A stretch of 64,000 nucleotides of DNA from Pontiella agarivorans (GTDB taxonomy: Bacteria > Verrucomicrobiota > Kiritimatiellia > Kiritimatiellales > Pontiellaceae), in assembly GCF_034531395.1 (NCBI RefSeq), contig NZ_JARVCO010000002.1, forward strand, positions 186,001 through 250,000. The letters are read 5' to 3'. Positions within the stretch are counted from its first letter, which is position 1, and the number at the start of each line of letters is the position of its first letter. Below, in pieces: positions 1-64,000 of this stretch. The position numbers and the translations under genes were made by a program. Under the pieces are notes generated by a model. The model was given only the letters and a program-made list of their open reading frames with translations. It searched no databases and had not been told where the DNA came from.

Positions 1-668
1 TTTCCGCCGTCGTGTTCCCAGCCGGGGAGTTTGAGCTGGCGGCCGGTGGGGGCGCCGGTTCCCACAAAGACGGCGTCGTAGCCTTTGTCCGTGAGGGCCT
101 TCATGCTTTCAATGCGCGTATTAAAGTGGGCGTTTACGCCCATATCCAGAATATAGCCGGTCTCTTCGTCGATGACTTCTTCCGGAAGCCGGAAAGAGGG
201 GATCTGCTGACGCATAAAACCGCCGGCGCTGCCGGTGGCTTCGAAAAGATCAATTTCATAGCCGAGCGGCATAAGGTCGCGGCATACAGTTAAGGCGGAG
301 GGGCCGGCACCGATGACGGCCAGTTTAAAGCCGTTTTTTATTTTTGGAATTTTGGGTAGCCGGTCTCTGATGTCCTCCTTCATATCGGCGCAGACGCGCT
401 TCAGGCGGCAGATGGCCACCGGTTTTTCTTCAATGCGGCCCCGCCGGCAGGCCGGTTCGCAGGGGCGGTCGCAGGTTCGACCCAGAATTCCGGGGAAAAC
501 GTTCGATTCCCAATTGATCATATAGGCATCGGCATATCTGCCGGCTGCAATCAGTCGAATATACTCCGGAACGGGAGTGTGCGCAGGGCACGCGTGTTGA
601 CAGTCTACTACTTTGTGAAAGTACTCCGGGTGGCTCGTATCTGTGGGCTTCACTCTGTATTTCTCCAT
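1..668 (-). CDS. GltD-like FAD/NAD(P)H oxidoreductase, N-terminal part
   Basis: The gene runs off the left edge; about 222 N-terminal residues are visible from an ATG at 668. The first ~95 residues carry the cysteine pattern of the Fe-S domain found in glutamate synthase small subunits and dihydropyrimidine dehydrogenase (C23, C27, C66, C70, C74, C87). An FAD-binding Rossmann fingerprint follows at residues 118-126 (VIGAGPSAL). Members pass electrons from NAD(P)H through FAD and Fe-S centres to a partner subunit in the cytoplasm. The partner is not in the window, so glutamate synthase cannot be told from sulfide dehydrogenase-type or other electron-transfer subunits. It is divergent from the mraZ operon. 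Confidence 0.8.
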   Translation of the reverse strand, partial: MEKYRVKPTDTSHPEYFHKVVDCQHACPAHTPVPEYIRLIAAGRYADAYMINWESNVFPGILGRTCDRPCEPACRRGRIEEKPVAICRLKRVCADMKEDIRDRLPKIPKIKNGFKLAVIGAGPSALTVCRDLMPLGYEIDLFEATGSAGGFMRQQIPSFRLPEEVIDEETGYILDMGVNAHFNTRIESMKALTDKGYDAVFVGTGAPTGRQLKLPGWEHDGG

Positions 669-1040
669 GCTGCCTGAAAATATGGGGTATTACGCACCAG
701 CTTAACAGGCATTACCTTAGTTTAGGCAATATAAATCACAGAGTTATGAGCATTTCAGCATTAAAATACCTAAATCTGTAAAAAGTTATCACTTATGCCT
801 CAATGGGTATTTTTATATCGGTAAAAAATAGGTTTTTACTGGGAAATTTTAATATTTCTTCATCGAGGGGATTTTTCGGGAAATGGAGTGTCAGGATCGT
901 TAAATCAAGAAAAATACGGTTTGCGGGGCGCTCAGGGGGGAGATATTTCCGGGTGAATGGAATGGTTCTGCTGAAACAGGGGCTTAATCGATATTTTTAA
1001 ATCGAATAATGGAAGGAGAGTTCCGGGGAGGGTGTTTTTC

Positions 1041-1069
1041 GGGGAGCAAGGGGGTGTGGGGGAGAGGGG
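1041..1069 (+). other. G-tract array with G-quadruplex potential in the gap before mraZ
   Basis: Four runs of 4-5 G are separated by loops of 5, 3 and 3 bases (runs at 1041-1044, 1050-1054, 1058-1062, 1066-1069), which fits the usual quadruplex pattern. The N-GGGG unit recurs every 8 bp. The surrounding gap 669-1227 (about 560 bp) is otherwise A+T-rich and holds no convincing gene. It must contain the promoters for the divergent flavoprotein gene and the mraZ operon. Confidence 0.5.
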
Positions 1070-1163
1070 TGGAGTATGTGCCCATTTGTGTTATATTCAT
1101 TTTGAGGATTCGTGATTTTCCATCTGTAAGGCGAATTACCTTTGAAATAGTGGAATTAATCTT

Positions 1164-1193
1164 TTGACTGCGGCGGTCTTATGGTGGCATAAA
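1164..1193 (+). promoter_or_regulatory. Candidate sigma-70 promoter for the mraZ operon
   Basis: TTGACT at 1164-1169 and CATAAA at 1188-1193 are separated by 18 bp and lie 35 bp upstream of the mraZ start codon. The -35 matches 5 of 6 and the -10 matches 4 of 6. No clear set of spaced TGGG repeats, the MraZ box known from E. coli, was found. Confidence 0.35.
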
Positions 1194-1227
1194 ATCCCAT
1201 GAAAGGGAGCAAGGTGGAGTAAGGATC

Positions 1228-1683
1228 ATGGAAGCACAACAGAATATAGCGTCACTGTTCGTGGGATCGTTTACGCATTCCCTTGATGCCAAGAGGCGTA
1301 TGATCTTTCCGTCGGCCTGGCGGAATTTGGCGGGGGGATCGAATCAGCTGTTTGCTTTTCCGCATCCGGAGGAGAAGTGCCTCTATTTATATACTGCAGC
1401 GGAAATGATGCGGCGTATTGATGAGTTGCGGAACAGTGGATCCATCGATGCGGGCGATCAGCAGGCCATCCGGTCGATTACGGCCGGTGCGGAGTTGCTG
1501 ACGTGGGATGCGCAGGGGCGTATTCGGATCGGCGAAAATCTGCTGGCCCATATAGAGGTTAAGGAGCAGCTGGTGCTGGTGGGTGCGCTGACGCGCATCG
1601 AGCTTTGGAGCGCGGAGAATTTTGATTTAGCGCTGCCGCAGGAATCATCTGCGGCAGAGAATGTGTTTTTTGGTGGATATTAA
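1228..1683 (+). CDS. mraZ: MraZ transcriptional regulator
   Basis: At 151 aa this is normal MraZ length. Two SpoVT/AbrB-like halves are visible: one around residues 15-60 with the D-x-x-x-R signature (D20 to R24), and one around residues 90-135 with the matching D94/R98. MraZ forms ring-shaped oligomers that bind repeated sites upstream of its own gene and regulates the division and cell-wall cluster. Its place as first gene directly before rsmH is the classical one. A GGAG sequence lies about 10 bp before the ATG. Confidence 0.93.
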   Translation: MEAQQNIASLFVGSFTHSLDAKRRMIFPSAWRNLAGGSNQLFAFPHPEEKCLYLYTAAEMMRRIDELRNSGSIDAGDQQAIRSITAGAELLTWDAQGRIRIGENLLAHIEVKEQLVLVGALTRIELWSAENFDLALPQESSAAENVFFGGY

Positions 1684-1718
1684 AAATTAGGAAGGAATGG
1701 ATTGCCGGCGGTAAACGG

Positions 1719-1952
1719 ATGAGTGGAACCGGCAGTTTTTGGGGAAACGGGATGAGTATGTTGGATGTGGCAAAGTATCTGAGTTATTCGCGTTCGATTG
1801 ATAATTCAAAAGATCGTGAGCGGGTTTTCAGCCTTAAACAGGTGAATTCCGGCCATCTTTTCTCCTGTCTTTACAGCACGGGACGTCATTGGTGTTTTGG
1901 GCGAGAACAAGCTGAAAGCGAACAGTTTCCAACGTTTGGAAAAGGGGCTTAA
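1719..1952 (+). CDS. Possible 77-aa protein of unknown function
   Basis: This open frame fills the mraZ-rsmH gap, and its TAA overlaps the rsmH ATG by one base, which would suit translational coupling. The product resembles nothing I recognise, has no membrane segment, and ends in the frame that crosses the palindrome at 1927-1941. No strong ribosome-binding site precedes it. An untranslated spacer is about as likely. Confidence 0.25.
   Translation: MSGTGSFWGNGMSMLDVAKYLSYSRSIDNSKDRERVFSLKQVNSGHLFSCLYSTGRHWCFGREQAESEQFPTFGKGA
1927..1941. repeat. Dispersed palindrome copy 1 (TTCCAACGTTTGGAA)
   Basis: The arms are exact. This copy ends 10 bp before the rsmH start codon, overlapping the place where its ribosome-binding site should be. 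Confidence 0.8.
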
Positions 1953-2881
1953 TGCATATTCCTGTCATGCTCAACGAGTGCCTTGAAGCGCTTATTACAG
2001 ATCCGGCAGGGGTCTATGTGGATGGCACGCTGGGCAACGGCGGGCATTCGGCCGAAATTTTGAAGCGATTGAGTGATGGTGGAACGTTGATTGGGTTTGA
2101 TCGGGATATTGAGGCCATTGAGCGGGTGCAGAAAAAGCTGTTTAGCGGCGAGGGTAAGCGAGTGGAGCTGGTCCACGATAACTATGCGAACATGGCGCTG
2201 CAGCTGGACCGTCTCGGGGTGGAAAAGGTGGACGGGCTGCTGCTGGATCTCGGGGTCAGTTCGTTCCAATTGGATGTGGCCGGTCGCGGATTCAGCTTTC
2301 AGCAGGATGCTCCGATTGATATGCGGATGGATCAGACGCAGGGCCGGACGGCGGGTGAGCTGGTGAACCATGCCCCGGAAGCTGAGCTGGCGGATATCAT
2401 TTACCGGTACGGTGAGGAAAAGGCATCGCGCCGGATTGCCCGAGCCATTGCCGAGGCACGTGTGAAGAAGGAAATTGAAACGACGCTGGAACTGGCCGCG
2501 ATTGTCGAGCGGGCCAAAGGTGGACGAAAAGGAAAGAAAACGCATCCGGCCACGAAGACCTTTCAGGCGTTGCGTATGGCGGTGAATGATGAGCTGGCGG
2601 GCATTGAACAGGTGCTCGAAACGATGATTGAAAATGTTGTGGAAGGCGGGCGCATTGTGGTGCTCACGTTCCACAGTCTGGAAGACCGGATGGTGAAACG
2701 TTTTTTTGCGCGGCATGTTCCGCGGGAGGAATCGCTTCAGCAGGGCGGAGTGAAGCGGATCTATGATGAACCGCCTGTGAAATGGATTTGGAAAAAACCG
2801 TTGACCGCAACGGAAGAGGAGCAAGCCGTTAATCCGCGGTCGCGTTCAGCTAAGCTGCGCGCTGTGGAGGTGGGAGTATAA
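1952..2881 (+). CDS. rsmH: 16S rRNA m4C1402 methyltransferase RsmH
   Basis: RsmH (MraW) N4-methylates C1402 of 16S rRNA using S-adenosylmethionine. The 309-aa length is typical. The SAM-binding loop is at residues 22-33 (YVDGTLGNGGHS), and the family motif LTFHSLEDR lies in the C-terminal third. It is the second gene of the dcw cluster and is followed after one base by the ftsL-like gene. A strong antisense frame inside it is a codon-bias shadow. Confidence 0.96.
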   Translation: MHIPVMLNECLEALITDPAGVYVDGTLGNGGHSAEILKRLSDGGTLIGFDRDIEAIERVQKKLFSGEGKRVELVHDNYANMALQLDRLGVEKVDGLLLDLGVSSFQLDVAGRGFSFQQDAPIDMRMDQTQGRTAGELVNHAPEAELADIIYRYGEEKASRRIARAIAEARVKKEIETTLELAAIVERAKGGRKGKKTHPATKTFQALRMAVNDELAGIEQVLETMIENVVEGGRIVVLTFHSLEDRMVKRFFARHVPREESLQQGGVKRIYDEPPVKWIWKKPLTATEEEQAVNPRSRSAKLRAVEVGV

Positions 2882-2882
2882 A

Positions 2883-3263
2883 ATGGCCGCAAAAAAACGA
2901 AAGACCACAAAACGAAAAATGAAGCAGAACCAGGTACAGGTGCCGTTTCCGGTGCTGCTTGCCAATGTTCTTGTGCTGGTGGCGGTCATGGGACTGAGCT
3001 ACATGTGGCTCTGCTCGCGTTGCGATGCGCTCGGCAGGGACATTAAAGCCAAAGAGGCTGAGCTGGCGCAGGCGCAGAAGCGCCTGGTGAATGAGCAGGA
3101 CCGCTGGTCTACCATCACATCGCCGGCTAATCTGGAGCGCGCCATTAAGCGGCATCGGCTTAAAATGTCGATGCCGGAGCTCAACCGTGTGGTCGAAGTG
3201 GGACACTGGGATGTGACTGCACGCACAGCCATGAATGGCGGAAGCCGCCGCAGCGTACAGTGA
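2883..3263 (+). CDS. ftsL: FtsL-like division protein
   Basis: This is a 126-aa single-pass membrane protein. It has a very basic cytoplasmic head (residues 1-20), one membrane segment (about 21-43) and a helical, coiled-coil-like stretch (about 45-80) with a short tail. Sequence similarity to FtsL is always weak. The call rests on size, topology and position between rsmH and the penicillin-binding protein. FtsL recruits and activates the FtsW-FtsI septal synthase through its periplasmic coiled coil. The start is one base after the rsmH stop. Confidence 0.6.
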   Translation: MAAKKRKTTKRKMKQNQVQVPFPVLLANVLVLVAVMGLSYMWLCSRCDALGRDIKAKEAELAQAQKRLVNEQDRWSTITSPANLERAIKRHRLKMSMPELNRVVEVGHWDVTARTAMNGGSRRSVQ

Positions 3264-3306
3264 GTTCCGGACGCGATAAATTTTAACAAAGAAAGGAAAC
3301 AGGTAA

Positions 3307-3444
3307 ATGGAAACTGAAAAAGTAAACGTGCTGTATGATAAAAATGGCCAGGCGGTTCGGGTTCAGTTGGACTTCGACCTGTACCAGTGGCTGATCAATC
3401 AGGTTGCAGAGCCGGAGCAGTCTTTTGTTGCTGCTGCGCGTTAA
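3307..3444 (+). CDS. 45-aa conserved-looking small protein in the dcw cluster
   Basis: A short gene starts at ATG 3307 behind a good ribosome-binding site (AAAGGAAA, 7-15 bases upstream). It encodes an acidic soluble peptide with no signal or membrane segment. Residues include METEKVNVLYDKNG near the start and a central aromatic stretch, FDLYQWL. Function is unknown. Its place between the ftsL-like gene and ftsI, its own ribosome-binding site and a hairpin just after its stop support a real gene. Confidence 0.55.
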   Translation: METEKVNVLYDKNGQAVRVQLDFDLYQWLINQVAEPEQSFVAAAR

Positions 3445-3464
3445 GCATCGCCACAGAAAAGAAG

Positions 3465-3485
3465 GCCTGCATGGGGTATGCAGGC
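3465..3485 (+). terminator. Hairpin after the 45-codon gene, possible weak terminator
   Basis: GCCTGCAT at 3465-3472 pairs perfectly with ATGCAGGC at 3478-3485 around a 5-base loop. A run of six T follows only 13 bases later, so it may pause or partly terminate transcription between the small gene and ftsI, or protect the upstream mRNA end. Confidence 0.35.
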
Positions 3486-3574
3486 TGATTAGCGGATTTT
3501 TTGATTCATTCATTTCCCGTGGTGCGCAGGAGCGCATTGCGGGTTTTTCAGCTTAGAGGGAGCAGGTTTTACGG

Positions 3575-5395
3575 ATGGCAGAGGTGCGGTTCAAGGGCAG
3601 GGTTGCCGTCTTGGTGAGCGTGGTGGCGCTGGTTTTTGTCGGTATTGCAAGCCGATTGGCCTTGCTGCATCTGCGCCCTGCGGAATGGGTGCTTGAACCT
3701 ATTGAAGAGGGGCGCATGTATGAAACAAAGCCCATGGGCAGCCGGGGGCGTATTGTTGACCGCAATGGTGAAATTCTGGCGATGGATCTTGCGGCGTATC
3801 ATGTTTATGTCGACCCGAAATACATTGCCGAGCATGGGGATCCGGACACCGTCTGCCGCTATCTTTCGCAGGAATTCCGGATTCCTGAATCTGAAATTCG
3901 GGAAAAACTGAACCGGACCAATCGGCAGTACGAGCGCATAAAAAAATTTGTTCCCGGGCATCAGTTGAAGCGGTTTACGCGTAAAAACCTGGGGTTGCTG
4001 TATACGGTCGCAGATGACCGTGGAAGTGAAACGAACATTTATTTACGTGGTGTCGGTTTGGAGGAGGCTCCGATTCGAAATTATCCGAAAGGGCCGCTGA
4101 TGGCGCATGTGGTCGGATTTTCGAATCAGGAAGGCGTGGGCTCTGCCGGAATCGAGCAGCGGATGGATGCTTATCTGCGCGGAAAAGAGGGATTGCGAAT
4201 CAGTAAAAAAGACGGGCGCCGCCGTGAAATCTACAGCGCACGAACGGTGGATATTAAGCCCGAGGATGGGGCGACGGTTACTCTCACGCTGGATCAGCAG
4301 TTGCAGTATGTAGTGGAAAAAACGGTGGAAAAAACATGTCGCGAATTCAATGCAAAAGCCGCATGGGCCATTGTGCAGCATGTGCGGACCGGTGAAATTC
4401 TGGCCATGGCCTCCTTTCCGACGTATGACCTGAACCGCTATGCCAAGGCTCCGGCGGAGTGGCGGCGCAATCGGGCCATTAGTTTTAACTATGAACCCGG
4501 TTCCACAATGAAGGCCGCAGTGATTGCCGCTGCACTGGATAACAACATCGTGAGTGAGGACGATGTTTTCGATTGCGAAAACGGCTATTGGGTCTATGGT
4601 GGGAAATCATTGCGCGACAGTCACGGTGAAGGCGAAATCAGCGTTGCGGAAATCATCAAAGTTTCGAGTAATATCGGTACGGCCAAAATTGCGCTTCAGA
4701 TGGGAAATCAGCTGGTATATGACAGCCTGAAAAAATTTCATTTCGGGGAGCGGTTCAATGTCGGCATACCGGGAGAAGAGGGCGGAATTTTCTATTCGCC
4801 GAAACACTGGTCGAAAATTTCGGTTACCCGTATCGGTATGGGTCATGAGATTGGCGTGACGGCGCTGCAGATTGTTTCGATGATGAGTGCCATTGCTTAT
4901 AACGGGGTTCAGATGCAGCCGTATGTGGTAAAGAAAGTAGTTGCCCCCGACGGTGCCGTTCTTGAAGAGAACAAGCCGAAAGTGCTGGGGCGGCCGATCA
5001 CACCGGGAGTTGCGCGGCGTATGCAGAACCTGTTGGCCAGTGTGGTGATGGATGAAGGGGGAACCGGCAGCAAGGCCCGGGTGGCGGGGTATACCGTGGG
5101 GGGAAAAACCGGAACGGCTCAGAAGATTCGGCCGCGGGAAGAGGGCGGCGGATACTATGCTAAAAATTTCACCTCTTCGTTTGTCGGATTTCTTCCGGTT
5201 GAAGCACCGGAGCTTTGTATTGTGGTTGTGGCGGATGATCCGGGAACGTATACGGATACGGGACGCAAAACCGGTTATTACGGGGGCACGGTCTGCGGCC
5301 CTGCGTTTAAAGAGATTGCCGAGTTTGCAGTGCGTTATCTTCGGATTGCACCTGATGGAAACCGAATTTATGTGGCGGGGCCGGACGACGAATGA
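3575..5395 (+). CDS. ftsI: Penicillin-binding protein 3 / FtsI septal transpeptidase
   Basis: This class B PBP cross-links septal peptidoglycan. It has 606 aa: a cytoplasmic head, one membrane anchor (about 9-29), a dimerisation domain, then the transpeptidase domain. All three active-site motifs are present: S310-x-x-K313, S364-S365-N366 and K511-T512-G513. There is no C-terminal PASTA domain. The position before murE, with a 4-bp ATGA overlap, is the classical ftsI place. FtsW, its glycosyltransferase partner, is encoded later in the same cluster. Confidence 0.93.
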   Translation: MAEVRFKGRVAVLVSVVALVFVGIASRLALLHLRPAEWVLEPIEEGRMYETKPMGSRGRIVDRNGEILAMDLAAYHVYVDPKYIAEHGDPDTVCRYLSQEFRIPESEIREKLNRTNRQYERIKKFVPGHQLKRFTRKNLGLLYTVADDRGSETNIYLRGVGLEEAPIRNYPKGPLMAHVVGFSNQEGVGSAGIEQRMDAYLRGKEGLRISKKDGRRREIYSARTVDIKPEDGATVTLTLDQQLQYVVEKTVEKTCREFNAKAAWAIVQHVRTGEILAMASFPTYDLNRYAKAPAEWRRNRAISFNYEPGSTMKAAVIAAALDNNIVSEDDVFDCENGYWVYGGKSLRDSHGEGEISVAEIIKVSSNIGTAKIALQMGNQLVYDSLKKFHFGERFNVGIPGEEGGIFYSPKHWSKISVTRIGMGHEIGVTALQIVSMMSAIAYNGVQMQPYVVKKVVAPDGAVLEENKPKVLGRPITPGVARRMQNLLASVVMDEGGTGSKARVAGYTVGGKTGTAQKIRPREEGGGYYAKNFTSSFVGFLPVEAPELCIVVVADDPGTYTDTGRKTGYYGGTVCGPAFKEIAEFAVRYLRIAPDGNRIYVAGPDDE

Positions 5396-6849
5396 AATTG
5401 AAAGAACTGTTGGATAAAATTGAGGCCGTCGGTTTTTCCGGCGGCATGAAGGTCGAGTTCGGGGGAGTGACTTATGATTCGCGCAAGGTAAAGCCCGGGG
5501 ATCTTTTTGTTGCTGTTTCGGGGTATCAGCTGGATGGCTCGGAGTTCATCACGCAGGCCGTTTCCGGAGGGGCCACGGTTGTCGTGTCTGAGAATCGTCT
5601 TGATTTGGGGTCCGGAGTGGCGCATGTGCAGGTTTCCGATTCGCGAAAAGCGCTGGCGGAAATTTCGGCGGTTTTTTACGGGGAGCTTTCTAAAAAAATG
5701 AAAGTGATCGGTGTGACGGGGACCAACGGAAAGACGACAACGACTTATATGATCCGCGATATTCTCCGGCATGCCGGTTATAAGACTGGCCTGCTGGGTA
5801 CCGTGGCTTACGAAATCGGAGGGCGGTCTATTCCTGCTTCGCGTACAACACCGGAGGCTCCGGACATTCATTCCATGTTTGCTCAGATGGACGAGGCGGG
5901 GTGCGAGTATGTGGTAATGGAGGTGTCTTCGCATGCTCTCGCGCTGAAACGGGTTCATGGTATTGAATTCAGCATTTCTGTGTTCACCAATCTTACACAG
6001 GATCATCTGGACTATCATCACGACATGGAGACCTATTTTGACGTGAAGGCGGAGCTTTTCCGGACGATGGAAAAGAAACAGGGGGGCTCGGCGGTGATCA
6101 ATATCGACGATTCCTGGGGGCGGAGGCTGATCGGCGAAAAACAGGTTGAGGCGGATATTGTTTCCTATGGTTTTCATGAAAAGGCCACCGCCTTTGTTAC
6201 GGATGCAACCGTGAGTGCTGATGGGACGCGTTTTAATGTTTCCACCCCGTGGGGAGATACGAATATTCACTTGCAGCTGCTGGGGCGTTTTAATATCCAC
6301 AATGCGCTCGCGGCGTTGTGTGTCGGCGGGCTGTGCGGGGTTGATTTGAAGACCGTTGTTCAGGCTTTGGAAAATATGGCAGCCGTTCCCGGCCGGCTGG
6401 AGGCCGTTCCGAATCGTAAAAATCGAAGTATTTTTGTGGATTATGCGCATACGGATGATGCGCTCAATAATGTGCTCACCACGCTGCGCGAAATCTGCAG
6501 AGGAAAGCTGGTGGTGGTCTTCGGCTGCGGAGGCAACCGCGATCAGGGCAAGCGGGAAAAGATGGGGCGTGTGGCGGCCGCGCTGGCGGATTGGAGTATT
6601 GTGACGTCCGATAATCCGCGCGATGAAGAACCTGAAGCGATTGCAATGGATATTTTGAAGGGGTTTGCGTTATGTCAGCAGGTTGAAGTTGTGCTGGATC
6701 GCCGCGAAGCGATTGCAAAGGGGATTGCTATGCTGGATCGTAAAGATGTGCTGGTGGTGGCGGGTAAAGGACACGAAACCTATCAGGAAATAAAAGGTGC
6801 GGTTATTCCCTTTGATGATCGGGATACCGTTAAGGAGTTGATTCGATAA
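5392..6849 (+). CDS. murE: UDP-MurNAc-tripeptide synthetase MurE (mDAP-adding)
   Basis: MurE adds the third residue to the peptidoglycan precursor in the cytoplasm. The 485-aa protein shows the ATP loop GTNGKTTTT (K114) and the D407-N-P-R410 motif that marks enzymes adding meso-diaminopimelate rather than lysine. A dapF gene for mDAP synthesis lies at 47734-48528 and agrees with this. It overlaps ftsI by 4 bp, and its stop shares a base with the murF start. Confidence 0.95.
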   Translation: MKLKELLDKIEAVGFSGGMKVEFGGVTYDSRKVKPGDLFVAVSGYQLDGSEFITQAVSGGATVVVSENRLDLGSGVAHVQVSDSRKALAEISAVFYGELSKKMKVIGVTGTNGKTTTTYMIRDILRHAGYKTGLLGTVAYEIGGRSIPASRTTPEAPDIHSMFAQMDEAGCEYVVMEVSSHALALKRVHGIEFSISVFTNLTQDHLDYHHDMETYFDVKAELFRTMEKKQGGSAVINIDDSWGRRLIGEKQVEADIVSYGFHEKATAFVTDATVSADGTRFNVSTPWGDTNIHLQLLGRFNIHNALAALCVGGLCGVDLKTVVQALENMAAVPGRLEAVPNRKNRSIFVDYAHTDDALNNVLTTLREICRGKLVVVFGCGGNRDQGKREKMGRVAAALADWSIVTSDNPRDEEPEAIAMDILKGFALCQQVEVVLDRREAIAKGIAMLDRKDVLVVAGKGHETYQEIKGAVIPFDDRDTVKELIR

Positions 6850-8195
6850 TGCGCAGCTTCCGGCCAGGAGAATTATCGCAGTGGGTTTCCAGACTCTGGA
6901 AAAACGGTATGCCGTCGCAAAGCATTACGGGAATTAGCCACGACACCCGTAAGATTCAATCCGGGGAGCTTTATGTGGCGATCCGGGGGGCGCATTTCGA
7001 CGGGCATGAATTTGTGCAGACCGCTCTTGATAAAGGTGCGGTTGGTGCGTTGGTGGATGATCGTTTTCAGGGATTGGAAAACTGTCCGTTGCTTCAGGTT
7101 TCCGACACAATCAAGGGCTTGCAGGATATGGCGGCCGGTTATCGGAAAGAATGGATTTCGTCCACCGTTGGAATCACCGGGAGTGTTGGGAAAACCACCG
7201 TGAAAGAAATGTGTGCTGATGTGTTGTCGATGGACGGGCTGACGCACCGGACCGAAGGGAATTTCAACAACCATATCGGGCTGCCGCTCACGATGCTCAA
7301 TATGCCGCAGCGCGCACGGTACGGCGTTTTTGAAATTGGAATGAATCAGCCCGGCGAGATCGGGCCGCTCACTGGCCTGCTGCGACCGAAATACGGTATT
7401 ATTACCACCATTGGAAATGCACATCGGGAGGCATTTCAGTCGCTGGAGGATATTGCTCATGAGAAAATGAGGCTGGCGGAGCGGATTCCCGATTCGGGGC
7501 TTGTTTTTCTCGACCGTGATAGCCGATGGTTTTCGATGATTCGTCAGCACACGCCGGCGGAGGTTGTGACGGTTTCATTTGAAGGCGAGGCGGATTACAC
7601 GGGCCGGCGAAGCGGGGAACGCATTATGACGGTGGAGGGGTTTGCTTATACGATCCCGAAACCCGGCGAGTATATGATGCGAAATGCACTCTTTGCTATT
7701 GCGCTGGGTCTTCAGCTGAAGCTCTCTCCGGAGGAAATCAATGAAGGGCTTTCCCGGTTCAAGGCTCCGCCGATGCGCTGGGAGAAAACGATCGTGCACG
7801 GCATTCATTTTATTAACGATGCCTACAATGCGAATCCCCTTTCAATGCGGGCCAGTCTGAAAACCTTTGCTCAACTTCCGGGGGTCGGGCGGCGCTGGGC
7901 GGTGATCGGCGGAATGCGTGAGCTGGGCGCGGTGTCCGGCGATGAGCATGCCGAGCTGGGTCGGTTTGTTGACGGGCTGGGACTTGACGGTGTGATTACG
8001 GTGGGCGAGCTTGGGGCGCAGATTCTATGCGACCGGGTGCCGGGATTTTTCCAGACCTTGGAAAAAGCCGAAGCGGCCGCGATATTAAAAGAACAGCTCT
8101 CTGCAGGAGCCCATGTGCTGCTGAAGGCATCGCGCGGCGAGGAGCTTGAAAAAGTGATTGGATATTTTGCTGAAATGTCCGGTCCGGAAGGCTAG
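6849..8195 (+). CDS. murF: UDP-MurNAc-tripeptide D-Ala-D-Ala ligase MurF
   Basis: MurF attaches D-alanyl-D-alanine to the tripeptide, completing the cytoplasmic stem peptide. The 448-aa length and three-domain Mur ligase layout are normal; the ATP loop is GSVGKTT with K115. It follows murE with TAATG coupling. Two copies of the dispersed palindrome are read through the gene, at 6887 and 8049, encoding S-R-L-W-K and F-Q-T-L-E respectively. Confidence 0.95.
   Translation: MRSFRPGELSQWVSRLWKNGMPSQSITGISHDTRKIQSGELYVAIRGAHFDGHEFVQTALDKGAVGALVDDRFQGLENCPLLQVSDTIKGLQDMAAGYRKEWISSTVGITGSVGKTTVKEMCADVLSMDGLTHRTEGNFNNHIGLPLTMLNMPQRARYGVFEIGMNQPGEIGPLTGLLRPKYGIITTIGNAHREAFQSLEDIAHEKMRLAERIPDSGLVFLDRDSRWFSMIRQHTPAEVVTVSFEGEADYTGRRSGERIMTVEGFAYTIPKPGEYMMRNALFAIALGLQLKLSPEEINEGLSRFKAPPMRWEKTIVHGIHFINDAYNANPLSMRASLKTFAQLPGVGRRWAVIGGMRELGAVSGDEHAELGRFVDGLGLDGVITVGELGAQILCDRVPGFFQTLEKAEAAAILKEQLSAGAHVLLKASRGEELEKVIGYFAEMSGPEG
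6887..6901. repeat. Dispersed palindrome copy 2 (TTCCAGACTCTGGAA)
   Basis: The arms are exact. It lies near the 5' end of murF and is read as V-S-R-L-W-K. Confidence 0.75.
8049..8063. repeat. Dispersed palindrome copy 3 (TTCCAGACCTTGGAA)
   Basis: The arms are exact. It lies near the 3' end of murF and is read in frame as F-Q-T-L-E. Confidence 0.75.
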
Positions 8196-8276
8196 ACGGA
8201 ACGCGGGCGGCCCGAAGAGGGCTGTTTTTCCGTCTTTTAATCTGAATGGAAATTTTTGAACTGAAGGAACATTGTA

Positions 8277-9416
8277 ATGCTGTACTACCTTTCGCTGTTG
8301 GAGGGGACGCTCTCTGAGCTTCGCCTTTTTCAATACATCACTTTTCGCACGCTGGGTGCGGCCTCAACAGCTTTTATTATTTCGCTGCTTTTTGCTCCCT
8401 TTTTGATCCGGCAGCTGAAGATTGTCAATTTCGGGGATCAGGTTGAAGATGATCGGGTCGGGGCACTGGATAAAAGCAGGAAAGTGGGGACGCCCACGAT
8501 GGGCGGACTGTTGATTATTCTTTCGACCTCGGCGGCAACGCTGCTCTGGGCGGTGCCGACGAATATCTATGTTTTGATTTCGCTCGGAACGTTTGTGCTT
8601 ATGGGAATGATCGGTTTTGCCGATGATCTGCTGAAAATAAAACGCCGCAACGGGCTCAGTGTGAAAATGAAGTTCGGTGCTCAGCTGATTTGGGCTGTGG
8701 TTGTTTTTGCGGTGCTTTGGATGGTGCCTGAAACGCGTGAACGGGTGACCGATCTGATGGTGCCTTTTTTCAAAAATCCGGTGGTTCAACTGTCGATGAT
8801 TCCGGCCTTTCTTTTTATGTTTTTTGTGCTCGTCGGAGCATCGAACGCGGTGAATCTGACGGACGGTCTGGATGGCCTGGCTATTGGGTGCTCAAATTCG
8901 GTGGCCGTGGCGTATCTGATTCTGACCTACATGGCGGGACATTATAACTTTGCCGAATACCTGCAGGTTCCTTTTGTTAAAGGCAGTGGTGAGTTGACGG
9001 TATTCTGCGGGGCCCTGCTGGGCTCCGGTCTTGGCTTCCTCTGGTACAATTGCCATCCCGCCAAAATTTTCATGGGCGATACCGGGTCGTTGGCGCTCGG
9101 CGGTGCAATCGCCATGCTGGCCATTCTGATCAAACAGGAACTGCTGCTTGTGATCGTGGGCGGTGTTTTTGTGGTGGAGGCTGCCAGCGTGGTTATTCAA
9201 AGCGGCTGGTTTAAATTTACAAAGAAAAAATACGGCGAAGGCCGCCGGGTTTTCAAATGCGCGCCGCTGCACCACCATTTTGAGTTTGTTGAAAAAGAGC
9301 GGGCTATGGATCAGAATCGCGCGCCGGAACTGGTGGAAACCATTATTGTAACCCGCTTCTGGATTCTCTCCATCATCTTTGCCCTCATCGGCGTGGCTAC
9401 TTTGAAGATTCGATAA
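8277..9416 (+). CDS. mraY: Phospho-MurNAc-pentapeptide transferase MraY
   Basis: MraY moves phospho-MurNAc-pentapeptide onto undecaprenyl phosphate, making lipid I at the inner membrane. The 379-aa polytopic protein shows the family motifs NAVNLTDGLDGLA (Mg2+-binding aspartates) and FMGDTGSLALGG, with about ten membrane segments. The 81-bp gap from murF is among the larger ones in the cluster. Its stop overlaps the murD start (TAATG). Confidence 0.96.
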   Translation: MLYYLSLLEGTLSELRLFQYITFRTLGAASTAFIISLLFAPFLIRQLKIVNFGDQVEDDRVGALDKSRKVGTPTMGGLLIILSTSAATLLWAVPTNIYVLISLGTFVLMGMIGFADDLLKIKRRNGLSVKMKFGAQLIWAVVVFAVLWMVPETRERVTDLMVPFFKNPVVQLSMIPAFLFMFFVLVGASNAVNLTDGLDGLAIGCSNSVAVAYLILTYMAGHYNFAEYLQVPFVKGSGELTVFCGALLGSGLGFLWYNCHPAKIFMGDTGSLALGGAIAMLAILIKQELLLVIVGGVFVVEAASVVIQSGWFKFTKKKYGEGRRVFKCAPLHHHFEFVEKERAMDQNRAPELVETIIVTRFWILSIIFALIGVATLKIR

Positions 9417-10702
9417 TGACCGAATATCGTTCAGCATTGATTTTGGGATTCGGGCGGTCGGGCCGGGCGGCGGAGGCGTTGCTGCAGTCGGAGGGCTGCG
9501 CCACAGTGGTGGCATCAGATGACCGGATGGATGACGCAGCATTTTTCCAATGTCTGGAAACGGTGGATTTTGATGTATGCATTGTCAGTCCCGGTTTTGC
9601 GTTGGACCATCCTTGGATGATTGCCGTGCAAGGGGCGGAAATTCCGCTTTTATCTGAGCTGGAGCTGGGCTGGTCGCGGCATAAGGGAAAAACGATCGCG
9701 CTGACGGGATCCAACGGAAAGAGCACCGCCGTGAAATGGATCTGTGAGAGTCTGGTTGCATCCGGGTTGAAGGCGGAAATCGGCGGGAATTACGGCATTC
9801 CGGCAAGTGAGGTGGTGCTGGAATATCCGGATCTGGATTGGCTGGTATTGGAAGTCAGTTCATTCCAGCTGGAAACCGTACGGGAATTTTATGCCGATAT
9901 TGCCGTCGTATTGAATGTGCTGCCGAATCATCTCAACCGCCACGGCACAATGACCTGTTATCTGGAAACCAAGGCCCGTATTTTCGGAATATCGGAGGCG
10001 AGTCGAATCTGCGTGATACCGCATGAGTTGCTGAGCGATTTCCGCGGTGCGGTTTCCGGCGAGCGAAATTGGGTGACGTTCGGAGCGGGCGGCGTTTATC
10101 AGTTTTGCAGCGGGCAGGTTTTCCATGGATTGAAAAATGTGCTGAATCTCACGGGAACTCTTTTTGATTCGCCGGTCATCGGTAGCTGCACGGGGGCCGC
10201 CGCTGCGGCCGCCTTTGAAGCTGGGGGGCTGGAAATGCAGACTTTGGAACGAAGTGCGAAGAGCTTTAAACCCTTGCGCCATCGGCTTCAACGACTGGGT
10301 GAAGTGCGCGGGGTGTTTTATGTAAATGACTCCAAGGCGACCAACCTTGCGGCCATGACGGCGGCGCTGGGGGCGATCGGCCGCGATATCCATTTGATAG
10401 CGGGAGGTTTGCCGAAGGAAAGCGACTACACTTTTGTTAAAGAAATACTGGCCGAACGGGTAAGGACGATATACGTTATCGGGCAAGCATCTCGAGCGAT
10501 GTTTGAGGCTTGGAGTACGGTTTGTCCGTGCGTGGAGTGCGGTACACTCGAAGAGGCTTTCGGCCAGGCCGCGCAGGCGGCAGAAGCCGGGGAAACGGTT
10601 CTTCTTTCACCTGCTTGCGCAAGCTTCGACCAGTTTGACAGTTTTGAGGAACGCGGGGAATGTTTTGAAAGACTGTTTAATGGTGTGAAACATGCTGGAT
10701 GA
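9416..10702 (+). CDS. murD: UDP-MurNAc-L-Ala D-Glu ligase MurD
   Basis: MurD adds D-glutamate to UDP-MurNAc-L-alanine. It has 428 aa, slightly short of the usual ~440-450. The N-terminal nucleotide-binding fold is visible (LILGFGRSGRAAEALL), the ATP loop is LTGSNGKST (K102), and the C-terminal domain carries NDSKATN. A palindrome copy at 9545 is read as F-Q-C-L-E. In the standard order ftsW, murG and murC would follow; here a LysM lipoprotein gene comes next. Confidence 0.94.
   Translation: MTEYRSALILGFGRSGRAAEALLQSEGCATVVASDDRMDDAAFFQCLETVDFDVCIVSPGFALDHPWMIAVQGAEIPLLSELELGWSRHKGKTIALTGSNGKSTAVKWICESLVASGLKAEIGGNYGIPASEVVLEYPDLDWLVLEVSSFQLETVREFYADIAVVLNVLPNHLNRHGTMTCYLETKARIFGISEASRICVIPHELLSDFRGAVSGERNWVTFGAGGVYQFCSGQVFHGLKNVLNLTGTLFDSPVIGSCTGAAAAAAFEAGGLEMQTLERSAKSFKPLRHRLQRLGEVRGVFYVNDSKATNLAAMTAALGAIGRDIHLIAGGLPKESDYTFVKEILAERVRTIYVIGQASRAMFEAWSTVCPCVECGTLEEAFGQAAQAAEAGETVLLSPACASFDQFDSFEERGECFERLFNGVKHAG
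9545..9559. repeat. Dispersed palindrome copy 4 (TTCCAATGTCTGGAA)
   Basis: The arms are exact. It lies inside murD and is read as F-Q-C-L-E. Confidence 0.75.
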
Positions 10703-10761
10703 GGTGCTTCGTTTAGATAAGTAAACAGCGGGCGTCTGGGACGTCGAAACAGGAGTTTAAC

Positions 10762-11709
10762 ATGAAAATCGGATCTTCATTTTTTATGGCCGTCGCCGTA
10801 TTGAGCGCATTGGCGCTGACGCAGGGCTGTGTCACTACGGAATCGCAGGGAAGTGTTCGCGGCCCGGGGGCTAAAACAAAAGGCCCTTTCTGGCACAATC
10901 ACAAAAGTAAATCAGCTGACGAGGGCACGGCGGTTGCGCTGGAACCGTATGAGTCTTACGAAGACGCCGGAGCTGATCTTTATGTAATGGAAGATGATAT
11001 CAGCACCTCCGATTACCAGGGCGGCCCGAATACCGGTGCGTCATCATATGGCGAAACCGAAGTGTATATTGTCCAGAAAGGCGATGTGCTTTCCCAGATC
11101 GCCGTGGACTGCGATACCACGACGGCCACGCTGGTTCAAATGAACGGTCTGTCTAATCCGGATGTGCTTTATGTCGGGCAGGAACTGCGGGTTCCGGCCG
11201 GCAGTAAGGGTACCGTATCCAAACCGACCGGAACGGTAAAATCCGGTGGAATCTACATTATCCAGAAAGGCGACACGCTATCCGAAATTGCGCTGGCCGC
11301 CGGAGTTACCCTCAACGATCTGCGTGAGGTCAACGGTCTCAAGGGCGATGTGATCATGGCTGGCGAGGAACTGAATATTCCGTCGTATGGCAAGGTGCCG
11401 AGCAGCGCAAGAAAGGCGAGATCGACGAAAACCGTTAAATCAGATCCGGAACCGCAAATGACTGAGCCGGAGCCGCAAATGACTGAACCGGAACCGCAGC
11501 CTTTGGCTGCATTTGAAGATTCTGCACCGGCTCCGATTGTTGAAGTGGATAATATCGTAGTTGATGAAGTCATGTATCCGGGGGAAACCCTCGACGACAA
11601 AGCGCGTCAGTATGGTGTTTCCAAAGCCGAAATCATGCGTTTGAACGGTATTACCGACGAGTCCCAGATTCGTGAAGGTCAGACCATCCGTATTCCGGTT
11701 TCCGACTAA
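10762..11709 (+). CDS. Lipoprotein with three LysM domains
   Basis: This 315-aa envelope protein has a signal peptide ending in the lipobox LTQGC, so it should be lipidated. Three LysM peptidoglycan-binding domains lie at about residues 101-145, 164-207 and 268-312. A short proline/glutamate-rich direct repeat (TEPEPQM units, about 233-250) links domains two and three. No hydrolase or peptidase domain is present, so it probably binds the wall or acts as a division or hydrolase-regulating factor. Its place between murD and ftsW suggests a role in division. AGGAG precedes the ATG. Confidence 0.85.
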   Translation: MKIGSSFFMAVAVLSALALTQGCVTTESQGSVRGPGAKTKGPFWHNHKSKSADEGTAVALEPYESYEDAGADLYVMEDDISTSDYQGGPNTGASSYGETEVYIVQKGDVLSQIAVDCDTTTATLVQMNGLSNPDVLYVGQELRVPAGSKGTVSKPTGTVKSGGIYIIQKGDTLSEIALAAGVTLNDLREVNGLKGDVIMAGEELNIPSYGKVPSSARKARSTKTVKSDPEPQMTEPEPQMTEPEPQPLAAFEDSAPAPIVEVDNIVVDEVMYPGETLDDKARQYGVSKAEIMRLNGITDESQIREGQTIRIPVSD

Positions 11710-11730
11710 AAAACCGTTTGGCGGGAATCA

Positions 11731-12858
11731 ATGCGCAGAACGATTTCGCTGTTTATCGCTATTGTATTGATTCTCGTCACGATCGGCATTCTGATTCTCG
11801 CGAGCGCGAGCTCGGCGAAGTATGACGATGCCACCTATTTTGTGCGCCGCCAGCTGATGTGGCTGGCGGTTGCTTTTTGCGCGGGTGCTTTGGCTGCGCG
11901 TTTTGATTACAGTCACTATAAAAAGCTGGCCATACCACTGGCTGTTTTTTCCGTATTTCTGCTGGTTCTTGTCCGTATTCCGGGCATTGGCAGTAATATC
12001 AACGGAAGCTGGCGCTGGATCAAAATCGGGCCTATATCTGTCCAGCCTTCGGAAATCGCCAAGGTGGGCATCATTATGCTCTTTGCTTGGTGGCTTGCCC
12101 GGAATCAGCGGCGGATCGATGAGCTTAAACGCGGTATTCTCGTCCCGTTTGGTCTGCTCGGTATTTTTGCGATACTGCTGGTATTGGAGCCGGATTTCGG
12201 AACCACCATGTTGGTTTCGTCTGTGGCGGTCAGCATGATGTTTCTCGGCGGTGTGAGTGTGGCTCCACTGCTCATTACCGGTATCACCGGGCTGCTGGGC
12301 GTGGCGATTTTGATCTTTATGAATCCGGAGCGCATGAGCCGGATTCTTGCGTTTCTTGATCCGCAGAAATATGAAAAGGATAAGGCCTGGCAGCTCATCA
12401 ATTCCCTGCGGGCCTTTGCCGGCGGGGAAGTCAGCGGCGTCGGTTTCGGAAACAGCATGCAGAAATATCACTATCTGCCGGAAGCGCACACCGATTTTAT
12501 TTTTCCAATCATTGGAGAGGAACTCGGCCTGATTGCTTCGCTGATTGTGGTTTCCATGTATATGCTTCTTTTTATTTTCGGTCTGCGCATTGCGTTCAAT
12601 GCCAAAGATGATTTCGGGCGGCTGCTGGCGTATGGGATAACGCTGATGATTACTGTTCAGGCGCTGATTAATTTTGCGGTGGTTACCGGCTGCGTGCCGA
12701 CCAAAGGGCTGGCCCTGCCTTTCATCAGTTACGGGGGGTCAAGTCTGGCCATCTCCGGGGCGATGATCGGGATCCTGATCAATGTGGCGTATGCGGGAAT
12801 GAAATCCCCGTCAAAATCGGCCCGCAACCCCTTTAAAGACCGTGTGAGGAAAGTTTAA
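11731..12858 (+). CDS. ftsW: SEDS peptidoglycan glycosyltransferase FtsW
   Basis: SEDS proteins polymerise lipid II into glycan strands with a class B PBP. The 375-aa protein has about ten membrane segments and the family signature near the C terminus (FISYGGSSL). FtsW is preferred to RodA because it sits in the cluster with ftsI, although sequence alone does not separate them. The gene starts 21 bp after the LysM lipoprotein. The usual next genes murG, murC, ftsQ, ftsA and ftsZ do not follow. Confidence 0.9.
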
Positions 12859-12860
12859 CC

Positions 12861-13706
12861 ATGAACGATGAATATGAACTGCTCGACAGTGGAAACGGAA
12901 AAAAGCTGGAACGCTATGGCGATATTATTCTGGAGCGTCCCGCTGCGCAGGCAGTCTGGGCCCCCCAGTTTTCCAATCGCTGGAAAAATGCGACGGCGCG
13001 TTTCGACCGGGTAGGCGGGCTGAACTGGGAGGGGCGGAATAAAGTGTCCAAACCCTGGAATGTGAATGTTGCCGGGGTCACGATGAAATTATCGGCCACC
13101 GATTTCGGTCACATCGGTGTTTTTCCGGAAACGCGTGCGCTCTGGAAATGGATTCGTGAAATGCTGGATAAACAGGCAAAGAAAAAAGGACGAGCTCTTA
13201 AATTTCTGAATCTATTTGCTTATTCGGGGGGAGCGACACTGGCGGCGGCGCAGTCGGGGGCGCAATGCTGCCATTTGGATGCTTCGAAAGGGATGGTGGA
13301 CTGGGCACGCGAAAATGCAGTGCTCAATAATTTGACCGATGCGCCGATCCGCTGGATTGTGGATGATGTGATTAAATTTCTGCGCCGTGAAGTGAAGCGT
13401 GGTAATCGGTATGACGGGATTCTGTTGGATCCGCCGTCGTTCGGGCGCGGCAAAAAAGGCGAGCTTTATAAAATTGAAGATCAGTTGAGAACCACGCTCG
13501 ATCTGGTGGATCAGGTGGTTTCCGATGACCCCTCATTTGTGATTCTTACATCGCATACGCCCGGCTTTTCGCCGATTGTGCTACGTAATCTGCTGGCGCA
13601 GTATCATGACCGCGGCACCTTTGAATGTGGCGAAATGCTGCTGACGGGTAAGCCGGATGTGAATGACTTGCCGAATGGGAACTGGGCCCGCTGGATTAAT
13701 GAATGA
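12861..13706 (+). CDS. RlmI/RlmK-type rRNA methyltransferase
   Basis: A 281-aa class I SAM-dependent methyltransferase. The SAM fingerprint LNLFAYSGG lies in the first half and the catalytic-region motif [13 protein letters not shown] in the second, as in the RlmI/RlmK family that methylates 23S rRNA. There is no N-terminal PUA domain, so it resembles the isolated RlmK catalytic half. The exact target base cannot be read from the sequence. It starts 2 bp after ftsW and overlaps the next pseudouridine synthase by 8 bp. Confidence 0.8.
12971..12985. repeat. Dispersed palindrome copy 5 (TTCCAATCGCTGGAA)
   Basis: The arms are exact. It lies inside the RlmI/RlmK-type gene and is read as S-N-R-W-K. 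Confidence 0.75.
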
Positions 13707-14385
13707 GATTCAATATAACGCTGCAGAACTTGATGAATTGATTCTGTTTGCAGATAACCATCTGCTGGCCGTGAATAAGCCGGCCGGCCTGCTGACGCAG
13801 GACAGCGGCACGGGGCTGCGGAATCTTGAAGACTGGGCGCGTGAGTGGGTTCGGGTGGATAAAAACAAACCCGGCGCAGTTTTTCTGAATGCGGTACACC
13901 GGATCGATAAAGTAGTGAGCGGCGTTGTGTTGTTTGCCCGTACCAGCAAAGCGCTCAGCCGGCTGAACGAAGATGTCCGCAAGCGTAACGTGAAAAAAGT
14001 CTATCATGTATTGGTGGAAGGGGATCCGGGGAAACCAACGGATAAGCTGGTTCACTGGCTTTCCCATGAAAATCATAAAGCCCGAATCTGTAAAGAGGGG
14101 CATAAAGGTGCTCAGCGCGCGGTCCTCAGCTACCGGAAACGTCCACCGGTTGGAAACTTCCAGTGTTTGGAAGTGGATCTTGAAACCGGGCGCTATCACC
14201 AGATCCGTGCACAGCTTTCGGCCATCGGATGTCCGATTGTCGGTGATGCAAAATACGGCTCAAAAACGAAGTCGCCCGACGGAGCAATCGCCCTCCACAG
14301 CAGGGAGCTGCATGTGATGCATCCTACGCAGAAAGAGTGGATCAAAATCGAGGCTCCGTATCCGGAGCATTCTTTCTGGCATTAA
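13699..14385 (+). CDS. RluA-family pseudouridine synthase
   Basis: A 228-aa pseudouridine synthase. The catalytic motif is the aspartate in [11 protein letters not shown], the RluA-type H-R-(I/L)-D signature, and the C-terminal [10 protein letters not shown] motif is also present. There is no S4 domain, so it is a minimal catalytic form like RluA or TruC; which U it isomerises cannot be told. I chose ATG 13699 (overlapping the previous stop as ATGAATGA) over an upstream in-frame ATG. It ends head-on with rlmD. Confidence 0.85.
14158..14172. repeat. Dispersed palindrome copy 6 (TTCCAGTGTTTGGAA)
   Basis: The arms are exact. It is read as F-Q-C-L-E in the RluA-family gene. A one-mismatch relative (GTCCACCGGTTGGAA) ends 2 bp upstream at 14141-14155, making a tandem pair. 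Confidence 0.75.
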
Positions 14386-15815
14386 ATCCGTTCGAAACGG
14401 GCGACGGATTCGACATGGTTGGTCTGGGGAAACATGTCGATGGGCTGGCAGGAGACGAGCCGGTATTTTCCTTCTTCGCAGAACATCTGTCCGTCGCGGG
14501 CGAGTGAGGCCGGGTTGCAACTGACGTAGACGATGACGGGCGGAGCGATTTCCAGAAGCATTTTGACGGCTTTGGGATTCATTCCGGCGCGTGGCGGATC
14601 GGTGATGACGACGTCGGGAGCGCCGAAGGCATCGAGCTCGGGTTTGATGGTTTTGAAGTCCTTCATATCGAGCTGGATAAATTCACAGTTTTCGACAGCG
14701 TGGCGTTTGGCGTTTTCGCGGGCATCGTTCACGGAGCTTTCAACCAGTTCAACACCGAGCACTTTTTTGCAATGGCTGGAAGCAAAGAGGGTGATAGAAC
14801 CCGTGCCGCAGAAGAGGTCATACACCAGATCGGTCGTTTTGAGCTGTGCGGCTTCCAGGATCTGGAAATAGAGTTTTTCAGCCTGGACGGTATTCGTCTG
14901 GAAAAAGGAGTTTGCTGAAATGCGATACGTGTAGTCGCCGAGGGTGTCCTGAATATAACCGGGACCGTGGAGGATGTATTCTTTTTCTCCGAATGCCACG
15001 GTATTTTTGGCGGAGGTGATATTGTTGACAAAGGTGGTCAGTTTTTCGCCAAGTGCATCCTGCAGTTTGGCGCTCAGTTTTTCCATCAGCTCCGGGTTGT
15101 GCGATGAGGTGACGAGGTTGACCATAAATTCGCCGGTGTTTCCGCCGTGGCGGACGACGAGGTTGCGCAGTTCACCGGTATGAGTGTGGGTGGAGTAGAT
15201 GGGGAGGTCTGCTTTGTGTTCGAGGCAGAACGCACGGACCGTGTTTAGGGTCTGATTCATTTCCGGGGTGGAGAGGTCGCAGTGGTCGATGTCGATGGCT
15301 TTTGAAAAGCAACCGGGGGCGTGGAAGCCGAGGGCGAAATCGAGAGGTTTTTCGTGTTCGTCGGGCTCCAGGTTCATTTCATCAGGCGTGAGATAACGCA
15401 GATCGGTGAATGAGAAGTCCATTTTGTTGCGGTAGCCGAAGAGTTCCGGGGCGGGCAGGCAGGTGCGGCATTCAATATCCTTGAATCCGCCGAGGTGGTG
15501 GAGTGCATCCTGCACCTGTTTGCGTTTGAGGCGAAGTTGTTCGGCATAGTCCATATGCTGCCATTTGCACCCGCCGCATAGACCGAAGTAGGGACAGACC
15601 GGATCGATGCGGTGGGGGGAGGGTTTAACCAGTTCGCGCATCCGGGCTACGAGATATTTCTTTTTTATTTTGAAAATCTCTGCTTTCACCGTGTCGCCGA
15701 CGGCGGCGGGACCTTGTACGAATATGGAAATTCCGTCATCCAGCCGCCCGAAGCTCTGATTCTTGTCGCCCAGATCGAGAATTTCGACCTCCACCATCTG
15801 TTTCTTTTTATACAT
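14382..15815 (-). CDS. rlmD: 23S rRNA m5U methyltransferase, RlmD/RumA type
   Basis: A 477-aa TrmA/RumA-family enzyme that methylates C5 of a uridine in 23S rRNA. An N-terminal TRAM RNA-binding domain is followed by the cysteine cluster CPYFGLCGGC, which binds an Fe-S centre, and the SAM domain with DPPRAGMNPK. The catalytic cysteine lies in YVSCNPASLARD. I start it at ATG 15815 (MYKKKQ), where the TRAM homology begins, rather than 13 codons upstream. RlmC-type specificity cannot be excluded. It converges with the pseudouridine synthase, overlapping by 4 bp. Confidence 0.88.
   Translation of the reverse strand: MYKKKQMVEVEILDLGDKNQSFGRLDDGISIFVQGPAAVGDTVKAEIFKIKKKYLVARMRELVKPSPHRIDPVCPYFGLCGGCKWQHMDYAEQLRLKRKQVQDALHHLGGFKDIECRTCLPAPELFGYRNKMDFSFTDLRYLTPDEMNLEPDEHEKPLDFALGFHAPGCFSKAIDIDHCDLSTPEMNQTLNTVRAFCLEHKADLPIYSTHTHTGELRNLVVRHGGNTGEFMVNLVTSSHNPELMEKLSAKLQDALGEKLTTFVNNITSAKNTVAFGEKEYILHGPGYIQDTLGDYTYRISANSFFQTNTVQAEKLYFQILEAAQLKTTDLVYDLFCGTGSITLFASSHCKKVLGVELVESSVNDARENAKRHAVENCEFIQLDMKDFKTIKPELDAFGAPDVVITDPPRAGMNPKAVKMLLEIAPPVIVYVSCNPASLARDGQMFCEEGKYRLVSCQPIDMFPQTNHVESVARFERI
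14853..14867. repeat. Dispersed palindrome copy 7 (TTCCAGGATCTGGAA)
   Basis: The arms are exact. It is read on the - strand within rlmD as F-Q-I-L-E. Confidence 0.75.
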
Positions 15816-15930
15816 AGCGGGCGAGACCATAGTGGAGCAGGGCGGTTGGGGCAAAAGTAAAGTCGGGGGGAATTCGGATTGATGCCGTGCGGCAGGGGCG
15901 TATTCTATGTTTTTTAACTACGGGGAAATT

Positions 15931-16437
15931 ATGGAAACGATTAAAAATATCATGTCGCGCAGAAGTGTGCGCAGCTGGACGAAAGAGCCGGTTGCGGAGG
16001 AAAAAAAGAAAATCATTCTGGAGGCGGCCATGAATGCGCCGTCGGCCGCCGATGCACGGCCCTGGCATTTTGTGACGATGGATGATCCGGAAATTATCGG
16101 GCAGTTCACCGCGATGGGCGGAACGGAGATGCTCGCGGAATCGACCTTTATGGTGCTGGTCTGCGGGGAGCAGGCGAAAGAGATCTATCCGGGGTTCTGG
16201 CCGCAGGACTGTTCGTGTGCAGCGCAGAATATGCAGCTGGCGGCGCATGACCTTGGGGTTGGCTGTGTGTGGATTGCTGTTCATCCTCTGGAAGAGCGGG
16301 AAAAAACCTTTCGTGAAATTCTGGGGATTCCGGATCAGATCACGCCGTTTGCGTTGCTGGCCATGGGTATGCCGGCGGAAAAGCATGCGCCGGAATACCG
16401 ATACGACGCAGCACGGATTCATTTAAACAAATGGTAA
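15931..16437 (+). CDS. Nitroreductase-family flavoprotein
   Basis: A 168-aa FMN-dependent oxidoreductase with the family's opening IMSRRSVRSW (arginines contacting FMN phosphate), the NAPSAADARPWHFV motif and the C-terminal GMP segment. Such short members reduce nitro groups, quinones or flavins with NAD(P)H; the physiological substrate is unknown. ATG 15931 is preferred because GGGGAAA precedes it. The gene is divergent from rlmD, with the short gap 15816-15930 between them. Confidence 0.85.
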   Translation: METIKNIMSRRSVRSWTKEPVAEEKKKIILEAAMNAPSAADARPWHFVTMDDPEIIGQFTAMGGTEMLAESTFMVLVCGEQAKEIYPGFWPQDCSCAAQNMQLAAHDLGVGCVWIAVHPLEEREKTFREILGIPDQITPFALLAMGMPAEKHAPEYRYDAARIHLNKW

Positions 16438-16512
16438 CGTTTTGGTATTTTATTTTTGAACACAACGTGGAATGATTCGTCTGAGCTTGTAATTAACAAT
16501 TGGAGAATAAAA

Positions 16513-16833
16513 ATGGCAGAAGGCGTAATTGAACTGGATGGCAACGGCTATGAGGACGCAACCAAGAGCGGTGTCGTGTTGGTTGATTTCTGGGCACCTT
16601 GGTGCGGGCCTTGCAAAATGCAGACCCCGATTTTGGAAAAAGTTGCGGCAGAAGTTGGTGAAAAAGCGGTAATTGCCAAGGTCAATGTCGATGAAAATCC
16701 GGAGCTGGCTGCCAAATACGGCATTCGCTCCATTCCGACTTTGATTCTGCTCAAGGATGGCGAAAACAAACAGCAGTTTGTCGGCCTCCAACAGCAGGCG
16801 GCGCTGGTTTCCGCAATCGATGCCGAACAGTAA
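16513..16833 (+). CDS. trxA: Thioredoxin
   Basis: A 106-aa thioredoxin with the redox-active pair W-C31-G-P-C34-K and the cis-proline loop SIPTLIL. It reduces protein disulfides in the cytoplasm, with thioredoxin reductase encoded elsewhere. ATG 16513 lies behind TTGGAGAA. A palindrome copy and a strong terminator follow directly. Confidence 0.96.
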   Translation: MAEGVIELDGNGYEDATKSGVVLVDFWAPWCGPCKMQTPILEKVAAEVGEKAVIAKVNVDENPELAAKYGIRSIPTLILLKDGENKQQFVGLQQQAALVSAIDAEQ

Positions 16834-16836
16834 ATT

Positions 16837-16851
16837 TTCCACACGCTGGAA
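16837..16851. repeat. Dispersed palindrome copy 8 (TTCCACACGCTGGAA)
   Basis: The arms are exact, but the base after the first arm is C rather than a purine. It lies between genes, 3 bp after the trxA stop and 6 bp before the terminator stem. Confidence 0.75.
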
Positions 16852-16857
16852 TTATAG

Positions 16858-16886
16858 AAATCCCGTCTTGCCGACGGGATTTTTTT
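16858..16886 (+). terminator. Rho-independent terminator of trxA
   Basis: ATCCCGTC (16860-16867) pairs with GACGGGAT (16873-16880) around a 5-base loop and runs into seven T. The region from 16887 to 17146 holds no gene I can support; a small hairpin (GCTGAT/ATCAGC) is visible near 16917. Confidence 0.9.
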
Positions 16887-17146
16887 GGTTTTGAGGGCTT
16901 TTGTATTGAGCATAACGCTGATGTATATCAGCAATCTGAGCAACGTGCTTATGAAATAAGCCGCTTTGGGCATACCTGGGGAGCTATACCTTTCAGAATC
17001 TGCATCGAACGCTTGCTACAATATCGGCTCGAACCATGTTCAATGGTGCGGTGAACGGGGTTCTGATCGGTTGCTTCGGAGTTTTTGCCGGCGCCGACTT
17101 TTCAACAGGAGTCGAAAGTTACACATTTTTGCCGTCAATGCGTGTG

Positions 17147-17186
17147 AAAAAAATACTGCGGCAAACTCATTCGAGTTTGCCGCAGT
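17147..17186 (-). terminator. Terminator of tRNA-Pro
   Basis: A perfect 14-bp stem (17155-17168 with 17173-17186) has a 4-base loop. On the - strand it leads into a run of seven T (A at 17147-17153). It lies 6 bp beyond the tRNA 3' end. Confidence 0.88.
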
Positions 17187-17192
17187 AAAGGT

Positions 17193-17270
17193 TGGTCGGA
17201 GTGACAAGATTTGAACTTGCGACCTCTACCACCCCAAGGTAGCGCTCTAGCCAGGCTGAGCTACACCCCG
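17193..17270 (-). tRNA. tRNA-Pro (GGG)
   Basis: Read on the - strand from 17270 it folds as a cloverleaf. The acceptor stem CGGGGTG pairs with CACTCCG. The anticodon stem CTACC/GGTAG holds the loop TTGGGGT, with anticodon GGG for CCC proline codons. The T arm contains GTTCAAATC. The discriminator is A and the CCA end is encoded (17193-17195). Confidence 0.95.
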
Positions 17271-17297
17271 ACACTTAAAGTGGTCAAGAAGGCGCAG

Positions 17298-17326
17298 AAA
17301 GTAGCACGGTGCCGGGGGAGCGTCAA
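17298..17326 (-). promoter_or_regulatory. Candidate promoter for tRNA-Pro
   Basis: On the - strand, TTGACG (17326-17321) and TACTTT (17303-17298) are spaced 17 bp and place the start about 20 bases before the tRNA. The -35 is strong and the -10 is weak. Confidence 0.4.
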
Positions 17327-17370
17327 TGTCCGGATGAGATAAAAAGAAGCTGGCCGGGGCCGTTCCCGGA

Positions 17371-18372
17371 TTAAGGGGAATCGGTGGTTTTTTTTCGGGC
17401 GATTAGGGCCTGTTCTTTTTGCTTCTGTTTCATGAGTCGACGCTGTTCCGCAAGTGTTTTGACTTTTCCTCCGATGTGCTCTTCACCACGTTCGCGGGCA
17501 AGGGCGATCTGGCGTTCGCGTTCCTGGAAGCGCGCTTTCCGCTCGGCGGAATAGCGGTCGTGGCAGTGGGGGCAGCTGACGCCTTTGACGTAAAGTTTGC
17601 TTTTTTTATCGTCTTCCGTGATAGGCATGCGGCAAGCGTGGCATTGGTCGTATTCACCTTTTTCAAGGTTATGCTTCACAGCAACCCGGTTGTCGAAAAC
17701 GAAGCATTCACCTTTCCACATGGAGTTCTCTTCGGGCACTTCTTCGAGGTATTTGAGGATGCCGCCTTTCAAGTGGTAGACATCGTCAAATCCAAGTTCT
17801 TTGAGGTAGGCCGTGGATTTTTCGCAGCGGATTCCGCCGGTGCAGAACATGGCCACCTTCCGATGTTTGGAAGGATCGAGGTTTTTTTTCACATATTCGG
17901 GAAATTCGCGGAAAGATTCCGTATTCGGATTTATCGCATTTTCGAAGGTTCCAATACTGATTTCATAGTCATTTCTCGTATCGATCAGCAGGGTTTCGGG
18001 GTCGCTGATCAGTTCGTTCCAGCTCTGAGGTTCTACGTAGGTTCCGACGCTTTTTCGCGGATCGATTCCCTCGATACCGAGGGTTACAATCTCTTTTTTG
18101 AGCCGGACTTTGGTGCGGTAGAAGGGGTTGGTTTCATCGCAGGATTCCTTGCAGTCAAGCGTTGCGAGCCGTTCGTCGGTCCTGAGGTAGGCCAGCAGCT
18201 CATCAATGGCCGCGCGTGTTCCGGCCACTGTACCGTTAATTCCTTCAGCCGCCAGCAGCAGGGTGCCGCGAATGTCGCGTTCGGTCATAAACTGCAGTAG
18301 CGGCTCGCGCAGCGATTCATAATTATTCAGCTCAACAAACTTATATAATGCACATACAACAATCGGTTTCAT
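17371..18372 (-). CDS. trhO: tRNA uridine 34 hydroxylase TrhO (YceA), rhodanese family
   Basis: A 333-aa protein with an N-terminal acylphosphatase-like region and a central rhodanese domain, whose active loop [10 protein letters not shown] carries the catalytic cysteine. A C-terminal cysteine/histidine cluster ([14 protein letters not shown]) probably binds zinc. TrhO hydroxylates U34 of certain tRNAs to 5-hydroxyuridine with O2. The length and the Cys-rich tail fit the long form. A palindrome variant with a TTCCG arm lies inside at 17858. An antisense frame of 293 codons is a shadow. Confidence 0.9.
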
Positions 18373-18463
18373 GGCGCGCGCTTTTAATGACAGGGTTACA
18401 GAATTTCAATTCACAATAGGGGAAAATAAGCAATGAAGTATTCGGCTGTCGGAAGCGGGCGGT

Positions 18464-18769
18464 TTAAAAAACCGTAGAATGAATGAAGAACATCACGGCG
18501 AGGGCAAGGTAAAGGCCGCCGGCGCAGGTCATCGGAATCCAGACGAGGATGCGGTGTTTGAAGTGAATCTTCATGCTGCGTTCAGCAAACCAGGTAAGCG
18601 CAAAACCGACGGGATAAAGGAAAATGTAGGGCACGATTAGAAATCCTTTGATTTCTTCCAGTGACTGGAATCCGCCGTAGATTAACAGAATGCGGTGAAT
18701 AACGATTATGATTGCCCAGCTCACAAATAATCCAGATGCCGCGATGTAGGTTTTTCCATATGGACTCAT
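18464..18769 (-). CDS. Small integral membrane protein, unknown function
   Basis: A 101-aa hydrophobic protein with about three membrane segments (roughly residues 10-30, 43-62 and 74-97). I do not recognise a family. An AAGAGA sequence lies about 10 bases before the start. It is between trhO and the DUF975-like gene. A palindrome copy inside is read as F-Q-S-L-E. Confidence 0.6.
   Translation of the reverse strand: MSPYGKTYIAASGLFVSWAIIIVIHRILLIYGGFQSLEEIKGFLIVPYIFLYPVGFALTWFAERSMKIHFKHRILVWIPMTCAGGLYLALAVMFFIHSTVF
18656..18670. repeat. Dispersed palindrome copy 9 (TTCCAGTGACTGGAA)
   Basis: The arms are exact. It lies within the small membrane-protein gene, read on the - strand as F-Q-S-L-E. 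Confidence 0.75.
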
Positions 18770-18862
18770 GGTTAGGTCTCTTTGCTGTTTTTTTTAAGCT
18801 ATCGGGAGTGGCGCATTAGCGCACGTTCTTTTTTGGATTCACTGTAACAGCGGATGGTTGCG

Positions 18863-18988
18863 GAGGAATCAAATGATTCCGCAGGGGCCGTCGGACGGCG
18901 AATGATGTGCCGTTCCGCACGGAACGGCTGTGGGTATTCTGCTGCGGAAATGGAATAAAGTATTTTCAGTCTGCCGGAAGTCAGACTG
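18863..18988 (+). promoter_or_regulatory. Structured leader with three hairpins before the DUF975-like gene
   Basis: Three inverted repeats lie in a row in the 300-bp gap. GGAATC/GATTCC is near 18870. A perfect GCCGTTCC/GGAACGGC stem spans 18909-18928 with loop GCAC. CAGTCTG/CAGACTG spans 18967-18988. None has a T-run, so they are not terminators. They could form a leader RNA structure or be protein sites. Confidence 0.35.
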
Positions 18989-19074
18989 AGGTGCCGCCGT
19001 TACTGTTTGTTTTTCTTGGTTTGGCACGCTGTTTTGGGCAATATGCGCCGTCTTACAATTTTCAAGGGGAAAAC

Positions 19075-20987
<1,913 letters not shown>

Positions 20988-21335
20988 ATGAATCTATTAC
21001 CCCTTACCATCGCGCAGGCTGAGGCGGCTCCGGCGACTGGCGGGTCACCGCTGCAGTTTCCGATCATGATGGTTATTCTGTTCGCGATCATGTATTTCAT
21101 GATGATCCGTCCGCAGAAGCGCCGCGAAAAGGAACGTAAGGAAATGATCAATTCGGTGAAGAGCGGCGCACGCGTCCTGCTCACGAGTGGAATCATCGGT
21201 GAAGTGATCAACGTGAAAGAGAATACGCTGATTATTAAAATTTCGGATAACACCAAAGTTGAGTGTGTTCGCGCAGCCATTTCCCAGATTCTGGAAAAAG
21301 GTGAAACACCGGCCGAAATCGAAGCAACGAAGTAA
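20988..21335 (+). CDS. yajC: Preprotein translocase subunit YajC
   Basis: A 115-aa protein with one N-terminal membrane segment (about residues 20-40, IMMVILFAIMYFMMIRP) and a basic cytoplasmic domain with the family stretch VLLTSGIIGEV. YajC joins SecDF and YidC at the SecYEG channel. It lies between tgt and secDF. Confidence 0.94.
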   Translation: MNLLPLTIAQAEAAPATGGSPLQFPIMMVILFAIMYFMMIRPQKRREKERKEMINSVKSGARVLLTSGIIGEVINVKENTLIIKISDNTKVECVRAAISQILEKGETPAEIEATK

Positions 21336-21349
21336 GAAAGGTTTCTGAG

Positions 21350-23797
21350 ATGGACAAAAATAAACTCTGGAAATGGATTACGCTCTTTGCATTGACCGGA
21401 ATGTCGGTCTGGATGGTGGCGGATTTGGGAGTGACCTGGGGATTGGACCTGCAGGGCGGCTCCAGTTTTACGATTCAGGTTGATGAAGCGGACGTGCGTC
21501 AGAAACTGGTGGAAGGCGATGAAACCGTCTCTTCAGTTGATGCGCTCAAGGTGGCTGACGTAAAGAAAAAGGTTCAGGAAACCCAGCAGATTGCGGTGGA
21601 AATTATCCGTAACCGTATTGATGGCCTGGGCACTGCCGAGCCGGAAATTTATCCGCAGGGGAACGATCGGATTGTGGTCCGGCTTCCCGGTGTTGATCCG
21701 GAAACCCGTGCGGATGCAAAAGCACAGATTTCGCGCGATGCCGTGCTGAGTTTCAAGCTGGTACACAACGACAGTGCACAGTGGGTTGCGGAAGTTTTCG
21801 GCGCAGGCCAGATGCCGCCCGGCTTTAAGATGGGCGGACAGGATGGTGCCGGTATCTTTCTGGTGCGTGACCGTGAAGCCATGGCCGATGAAGAGCTTGA
21901 TCGCGCATTCTTTAAGCGTTTGCGTCGGTTCGGTGACAAACCGGCTGACTTCATGCTGATGGAGGATCGGCATAAGGATAATTCCAAAATTTACCGCCCG
22001 GAATTCATCGAGCGCCGCCGCCAAATGGGGGGTGACCGAGTGCAGAATGCATCGGTTATGCCGGATCCGATGACCGGACTGCCGACTATCTCGCTTGAGT
22101 TTGATGCTGAAGGCCGTAATGAGTTCGGTCGCGTAACGGAGGAGAATGTGAACCGCCGTCTTGCGGTGATTCTCGATGATAAGCTCTACTCTGCGCCGAA
22201 TATCAATGAAGCGATTTATGGCAATGCGTCCATTTCCGGAAGTTTCAGTAATGCCGAGGCCCGTAAACTGGCCAATGTGCTGAAAGCCGGTGCTTTGCCG
22301 GGCCGGGTGAAAATTGTTGAAGAACGCACGGTTGCGCCGACACTGGGGCACGATTCAATCAGCAGCGGGATCAAGGCGATCGTGATAGGCGGTGTTGCCG
22401 TGCTCCTCTTTATGGGAATCTACTATCTGATTCCGGGCATGATTGCGAACTTCTCGCTGATCTTTGTGCTGTTGCTGCTGCCCATCGGCATGGTGGTTTC
22501 GTCCGGATTTCTCGGAGCGGCCACGGGATCGTTGCAGGGTGGAGGAATCAGCCTGCCGACTCTGACACTTTACGGTATTGCCGGTATTGTTTTGACCGTG
22601 GGTATGGCGGTGGATGCCAATGTGCTTACTTTTGAGCGTATGCGTGAAGAATGGGCCGTCGGGAAGTCCGTTTCCGGAGCGATCAACGCCGGTTACAATA
22701 AAGCCTTCAGCACCATTCTGGATGCGAATATCACGACGTTGCTTACTGCCATTATTCTGTTCTGGCAGGGTTCCGGGCCGATTCGCGGTTTTGCGGTGAC
22801 ACTGAGTGCCGGTATTATTGTTTCGATGTTTATCGTGCTGGTTATTACGCGGCTCGGTTTCAATACGCTGGCGGATAACGGCATGCTGAAGAGCATCAAG
22901 ATGCTGTCTATTCCGGGATTGAAGAATGCAAACTTCAATTTCCTGGGCAGTCGGAAAATTGCCGGAGTGATTTCATTGCTGATTATTATCGGTTCCTGGG
23001 GTGTTTTCTTTAAGAAAGGCGATGCCAACTTTGGTGTGGATTTCAAAGGCGGTTCTGTGATCACCTTTGAATTCGATCAGAAGCAGGATATCGAAGTGGT
23101 TCGTGCCGCACTGGGTGAGGCCGGATTCCCGACCGCAGGTATTGCTTATCAGTCCGATGTTTCGGGGGGAGAAGTGCTGGAGTTGAAAATCAGTGATTCC
23201 GGAGAGGATGCGGAGCCGGCGCTTCAGGCGATTAAAGCGCTCGACGGGGGATATGTTGACGTCAAAAACGACAGCGTCGGTTCCCAGATCGGTTCTGAAC
23301 TGAAGCGAAAAGGATTGCTGGCCATTATCTGGTCGCTGGTCGGTATTATTATTTATATTTCGATTCGCTTCGAATTTGCTTTTGCCTGCGGCGCAATTAC
23401 CGCGTTGGCGCATGACGTGTTGATTACGGTTGGTATCTTCTGCGCGCTGGGCAATGAGCTCAGCATGCCGATTATTGCGGCCCTGCTGACGATCGTCGGT
23501 TATTCGGTGAACGATACCATTGTTGTGTTCGACCGTATTCGTGAGGATCTGAAACTGGAGAAAGGTAAATCCTATCAGGAAATCGCCAACCTCTCGATCA
23601 ACCAGACGCTCAGCCGTACATTGCTGACCTCAGTTACCACATTGCTTACCGTCATCATGCTGCTGTTTTTCGGCGGCGGTGCGGTGCAGGATTTTGCACT
23701 GGCACTGACGATCGGTATTCTGGTGGGCACGTATTCTTCGGTCTTTGTGGCCACACCGGTGGTGCTGCTTTGGCACAAGGAGAAAAAGGTTCAGTAG
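21350..23797 (+). CDS. secDF: Fused SecD-SecF protein-export subunit
   Basis: At 815 aa this is one chain holding both subunits. The SecD half opens with GLDLQGGSSF, has a large periplasmic domain (about residues 40-330) and six membrane segments. The SecF half begins near residue 520, with GVDFKGGSVI and its own six-segment unit. SecDF uses the proton or sodium gradient to pull translocated proteins across the membrane. The fusion is known in other phyla and is not a frame error, because the reading frame is clean. A terminator follows. Confidence 0.95.
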   Translation: MDKNKLWKWITLFALTGMSVWMVADLGVTWGLDLQGGSSFTIQVDEADVRQKLVEGDETVSSVDALKVADVKKKVQETQQIAVEIIRNRIDGLGTAEPEIYPQGNDRIVVRLPGVDPETRADAKAQISRDAVLSFKLVHNDSAQWVAEVFGAGQMPPGFKMGGQDGAGIFLVRDREAMADEELDRAFFKRLRRFGDKPADFMLMEDRHKDNSKIYRPEFIERRRQMGGDRVQNASVMPDPMTGLPTISLEFDAEGRNEFGRVTEENVNRRLAVILDDKLYSAPNINEAIYGNASISGSFSNAEARKLANVLKAGALPGRVKIVEERTVAPTLGHDSISSGIKAIVIGGVAVLLFMGIYYLIPGMIANFSLIFVLLLLPIGMVVSSGFLGAATGSLQGGGISLPTLTLYGIAGIVLTVGMAVDANVLTFERMREEWAVGKSVSGAINAGYNKAFSTILDANITTLLTAIILFWQGSGPIRGFAVTLSAGIIVSMFIVLVITRLGFNTLADNGMLKSIKMLSIPGLKNANFNFLGSRKIAGVISLLIIIGSWGVFFKKGDANFGVDFKGGSVITFEFDQKQDIEVVRAALGEAGFPTAGIAYQSDVSGGEVLELKISDSGEDAEPALQAIKALDGGYVDVKNDSVGSQIGSELKRKGLLAIIWSLVGIIIYISIRFEFAFACGAITALAHDVLITVGIFCALGNELSMPIIAALLTIVGYSVNDTIVVFDRIREDLKLEKGKSYQEIANLSINQTLSRTLLTSVTTLLTVIMLLFFGGGAVQDFALALTIGILVGTYSSVFVATPVVLLWHKEKKVQ

Positions 23798-23826
23798 ACT
23801 TCGCATACTGAATTGTTCTATCTTCA

Positions 23827-23856
23827 GGGCGTTCCAATGATTGGAACGCCCTTTTT
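23827..23856 (+). terminator. Terminator of tgt-yajC-secDF built on the dispersed palindrome
   Basis: The 12-bp stem 23827-23838 with 23840-23851 would need a one-base centre, so in RNA the innermost pairs open. It is followed by five T. Its inner 15 bp are exactly the dispersed palindrome (copy 10), extended on each side by GGGCG/CGCCC. Confidence 0.8.
23832..23846. repeat. Dispersed palindrome copy 10 (TTCCAATGATTGGAA)
   Basis: Arms are exact, and the central base is the only unpaired one, so 14 of 15 bases are symmetric. It forms the upper part of the secDF terminator. Confidence 0.85.
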
Positions 23857-23896
23857 AATTATGTCGTTCAGAAAACACAGTTTGCCGTTTCCGATT

Positions 23897-25114
23897 ATGA
23901 ACTTTCTGCTTCAGCGGGTGGTGCTTCAGGACCTTCCGGCTGAGAGTCATGAGAACCGCACACGGCTCGGTATGCTGGCTGGGTGGGTCAGCGTGGTAAT
24001 CAGTATTTTCATGGGGAGCGGTAAGTTGTTGCTGGGCATGGCTTCGGGGTCGGTCTCGATGCTGGCGGATGCCACGAATAATTTTACCGATGCCGGAAGT
24101 TCATTGGTCATCGCTTTAGGCTTTCAGTGGTCGAGAAAACCGCGTGATGAAGCTCACCCTTTCGGTCACGGGCGCATTGAAGCGGTGGCGACACTGGTTT
24201 TGTCCCTTGCTCTGGTTCTAGTGGGTGCTGAAGTTGGGCGGACCGGATTTTCGCGTCTGATTAATCCGCAGCCGGTCGAAGCTCCGCTGTGGGTGCTGGT
24301 CATGGTCGGAGTGACCGTTGCGGTTAAGGCCTGGATGGCGGTTTTCGCGCGTCAGCTGGCCCGACTTACAAAATCAAAAGTGCTGGAGGCTGATGCCTGG
24401 AACCATGCGTTCGATATTGTCTGCACGCTTATGGTGTTGGGGGCCTTGCTCTGCTCCAGATACGGGTGGGGTGCCGTTGATGGATGGACCGCGATCGGAG
24501 TGGCGGCGTTTATCCTCTATACGGGTATTTCTTTTGCAAGAGAGGCCATTGATATTCTTCTGGGCAAACGGCCGGATCCGGAAACTGTCCGCGAAATTCA
24601 CGATGTGGTTCTCGAAGTGGATGGGGTGATGGGGGTTCATGAAATCATGGTGCATCATTATGGTGATGTGAAGATGGTATCGTTTCATGTGGAAGTGGAT
24701 GCCCGAATGAGTCTGGTGGACGCTCATTTAATCTCTGAAGATGCTGAGGCAACTGTGGAGAAAACGTTTAACTGGCGGGCGCTGGCTCATTTGGATCCGG
24801 TTGATCGGTCGCATCCGTTTTTCGATGTGCTCAGTCGCTGTGTACATGAGTATCTTGAGCAGGAGGATTGTCTGGTGGATGCACATGATCTGCGGGCGGA
24901 AGGAGAACATGCCCCCTTTAATGTTTCATTCGACCTGGTTACGGATATGGAAACATCCCGTGCTGAATATGATGGAATTTATGAGCGGGCGCTTCAATGG
25001 TTGGAAAGGCGTATTGGCGGACAGGTGAGCGGGGTTGAAATCGGGATTGAAGCCGCCGTGGAGAGTGCCCCGATGGCCCGCAGAGAATTCCAGCTTCCAA
25101 GTTCCGGAAAATGA
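23897..25114 (+). CDS. Cation diffusion facilitator family transporter
   Basis: A 405-aa CDF transporter exporting a divalent metal (Zn2+, Fe2+, Mn2+ or similar) in exchange for protons. The membrane half shows the metal-site aspartates (LADATNNFTDAGS) and HPFGHGRIE. The C-terminal cytoplasmic half begins at about residue 210 and is longer than usual, with a possible second metal-binding region. ATG 23897 (MNFLLQR) matches where family members start; ATG 23861 is an alternative, and neither has a clear ribosome-binding site. Confidence 0.88.
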   Translation: MNFLLQRVVLQDLPAESHENRTRLGMLAGWVSVVISIFMGSGKLLLGMASGSVSMLADATNNFTDAGSSLVIALGFQWSRKPRDEAHPFGHGRIEAVATLVLSLALVLVGAEVGRTGFSRLINPQPVEAPLWVLVMVGVTVAVKAWMAVFARQLARLTKSKVLEADAWNHAFDIVCTLMVLGALLCSRYGWGAVDGWTAIGVAAFILYTGISFAREAIDILLGKRPDPETVREIHDVVLEVDGVMGVHEIMVHHYGDVKMVSFHVEVDARMSLVDAHLISEDAEATVEKTFNWRALAHLDPVDRSHPFFDVLSRCVHEYLEQEDCLVDAHDLRAEGEHAPFNVSFDLVTDMETSRAEYDGIYERALQWLERRIGGQVSGVEIGIEAAVESAPMARREFQLPSSGK

Positions 25115-25126
25115 TCCATTGCGTAT

Positions 25127-25154
25127 TTGCCACGACCTGTATTGCTGTTATTAT
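25127..25154 (+). promoter_or_regulatory. Candidate promoter of the Hpt/SpoIIE/polysaccharide locus
   Basis: TTGCCA (25127-25132) and TATTAT (25149-25154) are spaced 16 bp, each matching 5 of 6 consensus bases, and lie 41 bp before the Hpt start codon. Confidence 0.4.
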
Positions 25155-25194
25155 TTCAGCCACTTTCACAATTCGATTATAAGCGGAGAAAAAC

Positions 25195-25554
25195 ATGGCG
25201 CAGATACAGGGAAATACAACCTGGGTAAAAGAATTGATTCCTGAGCTCGAAGCACGAAAAAGCCAGTTTGTTGTCGATACCGATGAAGTGGATGATGAGC
25301 TGATTGAGGTTTTTGTGGATGAGCTTCACCGTTTGTCTGGAGAGTTGCAGGAAGGGCTCGATCAAAAAAATACCGAGATGGTCCGCATGGCTGCTCATTC
25401 TATTAAAGGCATGGGGGGGACGATCGGTCTTCCCGAAATTTCCGTGCTGGGCCTCGAAATTGAAAACTGTGCAAAAGAAGACCGGCTTTCAGATGCCCGG
25501 CGGTTGGTCTCGGCGCTCGCAGACTGGATGAAAAATCTGGTTAATGCCGAATGA
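25195..25554 (+). CDS. Histidine phosphotransfer (Hpt) protein
   Basis: A 119-aa single-domain Hpt protein. The phospho-accepting histidine is H68 in AAHSIKGMGG (the H-x-x-K-G motif). It carries phosphate between a histidine kinase and a receiver domain, here most simply the receiver of the next gene, with which it shares an ATGA overlap. No histidine kinase is encoded nearby, so an orphan kinase elsewhere must feed it. AGCGGAG precedes the ATG. Confidence 0.88.
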   Translation: MAQIQGNTTWVKELIPELEARKSQFVVDTDEVDDELIEVFVDELHRLSGELQEGLDQKNTEMVRMAAHSIKGMGGTIGLPEISVLGLEIENCAKEDRLSDARRLVSALADWMKNLVNAE

Positions 25555-27191
25555 TTTCCGTATCCAAGGATAATATGCAGGATCTCCCTACCTCCAGGCT
25601 GGCTCAACAGTTGTCGGGCCGTGTGCTTGTGGTGGACGATGAATTGCCAAACCGGCTCTATCTTCGAAAACTGTTGGAAGCCAGAGGGTGTGAGGTTTCT
25701 GATGCTGTTGACGGCCTGACTGCGTGTGACATTGCGGTCCGTCAGGCCCCGGACCTTATTCTGGTCGATGTAATTATGCCGGGGATGAATGGTTTTGAGC
25801 TTTGTGATTTGCTGCGCAAGGAGCCGCGTACATCGCATATACCGGTGATCATGGTGACGGCGAAATCGAAAATTGAAGACATCGAAACCGGTTTTGAACT
25901 CGGTGCGATGGATTACATTCGTAAACCGTTTAATCCCCGTGAGTTGGTGTTGCGGGTCGGCAATGCGCTGGCGTTGAAAAAAAGTAATGATGAAATCACC
26001 ATCTGGAATAAACGTGTTTCGCGTGATCTTTCATTGGCCGGGGCCATTCAGCGGTCGCTCTTTTCCGATATTCCTCATTTTTCACATCGTTTTGAAGTCC
26101 GCATTGCCTATGAACCCTGCATGGACGTGGGGGGCGATGCATTTGATATCATTTCACTGCCGAATGGAAAGCATGCGGTCTATGTGGCTGATGTGTCCGG
26201 TCATGGGGTTGCGCCGGCGATGATTTCATCGTTGTTGAAAGCGACGGCCAGCGAAATGATTCATCGGTATGCTGACCGGGGTCCGGCAGCAGTCTGCAAT
26301 GCGCTGAATATGATGTTCCGTCGGCGGATTGATAATCCCTCCTATTTTGCAACCTTGTTTATGGCCATTCATGATGCGGAAACGCTGGAGTGGCGGTGTA
26401 TGAACTGCGGTCATCCTAACCCGGTGCTGATCCGCGACGGCGAATACGTCAGCCTCGGCCGTGAAGGTGAGGGCGGAGGTGCTCCCGTAGGGTTTCCATT
26501 TGGTCCGGAACGTCCGTATACGGAAGAGGATGAGGTTGTTATTCAGGATGAGGGGAATTCTTTTCTCCTTCTTTACACCGATGGTCTCATGGAAGCGCGC
26601 CATCGCGAAAGTGGAGAAGAATGCGGCGATTTCATGAAGAAAACCTATCAGAAGGTGGTCTCTCAGCCGGAGCATCCCAATAAGGCGGTGCGACTGCTGC
26701 GCGAGCTGGAGGGGTTTGATTTTGATATTGCGGCCGACGATTGCACGGCCATATCGATTCACATGCTTGATCCCCGGCGCATTGTGCTTGAACAAACTGT
26801 TCCGAGGAATATTTATCTGGTTTCCGAAGTTGCCCGCCAATCCGAAGCCGCCGTGACCGCGGTCGGGATCTCAGCGAACACCGCGGCCATGCTGCGGCTG
26901 CTGGTGATGGAGCTGGGAGCGAACCTCGTGGACCACAGCGGGTTGGGGGAGGAGGATTCTTTCTGGCTGCAGATTCGCGTCGATGGAAAAACCTGTCAGC
27001 TCGTATTGCGCGACGAAGGCGCGGAATGGGATCTGGAGGAAGCACTGAATCGGGAGCTCGATGATTCCTACATGGGCGAGCGGGGGCGCGGACTGGCCAT
27101 AACCAACACCATTACCGACCGGATTGAACGGTATCGCATTCAGACGCAGAATCTGACCTATTGCACCATTGTGGACGAGGAACGGGATTAA
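25551..27191 (+). CDS. Receiver - SpoIIE phosphatase - HATPase regulator
   Basis: A 546-aa protein with three domains. A receiver (about residues 23-140) has phospho-acceptor D73 and acidic D29/D30. A PP2C/SpoIIE phosphatase (about 165-390) has DVGGDAFD and VADVSGHG metal motifs. A C-terminal RsbW-type HATPase (about 415-540) has an N-box ending in E454-x-x-x-N458 and GRGLAI as the G-box. It therefore holds opposing phosphatase and potential kinase activities under phosphorelay control, presumably acting on the STAS protein encoded two genes later. A second start, ATG 25575, has a better ribosome-binding site. Confidence 0.9.
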   Translation: MISVSKDNMQDLPTSRLAQQLSGRVLVVDDELPNRLYLRKLLEARGCEVSDAVDGLTACDIAVRQAPDLILVDVIMPGMNGFELCDLLRKEPRTSHIPVIMVTAKSKIEDIETGFELGAMDYIRKPFNPRELVLRVGNALALKKSNDEITIWNKRVSRDLSLAGAIQRSLFSDIPHFSHRFEVRIAYEPCMDVGGDAFDIISLPNGKHAVYVADVSGHGVAPAMISSLLKATASEMIHRYADRGPAAVCNALNMMFRRRIDNPSYFATLFMAIHDAETLEWRCMNCGHPNPVLIRDGEYVSLGREGEGGGAPVGFPFGPERPYTEEDEVVIQDEGNSFLLLYTDGLMEARHRESGEECGDFMKKTYQKVVSQPEHPNKAVRLLRELEGFDFDIAADDCTAISIHMLDPRRIVLEQTVPRNIYLVSEVARQSEAAVTAVGISANTAAMLRLLVMELGANLVDHSGLGEEDSFWLQIRVDGKTCQLVLRDEGAEWDLEEALNRELDDSYMGERGRGLAITNTITDRIERYRIQTQNLTYCTIVDEERD

Positions 27192-27925
27192 TGGAGCGTC
27201 CCGTATACAGAGCCCGTCGGGAGCTGTTTGACCGGATGGATATTCCGATCACCAAAGCCGATGCACATATTCTCAAGTTTAAACAGCGTTCACGTCTGCT
27301 GGTCTGGGAGGGGATGCTGCGCAGTCTGTTGGTGGTAAAACGGGCGGTGGATATTCTGGGAAGTATTGTGGCAATTCTTGTTCTGATGCCCGTGTTTTTT
27401 CTGGTGTCGCTCTGTATCCTGGTGGAGGACGGTTTTCCGGTGATCTACATGCAGAAACGTGTAGGATTAAACGGCCGCGAATTCCGGTTCTATAAATTCC
27501 GAACCATGGTTCGGAACGCTGATGAACTGCGCCAAGAACTTGAAAATCAGAATGAATCGGGCAATAGCGTTACATTCAAAATGAAGAACGATCCGCGCAT
27601 TCTGAAGGGCGGTCGCTTTCTCCGCCGTTCGAGCTTGGATGAAATTCCGCAGTTTTTCAATGTGCTCATCGGGGACCTTTCATTGGTCGGCCCCCGGCCG
27701 CCGTTACCGGAGGAAGTGCGCAAATACACACTGGCGGAACGCAAGCGTTTGCACGTAAAGCCAGGGCTGACGTGCCTTTGGCAGATCGGCGGCCGAGCGG
27801 ATGTTCCGTTTAACGAACAGGTCGGCCTGGATATGCAGTATATCCAGAGCCAGAGCTTATTTAAAGATGTCATAATCATGTTGAAAACCATCCCCGCTGT
27901 ATTATTCGGTCGAGGGGCATATTAG
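27191..27925 (+). CDS. Polyprenyl-phosphate sugar-1-phosphate transferase
   Basis: A 244-aa bacterial sugar transferase (WcaJ/PglC type) that begins a surface polysaccharide by moving a sugar phosphate from a nucleotide sugar to undecaprenyl phosphate. One membrane hairpin lies at about residues 55-77. Motifs YKFRTM, the catalytic SSLDEIPQF and DLSLVGPRPP are present. It is the short monotopic form without the N-terminal multi-pass domain of WbaP. The start overlaps the previous stop (TAATG), tying it to the regulator. Confidence 0.9.
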   Translation: MERPVYRARRELFDRMDIPITKADAHILKFKQRSRLLVWEGMLRSLLVVKRAVDILGSIVAILVLMPVFFLVSLCILVEDGFPVIYMQKRVGLNGREFRFYKFRTMVRNADELRQELENQNESGNSVTFKMKNDPRILKGGRFLRRSSLDEIPQFFNVLIGDLSLVGPRPPLPEEVRKYTLAERKRLHVKPGLTCLWQIGGRADVPFNEQVGLDMQYIQSQSLFKDVIIMLKTIPAVLFGRGAY

Positions 27926-27940
27926 GGAGGTACTTGCGTT

Positions 27941-28282
27941 ATGTTGGTGAATTGCGAGAAGCAGGATGGAATTGGGGTTATACAGGTCAGTAAAGCGCTT
28001 ACGGCGGCAACGGTGGATGCTTTCCGCGATCAGTTTAATCACTGGTCCATGGCGGAGACGGAAGTGAAGAATTATGTGATTGATCTGGCGGAAGTGGATT
28101 TTATGGATTCCGCCGGACTGGGTACGCTGATTGCGGTGCTGAAGCGGATCACGGAGCAGGGAGGCGATATGAAGATTGCCAATCTGCAGAAGAAACCACG
28201 GATGGTCTTTGAGATTACACGGGCATACAAGGTGTTTGAGATCTATGAATCCGTGGAAGATGCCATTAAAGGTTTTGAATAG
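27941..28282 (+). CDS. STAS-domain anti-sigma factor antagonist
   Basis: A 113-aa SpoIIAA/RsbV-type protein. The phosphorylatable serine is S57 in DFMDSAGLGT. In partner switching such proteins bind an HATPase kinase when dephosphorylated; SpoIIE-type phosphatases remove the phosphate. Both activities sit in the protein encoded at 25551-27191. GGGAGGT lies 12 bases before the ATG. It is flanked by two polysaccharide genes, which suggests that exopolysaccharide output is its target. Confidence 0.9.
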   Translation: MLVNCEKQDGIGVIQVSKALTAATVDAFRDQFNHWSMAETEVKNYVIDLAEVDFMDSAGLGTLIAVLKRITEQGGDMKIANLQKKPRMVFEITRAYKVFEIYESVEDAIKGFE

Positions 28283-28293
28283 AGTGCTGGTCG

Positions 28294-29712
28294 ATGATTG
28301 CCGTAATCAACACCTCTATTCCCTGCGCATGGGCAGGGGATATCAGCGAAAAGCCGTGGGTGCTGCTGCCCATTGCGAACCGGCCGCTGATTGATTACTG
28401 GCTGGAGGCCTGCACCGAACAGCACATCAGATCGGTCCATATTGTACTGCACGACGGCGCGGAAGAGGTGGAGCAGTATGTGGGGTCCGGCACCCGGTGG
28501 AATGTCAGCGTGGAATATGTTTTTGCGCGCAGCACCGAGACCCCTGTGGATTATCTGCGCTCGATTTCCAGCTATTGGAAAAAGGGACTGCTCTATTTTG
28601 GTGGACCTTTCTTTATGCGTCGGCGCCAGGCATTCCGTCCGGAGCGCTTCCGAGAACTTACGGCCTGTCGCAACGATTTCGGAAATCTGCCGTATTTTCT
28701 CTATGGTCAAAACGGGGATGATGTGAGCCGGTTGCTGGATGGCTTTGAGGCACCCGGCCGCGGGCTTGAGGCAATACATGTTCATCCCTTCGTCATTGGA
28801 ACTGTCGGCGATTATTTTGACATCAATATGAAAATGGTTTCGGGTGAATTCACGCGCTACGTTACAGCGGGGTTTGCAACGGCGGATCAATCTTCTGTCG
28901 GGTTCAATGTCCGGACGCCGCCATCGAGTTACCTGCGGGCACCGATTATTGTGGGGGACGATTGCCGATTCGGGGCCATGACGACGGTTGGACCCAATGC
29001 ACTTGTGGCCAATCATGTTATCGTGGATGCCTTCAGTGAGCTGTCCAACTGCCTTGTTCTGGAGGATACATATATTGGTCGGAATCTCGAAATCCGAAAC
29101 AAAATTGTGGCGGGAAACCGGGTGATTGATCCCGCGGATGGTGCTTTTATTCAGATTGATGATTCGTGGCTGGTTGCCCGGAACCGGCCTGAACTGATGA
29201 CCGAAGATGTGGTGCGGTTGACGGTGTTGTGGTGTGTGGCATTGGTGCTGGCTGCATTGCAGTTCATTCCGTTTCTGGTGCTGTACCCCTTTATTAAATT
29301 ATCTGGAGTTGCCGCATTCCGCCGGGAGCTTTTTCATGATCCGCACACGGGATATATCTCGTTGCTGATTTTTGGGAAAATAGCGAACCGCAAATCATTG
29401 CTATATCGTATTTTCCGAGCGTTGTCGCTCGACCGTTTTCCGCTCATAATACTGGTGCTTCGCGGCCGCATGTTTCTGTGCGGACAGCCGCCGCTGCGTC
29501 ATCCCAAGGATGATGCTGTCGTGAAGCAGCTCAAGCGTTACTACCCCGGCGTGTTCTGCTACCGCGATTACAACCACGATTCCGATCTGCTCACCGATGC
29601 CCTATGGTATGCGCACATTCGTTCGCTCTATGAGGATCTGAAGATTCTGGTCAAAGCGTTCGTCAGCCGGTTTCTCACGGCCGGCCGTCAAATTCCGGCG
29701 GATTCCGAGTGA
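28294..29712 (+). CDS. Nucleotidyltransferase-like/left-handed-helix protein with membrane and sugar-transferase-like tail
   Basis: A 472-aa hybrid. Residues 1-210 look like a sugar nucleotidyltransferase with degenerate motifs (LLPIANRPLIDYWL is the clearest). Residues about 215-285 look like left-handed beta-helix turns. A membrane hairpin lies at about 305-330. Residues 335-470 resemble the end of bacterial sugar transferases (LTDALWYAHIRSLYEDLKIL), but the usual VGPRPL reads CGQPPL and the catalytic Asp-Glu is not seen. It may be a scaffold or regulatory partner of the sugar transferase rather than an enzyme. It overlaps recJ by 4 bp. Confidence 0.6.
   Translation: MIAVINTSIPCAWAGDISEKPWVLLPIANRPLIDYWLEACTEQHIRSVHIVLHDGAEEVEQYVGSGTRWNVSVEYVFARSTETPVDYLRSISSYWKKGLLYFGGPFFMRRRQAFRPERFRELTACRNDFGNLPYFLYGQNGDDVSRLLDGFEAPGRGLEAIHVHPFVIGTVGDYFDINMKMVSGEFTRYVTAGFATADQSSVGFNVRTPPSSYLRAPIIVGDDCRFGAMTTVGPNALVANHVIVDAFSELSNCLVLEDTYIGRNLEIRNKIVAGNRVIDPADGAFIQIDDSWLVARNRPELMTEDVVRLTVLWCVALVLAALQFIPFLVLYPFIKLSGVAAFRRELFHDPHTGYISLLIFGKIANRKSLLYRIFRALSLDRFPLIILVLRGRMFLCGQPPLRHPKDDAVVKQLKRYYPGVFCYRDYNHDSDLLTDALWYAHIRSLYEDLKILVKAFVSRFLTAGRQIPADSE
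28566..28580. repeat. Dispersed palindrome copy 11 (TTCCAGCTATTGGAA)
   Basis: Arms are exact. It lies in the nucleotidyltransferase-like gene and is read as S-S-Y-W-K. Confidence 0.7.
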
Positions 29713-31427
29713 GCTTCTCTTTCAGACATTGGAAAATTCGGCCGGTTGATGAGGAAACGGTCCGGAAACTCAGTCTGCAGTCGGAACTTCCGTTGCCGTT
29801 GGCCCGTGTGCTTGCATTACGTGGTTTCCACACGCCGGAGATGGTTGAGAGGTTTCTGCATCCGAAACTTTCCGGATTGTCTGATCCCTTTTTACTGCCC
29901 GATATGGAGAAAGCGGTTTCCAGACTTTGGAAGGCCTTTCAGGGCGGAGAGATCATTACGGTTTTCGGAGACTATGATGTCGACGGAGTCACATCAGCGG
30001 CCTTGCTTACCCGCATTTTTGTGGCGCTGGGCGCAAATGTTAAGCCGTTTATTCCGGACCGGCTCGATGAAGGCTATGGACTGTCTGTCCAGGCTCTGGA
30101 GCGCTGCATTTCCGAGCATGGATCATCTGTGGTGGTATCGGTCGATTGCGGAGTCAATTCGGTGGACAGTGTCCGGATGGCTCAGACTAGGGGAGTGGAT
30201 GTGATCGTGACCGATCATCATGAACCCGGTGAGGAGACAGCTCCGGCGTTTGCGCTCATTAATCCAAAATTGGGAACAGTTAAGTCGTTGGAAATGCTCT
30301 CGGGCGTTGGTGTGGCTTTTAAACTGGCGCATGCGCTGGTGAAACGCGGCCGCGAACTCGGCGATGCGGCGGCCGCTGTACTCGAGCTGCGTGAATATCT
30401 CGATATTGTTTCGTTGGGAACCGTTGCGGATATTGTTCCGCTTCGGGAGGAAAACCGGATTTTGGTCCGCCACGGCCTGACCCAGTTGGCTCGGACGCGA
30501 TGGCCGGGGTTGGAGGCTCTGAAAAATGTTGCGGGAGTGAAAGGGGAACTCGAAACCTATCATCTTGGATTTCAGCTCGGGCCGCGTATCAACGCTTCGG
30601 GACGGATCGGCCAGCCGATGGAGGCGCTTTCTTTGCTGATTACTCCGGATTCGGCACAGGCACAGCGGATTGCCCGGGTTCTTGATGAAACCAATGCGGA
30701 GCGTCGGAAAATTGAACGGGAAATGGCTGATGCGGCTTTTGAAGAAATCGACACGTATTTTGATCCTGAAAAACATTTCGGTCTGGTGGTGGCCCGTGAG
30801 GGATGGCATCCGGGCGTTGTCGGAATTGTGGCTTCGCGGGTGTCCCGGCATTATAACCGCCCGGCCATTATCATGGGGATCGAAGAGGAAGGGCATGCAC
30901 GTGGATCGTGCCGAAGTATTGCGGAGTATAACATGCTCGATGGCCTGCAGGCCTGTGCGGATCTGCTCAGTAAATTCGGCGGGCATAAAATGGCGGCCGG
31001 GCTGGAAGTGAAACCCGGGAAGCTGGATGATTTCAAAGAACAGTTTAACCGTGCGGTTTTCCAATCGCTGGAAAACGTGGATCTGACTCCGGTTCAGCCT
31101 ATTGATGCTGTTCTGGAACCGCGGGATGTTAATCAGGAATTTTACTGCGAAATGAAAAAGCTCCGGCCGTTCGGGCAGGATAATCCTGAACCGGTCTGGG
31201 CGATGGAAAAAATGTCGGTTTCAGGTTCGCCGCGTGTAGTCGGAGAAAATCATCTGAAACTTTCGCTCGTTTCAAAGGGGTGTAAATTTGATGCAATCGC
31301 TTTCAATTTTCCACTCGAAGACCTGCCGCCCGGAAGAGTGGATGTTGCTTTCGTACTCAAGGAAAACTGCTGGATGGGGAATACTACGCTGCAACTGCAG
31401 GTGCTGGATATCCGACCAACGAACTAA
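29709..31427 (+). CDS. recJ: Single-strand DNA 5'-3' exonuclease RecJ
   Basis: RecJ degrades 5' single strands in recombination and mismatch repair. The 572-aa DHH-family protein has the metal-binding motifs DYDVDGVTSAALL, SVDCGVNS and VTDHHEP in order. The DHHA1 motif GGHKMAAGLEV and a C-terminal OB-fold region follow. It begins with GTG overlapping the previous stop. Two palindrome copies, at 29918 (S-R-L-W-K) and 31059 (F-Q-S-L-E), lie inside. Confidence 0.95.
   Translation: MSFSFRHWKIRPVDEETVRKLSLQSELPLPLARVLALRGFHTPEMVERFLHPKLSGLSDPFLLPDMEKAVSRLWKAFQGGEIITVFGDYDVDGVTSAALLTRIFVALGANVKPFIPDRLDEGYGLSVQALERCISEHGSSVVVSVDCGVNSVDSVRMAQTRGVDVIVTDHHEPGEETAPAFALINPKLGTVKSLEMLSGVGVAFKLAHALVKRGRELGDAAAAVLELREYLDIVSLGTVADIVPLREENRILVRHGLTQLARTRWPGLEALKNVAGVKGELETYHLGFQLGPRINASGRIGQPMEALSLLITPDSAQAQRIARVLDETNAERRKIEREMADAAFEEIDTYFDPEKHFGLVVAREGWHPGVVGIVASRVSRHYNRPAIIMGIEEEGHARGSCRSIAEYNMLDGLQACADLLSKFGGHKMAAGLEVKPGKLDDFKEQFNRAVFQSLENVDLTPVQPIDAVLEPRDVNQEFYCEMKKLRPFGQDNPEPVWAMEKMSVSGSPRVVGENHLKLSLVSKGCKFDAIAFNFPLEDLPPGRVDVAFVLKENCWMGNTTLQLQVLDIRPTN
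29918..29932. repeat. Dispersed palindrome copy 12 (TTCCAGACTTTGGAA)
   Basis: Arms are exact. It lies near the 5' end of recJ and is read as V-S-R-L-W-K, the same reading as copy 2 in murF. Confidence 0.75.
31059..31073. repeat. Dispersed palindrome copy 13 (TTCCAATCGCTGGAA)
   Basis: Arms are exact and the core is identical to copy 5, but it is read here as F-Q-S-L-E in recJ. Confidence 0.75.
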
Positions 31428-31569
31428 GCGGCAGTGGTGCGGTTGAGCCGCAACCGCCGTTGCGGAAGAAGTTGCTGTTTAGATCATATATTGATTGCTT
31501 GTCTGTCGGGGTGGGGTCTGCCAAAATTGAACGCAATACGCAGAGCGTGCAGTTTACGAAGGGACCAGC

Positions 31570-33288
31570 GTGGAAGCATTACAGCAGATTTTTGATTCGA
31601 TTTTACATAATTCGGGACACCTGAGTCCTTTTCTTGTCGTCGGGATATTGATTCTTGCCGGTTTTACGGGCGATTTTTTCGGAAAATTTCTGAAACTGCC
31701 GCATGTGACCGGAAATATTCTCGGTGGAATTATTATTGGTCCCACCTGCATGGGGCTGATCGGAACCCATGAACAGCTCGATGACCTGCAACCGATCGCG
31801 ACGTTTGCCATGAGTCTGGTGGCTGTGAGTATCGGTGGTCACCTGTCGTATCGCCGGATTCATAATTCACTGCGACGCATCATTTCAATTTCGGTGTTTG
31901 AGGTGACGTTTTCGGTCATCACTGTGATCTGTGCGGGTAAAATATTCGGAATGGACTGGCCGACCACGCTGCTGCTCGGAGGGATTGCCGCTTCCACAGC
32001 ACCGGCCACCACGATTGCGCTTATCCGTGAGTCGCGTGCCAAAGGGCCGTTTGTGAAGACGCTTATTTCGGCTGTGGCGCTGAACAATATACTCTGTATC
32101 TTGATTTTTGTAATGATGCGCACATTTGTCTCCGCGTATTTCGAGAGCGGGGAAACCATCGGAAAAATCGATGATGCACTGATTTTGTCGGGCTATCATC
32201 TTCTGGGTGCTGTGGTGCTGGGCCTGGGGATGGGGTGGATGACTAAATTTCTGGTTTCAAAACCTAAATTTCATGATTTTACCACGATCCTGCTGGCGAT
32301 CATGCTACTGGATGGATTGGCAGCCTACCTGACCCTCAGTCCGCTGCTGGTCTGTCTGTTTTTCGGAGTCTATTTGGGGAATAGTTCAGAAGTGGCGGAA
32401 AAGCAGCTGGGTACGCTCACCCCGTTGGAGCCGACGCTGTACGTCATATTTTTTACGCTGGCCGGGGTCTCCCTGCATCTCGATGCGCTGCTGGCGGTAG
32501 GGCTGGTGGCCATGGTTTATATCGGATCGCGGATGCTGGGAAAAACGCTGGGGGCGGCTATCGGCGGAATGGTCGGGAAATGTTCAAAACGGATGTGGAC
32601 GAATATGTCGTATGCGCTTTATCCGCAGTCCGGCATTGCTATCGGTCTGGTGGTTTTGCTGAGTGATGATGGCTTTGTTCCTGAAGATATCAAACAGGCG
32701 GTTGGAGCGATTGTTCTGGCCGGGGTGACGGTGGCTGAAATCATCGGGCCTTTTGCCACGAAAGCGGCGCTGGCCCGTTCGGGAGAAGCAAACCGGGATC
32801 GGCAGCGGCTGGTTGAATTTCTGGCCGAGGAATTTATTATGATCAATTTGAGGGCGCTCGATAAGTGGGATGCCATCCGTCAGATGGTCGCTTTTCTGAT
32901 GAAAACGCACCGGGTTGAGCATATGAGTCAGGACGAGCTGTATCAGTCCGTCGTTGCACGTGAAAAGGAAATGTCCACCGCCATGGGGAAGGGCATCGCT
33001 ATTCCGCATGGGCATATTGAAAAAGGGCCGGCCATTCAGGGGGTCATGGCCATTTGCCGGGAAGGACTGGAGTTTGATGCTCCCGACGACGGACCGGTGA
33101 AGCTGATTATGCTGATCATTACCCCGAAGGATAAAAAGGACATGCACCTGAAAGTGCTCTCCAGTCTTTCCTCTATGATTTCTGACGATGCCATCCGCGA
33201 CCGGTTAATCTCCGCCATGAGTCCTGAAGATGCCATGGAAGTCATCGAATCCAAAGAAGCCCGCGATTATAATTATTTCCTGGAATAA
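31570..33288 (+). CDS. CPA2 cation:proton antiporter fused to a PTS EIIA domain
   Basis: A 572-aa protein. Residues 1-400 form about 12 membrane segments of the monovalent cation:proton antiporter-2 (KefB/NapA) type. After a linker, residues about 416-570 form a PTS EIIA type 2 (fructose/nitrogen) domain with the phosphorylatable histidine H480 in IPHGHIE. The antiporter would move Na+ or K+ against H+, gated by EIIA phosphorylation. The start codon is GTG. The 142-bp gap before it holds a short GCGGTT/AACCGC inverted repeat but no clear terminator. Confidence 0.85.
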   Translation: MEALQQIFDSILHNSGHLSPFLVVGILILAGFTGDFFGKFLKLPHVTGNILGGIIIGPTCMGLIGTHEQLDDLQPIATFAMSLVAVSIGGHLSYRRIHNSLRRIISISVFEVTFSVITVICAGKIFGMDWPTTLLLGGIAASTAPATTIALIRESRAKGPFVKTLISAVALNNILCILIFVMMRTFVSAYFESGETIGKIDDALILSGYHLLGAVVLGLGMGWMTKFLVSKPKFHDFTTILLAIMLLDGLAAYLTLSPLLVCLFFGVYLGNSSEVAEKQLGTLTPLEPTLYVIFFTLAGVSLHLDALLAVGLVAMVYIGSRMLGKTLGAAIGGMVGKCSKRMWTNMSYALYPQSGIAIGLVVLLSDDGFVPEDIKQAVGAIVLAGVTVAEIIGPFATKAALARSGEANRDRQRLVEFLAEEFIMINLRALDKWDAIRQMVAFLMKTHRVEHMSQDELYQSVVAREKEMSTAMGKGIAIPHGHIEKGPAIQGVMAICREGLEFDAPDDGPVKLIMLIITPKDKKDMHLKVLSSLSSMISDDAIRDRLISAMSPEDAMEVIESKEARDYNYFLE

Positions 33289-33331
33289 TCGAATTTCGGT
33301 CTGCGGTATTATTTCGCAGCGAGCAGGATTT

Positions 33332-33380
33332 AAAAAAGAGAGGCGGTGTAAGGAAAAGAGGAGGGAAACCTTACACCGCC
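33332..33380 (-). terminator. Terminator of the rseP/cdsA/uppS-side operon
   Basis: A perfect 12-bp stem (33342-33353 with 33369-33380) leads, on the - strand, to TCTC and six T (A at 33332-33337). The 15-base loop is long. It serves the gene ending at 33496. Confidence 0.7.
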
Positions 33381-33456
33381 CAAGTGTGCGCCAAGGCACA
33401 TACTTATAATCAAGAACGGAGCATCCGGGTTATTATGGACAGCGTTTGCATTTTTT

Positions 33457-33471
33457 TTCCAGAGGCTGGAA
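33457..33471. repeat. Dispersed palindrome copy 14 (TTCCAGAGGCTGGAA)
   Basis: Arms are exact. It is intergenic, between the stop of the 124-aa gene (33496) and its terminator, preceded by a run of T. Confidence 0.75.
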
Positions 33472-33495
33472 TTGGTATGGCTCGACAGGACTGCT

Positions 33496-33870
33496 CTATT
33501 CCGAAAATGTCTGATGCCAGATTGAACTTCCACCAATCACAAAGTTAAGGCGTGCAGAGTTTTCTGACCATTGTATGACCGGGTGGTGTGCATCTGCCGG
33601 AACATTGGTATATGCCGGAATATAATGCAGGGTATCCCAGTGTTTTTGGCCGGGTTCGCGGATGTAGATTTTATACGAAGGCTGATGGTCGAAATAAAAC
33701 TCCGTTTTCAGACGCGCCGTTCTGGAGCCGTTTGGTGACGTCACAATCAGGGTATCTTCGCTGGGCGGGGTAAGAATTTTGTACGCAATAAAGACGATAA
33801 AAAGTGAGAAAACGACTTTGCCCAGGTTTCTTGGATCGAAAAAAGGGCGCCTTTTATAGGTGCGCTTCAT
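33496..33870 (-). CDS. Membrane-anchored protein of unknown function
   Basis: A 124-aa protein with a basic head, one membrane anchor (about residues 17-33) and an ~85-aa outer domain that looks beta-rich. No family is recognised. It is the last gene of the - strand operon, starting one base after the rseP stop, so it is probably co-expressed with rseP. Confidence 0.7.
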   Translation of the reverse strand: MKRTYKRRPFFDPRNLGKVVFSLFIVFIAYKILTPPSEDTLIVTSPNGSRTARLKTEFYFDHQPSYKIYIREPGQKHWDTLHYIPAYTNVPADAHHPVIQWSENSARLNFVIGGSSIWHQTFSE

Positions 33871-33871
33871 A

Positions 33872-35302
33872 TTACTTCGCTACTGGCTCTGTCGTCTTCG
33901 GTATTTGCGGCGTGGGTTCAGCAACCTGCTCGGTTTTCTGCTCATCACCTTTGAAGAAGCGGCTGATATTCCAGATCCGGTCCGAGTCGCGCCAGGTGAG
34001 GATCACCATGGCGGACAGCAGCAGGATGGCGAAAACATTGACCAGCGAAGCCACCAGTTTGGGGTGTACTTTGCGTTTGGTGATGCCTTCCCATAGGGCA
34101 AAGCAGATGTGGCCGCCGTCGAGTACCGGAAGCGGCAGGAGGTTAAGCACCGCCAGGTTGATGTTGATGAAACGGATCAGCCCTAGTGTGGTCAGGAGTC
34201 CGATCTGCAGGGAAACAAAGATCATCTGGAAAATGGATACCGGCCCGCCGAGTCCGCTGGCCGCCTGTTTGGATTCACTGGGCGTTACCAATGCTTTGAG
34301 CAGACGGAAAATGGAGGAGGAATCGCTGTAGATCTGTTTGAAGGGATTTCCGGTCAGGGTCCAGGGCAGACCCAGTGAGCCGCCGAACTGAATGCCGATC
34401 ATGACCATGTCGTTTTCTTCGCTGTATTCCGGAACGACCGGAATGGTGAGTTTCTCGCCGGCGCGGTCAACATGCATCACAATTTCCGTATCCGGATTTT
34501 CCTGAATCAATTCACGGAAATGATTCATTCCGGTAATGACTGTGGCGTTCACTCGATAAATCAGGTCGTTGGCCTGAAGCCCCGCTTTTGCAGCCGGCAT
34601 ATCGGAAACCACAGAAAAAATCTGGCAGGGCTCGGCCTGCTTTACACCGTCGATCAACTGTTCGGGATTTTCTTCCGGGTGGTTGACAGCAAGTTGAAGG
34701 GTTCGTTCGCCATCGGTTTCATTATAAACCTCAAAATCAACATCACCGTCGTTTCCGCTGCCGAGCAGACTTTCCACCTGAGTGTCATACCAGCTTTTTA
34801 CCGTTGTACCGTTCACCGCGCGGACTTCGTCACCAGGGCGCAGGCCCGCAGCGTAAGCAGGACTGTTTTCGGCTACTTCTGCAATGAATACGCCGTTCTC
34901 TTCGCGAATTTCCTGCTGGGGCAGCAGCATGACGCCGGTGCCGAGGATCAGGGCAAAAACAATATTGCAGGCCGGTCCGGCAACAGCTACCGCAATTTTG
35001 GCCCACGGGGAAACATCGGGCAGTTCTTCGCGCGGGGTTTCGTCGTTATCGCCCTGTACCTTTTCCATACCGGCAGGGTCGAGCTGCGGCAGTGAGACAT
35101 AGCCGCCGATGGGCAGGGCTCCGATTTTATAGACGATGCCGTCGACCTCTTTTTTCCAGACGGCCGGACCCATGCCGATAGAGAACGCCTCCACTTTCAG
35201 ACCGCATTTTTTAGCAACGATGAAGTGGCCCCATTCGTGGACAAAAACAGTGATTCCGAACAGGAAGATCATCATGAAGATAATGAAAATGATACCGAGC
35301 AT
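33872..35302 (-). CDS. rseP: RseP-type site-2 intramembrane metalloprotease
   Basis: A 476-aa M50 protease. The zinc motif H22-E-W-G-H26 lies in the first membrane helix, two PDZ domains occupy about residues 125-320, and the second catalytic motif NLLPLPVLDGGH lies near the C terminus. Such enzymes cut anti-sigma factors or signal-peptide remnants in the inner membrane. It sits after cdsA and uppS, the usual order, but dxr, often found between cdsA and rseP, is absent here. Confidence 0.94.
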   Translation of the reverse strand: MLGIIFIIFMMIFLFGITVFVHEWGHFIVAKKCGLKVEAFSIGMGPAVWKKEVDGIVYKIGALPIGGYVSLPQLDPAGMEKVQGDNDETPREELPDVSPWAKIAVAVAGPACNIVFALILGTGVMLLPQQEIREENGVFIAEVAENSPAYAAGLRPGDEVRAVNGTTVKSWYDTQVESLLGSGNDGDVDFEVYNETDGERTLQLAVNHPEENPEQLIDGVKQAEPCQIFSVVSDMPAAKAGLQANDLIYRVNATVITGMNHFRELIQENPDTEIVMHVDRAGEKLTIPVVPEYSEENDMVMIGIQFGGSLGLPWTLTGNPFKQIYSDSSSIFRLLKALVTPSESKQAASGLGGPVSIFQMIFVSLQIGLLTTLGLIRFININLAVLNLLPLPVLDGGHICFALWEGITKRKVHPKLVASLVNVFAILLLSAMVILTWRDSDRIWNISRFFKGDEQKTEQVAEPTPQIPKTTEPVAK

Positions 35303-35337
35303 TGGAGGGTTCCTTTGTTAAACTGAAAAAGTGAAGA

Positions 35338-36213
35338 TTAAGACAGTGCGAATTTCATGAAGATGTAGAGCAGGGGAGAGGCAAACAGAATACTGTCGAT
35401 CATGTCCAGGATACCGCCCAGACCATAGACCATGGTGTTGGAATCCTTTACGCCCACGGCCCGTTTAAACATCGATTCCACCAGATCGCCGGCCGTCCCG
35501 ACAATGGGAATCAGGATGCTGAGAATCAGCGCATGGCCCAGATTGAAACTGAATGCGCCGAGTTTTCCGCCAGAGAGAACCAGCCACAGAATGTTGATGA
35601 TGAGGCAGAAAACAATACCACCGATCAGGCCCTCCCAGCTTTTGTTCGGGGAAATGACAGGAGACAGTTTATGTTTTCCGAATTTTGTGCCGAAAAAATA
35701 ACCTCCGGAATCCGACAGTTTCATGCAGGCCAGCAGATAAAGTCCGGCCCAGGCCGGTTCGGAGGGGGCGCCACTGAGAAAGACGCGGATGAAAAAACTC
35801 CAGAGAAACGGCACATACATGAAGCCGAGCAGGGTGCCCAGAGCATTGTCGAGGCCCTCGCGCATATCCGGGTAGGCCAGTATGCGGAAAAAGATGGAAA
35901 CCACCGCCAGCAGAATAGTGGACCAGAGCAGGGTGTCGTGCGGCAGATTACTGCCGGTCAGCGTCGGCAAAACCGGGAATTTGTTCATATACTGCCAGGT
36001 AGCGGCCACAAACAGGACCCCGCAGGTGGTGCCCCATTTTTTAGACGCTTTCAGGCCGCCGGCTTCAAGCATGTTGTAGAATTCCCAGGTTGCGACACCG
36101 CAGACAGCGGAGAGGACAATCAGACAGACAAAATGACTGGAGGGAACCACACTCATCAGGAAGACGAGAACGGAAGCGATTGATACCCCTATGATGATCC
36201 GTTTTTTATCCAT
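35338..36213 (-). CDS. cdsA: Phosphatidate cytidylyltransferase CdsA
   Basis: CdsA makes CDP-diacylglycerol, the precursor of phosphatidylglycerol, so it feeds PgpA (54362-54811). The 291-aa membrane protein has about eight segments and the SPNKSWEG motif. Its C-terminal signature reads KDSN...GLGGILDMIDS where the classical pattern has HGG and DR-x-D. I take this as the divergent form of the family rather than an inactive enzyme. It ends 35 bp before rseP. Confidence 0.9.
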   Translation of the reverse strand: MDKKRIIIGVSIASVLVFLMSVVPSSHFVCLIVLSAVCGVATWEFYNMLEAGGLKASKKWGTTCGVLFVAATWQYMNKFPVLPTLTGSNLPHDTLLWSTILLAVVSIFFRILAYPDMREGLDNALGTLLGFMYVPFLWSFFIRVFLSGAPSEPAWAGLYLLACMKLSDSGGYFFGTKFGKHKLSPVISPNKSWEGLIGGIVFCLIINILWLVLSGGKLGAFSFNLGHALILSILIPIVGTAGDLVESMFKRAVGVKDSNTMVYGLGGILDMIDSILFASPLLYIFMKFALS

Positions 36214-36225
36214 ACAAAACTCCGG

Positions 36226-36957
36226 TCACAGTTTCTTGACTCCACCATACCTGCGATCCCGTCCGTTGAAAGCTTCCAGTGCTTGGAAAAACTGTTCTTC
36301 CCGGAAATCGGGCCAGTAGGTTTCAGTAATATAAAATTCGGAATAGGAGAGCTGCCAAAGCAGGAAATTGCTCAGCCGCAGTTCGCCGCTGGTCCGGATC
36401 ATCAGTTCCGGATCGGGAACGTCCGGGAGGTATAGATGATTCGTTATGCTCTCTTCGTTAATCTCCTTGGGCTTCATTGTGCCCGCCTGGACTTTTTCAG
36501 CAATTTTCCTGGCGGCCATGGTGATTTCATTTCGTGAACCATAGCTCAGCGCAATGACCAGTGTATGGTCGGTATAATGCGCTGTGGCATCCATGGTTTT
36601 CTGTACCCGCATGCGGACCGGAAAGGGGAGGCGTTCAAACTGCCCCATCACACGCAGGCGAATTTTATTATCGTGAAGCTCCTGCTCATATTCATTCAGT
36701 GAATGGATCAGCAGTTTCATCAGTCCGTCCACTTCAGCCGGCGGTCGCTTCCAGTTCTCGGTGCTGAAGGCATAAACGGTAATGAATTCAACCCCCGCCT
36801 GTGCCGCCGCACGCAATACGGCGCGGACGGATTGGGCACCTTCCTTATGACCTTCGATCCGCGGCAGCCCGCGTTCCTGCGCCCAGCGTCCGTTGCCATC
36901 CATAATGAGGGCGACGTGGCGGGGAATTTTTTCCAGGGATTTTAAGTCGAAGTCCAT
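36226..36957 (-). CDS. uppS: Undecaprenyl diphosphate synthase
   Basis: UppS condenses eight isopentenyl units onto farnesyl diphosphate to make the C55 carrier needed by MraY and by the sugar transferase at 27191. It has 243 aa, with the catalytic D20 in IMDGNGRWA and RTSGELRLSNFLLWQ plus SEFYITETYWPDF near the end. A palindrome copy (36274) is read as F-Q-A-L-E close to the C terminus. cdsA follows after 12 bp. Confidence 0.96.
   Translation of the reverse strand: MDFDLKSLEKIPRHVALIMDGNGRWAQERGLPRIEGHKEGAQSVRAVLRAAAQAGVEFITVYAFSTENWKRPPAEVDGLMKLLIHSLNEYEQELHDNKIRLRVMGQFERLPFPVRMRVQKTMDATAHYTDHTLVIALSYGSRNEITMAARKIAEKVQAGTMKPKEINEESITNHLYLPDVPDPELMIRTSGELRLSNFLLWQLSYSEFYITETYWPDFREEQFFQALEAFNGRDRRYGGVKKL
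36274..36288. repeat. Dispersed palindrome copy 15 (TTCCAGTGCTTGGAA)
   Basis: Arms are exact. It lies near the 3' end of uppS and is read on the - strand as F-Q-A-L-E. Confidence 0.75.
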
Positions 36958-36981
36958 AAGGAATTTGAAGGGTTAAGGTTC

Positions 36982-37025
36982 AGGTTTTAAGCGGCCTTAT
37001 TTTTTAATTCAGCCACTTAAAACCT
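36982..37025 (-). terminator. Long inverted repeat between purA and uppS
   Basis: A 14-bp stem with one mismatch (36982-36995 with 37012-37025) surrounds an A/T-rich 16-base loop. It fills the gap after the purA stop. There is no clean T-run after the stem, so it may be a processing or weak termination site rather than a strong terminator. Confidence 0.4.
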
Positions 37026-37033
37026 AAAACGGA

Positions 37034-38311
37034 TCAGCGATTCAGAACCAGCGTGCTCGAACGCTTGGGACCAACGGAGAGAATGCTGACGTTTACGCCG
37101 GTGATCTTTTCGAGGTATTCGACGTATTTTCTGCACTGCTCAGGAAGTTCGTCCCAGCTGGTGCATTCGGTGGTCGGGGTATTCCATCCTTTAAATTCTT
37201 CATAGATCGGTTTGCAGCGTGCCAGCTTGCTGATGGAGGCGGGTACGGTGTCGATGCGTTCGCCGTCGCATTCGTAGGCTACGCAGATCTTGATGGTTTC
37301 AACAGCATCGAGAACGTCGAGTTTCATCAGAGCCCATTCGTTGATTCCGCCGACCATGGCCGAATATTTGGCAACGACCGCATCAAACCAGCCGCAGCGG
37401 CGCGGGCGGCCGGTGGTGGCGCCGAATTCATCGCCGACTTTGGCGAGATGCATGCCCATATCGTCGAACAGTTCGGTTGGGAAAGGGCCCTCGCCGACAC
37501 GGGTGGTGTAGGCTTTGACGATGCCGATGCAGCGATCAATGGCCCCCGGAGCAATGCCGGAACCGGCCGGGGCGCCGCCGGCACCGGTACTTGACGAGGT
37601 GACAAAGGGGTACGTGCCGAAATCGACATCGAGCATTACGCCCTGCGCTCCTTCGAAAAGAATTTCGTCGTCGTTTTTAACCGCTTCGTTAAGCATCGGA
37701 ATGGTGTCGCGGATAAACGGTTTCAGATAATCGGCCGCTTCTGAAATGTCTTTAACGACTTCGTCGATATCCAGCGGTTCGCCGCCTAGGGATTCAATAA
37801 TAGTATTTTTGTCGGCCGTTAATGTACGGACGCGATCGAGGAAATCGGCTTCGAGAATGTCGCCGATACGCAGGCCGATACGGTCGGCTTTATCCATGTA
37901 GCAGGGGCCGATGCCGCGCTTGGTGGTGCCGATCTTTTTGCCTTTTTCAAGATTGCCTTCTTTGGTGCCGTCAAGAGCCTTGTGATAGGGCAGTACAATG
38001 TGAGCGCGGTCGGAAATAAAGAGGCGGTTTTCAAGTTTGATGCCGCGCTCGACGAGCTCGGAAAGTTCGCTCTGCAGGCCGACGATGTCGACGACGAGGC
38101 CATTGCCGATGACGCATTTGCAGTGTTCGCGGAGAATCCCGGAAGGGGTGAGGTGGAGAACGTATTTTTCATCGCCGATTTTTACGGTGTGGCCGGCGTT
38201 GTTGCCGCCTTGGTAGCGGACCACCCAGTCAACGTCAGCGGTCAGAACGTCAATAATTTTGCCTTTGCCTTCATCGCCCCACTGGGAGCCGATCAATACT
38301 GTCTTGGACAT
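37034..38311 (-). CDS. purA: Adenylosuccinate synthetase
   Basis: PurA joins IMP and aspartate using GTP, the first step from IMP to AMP. The 425-aa protein opens with the nucleotide motif GSQWGDEGKGK and contains GTTKRGIGPCY and the GAQGVMLD region. The long 5' gap (38312-38590) carries inverted repeats that may form a regulated leader. Confidence 0.97.
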   Translation of the reverse strand: MSKTVLIGSQWGDEGKGKIIDVLTADVDWVVRYQGGNNAGHTVKIGDEKYVLHLTPSGILREHCKCVIGNGLVVDIVGLQSELSELVERGIKLENRLFISDRAHIVLPYHKALDGTKEGNLEKGKKIGTTKRGIGPCYMDKADRIGLRIGDILEADFLDRVRTLTADKNTIIESLGGEPLDIDEVVKDISEAADYLKPFIRDTIPMLNEAVKNDDEILFEGAQGVMLDVDFGTYPFVTSSSTGAGGAPAGSGIAPGAIDRCIGIVKAYTTRVGEGPFPTELFDDMGMHLAKVGDEFGATTGRPRRCGWFDAVVAKYSAMVGGINEWALMKLDVLDAVETIKICVAYECDGERIDTVPASISKLARCKPIYEEFKGWNTPTTECTSWDELPEQCRKYVEYLEKITGVNVSILSVGPKRSSTLVLNR

Positions 38312-38340
38312 TTTGCAACTATCTCCATTAGTAATTATCC

Positions 38341-38425
38341 GGTTATCGGAAGATCCGCATCATTCCGCCTTTTTTCTGATAACCACTAAAAAAGCCCGCT
38401 TTCACAAGGGGGCTCATGAAGCGGG
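38341..38425 (-). promoter_or_regulatory. Structured leader with terminator-like hairpin upstream of purA
   Basis: Read on the - strand, CCCGCTTC (38425-38418) can pair with AAGCGGG (38401-38395), and six T follow (A at 38388-38393). Next comes a GGTTATC/GATAACC pairing (38384-38378 with 38347-38341) enclosing a purine-rich stretch. No - strand gene lies upstream to need a terminator, so this resembles an attenuator in the purA 5' region. It could instead mark the end of an unseen small RNA. Confidence 0.4.
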
Positions 38426-38590
38426 GAACTTAGGGAAATGGGGGATTCAGGTCAAGTTTTGAGGGGGGTGAATGCATGCCGGATTCGGGGTGGACATGGG
38501 CATAAGCATGCGTAATACTTACCGAGATTTTAGTCGTACTGTGGGTTGCAGTGCAAAAAAAATAAAATCCCTAACGAAATAGGAGAGATT

Positions 38591-38836
38591 ATGTTTCTTG
38601 AAGTTTATGCCGTAAAACGCAGTGAGTATACCGAGGCCACCGGCGTCTCCCAGGTTCCGGAAAATAAACGCCTTATTGAAATGACCGGTGCGCGAGTGCG
38701 TCATTCGAGTCTTTTCCCGGACCGTGCGGAAATTATTCTGCCCAGCAAGTCGACCTTTCTGGCCGCGGAAAGTTATGAGGAAATTCTTCAGCGTATTGCC
38801 GAATCCACCGATGGTATCGCGCGTGTAGAAGGCTGA
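38591..38836 (+). CDS. 81-aa protein of unknown function
   Basis: A small soluble protein starting at ATG 38591 behind AGGAGAG. It has an even spread of charged residues, no cysteine, no signal and no membrane segment. The C-terminal half is likely helical. It is a lone gene between two - strand operons with its own terminator at 38859, which supports a real, separately transcribed gene. I do not recognise a family. Confidence 0.7.
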   Translation: MFLEVYAVKRSEYTEATGVSQVPENKRLIEMTGARVRHSSLFPDRAEIILPSKSTFLAAESYEEILQRIAESTDGIARVEG

Positions 38837-38858
38837 TTTTTTCCAGTCTTCGGAAACG

Positions 38859-38887
38859 GGCCGATCCATTGGGTCGGCCTTTTTTTT
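38859..38887 (+). terminator. Terminator of the 81-aa gene
   Basis: GGCCGATCC (38859-38867) pairs with GGGTCGGCC (38871-38879), with one G-T pair and a 3-base loop, and runs into seven T. A palindrome variant (TTCCAGTCTTCGGAA, 38841-38855) lies just before it. Confidence 0.85.
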
Positions 38888-38909
38888 GTTTAATCGGTGG
38901 CGATAGCGA

Positions 38910-39836
38910 TCAGGCGAGGACTGTGCGTATGGCGGTGATGTCAGCTTCGATCTGTTTTTTCAAGGCATCGGCGTTTTCGAATACTTCGTCGCCACGGATG
39001 TATTCAATATAGCTGACTTCGACATGCTGGCCGTAGAGGTCGAGTCCTTCTTTATCAATTAGATGCACTTCCAGCACCTGCGGCTCATTTTCATGAAAGG
39101 TTCTTCGATGCCCGATATAGGCCGCGGCGTTATACAGGTTTTGTCCGACGCGCAGTCGGGCTGCATAAATGCCGCGCGGCGGAAGCATCTCATTTTCCGG
39201 ATCAATGTTGGCAGTTGGAAAACCCAGTTGCCGTCCGAGTTTTTCACCGTGCTCCACTTTTCCAATGGTTGAAACCGGTCGGCCGAGCATGGCCGTGGCA
39301 TCGGCCAGATGGCCGAGGCGGATGGCTTCGCGGATGCGGGTGCTGGAGACCCGTTCTCCGTTCCATTGTACCTCGGCCAGTGTGGAAAACCATATGTCGC
39401 GTTCTGTACAGAGTTTGGTCAGCAGTGTTGCATTGCCGGCGCGATTGCGGCCGAAGGTCCAGTCCTCGCCGACCGAAATTCCAGAGAGGTGAGGAATGGC
39501 GGTGCAGAGATTCTCAAAGAAATCGACCGGTTCCTGTTTCATAAAATCTACGGTGAACGGTTGGAGGATGCAGCCGTCGACACCGAGTTTCTGCAGGTAG
39601 AGGCTCTGCTGGCCGGTTGTAAAAATAAGCGGCGGCGCTCGATCGGGCATCAGGATTTTGGCGGGGTGCGGGTCAAACGTGAAAACCCAGGTTTCGCCGC
39701 CGATGGCCCGGGCATGTTCGCGTGCTTTTTCCACTACGGCACTGTGGCCGATGTGTATGCCGTCGAAACTGCCTGCCGCCAGCACCACCGGGGTATCTTT
39801 TTCGTGAAACTCTTCCAGTGCATGGATTATTTTCAT
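38910..39836 (-). CDS. ribF: Bifunctional riboflavin kinase/FAD synthetase
   Basis: RibF phosphorylates riboflavin to FMN and adenylates it to FAD. It has 308 aa: an N-terminal nucleotidyltransferase (GSFDGIHIGHSAVV) and a C-terminal kinase domain (GRQLGFPTANI). I start it at ATG 39836 (MKIIHALEEF), which overlaps the truB stop as ATGA; an upstream in-frame start would add 18 residues inside truB. Confidence 0.95.
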   Translation of the reverse strand: MKIIHALEEFHEKDTPVVLAAGSFDGIHIGHSAVVEKAREHARAIGGETWVFTFDPHPAKILMPDRAPPLIFTTGQQSLYLQKLGVDGCILQPFTVDFMKQEPVDFFENLCTAIPHLSGISVGEDWTFGRNRAGNATLLTKLCTERDIWFSTLAEVQWNGERVSSTRIREAIRLGHLADATAMLGRPVSTIGKVEHGEKLGRQLGFPTANIDPENEMLPPRGIYAARLRVGQNLYNAAAYIGHRRTFHENEPQVLEVHLIDKEGLDLYGQHVEVSYIEYIRGDEVFENADALKKQIEADITAIRTVLA

Positions 39837-40561
39837 TTGATCAAATCTTCCAGAAGGATCATTTTTTCGCAGAGGGTCTCGCGGTCGCACGCGAGAATTT
39901 CGTCCATCGTATAGGCTTTGTCAACCGAGAGCGGTCCGGAGGCGGTCCGGCGCAGTGCATCGAGGCTCCCGCCGACGCCGAGTGTTTGGCCGATGTCGAA
40001 GGCAAGCGTGCGTACATAGGTTCCCTTTGTACTTTTTACGCGGAATTTCACCAGCGGATTTTCGAAGGAAAGAACGTCGAATTCAAAGACCTCGATTTTG
40101 CGCGGCTCCCGTTCGATTTCCTGCCCTTTACGCGCCATTTTATACAGCGGGACGCCATCCTTTTTGATGGCTGAAACCATCGGGGGAATCTGCTCAATCG
40201 GGCCCATGAATTTTTCAGCAATCACCTTTTCAACCATTTCGCGGGTGATGTGCGAAGCATCTTTTTCATCCAGGATTTCACCGTCGGCATCCTGGGTATT
40301 GGTGGTCACACCAAGGTGCAGAGTGCCTTCGTATACCTTGTCGCCGTTCATGATGCGGTCCGACAGTTTGGTGCCTTTCCCGATCAGCAGTACCAGCAGG
40401 CCGGTGGCGAGAGGATCGAGCGTTCCGCCGTGGCCGCATTTGCTCAGTTTGAAATAGTTGCGGATTTTTGCCACCACGTCGTGCGAGGTCCAGTCGGTCG
40501 GTTTATCAACCAACAGGATGCCGTCGTAGGGGTCCGGAGCGCGGCGCCTACGATTTCTCAT
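39833..40561 (-). CDS. truB: tRNA pseudouridine 55 synthase TruB
   Basis: TruB converts U55 of tRNAs to pseudouridine. The 242-aa enzyme has GILLVDKPTDWTSHD near the start and the catalytic aspartate in HGGTLDPLATGLL. There is no extended C-terminal PUA domain, so it is the short form. ATG 40561 (MRNRRRR) overlaps the end of rbfA by 14 bp. The order rbfA-truB-ribF is standard; infB and nusA, usually upstream, are not here. Confidence 0.95.
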   Translation of the reverse strand: MRNRRRRAPDPYDGILLVDKPTDWTSHDVVAKIRNYFKLSKCGHGGTLDPLATGLLVLLIGKGTKLSDRIMNGDKVYEGTLHLGVTTNTQDADGEILDEKDASHITREMVEKVIAEKFMGPIEQIPPMVSAIKKDGVPLYKMARKGQEIEREPRKIEVFEFDVLSFENPLVKFRVKSTKGTYVRTLAFDIGQTLGVGGSLDALRRTASGPLSVDKAYTMDEILACDRETLCEKMILLEDLIK

Positions 40562-40943
40562 CGTTCTTTTCGCTGTCTTTAAACGCGTCCGGATTTTCGC
40601 GTTCCATTTCGTCGAGCATAGCAAGAATATGGTCTCCGCCTTCCAGCGATTCATCCAGAATAAAGTGAAGGCGGGGAGTATATTTGAGTTTAACGCGTTT
40701 CACCATCATCCGGATGATTTCCTGCCGGTGACGGTTAAGATAGGCGATCATGCCTTCGCGTTCATCTTCGTGCTCGAAAATGGAGACATAAACATTGGCA
40801 TCGCGCAGGTCCGGTGCACATTCAACCCGTGTGACCGTTACCGCGGAGGCTTCGAAATCTGACCCCGCATAATTACGGTAGAGATCTTCCGCAATTTCGC
40901 GTTTCAGCAATTCATTTACTCTGACTAAGCGTGGTGTTCCCAT
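40548..40943 (-). CDS. rbfA: 30S ribosome-binding factor A
   Basis: RbfA helps mature the 16S rRNA 5' end and acts in cold adaptation. At 131 aa it has the KH-like fold pattern (RVNELLKREIAEDL at the start, then VYVSIF and a TPRLHFILDESLEGG segment) and a charged tail. It overlaps truB. The 96-bp gap upstream separates it from a 3D-domain gene in the same direction. Confidence 0.92.
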   Translation of the reverse strand: MGTPRLVRVNELLKREIAEDLYRNYAGSDFEASAVTVTRVECAPDLRDANVYVSIFEHEDEREGMIAYLNRHRQEIIRMMVKRVKLKYTPRLHFILDESLEGGDHILAMLDEMERENPDAFKDSEKNDEKS

Positions 40944-41039
40944 AATTTCCTCGAAAAACGCGCTACTATAGGGCCCTTTCGGTGAAATGCAATGCAGGTA
41001 TTTTTCAATTTTCGGCGGAGCGGCGCTTCGGTTCTGTTT

Positions 41040-41525
41040 CTACCCTCGCGGTTTCCAGACTTTGACGTCTTTCCATACCCGGCCCCAGTGCAGTGCTTTT
41101 TTATGCGAGGGGAAGTGGAGATCGATGTGCTGGCCTTTGATGGCCCCGCCGATGTCTTCAACGCGGCCCCAGCCGTAGTCCGGAATATACATAATTGTGC
41201 CGAAGGGATAGTAGCGGGTGTCGGCGGCAATGGTGCCCCAGCCGGCTTCGGTGCCGGCGGCGGTGATGCCGACTGCTTTCGGCTGGCCTTTATTCGGGCC
41301 GTAGGCGACAACCGGCTGAAATTTCCAGTTGCGTTTCCATCCGCAGCATTTGCCGCAGTTGCAATAACCGGTGGTTTCCATATGAATCACCTCCGGTTTC
41401 TGGCTGCGCGGGATTCGGTAGCGTTTTCTGTTGGTTGCGCAACCGGATAGCAGAACAATACATATTGAAATGAAGAGGTACTGCACTGCGGCGCTGCACG
41501 CACTCCTATGCTTTGAAATCATCAT
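41040..41525 (-). CDS. 3D-domain lipoprotein
   Basis: A 161-aa exported protein with a signal peptide ending in lipobox LLSGC. The 3D (three-aspartate) domain of the MltA/resuscitation-factor double-psi barrel type shows YGPNKG near its start. The aspartate signature lies near the C terminus (VEDIGGAIKGQHIDLHF). Related domains cut peptidoglycan glycan strands. The segment CNCGKCCGWKR adds four cysteines, perhaps a metal or disulfide site. It overlaps birA as ATGA, though no functional link is obvious. Confidence 0.8.
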   Translation of the reverse strand: MMISKHRSACSAAVQYLFISICIVLLSGCATNRKRYRIPRSQKPEVIHMETTGYCNCGKCCGWKRNWKFQPVVAYGPNKGQPKAVGITAAGTEAGWGTIAADTRYYPFGTIMYIPDYGWGRVEDIGGAIKGQHIDLHFPSHKKALHWGRVWKDVKVWKPRG

Positions 41526-42247
41526 GAAACATCTCCCGACCAGATGGTTTCCAATCCCTGGGAAGTTTGCAACAGTAATTCGCCGTGATTGCCGAAGCCG
41601 GCGAGTGTGCCTTCTTTGTAGAATGCTCCGTCATGTACTTTAAGCGGTTTGCCGATGGGGCCCGCTTTTTCGGTCCAGCTGTTCCGAAGGCTGGAAAATC
41701 CTCCGGCATTCCACTGTTCGATCCAGTGCTTTAAAAAGGGAATCAGTTCCTCCAGAGTCCGGGACAGGTTGCCGGCGCGCCCGGATTCGATCAGCATGGA
41801 GGTGGCGGGACGGTCAATGGCAGCGGCCTCCTCGGAACTCATGTTCACATTCAGTCCGATTCCCACAATAATTCCGCGTGAGGCTGGCACATCGACGCGT
41901 TCGGAGAGAATGCCGCAGATTTTTCGGGTTCCCACGAGTACGTCGTTGGGCCATTTGGGTGCGGCAGCAATATTCCGGCCGTTGAGATAGTCGGCGATGC
42001 CCAATGCGGCGGCCATGGTTGAAGAGGCGACTTCAATGAGCGGGCAGTCGGTTTCGACAAACAGTGAAAAGCAGAGGTTGGTGTCGGGCCCGGAGGTCCA
42101 GCGACGCTGGGATCTGCCTCTACCTGCTGTCTGATCGCGGGTTGCAAAAACGGTCCCATTTTCCGGGGGAGAATTCTGATAAAAACACTCCTTCATATAG
42201 GCATTTGTGGAGGGCAGCCGATCGAACCACTCAATACGATAACTCAT
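41522..42247 (-). CDS. birA: Biotin-protein ligase BirA
   Basis: BirA attaches biotin to a lysine of carboxylase or decarboxylase carriers. The 241-aa protein has TAGRGRSQRRW (biotinyl-AMP loop) and PKWPNDVLV and lacks the N-terminal HTH repressor domain, so it is the catalytic form only. It is divergent from oadG-oadA-oadB, whose OadA carries a biotinyl lysine, so the two units may serve one pathway. Confidence 0.93.
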   Translation of the reverse strand: MSYRIEWFDRLPSTNAYMKECFYQNSPPENGTVFATRDQTAGRGRSQRRWTSGPDTNLCFSLFVETDCPLIEVASSTMAAALGIADYLNGRNIAAAPKWPNDVLVGTRKICGILSERVDVPASRGIIVGIGLNVNMSSEEAAAIDRPATSMLIESGRAGNLSRTLEELIPFLKHWIEQWNAGGFSSLRNSWTEKAGPIGKPLKVHDGAFYKEGTLAGFGNHGELLLQTSQGLETIWSGDVS

Positions 42248-42380
42248 TTTTATTAATCCTTTATTTAGATTGGGTTCTATTAATTGGAATTGCTAGCGTT
42301 TATCTGTTTTTCACTAGGCATATAAATGGGAAATCCGTATACATGGGGCTCATTTTATCAAAATCAAGGAGATGATAAAG

Positions 42381-42611
42381 ATGGAACTACTGATGCAGGG
42401 GGTCACCCTGATGGTTATCGGTATGGCAACAGTGTTTGTCTTCCTCGTTCTGTTGATCGCCGTGATGGCTGCATCAGCAGGATTCTTCAAAAAATTCGCC
42501 CATCTCTTCCCGGAAGAAGTGGTCGAAACCAGGTCATCTGCAGCGGCAACTGCAGATCCTTCAGAGGAAGTCGCAGCCATTATCGCAGCCATTCGGGCCA
42601 AACGGGGTTAA
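42381..42611 (+). CDS. oadG: Decarboxylase gamma subunit OadG
   Basis: A 76-aa protein with one N-terminal membrane helix (about residues 6-28) and a short tail, typical of the OadG subunit that anchors the alpha and beta subunits of sodium-pumping decarboxylases. The start is ATG 42381, since AAGGAG is too close to the ATG at 42372. It lies 133 bp from birA, on the other strand. Confidence 0.85.
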   Translation: MELLMQGVTLMVIGMATVFVFLVLLIAVMAASAGFFKKFAHLFPEEVVETRSSAAATADPSEEVAAIIAAIRAKRG

Positions 42612-42646
42612 TGGGTATTTAATTTTAAGTAATCAGGAGAAATATT

Positions 42647-44458
42647 GTGGCAAAAAAAACAATTCATATCATGAACACCGCGTTCCGCGACGGCTTCCAG
42701 TCCGTCTACGGCGCCCGCGTTTTTACCAAAGACTTCATGCCGGCCGTCAAGGTCTGCTGTGAAGCCGGACAGACTCACTTCGAAGCCGGCGGAGGCGCGC
42801 GTTTCCAGGCGCCCTTCTTCTACTGTAATGAATCGGCCTTCGATATGATGGACACCTTCCGCGAAACCGTCGGCCCGGATGCCGATCTGCAGACGCTGGC
42901 CCGCGGTATTAATGTGGTTTCTCTGGATTCCCAGTCGCGCGATATCATCGACCTGCATGCGAAGATGTTCAAAAAGCATGGTATGACCACGATCCGCAAC
43001 TTCGACGCCCTGAACGACGTCAACAACCTGATCGACTCCGGAAAATCCATCATGAAGCACGGCCTCAATCATGAAGTGGTGGTCACGATGATGGAACTGC
43101 CGCCCGGCTGCTCCGGCGCGCACGATGTTGCATTTTACATTAAAACGCTGAAGGATATTCTCGCCGCTGAAATTCCGTTCACCAGCGTCTGCTTTAAGGA
43201 TGCTTCCGGAACGTCGGCACCGAAAAAAGTCTACGACACCATTCTGGAAGCCCGTAAAATTCTGCCGGGCGACACTAAAATCTCTTTCCACTCCCACGAA
43301 ACCGCCGGTGTGGCCACCATGGGCTACGTGGCAGCGATTAAAGCCGGTGCTGATCAGGTCGACTGCTCGCTGGCTCCGGCCTCCGGCGGTACCTGCCAGC
43401 CGGATGTGGCGACCCTCTGGCACGCATTGCGCGGCGAAGATTACGAGCTCGATGTGGACATCGATAAAATGATGGAAGCTTCCAACGTCTTTAAAGAATG
43501 TATGGAAGATTACATTATTCCGCCTGAAGCGCTCGCCGTTGAACCGCTGATTCCCTGGTCTCCGATGCCGGGTGGTGCTCTGACGGCCAACACGCAGATG
43601 ATGCGCGATAATAATCTGATGGATAAATATGAAGACTGCATTAAGGCGATGGGCGAAGTGGTCCGCCGCGGCGGTTTTGCAACGTCTGTGACTCCGGTTT
43701 CGCAGTTCTATTTCCAGCAGGCATTCAATAATGTGATGTTCGGTCCTTGGGAAAAATTTGCGGAAGGCTACGGAAAAATGATCCTCGGCTATTTCGGAAA
43801 AACCCCGTGCGAGCCGGATCCGGAACTGGTGAAACTTGCTTCCGAAAAAATGGGCCTTGAGCCGACCACCGAAAATCCGGTGGATCTTAATGACGCCGAT
43901 CCGAACAAAGGGATTGATGCCGCCAAAAAAATGCTCGACGAAGCCGGTATTTCCGATCATTCCGAAGAGAATATTTTCATTGCTTCCTGCTGTGAACAGA
44001 AGGGGATCGACTTCCTGCTCGGAAAATCCGTGGTGAACGGCGTGCGTAAAAAATCGCTTATGCCGAAAGAGAAAACTGCGGAACCCGGCGGTGACGGCGG
44101 TTACACCGTTTCCGTCAACGGCAAAAAGTTCGCGGTCGAAGTTAAAGGCGATGCAGCGATTGTTAACGGAAAATCGTATGACATCGCTATTCAGGATGGA
44201 GTGGAAACTTCCGGCACGGGTACGGTTGCTCATGAAACGGCCGATTCCACCGAAGTTCCTGCTCCGATGAATGCCAAGGTGATCAAGGTGCTTGTAAATG
44301 TCGGTGACTCAGTGAATGAAGGCGATGTTCTTTTCATTGTCGAAGCCATGAAGATGGAAGTTGAAGTGAAAGCTTCTGTTTCAGGAACCGTTTCCTCGGT
44401 CGCCGCCGAAGCCGGCGCGCAGGTCACGTCCGGCGAAGCTCTGGCATCCATTAACTAA
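42647..44458 (+). CDS. oadA: Biotin-dependent decarboxylase alpha subunit (OadA-like)
   Basis: A 603-aa protein: a carboxyltransferase TIM barrel (residues 1-300) with [14 protein letters not shown] (metal/carboxyl-lysine site) and FHSHET metal ligands, a conserved carboxylase region, then a C-terminal biotinyl domain with K569 in EAMKMEV. It transfers CO2 from a 2-oxo acid (classically oxaloacetate) to biotin. The barrel opens with an atypical [11 protein letters not shown] where OadA has an RDAHQSL-type segment, so the substrate is uncertain. It begins with GTG behind AGGAG. Confidence 0.82.
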
Positions 44459-44484
44459 GGCGCACAGCGAAGGGAATAATCCAA

Positions 44485-45969
44485 ATGAAGAAATTCATCA
44501 CAATAGGGCTTCTCGTTGCCGCCGTTCTCGGCGGAGCCGCCCGGGTGCGGGCTGCAGATGAAGCGGCTGCACCGGCGGAAGCAGAGAAGACCGAGAAGGG
44601 GATTTCCATTGCCGAAGGTTTTATGGAACTCGGCAGGGAAACCGGAGTTTATCGTTTCTTTAATCCGCAGACGGCGGAGGAAAAGCACGATGCGTATGTT
44701 GCGGCACTGGAAAAGACGGTTGATGCGGAAATTGCCGCCGGCCATTTTCATGGGGCCTGGGAGCAGATCCATAAAGCACACGGTGTGGATCAGAAGCGGC
44801 TCGATCGGTTGGCGCAAGAAGTAGAGGACGCCGAAGCGGAGGGGTATCATGCGCCGGCTTCGCTGCCGCAGGGCGCGGGTCAGTTTATTATGATCATCGT
44901 GGGGCTGGTGTTGATTTTTCTGGCCATTAAGAAGGGCTTTGAGCCGCTGCTGCTGTTGCCAATTGGTTTCGGTGCCATTCTGACCAATATTCCGATGGCC
45001 GGAATTGCGGCGGGGCCGATGCCGGGGCAGCCGGGTGGTTTTCTGTATTATTTCTACACGGTAGGCGTGGAGTCGGGCGTTTTTCCGCTGCTCATCTTTA
45101 TGGGGGTCGGCGCCATGACGGACTTCGGTCCGCTATTGGCCAATCCGAAGACCGCTCTGCTGGGTGCGGCGGCGCAGTTCGGGATCTTTATTGCGCTGTT
45201 GGGTGCCATGTGGCTCGGCGGTGCATTCGGAATGTTTACGCTGCAGGATTCGGCTGCCATTGGTATCATCGGTGGTGCAGACGGCCCGACGGCCATCTTT
45301 TTGGCTTCGCGTCTTTCGCCAAACCTGCTGGGGGCGATTGCTGTCGCGGCGTACTCTTATATGGCACTGGTACCGATTATTCAGCCGCCCATTATGCGGC
45401 TGCTGACCACCCCGGAAGAGCGTGCCATTGAAATGAAGCAGCTGCGTCATGTCACCAAAACGGAAAAGATTGTCTTCCCGCTGCTGGTGTTAATTCTCTG
45501 TCTGCTGTTGCTGCCTTCGGCGACACCGCTGATCGGTATGCTGATGCTCGGCAACCTGATGAAAGAGTGTAAGGTGGTGGATCGTCTTTCGGATACCGCG
45601 CAGAATTCATTGATCAATATTGTGACAATCATGCTCGGTCTGGCGGTCGGTTCTAAGCTGGCGGCTGAAAAGTTCCTGAACGTGCAGACGCTCGGCGTAC
45701 TGGCTCTGGGGCTCATTGCTTTCTGTATCGGCACGGCGGCGGGAGTTCTGCTGGCGAAGCTGATGAATAAGCTGAGCAAAGAGCAGATCAACCCGCTGAT
45801 CGGTTCGGCCGGTGTTTCCGCGGTGCCGATGGCGGCGCGTGTTTCCAATAAAGTGGGTCTTGAGGCGAATCCGCAGAACTTCCTGCTGATGCATGCCATG
45901 GGGCCGAATGTGGCCGGTGTGATCGGTTCTGCTGTGGCTGCGGGGGTGTTGCTCGCACTTTGCGGATAA
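44485..45969 (+). CDS. oadB: Na+-pumping decarboxylase beta subunit with N-terminal extension
   Basis: OadB decarboxylates carboxybiotin and pumps Na+ outward. Residues from about 130 on form the usual multi-pass subunit with [10 protein letters not shown] and the conserved hydrophobic core. Unusually, the first ~125 residues are extra: a cleavable signal peptide (about 1-24, ending AAR-VRA), then a charged helical segment. Usual OadB is ~370-430 aa; this one is 494. A terminator follows at 45999. Together with oadG and oadA it forms the complete three-subunit pump. Confidence 0.88.
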
Positions 45970-45998
45970 ACATCAATCAGTCATTGGAATAAGTCTGA

Positions 45999-46024
45999 AG
46001 GGTCGCCAAACGGCGGCCCTTTTT
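45999..46024 (+). terminator. Terminator of the oad operon
   Basis: AGGGTCGCC (45999-46007) pairs with GGCGGCCCT (46012-46020) with one G-T pair, loop AAAC, and four further T. A degenerate palindrome (TTCCAGACTGCGGAG) follows at 46027. Confidence 0.85.
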
Positions 46025-46057
46025 GGTTCCAGACTGCGGAGCTTTTGCGGTAGGCTT

Positions 46058-46072
46058 TTCCAATCATTGGAA
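46058..46072. repeat. Dispersed palindrome copy 16 (TTCCAATCATTGGAA)
   Basis: Arms are exact and the symmetry extends to 19 bp (46056-46074) with TT/AA flanks and only the central base unpaired. It sits 21 bp before the DUF4139-type gene, the clearest candidate for a promoter-region site. Confidence 0.85.
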
Positions 46073-46093
46073 AACTGAGGTGCAGGAGAGATT

Positions 46094-47734
46094 ATGATGA
46101 ATATATTGGCTGTTGCGGTGCTGGCTGTTTCTTCTCAGGTGACGGATGTCACCGTGTTCAACGATCGCGCGCTGGTGGTGCGTTCGGCAGAGGTGGAGCT
46201 GGAGCAGGGGATCTCTACGATCAGGTTTGATCATCTTCCGGAGGCCATTGATTCGCGCGGGATTCAGGTGACGGGCGCTGGAGATGCGGTGGTGCTCGAT
46301 GTACGTTTCAAAACCGAAAATTATGAAGAGATTCCGGAAGAAGCCTGGAAAAAGCTTTCAGATGAAAAAGCGCGGCTGGAAAAAGAGGCGGATAGCGTCG
46401 GGCAGCAAATTGAGCGGTTTGAGGCATCGAAGGAATTTCTGAATGCCATCAGTAAAAAAGTGACTTCTGCGTCGGGAAAAGAGGAAGGGGCCGCTTCGCT
46501 CGATCCGGGCAGTTGGGAAAGCATGCTGGCGCTCTACAGCACCAAAAGCGAGGAGTATGACGAAGGCCGCCGCCTTGCCCGGGAAAAACTGGAAGGTATT
46601 CGGAAGGCTCTGGAAAAGGTGAATGCGGATATCCGCGATGCCGGGATGCATCAGCGGAAAACGCGACGTGTGGTGGAGGTGGATCTGGAAAGTGACCGGG
46701 CGGAAAATGCGGTGCTGCATCTTTCCTATATTGTGCGCGGGCCCCAATGGGTTCCGGCTTATGATATCCGGGTGGATACGGAAACGCGTGAGATGGAGGT
46801 AAACTATTTTGCGCTGGTTCGGCAGCGCACCGGCGAGGACTGGAGCGGTGTGGCACTGAAACTTTCGACGGCCAATCCCGGTCTCGGCGGTCAGCATCCG
46901 GAACTGGATCCATGGCGGATCAGTATGTCTTCTCCGCGTGCGGCAAAATCGCGGGCCTACAGTTTTTCCGCAAAAGCACTGCCGGACCTGGCCGGCAGCG
47001 CGGAGGTTTCGCTTGCGAACTCTTTCGGTTCGGATAGCGAGGTGAGCTCGTGGGCAGAAGCGCAGCCGGCTCCCATTAAACAGAGAATGTCTTCGGTATC
47101 GCGCAAGGGGGCATCGGTGGTTTTTGAAGTAAAAGGGCAAAGTGATATTGAATCGGACAATGTGGAGCATCGTGTGGCGGTGACCTCGGTGAAACTGCCT
47201 TCGGTCTTCCGTTATTCCTCGGTTCCGAAACTCAGTCCGTTGGCTTACCTGAAAGCGAATGCGGAAAATACAGGTGAGCATCCGTTTTTAGAGGGGAAAG
47301 CCAATGTGTTTCTTGATGGAAACTTTGTGACGTCCACTCAGATGGAGCTGGTGGCCCCGGGTGAGGAGTTCTGGGTTTTTCTCGGTGCGGATGAAAGTAT
47401 GAAGGTGGAGCATAAGCTCATTAAAAAATATCAGAGTAAGGAAGGATTCGGCGGGAAAACGGTGCGGCATACGTATGAATATCTCATGACGGTGAAGAAT
47501 ACGCACAGTGTGCCTGAAGAAGTCATTGTATGGGATCAGCTTCCCATTTCCGGAAGTGAAGGGCTGGATGTGGAGTTGATCGAGCCGAAGTATTCTAAGG
47601 ATACGGATGCATTGAAGATTGATGATGAGATGCGGATCAGCTGGTTTCGCACGCTTAAGCCGGGCGAAGAGTGGCAAATCCCTTTCAGTTTCCGTGTAGA
47701 GGCCCCGCGGGATATGAATATTTCGGGACTCTGA
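46094..47734 (+). CDS. DUF4139/DUF4140 (mucoidy inhibitor MuiA-like) protein
   Basis: A 546-aa protein. The opening region (about residues 15-75, VTDVTVFNDRALVVRSAEV) matches the DUF4140 half and is followed by a coiled-coil-like stretch (75-195). The DUF4139 half (about 205-545) contains WVPAYDIRVD and GEDWSGVALKLSTANP. A short N-terminal hydrophobic stretch may be a signal peptide. The MuiA name comes from inhibition of mucoid growth; molecular function is unknown. AGGAGAG precedes the ATG. Confidence 0.85.
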   Translation: MMNILAVAVLAVSSQVTDVTVFNDRALVVRSAEVELEQGISTIRFDHLPEAIDSRGIQVTGAGDAVVLDVRFKTENYEEIPEEAWKKLSDEKARLEKEADSVGQQIERFEASKEFLNAISKKVTSASGKEEGAASLDPGSWESMLALYSTKSEEYDEGRRLAREKLEGIRKALEKVNADIRDAGMHQRKTRRVVEVDLESDRAENAVLHLSYIVRGPQWVPAYDIRVDTETREMEVNYFALVRQRTGEDWSGVALKLSTANPGLGGQHPELDPWRISMSSPRAAKSRAYSFSAKALPDLAGSAEVSLANSFGSDSEVSSWAEAQPAPIKQRMSSVSRKGASVVFEVKGQSDIESDNVEHRVAVTSVKLPSVFRYSSVPKLSPLAYLKANAENTGEHPFLEGKANVFLDGNFVTSTQMELVAPGEEFWVFLGADESMKVEHKLIKKYQSKEGFGGKTVRHTYEYLMTVKNTHSVPEEVIVWDQLPISGSEGLDVELIEPKYSKDTDALKIDDEMRISWFRTLKPGEEWQIPFSFRVEAPRDMNISGL

Positions 47735-48528
47735 TGAATATCTCTTTCCATAAAATGCATGGTGCCGGGAATGATTTTATCGTGATTGATGATTCCGGGC
47801 TTCGGTTTCCGCTGGATGATACGCCGTTTATTCAGAAGATGACTGCGCGCCGGACCGGCGTTGGCTGCGACGGAGTCCTGTTGATCCAGCCCTCGGAAAC
47901 GGCGGATTTCCGGATGCGGTTTATTAATCCAGACGGCGGAGAGGTGGACATGTGCGGCAACGGGGCGCGCTGTATTGCTCGGCGGGCGTTTGATTTGGGT
48001 TTGGTGACAGAGGACATGACGATTGAAACCGGTGCTGGCAGGGTTGAGGCACAGGTGTTGGGTCGGCAGGTGCGGATTTGTTTAACTGAACCGAAAGATC
48101 TGAAGCTGGGATTGGATGCTGGACTGGAACGTCCGCTTGATTTTTTGAATACCGGTGTGGAGCACGCGGTGGACTGGGTGGATGATCCGTCGGAAATTGA
48201 TGTTCAGGTTCTGGGAAAAAAAATCCGGGAACATCCGCTTTTCGGTTCGGGTGGAACCAATGCCAATTTTGCGAAGGTGGAAGCGGATGGGTCGATTATA
48301 TTGCGTACTTATGAGCGCGGGGTTGAGGCGGAAACGCTGGCCTGTGGGACGGGTGCGGCGGCGGTTGGATTGATTGCCGCGGAGAAGGGTTGGGTCAGTT
48401 TGCCGGTTCCTGTGCATTGCGCCGGCGGGTATGATCTGGTAATTGATCTTTTTCGAAATAAGGCCACGCTGACCGGTGGGGCGGAATATGTTTTTGAAGG
48501 GACGGTCGAATATGGAGATCGGGTTTAG
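47734..48528 (+). CDS. dapF: Diaminopimelate epimerase DapF
   Basis: DapF converts LL- to meso-diaminopimelate for MurE and lysine synthesis. The 264-aa enzyme has the catalytic pair C74 (MCGNGARC) and C204 (ACGTGAAAVG). The start is ATG 47734 (MNISFHKMHG), one base before the previous stop. It shares its operon with folK, panB and panC. Confidence 0.96.
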   Translation: MNISFHKMHGAGNDFIVIDDSGLRFPLDDTPFIQKMTARRTGVGCDGVLLIQPSETADFRMRFINPDGGEVDMCGNGARCIARRAFDLGLVTEDMTIETGAGRVEAQVLGRQVRICLTEPKDLKLGLDAGLERPLDFLNTGVEHAVDWVDDPSEIDVQVLGKKIREHPLFGSGGTNANFAKVEADGSIILRTYERGVEAETLACGTGAAAVGLIAAEKGWVSLPVPVHCAGGYDLVIDLFRNKATLTGGAEYVFEGTVEYGDRV

Positions 48529-49018
48529 TCTGGGGTCCAATTTATATAATCGGAAAAGGTTGCTGATGCAGGCGAAGAATCTGCTGCTGTCGGCTCCGCG
48601 TACCACATTTTCGGCGCAGTCCCCGATTTACGAAACGACACCGGTGGATGTGAAGCCGGAGTATCAGGATATGGCGTATTTGAACTCCATTGTGGTGGTG
48701 GAGAGCGAACTTCCGCTGGCCAGCTGGCTTTCTTATATCGGGAAACTTGAGCATATGCTGGGACGTGAACGGAATATTGAGGATCGCAATGCGCCGCGCC
48801 CAATTGATGTGGATATTATTTATGCCGGCGACTCGATTATTGACAGCGGTGGGTTGGAGGTGCCGCATCCCCGTTGGGCCGAGCGCGAGTTTGTGGTGCG
48901 TCCGCTGGCGGATGTGCGTCCGGAGATGGTGCTGCCGGAAGCGAGTAAGTCGGTGGTGGAGATTCTGGCGTCGCTTGCGCCTGATGAAGGACTTCGCGTT
49001 TTTGATGAGCGCTGGTGA
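48512..49018 (+). CDS. folK: 6-hydroxymethyl-dihydropterin pyrophosphokinase FolK
   Basis: FolK transfers pyrophosphate from ATP to the pterin in folate synthesis. It has 168 aa, FSLGSNLYNR near the start and the signature RNAPRPIDVDII with metal-binding aspartates. The start, ATG 48512, lies 17 bp inside dapF. An extra ~15 residues at the C terminus are not conserved. A hairpin (ACGAAGCA/TGCTTCGT, 49029-49054) without T-run sits in the gap to panB. Confidence 0.92.
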   Translation: MEIGFSLGSNLYNRKRLLMQAKNLLLSAPRTTFSAQSPIYETTPVDVKPEYQDMAYLNSIVVVESELPLASWLSYIGKLEHMLGRERNIEDRNAPRPIDVDIIYAGDSIIDSGGLEVPHPRWAEREFVVRPLADVRPEMVLPEASKSVVEILASLAPDEGLRVFDERW

Positions 49019-49073
49019 AATGATGTAGACGAAGCATACTGCATACTGCTTCGTTGCAATTTAGGAACTCAGG

Positions 49074-49865
49074 ATGAAATGGACTGCCTCAAAACTCAGG
49101 GCCCTTAAGGGCGAACAGAAAATTGCCATGGTAACGGCCTACGATGCGCTGACCGGTGCGCTGGCGGATGATGCCGGTATTCCCGCTGTTCTGGTAGGCG
49201 ATTCGCTGGGCATGACGGTGTTGGGTTATGATACGACGTTGCCGGTGAGTATGGATGAAATGGTGCATCATACGGCGGCGGTTTCGCGCGGGGTTCAGAA
49301 TGCACTGGTGATTGCAGATATGCCTTTTATGTCGTATCAGCCTTCGCTGGCCGCGGGGCTGGAAAATGCCGGCCGCTTTTTGAAAGAAGCCCGAGCCGAT
49401 GCGGTGAAAATCGAAGGCGGTGCGATTCGCGGCGAGCTGATTGAATCGCTGGTGAAAAACGGTATTCCGGTGCTTGGACATATCGGGCTGACGCCGCAGA
49501 GCATTAAGGAAATGGGCGGATATAAGGTTCAGGGAAAAACGTCTGAACAGGCGAGACAGCTGATGGATGATGCCATGGCGGTGGAGCAGGCCGGTGCGTT
49601 TGGACTCGTGCTGGAATGTGTGCCGGCGGAGCTGGGCGAAACCCTCTCGAAGGCGCTGACGATTCCGACCATTGGAATTGGTGCGGGGTCGGGATGCGAT
49701 GGGCAGGTACTTGTGCTGACAGACCTGCTGGGTATGAGCGGGAAACCTGTCCCGAAGTTTGTGAAGCATTTTGCACATCTGCACGGTCAGATTATTGACG
49801 CCTTGCAGGCGTATAAGTCGGAAGTGGAGTCCGGAACCTTTCCTGCTGACGAAAATATCTATTAA
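49074..49865 (+). CDS. panB: Ketopantoate hydroxymethyltransferase PanB
   Basis: PanB adds a hydroxymethyl group from 5,10-methylene-tetrahydrofolate to 2-oxoisovalerate, first in pantothenate synthesis. The 263-aa TIM barrel has the metal site VTAYDALTG...VGDSLGM and IPTIGIGAG near the C terminus. It uses the folate pathway served by the neighbouring folK. panC is next, after 66 bp. Confidence 0.95.
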   Translation: MKWTASKLRALKGEQKIAMVTAYDALTGALADDAGIPAVLVGDSLGMTVLGYDTTLPVSMDEMVHHTAAVSRGVQNALVIADMPFMSYQPSLAAGLENAGRFLKEARADAVKIEGGAIRGELIESLVKNGIPVLGHIGLTPQSIKEMGGYKVQGKTSEQARQLMDDAMAVEQAGAFGLVLECVPAELGETLSKALTIPTIGIGAGSGCDGQVLVLTDLLGMSGKPVPKFVKHFAHLHGQIIDALQAYKSEVESGTFPADENIY

Positions 49866-49931
49866 TTTTGCGGGCAATTGACCTTCATTGAACCGCTCTG
49901 ATCCAGGGCGTATTCCTGAAGAGTTGTTCTG

Positions 49932-50792
49932 ATGAGTGGGCTAAGTATGAAAATTATCGAATCTCCCAGGGAAATGCAGCAGACGGCGCTGGAGCTGAAG
50001 CGTGCCGGAAAAACGATTGGTTTTGTCCCTACCATGGGCTTCCTGCATGAAGGACACCTTTCTTTAATTGAGGCTGCGCGTTCACAGTGCGATGTGCTGG
50101 TGGTGAGCATCTTTGTGAATCCGGCGCAATTCGGACCGAACGAGGATCTTGATGCGTATCCGCGCGATTTTGAACGCGATGAAAGCCTCTGTGTGGAGGA
50201 GGGCGTGGATATCCTTTTTTATCCGGAGGGGGAGGGTATGTATGCCTCAGACGCCAGTTGCTGGGTGGATGAAACGAGGCTGAGCGTTGGGCTCTGCGGG
50301 GGATCAAGGCCGGGCCATTTCCGTGGCGTCTGCACGGTAGTGGCAAAGCTGTTTAATCTGGTGCAGCCGGACCGGGCGGTCTTCGGTGAAAAAGATGCCC
50401 AGCAGTTGCGGGTGATCGAACGGATGGTGAGGGACCTGAATTTTCCTGTAAAAATTATCCGCGGACCGATTGTGCGCGAGCCGGACGGATTGGCGATGAG
50501 TTCCCGGAACAGATATCTGAATGCGGAGCAACGTCGGCAGGCTCTTTGTTTGAAGCAGGCTCTTGATTTGGCGGAATCGCTGGTCGCTGAAGGCGACCGC
50601 AGTGTGGAGTCGATTCGACAGCAGATGCGTGTGCTGATCGGGACGGTGTCGGGGGCGGAAATTGACTATATTGAATTTGTTGATGACGTAACGATGGCCC
50701 CGGTTGAGGTTATCGAGTCCGAAACTCTGGTGGCGCTTGCGGTAAAAATCGGGGCGACACGCTTAATTGATAATATGGTTTTGAATCCGTAG
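49932..50792 (+). CDS. panC: Pantothenate synthetase PanC
   Basis: PanC joins pantoate and beta-alanine with ATP. It has 286 aa and the nucleotide motifs FVPTMGFLHEGHLSLI and RPGHFRGVCTVV. A second ATG, six codons downstream (49950, MKIIES), matches where relatives often start. There is no strong ribosome-binding site before either. A weak GACGG/CCGTT hairpin followed by a run of T lies at about 50808-50835, before the tRNA. Confidence 0.94.
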   Translation: MSGLSMKIIESPREMQQTALELKRAGKTIGFVPTMGFLHEGHLSLIEAARSQCDVLVVSIFVNPAQFGPNEDLDAYPRDFERDESLCVEEGVDILFYPEGEGMYASDASCWVDETRLSVGLCGGSRPGHFRGVCTVVAKLFNLVQPDRAVFGEKDAQQLRVIERMVRDLNFPVKIIRGPIVREPDGLAMSSRNRYLNAEQRRQALCLKQALDLAESLVAEGDRSVESIRQQMRVLIGTVSGAEIDYIEFVDDVTMAPVEVIESETLVALAVKIGATRLIDNMVLNP

Positions 50793-50846
50793 TCCGCTAC
50801 AGCGGAGACGGTTGCGATACCCGTTGTTTTTTTTAGTCATTTCTGT

Positions 50847-50874
50847 TTGAAAAGCATGAGCGCATCATTACATT
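50847..50874 (+). promoter_or_regulatory. Candidate promoter for tRNA-Cys
   Basis: TTGAAA (50847-50852) and TACATT (50869-50874) have a 16-bp spacer, about 22 bp before the tRNA. Confidence 0.35.
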
Positions 50875-50896
50875 GGTGTCCGCTTTTGAAACACAA

Positions 50897-50970
50897 GGTG
50901 CGGTAGCCAAGCGGTTAGGCAGTGGATTGCAAATCCATCTAGATCGGTTCGACTCCGATCCGCACCTCCA
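50897..50970 (+). tRNA. tRNA-Cys (GCA)
   Basis: A cloverleaf of 74 nt. The acceptor stem GGTGCGG pairs with CCGCACC. The anticodon loop TTGCAAA (anticodon GCA) lies in a GGA/TCC-closed stem. The T arm holds GTTCGACTC. The discriminator is U, as usual in tRNA-Cys, and CCA is encoded. gcvH starts 39 bp later. Confidence 0.96.
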
Positions 50971-51009
50971 TTTTTTCAGGTCCGCTTAATCGATAACCAG
51001 GAGAAGAAA

Positions 51010-51393
51010 ATGTCGGTTCCACAAGATCTGTTCTACGCTAAATCCCATGAGTGGGTATCGCTTGAAGACGGCATTGCCACAGTCGGCATTACGGATTTCG
51101 CACAGAGCCAGCTTTCCGATCTGACTTTTGTTGAGCTTCCGGAAGTCGGGACCGTATTCGAGGCGGGTGATGAAGCTGCCGTGGTTGAATCCGTGAAAGC
51201 GGCTGCTGATGTTTATGCCCCGGTCGGCGGTGAAGTGGTTGAGGTAAACGGCGAGCTTGAAGACGCGCCGGAACTGATTAATAACGATTCGTTCGGTAAA
51301 GGCTGGATTTTCAAGATCAAGGTCAACGATGAATCGGAAGTTGATAATATGATGGATGCGGATTCCTATGAGGAACTCTGTCCGTCGGAATAA
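51010..51393 (+). CDS. gcvH: Glycine cleavage system H protein
   Basis: GcvH is the lipoyl-carrying shuttle of glycine cleavage. At 127 aa it has the lipoyl lysine K63 in VESVKAAAD and the usual AVVESVKA and DSFGKGWIFKIKV segments. A strong terminator separates it from lipB, which makes the octanoyl transfer to this very lysine. gcvT and gcvP are not here, so it may also serve as the lipoate scaffold. Confidence 0.97.
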   Translation: MSVPQDLFYAKSHEWVSLEDGIATVGITDFAQSQLSDLTFVELPEVGTVFEAGDEAAVVESVKAAADVYAPVGGEVVEVNGELEDAPELINNDSFGKGWIFKIKVNDESEVDNMMDADSYEELCPSE

Positions 51394-51417
51394 TTTCTTC
51401 CGCGAATTTAAAATTCA

Positions 51418-51443
51418 GGGAGGACCGATGTCCTCCCTTTTTT
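51418..51443 (+). terminator. Terminator of gcvH
   Basis: A perfect 8-bp stem GGGAGGAC/GTCCTCCC (51418-51425, 51430-51437) with loop CGAT and five or six T. lipB starts 8 bp later, so part of its expression may depend on read-through. Confidence 0.88.
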
Positions 51444-51450
51444 GTTTTGT

Positions 51451-52146
51451 ATGAAAGCGTGGTCTGTCAGTTTTAATGAGCCGGTTCCTTATCAGGAGGG
51501 GCTCGATTTGCAGCACCGTCTGTTGAAGGCGCGGCAGGAAGATCGGATTCCGGATACCGTTCTGATGTTACAGCATACACCAACGGTCACTCTTGGTAAC
51601 CGCGGGCGTGACAATTATCTGCTTAAGACTGAAGAGGAGTACAAAGCATTGGGGATTGATCTGTTTCATGTGGAACGTGGCGGTGATGTCACTTTTCATG
51701 GTCCGGGGCAGTGGGTCATCTATCCGATTCTCTATCTCGGGGGCAACGAGGCTGATTCTCATGGCTACCTTTCAAATCTCGAAGAAATAGCGATCCGAAC
51801 GCTGGGCGATTTTGGAATCAAAGGGTTTCGTCGTGAGGGCAAATCGGGAGCCTGGACTGATGCCGGTAAAGTTGCGGCCATCGGGTTTCGCTTAAAAAAA
51901 TGGGTTTCTTTTCATGGCATGAGTTTCAATGTGTCGAATGATCTCATGGGCTTCGGCACCATTGTTCCTTGCGGTCTGGTGGGAGAACCGGTGGCTACGA
52001 TGAAGACGCTGCTTGGCGAAGTTTGTCCTGAAATGGCGACTGTGCGCGATTCCATGCTCAATCATTTTTCCAAGGTCTGTAACCGGGAACTGGAGCGGTA
52101 TGATGCGGATGACGCGCTTCCCGAAGAGCTAGGGATGTACTTTTAG
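51451..52146 (+). CDS. lipB: Octanoyl-(acyl carrier protein) transferase LipB
   Basis: LipB moves octanoate from ACP onto GcvH-type domains for lipoate synthesis. The 231-aa protein has GGDVTFHGPGQW, the invariant lysine region IGFRLKKW, and the acyl-binding cysteine in IVPCGLVGE. ATG 51451 is preferred to the TTG three codons upstream. lipA is not in the window. It ends tail-to-tail with surE, overlapping by 4 bp. Confidence 0.93.
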   Translation: MKAWSVSFNEPVPYQEGLDLQHRLLKARQEDRIPDTVLMLQHTPTVTLGNRGRDNYLLKTEEEYKALGIDLFHVERGGDVTFHGPGQWVIYPILYLGGNEADSHGYLSNLEEIAIRTLGDFGIKGFRREGKSGAWTDAGKVAAIGFRLKKWVSFHGMSFNVSNDLMGFGTIVPCGLVGEPVATMKTLLGEVCPEMATVRDSMLNHFSKVCNRELERYDADDALPEELGMYF

Positions 52147-52904
52147 AATTCCGTTTCCCATTTCCGGATGGCATCGAGTGCTTTATGTGCTGTTAAGTCG
52201 ATGTGGATCGGGGTGAGGGATACATAGCCGGCTTCAATGAGTCGGATGTCCGTATCGGGATGTTCGTCCTGCAGTTCCAGTTCGCCATCGAGCCAGTAGT
52301 AAAGGTTGCCACGCGGATCGCGGTGTTCCGAGAATTTTTCAATAAAGCGCGATCGTCCCATTTTTCCGGCTTTTATGCCTTTAATGGCCTCAAACGGCAG
52401 ATTCGGGATGTTGACGTTGAGCAGGGTGTCTTTCGGTAAAGGATTTTTCCGGACGTTGGAAATTACAAGCCGGGCCACTTTGGCGGCCGTTTCCCAGTTG
52501 GGGTTTTCCCAGGTGCACAGGGAGAGGGCGATGGCGGGGAAGCCGAGAACGACTGCTTCGCTGGCTGCGGATACCGTGCCGGAATAGAGTACGCTGATTC
52601 CGGTGTTGGGGCCGAGGTTGATGCCGCTTACCACGAGATCCGGAGGATCCTTTTTGTGAAGAAAGCTGCAGGCGAGTTTGATGCAGTCTGCAGGCGTTCC
52701 GTCAACGGCAATGCCGCTGAGTCCATTCTCCCGTTTAACCGGCAGGGTTCGGATGGGATCATAAATCGTGATGGCATGGCCGGTTGCGCTTCGTTCCGTA
52801 TGCGGGGCAACGACGCGGAGTTCGTTTGTTTTGCAGAGTGCTTCATATAGAGCATTAATGCCTTCGGCGTGGATTCCATCGTCATTGCACAGCAGGATTT
52901 TCAT
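52143..52904 (-). CDS. surE: 5'/3'-nucleotidase SurE
   Basis: SurE removes phosphate from nucleoside monophosphates. The 253-aa enzyme opens with the metal-binding ILLCNDDGIHAEGI and has GTPADCIKLA and SGINLGPNTG. ATG 52904 is preferred; an in-frame extension upstream reaches into the rsmE region and has no homology. A TTCCG-arm variant of the palindrome lies at 52447. It is divergent from rsmE. Confidence 0.95.
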   Translation of the reverse strand: MKILLCNDDGIHAEGINALYEALCKTNELRVVAPHTERSATGHAITIYDPIRTLPVKRENGLSGIAVDGTPADCIKLACSFLHKKDPPDLVVSGINLGPNTGISVLYSGTVSAASEAVVLGFPAIALSLCTWENPNWETAAKVARLVISNVRKNPLPKDTLLNVNIPNLPFEAIKGIKAGKMGRSRFIEKFSEHRDPRGNLYYWLDGELELQDEHPDTDIRLIEAGYVSLTPIHIDLTAHKALDAIRKWETEF

Positions 52905-52983
52905 TTTCTGATCATGCCGTTCAGGGAATAAAACATCAAGAATGGATGGTTGCATCAGCGCTTCGGAGCCGTATCCTGTCCTG

Positions 52984-53712
52984 ATGAATCTTATTCTGCT
53001 CCATCCTGATGAAGTAAAAAATAACCGCACGGTGCTGACTGATGCGCGGGCGAAACATATCCGCAAGGTGTTGAAGGCTGCGCCCGGGAAATCGCTCCGG
53101 GTGGGGGTGGTAAACGGACCGTTGGGGCATGGTGTGGTGGAGCGTATAGATTCTGAAGATGTGGAACTGGTATGTTCATTTGAAAAAAGTTTGCCGGCCC
53201 GTCCGAAGGTCGATCTGTTGCTGGCGATGCCCCGTCCGAAAGTGCTTAAACGTTTGTGGGCGCAGTTCGCCGCGCTGGGCGTTGGAAAGATTGTGTTGCT
53301 GCGCGCCGGAAAGGTGGAGCGCTGCTATTTTGACAGTCATGTCATCGAGCCGGATTTTTATGTCAATCTGCTGCTGGAAGGGTTGCAGCAGGCCCGGTGT
53401 ACGCATTTGCCGGAAGTGCAGATTGAGCCGTTGTTTAAACCCTATATCGAAGATCGGTTTGCAAACGATTTTTCCGAGCACTGGAAACTGCTTGCAGATC
53501 CTTCAGGTAAAAAGCGTATTCGCGATTTCCAATGTCCGGATGGTGCGCAGCGAACCGTCCTGGCCGTCGGTCCGGAAGGCGGTTGGACGGACTATGAACT
53601 GGAGATGTTGCGGGGGAAGGGGTTTGCGTTGCTCGGTATGGGGGATCGGATTCTTCGCACAGATACGGCTGTCGTAGGTTTGCTGTCGCTTCTTCATGAA
53701 TGGGCGGAATGA
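52984..53712 (+). CDS. rsmE: 16S rRNA m3U1498 methyltransferase RsmE
   Basis: RsmE N3-methylates U1498 of 16S rRNA. At 242 aa it has a PUA-like N-terminal domain (HIRKVLKAAPG) and a SPOUT knot with the C-terminal LAVGPEGGWTDYE and LRTDTAVVGLL. Start ATG 52984 (MNLILLHP) is 79 bp from surE. Two CACACCTGCGCAGGTGTG-type sites follow its stop. Confidence 0.93.
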   Translation: MNLILLHPDEVKNNRTVLTDARAKHIRKVLKAAPGKSLRVGVVNGPLGHGVVERIDSEDVELVCSFEKSLPARPKVDLLLAMPRPKVLKRLWAQFAALGVGKIVLLRAGKVERCYFDSHVIEPDFYVNLLLEGLQQARCTHLPEVQIEPLFKPYIEDRFANDFSEHWKLLADPSGKKRIRDFQCPDGAQRTVLAVGPEGGWTDYELEMLRGKGFALLGMGDRILRTDTAVVGLLSLLHEWAE

Positions 53713-53716
53713 GGTA

Positions 53717-53734
53717 CACACCTGCGCAGGTGTG
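53717..53734. promoter_or_regulatory. Operator-like palindrome, site 1 (CACACCTGCGCAGGTGTG)
   Basis: A perfect 18-bp palindrome 4 bp after the rsmE stop and 56 bp before the double winged-helix gene. No loop and no T-run, so it is more likely a protein-binding site than a terminator. Confidence 0.75.
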
Positions 53735-53749
53735 CATTTTTGGAAGGTG

Positions 53750-53767
53750 CACACTTGCGCAGGTGTG
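53750..53767. promoter_or_regulatory. Operator-like palindrome, site 2 (CACACTTGCGCAGGTGTG)
   Basis: It differs from site 1 at one base (T for C at position 6). Its centre is 33 bp from site 1, close to three helical turns, so bound dimers would lie on nearly the same face. It ends 23 bp before the regulator start codon. Confidence 0.75.
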
Positions 53768-53790
53768 AGCGTACGCGTAACAATGTCCGT

Positions 53791-54321
53791 ATGAGCGAAG
53801 ATCTGATCTGGAGACAACTGCGGGTGTTGGCTAATCCGTTGCGAATCGAAATGCTGACTCTGCTCAGTACCGATTCGAAGTTGTATGTGCAGCGGATTGG
53901 AGAGTTGCTCGGCTGTGCAGAGGATATTGCGAGTAAGCATCTGCAGAGACTGGGAGATGGTGGATTTCTGCGTTCGTGGCGCAGAGGGCGATATCTCTAT
54001 TATGGAATCAATACTGAGCATCCGCTGGTTGCAGCACTTCTTGAGGAGATCGATCGGCCGGAAGCGGATATCGGAACGATCCTTAAAAGTCTGACGGCAT
54101 TTACCCATGAGCGGCGTATTCAAATCGTTCGCTCACTGATGACGGAACCGAAGTCTGTTGATGCACTCAGAGTGGAAACGGGTATTTCCGGAGATGCGCT
54201 GTTGCGGCATTTAAGAAAGCTTGAAGCGCGGGAAATGGTTTTTCACAGAGAGGGGTGCTGGTCGGTTGCTGTTCCGCGGAACCGCCTCAGACAGTGGCTC
54301 ATGGAATATGTAACAGGTTAA
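53791..54321 (+). CDS. Tandem double winged-helix (ArsR-like) regulator
   Basis: A 176-aa protein made of two similar winged-helix units, residues about 5-73 and 96-163. Each has the ArsR-type run-in (RVLANPLRIEMLTLLS; AFTHERRIQIVRSLM) and a recognition helix (AEDIASKHLQRL; SGDALLRHLRKLE). One chain thus imitates a dimer. Only two cysteines, C42 and C156, are present, so no classical metal site is evident. Three matching palindromes flank the gene, suggesting it controls itself and pgpA. The start is ATG 53791, chosen because homology starts there and longer forms would cover site 2. Confidence 0.75.
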   Translation: MSEDLIWRQLRVLANPLRIEMLTLLSTDSKLYVQRIGELLGCAEDIASKHLQRLGDGGFLRSWRRGRYLYYGINTEHPLVAALLEEIDRPEADIGTILKSLTAFTHERRIQIVRSLMTEPKSVDALRVETGISGDALLRHLRKLEAREMVFHREGCWSVAVPRNRLRQWLMEYVTG

Positions 54322-54328
54322 TAATGCG

Positions 54329-54346
54329 CACACCTGCGCAGGTGTG
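54329..54346. promoter_or_regulatory. Operator-like palindrome, site 3 (CACACCTGCGCAGGTGTG)
   Basis: Identical to site 1. It lies between the regulator stop (54321) and pgpA, ending 4 bp before the pgpA ribosome-binding site CAGGAG, so binding could block pgpA transcription or roadblock read-through. Confidence 0.75.
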
Positions 54347-54361
54347 ATTACAGGAGTGAAA

Positions 54362-54811
54362 ATGAAAAATTTGATTAAGTGGATCGCAATTGGATTCGGG
54401 ACGGGATTGAGTCCGGTGATGCCGGGAACGGTGGGAACATTGGTGGGATTGCCGATTGCGTGGTGGGTGATGCGGCTTCCGGAGATCGGAACGCAAGTGA
54501 TCATCTGTGCCGTATTGAGTCTGCTCTCTATTCCGATCTGTGAAGTGGCGGAGAAGGTTATCGGCGGAAAAGATCCAGGGTGTATTGTGGCCGATGAGTA
54601 TCTGACGCTGCCGATCACGGTGATCGGATTAACTGATCCCTGGGCCTTGTTGAGCGGCTTTGTGCTGCATCGAATATTTGATATTACAAAGCCGCCGCCG
54701 ATTAAGCAGCTTCAGCACATTCACGGCGGCTTTGGTATTACGATTGATGACTTTCTGGCGGCCTTAATTGCGCTGGGGCTGAATCACGCTATTTTCTATT
54801 ATTTCGGTTAG
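54362..54811 (+). CDS. pgpA: Phosphatidylglycerophosphatase A
   Basis: PgpA removes the phosphate from phosphatidylglycerol phosphate in the inner membrane. The 149-aa protein has the family motifs GFGTGLSPVMPGTVG and ADEYLTLPIT and ends with RIFDITKPPP, plus about four membrane segments. ATG 54362 follows CAGGAG. Its leader holds operator-like site 3. It converges with the TPR gene by a 4-bp overlap. CdsA at 35338 supplies the pathway upstream. Confidence 0.93.
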   Translation: MKNLIKWIAIGFGTGLSPVMPGTVGTLVGLPIAWWVMRLPEIGTQVIICAVLSLLSIPICEVAEKVIGGKDPGCIVADEYLTLPITVIGLTDPWALLSGFVLHRIFDITKPPPIKQLQHIHGGFGITIDDFLAALIALGLNHAIFYYFG

Positions 54812-55884
54812 CGTTCTTCGATGCTGCGCATGAGCGCCTGATAGTCTTCATCGCCGCGAAGGCGGTCAAACTCTTCATCGTTCATGTAGTTGAGTGCCTG
54901 ATTGGGGTCGGAAAGCTGAGCGGCACGCTGGAAGGCCGCAATGGCTTCTTTATTGTTTTCCCGGCGCATTTCAACACGGGCCAGAAGCTGATAGAGTGTA
55001 GCATCTTTTTTGATCTCTTCAGTAAGTGTATAAAGCTGTTCCGCCGCCAGATCCCAGTTGCCGATTTTTGTGAGGTACAGTGCAAAGCTATGGCGGGTGT
55101 TGCTGTCCTGCGGGCGAAGATCCAGGTATTTTTCATATGCACTGACGGCATCGGCCTCTTTGCCCATTTCCCGATATAGCATGGCCTGGTTTTTGAGCGC
55201 TTCCGGGTAGGCGGGGCGCAATTCGAGTGCCCGGATCAGATATTCTTCGCCTTTGTCGTAGGCTTTGGCTTCAATACAGGCGGCGCCTAGATTGTTCAGC
55301 ACATCGAAGGTGAGATCGGCATCGGAAGCATCTTCAAGCAGTGCGAGGGCTTCGTCATATTTTTTCTGCTGGAAATAGGCCATGCCGAGCGGGACCCGCA
55401 CGCCGTCGAGGTCCGGCAGAATTTCGAGGGCGTTTTCGTAATGCGTTGCAGCTTTGTTGAATTCACCGATTTCCATGGCCTGCTCAGCGAGGATGAGGTT
55501 GAAGGCCGCTTTTTTTACCCATGCAGAGTTGAAGGGGCGTTCTCCTTCACCGTTCCAGACTGGGTCGGCATAGTGGCTGGGAAAATCCATTACCCATTGG
55601 GATTCGGAGGGGAGGGAATAGCGCGGAATATATTCCTGGGTAATCGGTGCAGGGGCCTCGGCTTCGCTGATAATTTCCATGTATTCGCGGACCACGACAA
55701 AGACCAGGGCGACACCAAGGAGCAGTACTGCCGTGCCGAGTGCGAAACTGACCAGCTGGTGCCGCCGGATTTCGCGGTTTCGTTCTGCAATCATTTCCTG
55801 AGAGACCTGCGGCGTGTAGTCGTCCCGTTGTGTCGTATCGGTTGCGTATATATCCTGAAGGTGCTGGCGTTTTTCTGGTTCCAT
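54808..55884 (-). CDS. Membrane-anchored TPR protein
   Basis: A 358-aa protein. A cytoplasmic head with an acidic/basic stretch is followed by one membrane helix (about residues 42-65), then some six TPR-like helical repeats (about 120-345) such as AEQLYTLTEEIKKDATLYQLLARVEM. TPR proteins act as docking scaffolds; the partner is unknown. ATG 55884 (MEPEKR) is preferred to a start 15 codons upstream. It is divergent from aroC. Confidence 0.78.
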   Translation of the reverse strand: MEPEKRQHLQDIYATDTTQRDDYTPQVSQEMIAERNREIRRHQLVSFALGTAVLLLGVALVFVVVREYMEIISEAEAPAPITQEYIPRYSLPSESQWVMDFPSHYADPVWNGEGERPFNSAWVKKAAFNLILAEQAMEIGEFNKAATHYENALEILPDLDGVRVPLGMAYFQQKKYDEALALLEDASDADLTFDVLNNLGAACIEAKAYDKGEEYLIRALELRPAYPEALKNQAMLYREMGKEADAVSAYEKYLDLRPQDSNTRHSFALYLTKIGNWDLAAEQLYTLTEEIKKDATLYQLLARVEMRRENNKEAIAAFQRAAQLSDPNQALNYMNDEEFDRLRGDEDYQALMRSIEER

Positions 55885-56111
55885 AATAAAGCGATATCCT
55901 TTTTGGCGTAGAGAGTGCGGATTGTCCATATCAGGCACGGTTTTGCAATTCAAATCGCGGTGCAGGTTATGTGGAAAAGGGTTGCGGGTGCAGAAGAATT
56001 TCTTGGTTTTTTCGTCCATTCCGGCGGCTGTTGGTGCTATAAACACGCGTTTTAAGCAACTTGAACCCAGCGGGAATCCAGGGATTGGAACCCGGTAGAT
56101 AAGGAAAACCC

Positions 56112-57197
56112 ATGTCGAGTACCTTCGGAACCCTGTATAAAGTGTCCACATTCGGTGAATCGCACGGAAAAGCGGTCGGAGCCATTGTTGACGGCTGTCC
56201 GGCGAATCTTGAACTGAGCGAAGCGGATATTCAGCCGCAGCTGACGCGTCGGCGCCCGGGCCAGAGCGCCATGACCACGGCTCGCGACGAAGCAGACAAA
56301 GTGATCATTCTTTCTGGCGTTGAAAACGGTAAAACGCTGGGCACTCCGATCGGTCTGATGGTGAACAATAAAGACCAGCGGCCCGGTGATTACGGTGAAA
56401 TGAGTCAGGTGCCGCGTCCTTCGCACGCTGATTTCACCTATCAGATGAAATACGGGAATCGTGCCGCCAGCGGCGGCGGCCGTTCCAGCGCGCGGGAAAC
56501 CATCGGCCGTGTTGCGGCCGGGGCCATTGCTGAAAAATGGTTGAAACAGCAGTTCAATACCGAAATTATTTCGTGGGTCAGTTCCGTGGGTGATATTGAT
56601 GCCCGGGATATGAGTACGGAAAGTCTGACCCGTGAGCAGATTGATTCCAATATGATCCGCTGTCCCGATGAAGCGGCGGCGGAACAGATGATTGCGCTGG
56701 TGAAAAAAACCGCGGCGCGAAAAGATTCGGTGGGGGGCATTTTGACCTGCGTGGTCAGAAATATCCCGGCCGGGCTGGGTGAACCGGTTTTTGAACGGAT
56801 GGAAGCCAGCCTGGCTCAGGCGATGCTTTCCATTCCGGCAACCAAAGGGTTTGAAATCGGTTCGGGATTTTCCGGTGCCCGTATGTTCGGCTCTGATCAC
56901 AATGATCCGTTTGAGCTCAAGGCCGACGGGCGTCTCGGGACAACGACCAACTTCAGCGGAGGAGTGCAGGGCGGCATTTCCAATGGCGAACCGCTTGTTT
57001 TCCGAATTGCGTTCAAGCCGCCGGCCACAATCGGCAAGGCACAGGATACGGCAACGTTTGATGGAGAGGCAACGGTGCTTGAAGCCCGCGGCCGTCACGA
57101 TCCCTGTGTGGTGCCGCGCGCGATTCCGATTGTTGAAACCATGACGGCGATTACGCTCATGGATTTTGTGTTGCGTCAGGCCTATCGTCAGGCGTAG
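56112..57197 (+). CDS. aroC: Chorismate synthase
   Basis: AroC makes chorismate from 5-enolpyruvylshikimate 3-phosphate using reduced FMN. It has 361 aa, [17 protein letters not shown] at the start and [16 protein letters not shown] in the middle. A one-mismatch palindrome (ATCCAGGGATTGGAA) lies 22 bp before it at 56076-56090, and a TTCCG-arm variant overlaps its stop codon at 57198. Confidence 0.97.
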
Positions 57198-57213
57198 TTC
57201 CGGAGTCTGGAAA

Positions 57214-58590
57214 ATGTCCTCCTCTCGCTACAGTGCGTCCAGTTCGTTTCATGTGATGACCAAGCCGATCGGTCCGCTGTGTAATCTTGACTGCACATAC
57301 TGTTTCTATCTGGAGAAGGAGAAACTCTTTCCCGGGGCGGAAAACTACAGGATGAGCGATGAGGTGCTGGACACCTATATCCGCAAATATATTCAGAGCC
57401 AGAATACGCCGGAAATCTCGTTTGCGTGGCAGGGGGGAGAGCCGACGTTGCTTGGACTCGACTTTTTCCGTAAAGCGGTGGCGATTCAACGGCGTTACGC
57501 CGGTGGACGTCCGGTACATAATGCCTTTCAGACCAACGGCACCAAGTTGGATGATGCGTGGTGTGCATTTTTTGCCCGGGAAAAATTTCTGGTGGGGCTG
57601 AGCATTGACGGGCCTGAGCATATTCATAACCGCTACCGTGTGAATAAAAACGGAAAAGGATCTTTTGCAGAAGTTTTCCAGGCGTTGGAACTGCTGAAAA
57701 AACATCGGGTGGAATTTAATACGCTCTCCTGCGTGACGCGTCAGAGTCCGGACGAAGCGGTCGAAATTTATGAGTTTCTGAAAGAGCAGGGCGTTACGTT
57801 TATGCAGTTTATTCCGATTGTGGAACGTGTGGGTGACCGCGCGGCTCATGATATTGGGCTGGGGTTGGCGGTTCCGCCGGATCCGGCGGCAGAGGAGCAT
57901 TCAGAGGCGATGATGCCGTGGGCGGTGTCGCCGGAGGGTTTTGGACGTTTTCTCAGCCGTATTTTCGATGCGTGGGTGAAAAAGGATGTCGGCCGCGTTT
58001 TTGTGAATATGTTTGATGTTGCGTTGGGGGCCTGGTGCGGACTGGAACCGAATCTGTGTACTTTTTCGAAGCGGTGCGGGCAGGCGGTGGCGATGGAGCA
58101 CGATGGCGGGGTGTATTCCTGCGACCATTATGTGTACCCGGATTATTATCTGGGTAATATTGCGGAGAAATCGCTGGAGGAGATGATTTATTCGCCGGAG
58201 CAACAGCAGTTCGGAAAAAATAAATCCGATACGCTTCCGGCGTATTGCAAGGCGTGTGCGTTTCTTTTTGCCTGTAACGGCGGCTGTCCGAAGCACCGTT
58301 TTGTGAAGGCGCCGGATGGTGAACCGGGGTTGAACTATCTGTGTGCAGGTTATAAAACGTTCTTCGAGCACATTGATCCTGTTATGAAGGATATGGCCGC
58401 GCTTGTCCAAAAAGGACGGCCGGCGGCAGACATAATAGATGTTGAAAAGCAGAAAATGACGGTTCCGGAGGTTGGAAAAACGCCGGACATCTCGGTCGCT
58501 GGGCAGGTTCCAAAGACTGGAACGGTGAAGCGAAATGATCTATGTCCGTGCGGTAGCGGAAAGAAATTTAAAAAGTGCTGTGGAAAGTAG
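57214..58590 (+). CDS. Anaerobic sulfatase-maturating radical SAM enzyme with SEC-C tail
   Basis: A 458-aa anSME that oxidises a Cys or Ser of type I sulfatases to formylglycine. The radical SAM cluster is C23-x3-C27-x2-C30 in PLCNLDCTYCFYLEKE. The SPASM region (from about residue 265) has the auxiliary Fe-S cysteines, including CKACAFLFACNGGCPKHRF. The last ~20 residues are a SEC-C zinc motif (LCPCGSGKKFKKCC), as in SecA. Only a few cytosolic enzymes carry this tail. Palindrome copies lie at 57676 and 58508. A parvulin and Tat genes follow. Confidence 0.9.
   Translation: MSSSRYSASSSFHVMTKPIGPLCNLDCTYCFYLEKEKLFPGAENYRMSDEVLDTYIRKYIQSQNTPEISFAWQGGEPTLLGLDFFRKAVAIQRRYAGGRPVHNAFQTNGTKLDDAWCAFFAREKFLVGLSIDGPEHIHNRYRVNKNGKGSFAEVFQALELLKKHRVEFNTLSCVTRQSPDEAVEIYEFLKEQGVTFMQFIPIVERVGDRAAHDIGLGLAVPPDPAAEEHSEAMMPWAVSPEGFGRFLSRIFDAWVKKDVGRVFVNMFDVALGAWCGLEPNLCTFSKRCGQAVAMEHDGGVYSCDHYVYPDYYLGNIAEKSLEEMIYSPEQQQFGKNKSDTLPAYCKACAFLFACNGGCPKHRFVKAPDGEPGLNYLCAGYKTFFEHIDPVMKDMAALVQKGRPAADIIDVEKQKMTVPEVGKTPDISVAGQVPKTGTVKRNDLCPCGSGKKFKKCCGK
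57676..57690. repeat. Dispersed palindrome copy 17 (TTCCAGGCGTTGGAA)
   Basis: Arms are exact. It lies in the radical SAM gene and is read as F-Q-A-L-E. Confidence 0.7.
58508..58522. repeat. Dispersed palindrome copy 18 (TTCCAAAGACTGGAA)
   Basis: Arms are exact. It is the only coding copy in the third frame (read V-P-K-T-G-T), in the weakly conserved linker before the SEC-C tail. A TTCCG-arm variant lies 31 bp upstream at 58463. Confidence 0.7.
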
Positions 58591-58591
58591 T

Positions 58592-59503
58592 ATGAGCGAA
58601 GAGAAGATAACGACCGAAGAAGCGAAGCCGGTTTTGGTGAATGGTGAAGAAGTCAGTGAAGGGCTGATTCAGCAGGAGCTGCAAATGCTGCGTGAGCGCT
58701 ATTCGCAGGAAATGTCTTATACGGAAATGGACGAAAAAGCGGCGAAGATTGAGTCTGATGCCCGTGAAAACGCCGTGGAGCGGGTGCTGTTGATGCAGAA
58801 AGCGCGAGAGGAAATTGAGGAGCTGCGGCCCGAGGAGGTCGAAGCCCGTTTTCTGGCCCTGCAGGAGCAGCACGGCGGAAGTGATGAATTTAATAAGCGG
58901 TTTGAACTGACCGGGGACGATGTGAAAAAAATCAAGGACGATATCGCCGACGGTGTGCGCCTTGAAAAATATTTTGAAAAAATATGTGCGGGTGTGGAGC
59001 GCCCTGTGGAAGCGGATTCGCGTGCTTACTATGCCGCTCATGAGGAAAACTTCCGTATTCCGGAATCAGTGCATGCCGCTCATATTGTTCAGCATCCTTC
59101 GCCGGAGCTTCCGCTGGAGCGGGTGAATGCGGATCTGCTGAATGCGCTTGAGCGCCTGAAAAAGGGCGAGGACTTTGAAGCATTGGCCAAAGAGTTTTCG
59201 CATTGTGATGATGGTCAGCATGATCTGGGCTGGTTCGGACGCGGGCAGATGGTGCCGTCATTCGAAGAGGTGGCTTTTTCCACACCGGCCGGAGCATGCA
59301 GCGATATTTTTCAGACGGAATTCGGTTATCATATTCTGAAGGTATATGAGTACAAACCTGCGGAAACCCGGCCTTATGATGAGGTGCGGTATGATATTGA
59401 GAGCCTGCTGTATGATGAGCGTAAGAACGAAGCGATCGGTGCGGTGGCGGATGCGTTGCGGGCTGAAGCAAAAATTGAAAACCTGGTAATTGTTGAGGAA
59501 TAA
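58592..59503 (+). CDS. Parvulin-type peptidyl-prolyl isomerase without signal peptide
   Basis: A 303-aa protein with an N-terminal SurA/trigger-like helical part (about 25-150) and a parvulin rotamase domain (about 160-275: HAAHIVQH, LKKGEDFEALAKEFSHC, LGWFGRGQMVPSFE). No signal peptide or membrane segment is visible, so it should work in the cytoplasm, unlike SurA/PrsA. Between anSME and the Tat genes it could help fold exported enzymes. Start ATG 58592, one base after the previous stop. Confidence 0.85.
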   Translation: MSEEKITTEEAKPVLVNGEEVSEGLIQQELQMLRERYSQEMSYTEMDEKAAKIESDARENAVERVLLMQKAREEIEELRPEEVEARFLALQEQHGGSDEFNKRFELTGDDVKKIKDDIADGVRLEKYFEKICAGVERPVEADSRAYYAAHEENFRIPESVHAAHIVQHPSPELPLERVNADLLNALERLKKGEDFEALAKEFSHCDDGQHDLGWFGRGQMVPSFEEVAFSTPAGACSDIFQTEFGYHILKVYEYKPAETRPYDEVRYDIESLLYDERKNEAIGAVADALRAEAKIENLVIVEE

Positions 59504-59944
59504 ATGACAGCCGGTTTTTCACAACTTGGATTTATTGGACCGGGCGGACCGGAATTGATCGTGGTGATGCTGGTGCTGATCATGGTGTTTGGCGCCAAGG
59601 ATGCCCCGAAAATCTTTCGCAAAATCAACGAATTTATGGCTTCGGTCAGGAATACGGCGGACAGTTTTAAACGTGAGATTATGTATGGCGATCTCCACGC
59701 CGATTCCGATACAGACGATGTGTCGTATGAGGACGATGATTACGACTATTCCGCCGATTATCATGACGAGGAATACGGCTATTCAGAAGAGGAGCAGGAG
59801 CGGGATTATTCCGATGAAACATTCCATAATCTGGAACATGATCTAGAGGATGCCGGTGTTGAAAAGAGGACGGTTGAGCCAGCTGGCGAAGCCGCGCCTG
59901 AAGTGCCGGAAGAAGGTGAGGTGGACGATGCTCGAAAAGCTTAA
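59504..59944 (+). CDS. tatB: TatA/TatB-family translocase subunit with long acidic tail
   Basis: A 146-aa protein: a short outer part with FIGPGGPEL, a membrane helix (about residues 13-30), FGAKDAPKI hinge and amphipathic helix (about 32-58). The remaining ~85 residues are highly acidic and tyrosine-rich. TatB/TatA form the receptor and pore of the Tat system; TatB is preferred because a separate, more typical TatA follows tatC. Palindrome copy 19 is read in the tail. It overlaps tatC by 17 bp. Confidence 0.75.
   Translation: MTAGFSQLGFIGPGGPELIVVMLVLIMVFGAKDAPKIFRKINEFMASVRNTADSFKREIMYGDLHADSDTDDVSYEDDDYDYSADYHDEEYGYSEEEQERDYSDETFHNLEHDLEDAGVEKRTVEPAGEAAPEVPEEGEVDDARKA
59822..59836. repeat. 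Dispersed palindrome copy 19 (TTCCATAATCTGGAA)
   Basis: Arms are exact, but the base after the first arm is T rather than a purine; read in tatB as F-H-N-L-E. This one is the weakest of the twenty. Confidence 0.5.
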
Positions 59945-60980
59945 GTCACTCACCGGAAAATTCCGCTACGACGATTCAGAGATGCCGTTTCTTGAGCATC
60001 TTGAAGAATTTCGTCGGATGATCATTCGCGTGTTTGCGTCGCTTGCGGTGGGAATGTTGATTGTGCTTCCGTTTGCGGATCACCTGATCGGAGTGCTGCG
60101 GGCACCGGCTGAACCGTATATTATTAAGAATGCAGAAGAGGTGCTGAGCGAAGCTGCCGTGCAGCTGCGGATTCCGGTTGATGCGTTATCAACAAATACA
60201 CTGTATACAGCCGAAGACGGTACCCGTTATTATGACGTCAAAGCCGAAGTCGCGCTTAATGAAGGGCAACAGGTTCATACCGGTGGTATTCGCCTCCAGT
60301 TTTCCGAACCGGCGGCGGCTATCAAAATGTGGCTGACGGTAACCTTTTTCGGTGGGTTGCTGCTGAGTCTTCCGTTTGTGGTCTTCTTTGTCGGCCTCTT
60401 CGTAATGCCGGGAATACGGGATGTGGAACGGAAGATGATGAGCCGTATCTCCATGTTTTCCGGGGGACTTTTTCTGGCTGGAATTTACATGGGCTATAAG
60501 GTGACGCTTCCTCTGGCGCTTGGGCTGATGTTGAAGATCGGAGGTCAGCTTGGCGGGGAATCCATCTGGTTCTATAACAAATACATCGGGTTTGCCCTGC
60601 AGCTGCTGCTGGCATTCGGTGTGGCGTTTCAGATGCCGGTGGTGATTTTGATTCTGGGGAAAATGGGACTGGTCAGTTCCAGCAGTCTGCGCGCCGGACG
60701 CCCGTATGTGATTGTCGGAATTTTTGTGCTGGCCATGATTCTGACTCCGCCGGATGTGGTGACTCAGATCCTGATGGCGGCGCCCTTGATTTTTCTGTAT
60801 GAGTTCTGTGTATGGTTCCTCTATTTCAGTGGAAACCGTGATCTCCCGCCTCGTGAAGAGGAAACGGAGGAGAGCGTCGATGCGGAGCCTGAAACGGGAA
60901 GCCACGTTGCTGAAGAAACGCCGGTGGATGAGCCGGATGACGATGAAAACCAACCGAAGAAAGATTTAAGCAAGGAGTGA
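59928..60980 (+). CDS. tatC: Sec-independent translocase TatC with enlarged periplasmic loop
   Basis: TatC recognises twin-arginine signals. The 350-aa protein has the N-terminal motif [10 protein letters not shown], a first membrane helix at about 31-50 and six helices in all. The loop between helices 1 and 2 (about residues 51-131) is about 80 residues, roughly twice the usual. The C-terminal ~45 residues are acidic and disordered. The gene overlaps tatB and is 5 bp from tatA. Confidence 0.92.
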
Positions 60981-60985
60981 ATGAA

Positions 60986-61213
60986 ATGCAAACATTAGCC
61001 ATTGGCATGCCGGGCGGACCGGAACTTTTAGTAATTCTGTTTATTGTGCTGTTACTGTTCGGAGCAAAAAAACTGCCGGAATTGTCACGGTCGCTGGGAA
61101 AAAGTCTCGGCGAATTTAAAAAAGGGCAGAAGGAAGGTACCCTGCCGGACAGCTCGGAAGACGAGGTTGAAAAACAGGAAATTTCCTCGTCAGACGAGGA
61201 TCGTAAGGAGTGA
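60986..61213 (+). CDS. tatA: Sec-independent translocase subunit TatA
   Basis: A 75-aa protein with the TatA plan: [18 protein letters not shown] membrane helix, FGAKKLPE hinge, short amphipathic helix and a charged tail. It forms the Tat pore. ATG 60986 is preferred with AAGGAG 8 bases upstream. Third gene of tatB-tatC-tatA, an order different from the E. coli tatABC. Confidence 0.9.
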
Positions 61214-61235
61214 CCCAATGAAATCGGGCCGCCGT

Positions 61236-61250
61236 TTCCAGACCATGGAA
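61236..61250. repeat. Dispersed palindrome copy 20 (TTCCAGACCATGGAA)
   Basis: Arms are exact. Intergenic, in the 68-bp gap between tatA and the CPBP gene, 31 bp before the latter's ATG. Confidence 0.75.
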
Positions 61251-61281
61251 AATGCGGCTCTTTTTCATGGTCCGCAGGCCC

Positions 61282-62118
61282 ATGAGCGAACGACAGCGCA
61301 CAGAGCTTTCTCCGGAAGAGCAGAAAGAAAACGGGAAGGCCGTTATTGCCCACGTTCTTCCCTTTGCCATTTGGCTGACCATGATGGTCTGGTTCAGCGA
61401 TTATAACGCTCGAACCATCGGCGGTCTGATTCTGCTGGCGGTGTTCCGTCCTTGGCGGTGGTATCCAAAGCTCAACTGGAAAAATATCCCGGCGGCGATC
61501 GGGGTCGGATTATTTATTTTTATCGTCTGGGTTGGATTTGAGGCGCCTTTTGTTCAGCAGAAAGCTCCGGAATTGACCGAGTGGTATGACCGGCTTTTTG
61601 TGGATCCGATTATGAAGCCGTTTAAAACCCGGGAACTTTACGAGGTTCCGCTTTCGGCGGAATCCATGGAAATCCAGGAGGCCGTCGCATTGGGCGAAAC
61701 GGTTGAGCGGACGAAGTTGCCCTATGAGGTGATTGAGAAGGGCGAGCATGCGGGGCTGCATGAATATGATCCGCGTGTGACGGGCTGGTTGGCATTCTGG
61801 GTGCATATGTTCGGATCGTCGGTGATCATCGCGATTATTGAAGAATTTTTCTACCGTGGATTTCTGTATCGCTGGATGCAGGGCAGTCCGTTTTTTAATA
61901 TTGATGCCGGTATTCTGAACTGGCCGATGCTGATTCTGATTTCGTTCTTTTTCAGCGTGTCGCATTTTGAGCTGGGCGCGGCGGTTATCTGCGGTTTGGC
62001 CTATGGACTGCTGTACATCAAAACGCGTGATATCTGGGCGGCAATTATCGCGCATGGAACGACTAATTTTGTACTGGGCCTCTACGTTTTGAAGTACGGG
62101 CAGTATCACTTTTGGTAA
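61282..62118 (+). CDS. CPBP-family intramembrane glutamic protease
   Basis: A 278-aa membrane protein with the CPBP (CAAX/Abi) motifs IIEEFFYRG, FSVSHFELGA and IIAHGTTNFVLG in the last third, and about six membrane segments. It resembles the CAAX-type proteases linked to exosortase/PEP-CTERM systems in its layout, but no exosortase gene is in the window. Role unknown; it could process lipoproteins or surface proteins. ATG 61282 is chosen (MSERQR). Confidence 0.85.
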   Translation: MSERQRTELSPEEQKENGKAVIAHVLPFAIWLTMMVWFSDYNARTIGGLILLAVFRPWRWYPKLNWKNIPAAIGVGLFIFIVWVGFEAPFVQQKAPELTEWYDRLFVDPIMKPFKTRELYEVPLSAESMEIQEAVALGETVERTKLPYEVIEKGEHAGLHEYDPRVTGWLAFWVHMFGSSVIIAIIEEFFYRGFLYRWMQGSPFFNIDAGILNWPMLILISFFFSVSHFELGAAVICGLAYGLLYIKTRDIWAAIIAHGTTNFVLGLYVLKYGQYHFW

Positions 62119-62166
62119 CCGTTTTTTCAAATGCTGGGATGAGGGTTGTTTTTGGCTAAAAACCGC

Positions 62167-62195
62167 TTGCAAAGCCCGGAGTGCTCATCTATCTT
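62167..62195 (+). promoter_or_regulatory. Candidate promoter for tRNA-Ser
   Basis: TTGCAA (62167-62172) and TATCTT (62190-62195) with a 17-bp spacer, 17 bp before the tRNA. Confidence 0.4.
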
Positions 62196-62212
62196 CCCTC
62201 CTCACTTTTAGC

Positions 62213-62304
62213 GGAAAGATGACTGAGTGGCTGAAGGTGCTGGACTGCTAATCCGGTGTACTCCTTACGGGGTACCGAGGGTTCGAATCCCTCTCTTTCC
62301 GCCA
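62213..62304 (+). tRNA. tRNA-Ser (GCT)
   Basis: A 92-nt class II tRNA. Acceptor stem GGAAAGA pairs with TCTTTCC. The anticodon loop CTGCTAA has anticodon GCT, reading AGC/AGU. A long variable arm (TACTCCTTACGGGGTA) is typical of tRNA-Ser. The discriminator is G, and CCA is encoded. Confidence 0.96.
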
Positions 62305-62311
62305 TTATTTA

Positions 62312-62341
62312 AACCGCCGGTTTTGCCGGCGGTTTTTTTTG
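62312..62341 (+). terminator. Terminator of tRNA-Ser
   Basis: AACCGCCGG (62312-62320) and CCGGCGGTT (62326-62334) pair around TTTTG, followed by further T to about 62340. The stretch from here to 62857 has no gene I can support; a 124-codon frame on the - strand (62360-62734) shows no domain or ribosome-binding site. Confidence 0.9.
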
Positions 62342-62857
62342 TCTGCAGTTAACCGCCGATTAACGGAATCCCGCCGGATCTTCTTTCGTTTCTCGAAACT
62401 CGACGTAATGTTCTGTGCCTTTATCCATTTCGCTCTGACAGTAGACATGCTCCCGTTTTGTTAACAGACCCCGGGAATAACCGGATGTCTTATGAACCGC
62501 TGCAAACCTGAATATACCGAAAAGAGCGAATCTGAATGGAAAAAATATTATAATTAATAAGGAAATGACCATATTCCCCGTGGGGGGGCTCTTATAGCCT
62601 GATAAGTCAAAAGTCATTTGTGTCATTAGAGCGGATGATTCGAATATTCGGGGGAGTGCAAGGCAAAGCTGTTTAATGTCGACGGTCTGTTTGGTGTCAA
62701 AGAGCGCCGTATGGGCAATACAATGAACTTTCAAGAGATATAGATCCGGAAAATGCCTATGGGATTATAGTGCTGATGTAAGGGATTAAAATTAAGGATA
62801 ATAGGCAGAATCTTTGTATCTTTGTACCATCAAGTTAAATAGAGCAGGAGGGTATCG

Positions 62858-64000
62858 ATGGACGTAAAGAGGGATGGAAAAGCCAAGGGAGTTGTCAAAG
62901 GTGCGCCAAGCGGGTTTGTGATCAGTTTGGGCATCCATGCTGCCGCGTTTTTTCTGGCAGGGCTTTTTGTGGTGTTCACAGTGGTTCAGAAAGAGGAGAA
63001 AAAATTTGTTCCGCCAAAACCGGTGGATCGTCCGAAAATGAAGCTGAAGAAGCCGAAGGTAAATGTGAAGAAGTCATCGAAACCGAAGCAGACACAGCGG
63101 ATTGTGACTCAGGTTCGGAAGGCCAGTATGCCGGATATCCAGTTACCGGAAATGAGTGGAATCGGTGATGGGCTTGCGGGGGATATCGGCGGGTTTGAAA
63201 TTGTTCCCAATCTTGAAGAGGTAACGCTGTTCGGTGGTGGTCAGACAATTGGTAATGATTTCGTCGGAACGTTTTATGATTTTAAACGTGATCGGCAGGG
63301 GCGACCCAGAAACTCTACGGACACGGACAGCTTTAAAACAGATATCGCCAAATTCATTCGCAGTGGCTGGCGGACATCCGCGCTGGCTCAGTTCTATCGT
63401 TCTCCAAAAAAACTGTATGCTACCTCATTTATGGTGCCCACCGTACGTTCCTCCACGGCACCGACAGCTTTTGGGGAACCGGAGACCGGAGGCTGGTGCT
63501 GGATGGCGCATTATAAAGGTCAGCTGGTTCACAAGGACGGCATCACCTTCCGTTTCCGGGGGCAGGGCGATGATATTCTGGTGGTGCGTGTGGACGGCAA
63601 AGAGGTGCTGAATGCCAGTTGGCCGGGTACGGCCGAGGAAATTTCCAAGTGGCAGTCTAATGATTCAAAAAACCGGACCTACAAACTCGGAAATAATACT
63701 GCGGTTATCGGAGACTGGATTACGTTGGAACCGGGGGTTCCGCTCGATATGGAAGTCATTTGCGGGGAAGTGCCCGGTGGTCATTTTGATATGATGCTGG
63801 TGGTTGAAGAAGAGGGGGTGGACTATGAACTCAATTCGCAACAGGGGCCCATTCTTCCCATGTTTAAAACGGCGGAGCCGAATCATGATCTGCGGGACCG
63901 GATTTATGAACATTTAGTCGAGGGAGAATGTTTTATTGAGGGCGGTCCGGTGTTCAGCGATTTTACTTCGGGGGGAAATGTCGAAGTTTTGGATGCCCCG
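62858..64000 (+). CDS. TonB-like membrane protein with PA14-like region, C-terminally cut by window edge
   Basis: The visible 381 codons stay open to the edge. A cytoplasmic head (1-20) is followed by one membrane helix (about 21-43). A Lys/Pro-rich linker (about 46-85) of the kind in TonB spans the periplasm. A folded region from about 130 on includes GTFYDFKRDR and FRFRGQGDDILVVRVDGKEVL, which looks like a PA14-type beta domain. It could be an energy-transducing or glycan-binding envelope protein. AGCAGGAGGG precedes ATG 62858. Stop and C terminus lie outside the window. Confidence 0.65.
   Translation, partial: MDVKRDGKAKGVVKGAPSGFVISLGIHAAAFFLAGLFVVFTVVQKEEKKFVPPKPVDRPKMKLKKPKVNVKKSSKPKQTQRIVTQVRKASMPDIQLPEMSGIGDGLAGDIGGFEIVPNLEEVTLFGGGQTIGNDFVGTFYDFKRDRQGRPRNSTDTDSFKTDIAKFIRSGWRTSALAQFYRSPKKLYATSFMVPTVRSSTAPTAFGEPETGGWCWMAHYKGQLVHKDGITFRFRGQGDDILVVRVDGKEVLNASWPGTAEEISKWQSNDSKNRTYKLGNNTAVIGDWITLEPGVPLDMEVICGEVPGGHFDMMLVVEEEGVDYELNSQQGPILPMFKTAEPNHDLRDRIYEHLVEGECFIEGGPVFSDFTSGGNVEVLDAP

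Follow-up and report, generated by a model that had tools for sequence, protein, structure and literature searches.

A palindrome-bracketed double-ArsR regulator of Pontiella agarivorans and its dispersed sites at conserved positions within genes

The regulator gene and its product

The window analysed here, a 64,000-nt stretch of the Pontiella agarivorans genome, holds a regulator gene (start codon ATG) that lies between an rsmE-like and a pgpA-like gene and is bracketed by three copies of an 18-bp palindrome. Two of the copies are exact and one carries a single change; two lie upstream of the gene, with their centres 33 bp apart, and one lies before pgpA. This arrangement, described in an earlier note on the same DNA, proved exact as stated, and so did the remark that the window contains no other copy: no fourth 18-mer was found in the window with up to 3 mismatches allowed, and 100 dinucleotide shuffles of the window gave 0 copies, none being expected by chance. 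The features of the locus are as follows.

52984-53712, plus strand: rsmE-like gene, the conserved left neighbour (synteny surE-rsmE-regulator-pgpA-TPR)
53717-53734, no strand: distal upstream site, exact CACACCTGCGCAGGTGTG, a perfect palindrome 4 bp past the rsmE stop codon; in the same place in orthologues L034 and L047
53750-53767, no strand: proximal upstream site, CACACTTGCGCAGGTGTG (one change), its centre about 33 bp 5' of the regulator start codon; the proximal position is conserved in the family
53791-54321, plus strand: regulator gene encoding the 176-aa P0001, a single chain of two ArsR-type winged-helix domains (Pfam HTH_5/HTH_20, NCBIfam NF033788, structure model)
54329-54346, no strand: downstream site, exact CACACCTGCGCAGGTGTG, in the gap between the regulator and pgpA; found in orthologues, several of which have it over the regulator stop codon
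54362-54811, plus strand: pgpA-like gene, the conserved right neighbour (congener identity 75-93%)

We compared the P. agarivorans NLcol2 assembly (G000; 12 contigs, 4,436,865 bases) with relatives, which carry the other G numbers. The order surE-rsmE-regulator-pgpA-TPR is syntenic in G000, G005, G014 and G024, and rsmE-regulator-pgpA is also found in G007, G010, G021 and G022, while in nine congeners (including G025, G017, G001, G026, G027 and G003) rsmE adjoins pgpA with neither regulator nor palindrome between them. G009 was considered as a genome having sites without a regulator, a reading we rejected, as a divergent regulator, with TGCGCA palindromes, is present at its rsmE-pgpA locus. 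Full-length orthologues at the locus share only 33-49% identity with the window protein, compared with 81-87% for pgpA, indicating that the regulator evolves fast.

P0001 scored 36.3 bits against PF01022 (cut-off 22) and 79.1 bits against NF033788 (cut-off 55), in two stretches each, and was modelled with confidence (mean pLDDT 96) from an alignment of 43 relatives. Domain 1 of the model matched the folds of CadC (Z 14.6, rmsd 1.9 over 87 residues) and CzrA (Z 14.3); no solved double-ArsR chain was found in this fold search, whose matches cover mainly domain 1. Pfam and NCBIfam scans returned ArsR/MarR-type HTH families, with no ParB or TetR family and no transposase domain. Like the ArsR/SmtB proteins (CadC, CzrA, SmtB), whose winged-helix family both halves of its chain match, P0001 has a palindrome upstream of its own gene. 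It departs from their single-domain chains, which act as homodimers, in fusing two domains within 176 aa, lacks the metal-sensing ELCxCD-type cysteine pair, at whose recognition-region position GELLGCAEDIASK stands, and is accompanied by dispersed sites, a dozen or more in number and for the most part outside promoters (see below).

Members of the family occur in 36 of the 97 sampled genomes of the class, with a maximum of six per genome, and relatives are also present in many Kiritimatiellota and Verrucomicrobiota assemblies. In most members an N-terminal helix carries a cysteine (WRTCR; alignment A1, position 10 of the window protein), which is replaced in the window protein (WRQLR) as well as in the G005 and G014 regulators; its conservation in the remaining members may point to redox or ligand sensing there. 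One member of 350 aa (L043:1483-2532) has a C-terminal half that, read from sequence, looks YpsA or molybdenum-carrier-like and is fused in frame. Literature searches on ArsR proteins in Kiritimatiellota, on tandem ArsR proteins with intragenic sites and on Pontiella regulators, which mostly covered papers other than subscription ones, returned nothing on this system.

Palindromes upstream of the family's genes and elsewhere in the genome

The position of the proximal upstream site recurs across the family. A palindrome with at least 9 bp paired per arm was found within 150 bp 5' of the start codon in 37 of 52 homologues, as compared with 5 of 405 control windows, and the nearest one is centred at a median distance of 28 bp (typically 20-40 bp) from that codon. 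Many homologues have a second palindrome further upstream and a dozen have one after or over the stop codon, a pattern with which the window's regulator agrees. Given this recurrence, at about 30 bp upstream of the gene start, the regulator likely autoregulates, presumably as a repressor.

Searching the whole of G000 (4.44 Mb) yielded 14 sites of the TGCGCA class, three at the regulator and 11 elsewhere, against 1 match for the entire search with a reversed-pattern control. Ten of the 11 off-locus sites fall within ORFs of unrelated genes, as called by a codon-usage gene caller (the call at L012 being uncertain). They are translated in three different frames, as HTCASV, HLRRC or TPAQVC, and some lie close to the gene start, others as far as three quarters of the way into the gene. 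The genes that bear them, namely hrpA, pabBC, hemN, a cobW-like gene, a B12-radical SAM gene and genes for a lactonase, lipases and a glycosyltransferase, have no common functional theme.

These results bear on the earlier note's view that the layout is that of an autoregulated repressor which also controls the next gene. The family-wide palindromes support the first half of that view, while specific control of pgpA fared poorly: the note would have counted the 18-mer in many unrelated places as a refutation, and such places are where sites of this class turned up; nine congeners keep rsmE and pgpA together without the regulator and its palindromes; and in several relatives the third site lies over the regulator stop codon rather than in a pgpA leader. 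A repressor acting on its own gene and pgpA only would fit the locus layout and the conserved proximal site, but the 11 other sites, the nine congeners and the frequent overlap of the stop codon make it very unlikely, and the dispersed, conserved sites largely refute it as the whole story.

Two further paralogues in G000 have palindrome classes of their own. A TTCGAA class (9 sites) is assigned by position to the paralogue at C12:144756-145268, which has two such sites upstream, and the third paralogue (C12:340432) goes with CATACATTGCAATGTRTG, of a TTGCAA class that numbers 25 sites (control 2), including ten pairs 58-60 bp apart. By our own gene calls, 14 of 15 loci of the TTGCAA class lie outside genes, and at about six of these the flanking genes are convergent. 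Among the sites examined in other genomes, 15 of 21 in G005 and 13 of 15 in G022 lie in genes, while those in G061 and G064, genomes from other taxonomic families, are intergenic, so that in-gene placement does not hold throughout the protein family. Along the chromosome, the sites of G022 are spaced more evenly than expected at random (p=0.007) and those of G005 are not (p=0.56), and no chromosome-scale pattern was established.

Several arrangements stood out among these sites. A TTCGAA pair with a spacing of 61 bp (L020:3528-3606; G000 C6:56527-56605) takes up the interval that separates the 3' ends of an ftsZ-like and a metallo-hydrolase gene, which are convergent, and is conserved in G025 (L373, L375). 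L021 has another TTCGAA pair, where a pyruvate phosphate dikinase-like gene has its 3' end. In G048, family-type palindromes form groups at C33:54462-55172 and 71879-72586, with steps of about 345-350 bp, as opposed to the single or paired sites seen elsewhere.

An RNA hairpin was considered as the main function of the palindromes and was not favoured, as their central four bases (GCGC, TCGA, TGCA, GATC, CCGG or CTAG) are nearly always self-complementary, a property not required of a hairpin loop, and as the extended flanks are genome-specific beyond mere self-complementarity.

Conservation, co-variation and decay of the dispersed sites

Segments of 12 site-bearing proteins were searched over 28 genomes of the genus, followed by local alignment. 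Sites were found at the identical codon, with an offset of zero, in the hrpA, pabBC, hemN, dAAase, cobW-like, radical SAM, lactonase, lipase and glycosyltransferase (GT) genes. The hrpA site is found in ten genomes besides G000 (the copy in G025 being degenerate), with cores that read GCGC, TCGA, TCGG or the asymmetric TCAC/TGTGAA. The lactonase gene of G022 has its site just past the gene end rather than inside.

The sequence of the sites varies together with the copies beside each genome's own regulator. In G005, an identical 26-mer, CAAGCACACTTGCGCAAGTGTGCTTG (a CAAG...CTTG palindrome), is found in hrpA, dAAase and hemN and at both sites upstream of the regulator; in G021, TTCGAA occurs in hrpA, dAAase and abh, matching its regulator; and in G024 the asymmetric TGTGAA core is common to in-gene and regulator sites. 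In-gene sites were closest to the regulator palindromes of their own genome (genome-label permutation, p=0.0002 for 26-mers and p=0.0012 for 18-mers, values that are indicative since the genomes are related), and the presence of a regulator was associated with that of sites over 97 genomes (Fisher p=3.5e-10). The sole clear mismatch was observed in G014, where the core next to the regulator is GATC (L036) and the in-gene core is GCGC (L082, L144, L145). In G002, whose assembly is 72% complete, a consistent set of CCGG-core sites was found and a matching regulator was not, and G027 has the hrpA site with no regulator at the locus.

At the dAAase site the motif is TTCGAA in G000 and TGCGCA in G005 and G022, indicating that different paralogues can serve a single position. 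Loop length varies among dAAase orthologues, while for hemN, cobW, radSAM, GT and FeADH the site-less orthologues are equal in length and ungapped, and the sites in these five genes thus arose by substitution. This bears on whether the palindromes might be mobile elements of the REP, RPE or MITE type that owe their spread to the gene they bracket or to another enzyme. In REPtrons (PMC3733652), too, a gene stands between palindromes whose copies are scattered, some of them within ORFs (and, in our case, also between convergent genes), and Rickettsia palindromic elements are comparable; the tandem palindrome in G021 hrpA resembles that at the G021 regulator. However, the protein between REP palindromes is a Y1 tyrosine transposase (RAYT), whereas P0001 is of ArsR type with no transposase domain, and REP and RPE copies are inserted, whereas the present sites were made by substitution, keep fixed positions between species and change their cores in place. 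Insertion of palindromes was accordingly rejected for most genes, and we consider a mobile origin extremely unlikely. In the G021 hrpA gene (L157), the two adjacent palindromes are arranged as they are after the G021 regulator gene (L039:2013-2052).

G025, a single-contig assembly, offers a natural absence: the regulator is cleanly missing between rsmE and pgpA, and the counterparts of the TGCGCA sites are degenerate in hrpA (CATACCTGCACGGGTGAG), radSAM (CATACCTGTGCAGGGGTG) and FeADH (CACACTGGCGCAGGTGAA), although the lactonase site is intact despite the absence of the regulator. TTCGAA sites persist in GT and dAAase, as do the pairs at the ftsZ and ppdK ends, and these match a paralogue that G025 retains. 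The third paralogue, which is 78% identical between G025 and G000, is accompanied in G025 by 13 sites in which TTATAA-like cores replace TTGCAA, every one of them at a place orthologous to that of a G000 site; the core differs in place at 10 of the 10 loci found, and paired sites keep a spacing of 59-60 bp.

The possibility that the in-gene sites are inert, or mere decoys that titrate an autoregulated protein, has a precedent in the intragenic PhoB sites of E. coli, which are inert and not conserved (PMC10294691), and titration would need no particular genes. Yet titration alone predicts positional turnover, and the sites described here are conserved at exact codons, vary with the regulator-side copies and decay without the regulator, which renders this explanation unlikely.

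To summarize, comparison of the genomes shows a set of sites that is linked to the regulator, conserved in position, co-varying with the regulator-side copies and decaying where the regulator is absent. Given this linkage, association, co-variation and decay, we regard the family palindromes as binding sites and the dispersed ones as very probably functional targets of this protein family.

A putative role on the chromosome

We propose that the regulator controls its own gene and binds the chromosome in a sequence-specific way. Its two ArsR-type winged-helix domains are fused, and one chain may read both halves of a palindrome as a single-chain pseudo-dimer. The two sites 5' of the start codon would serve autoregulation and the third would close the gene, while the same protein would bind about 11 further chromosomal sites, nearly all in unrelated genes. 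These sites have been kept at fixed codon positions through the divergence of the genus, their sequence changing along with the regulator-side copies. At them, the bound protein would have a generic role, marking or organising the chromosome, as opposed to responding to a signal at one promoter. This generic nucleoprotein role is suggested by the indifference of the sites to promoters, by the lack of relation among the genes that carry them, at varying positions, by their switching between paralogues at some places, and further by the use of convergent intergenic regions by the sister classes. We give a probability of roughly 0.5 to this reading, a family of self-regulated chromosome-binding proteins with promoter-independent, dispersed sites that co-evolve with them and with a putative chromosome-scale role. 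Counting against it are the G014 core mismatch, the CCGG-core set of G002, the hrpA site of G027, the intact lactonase site of G025, the spacing in G005 and the intergenic sites of G061 and G064.

The main rival is a conventional regulon with unusual operators, in which binding within genes would block elongation or act on an internal promoter, so that a dozen genes are co-regulated by a signal. ArsR-type proteins are normally repressors, the same genes keep their sites across species, as gene-specific control would have it, and the G022 lactonase site, just after its gene, retains the association with that gene; the intragenic sigma54 sites of E. coli, many of which are conserved, are a precedent for functional in-gene sites (PMC4591121). 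On the other hand, the site-bearing genes share no functional theme, a site can be close to the start of its gene or as much as three quarters of the way into it, TTGCAA sites between convergent genes serve no promoter, and the dAAase site carries the motifs of different paralogues in different genomes. Taken together, such a regulon is possible but doubtful, and we favour chromosome organisation over a local transcription roadblock as the role of the in-gene sites.

Proteins comparable to the chromosome-binding protein proposed here are Noc of Bacillus subtilis, with about 70 chromosomal sites (PMC4331003), and SlmA of E. coli, both of which recognize palindromic sites scattered over the chromosome in a sequence-specific manner. 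These two are nucleoid occlusion factors, which inhibit division over the nucleoid and whose sites are depleted near the terminus. Noc is ParB-like and SlmA TetR-like, whereas the fold of P0001 is of ArsR type; a link to division, as in Noc and SlmA, is represented here by just one paralogue's TTCGAA pair at the ftsZ 3' end; and the rapid joint change of protein and sites sets the present family apart from both. Compared with the sigma54 and PhoB cases, which also involve sites within genes, positional conservation is here combined with a changing site sequence and a fast-evolving regulator.

Bacterial binding sites within genes are often considered noise. Many of the sites described here are fixed at exact codons, overriding the local protein sequence, and track the regulator-side motif between species. 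Their joint change with a fast-evolving protein is more than an ordinary one-gene repressor would require, and provides an example in which a regulator shifts specificity jointly with a dozen or more sites. As genomes with and without the regulator form natural pairs within one genus, the function of intragenic sites becomes directly testable. Tentatively, and at rather less than even odds, we suggest that Kiritimatiellota and Verrucomicrobiota possess an undescribed chromosome-marking system, in which fast-evolving, single-chain double-ArsR paralogues each have their own dispersed palindromes, protein and sites (also those in coding sequences) change specificity jointly, and several parallel sets within a cell would organise or insulate the chromosome. 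The finding may reveal chromosome organisation in a poorly known phylum.
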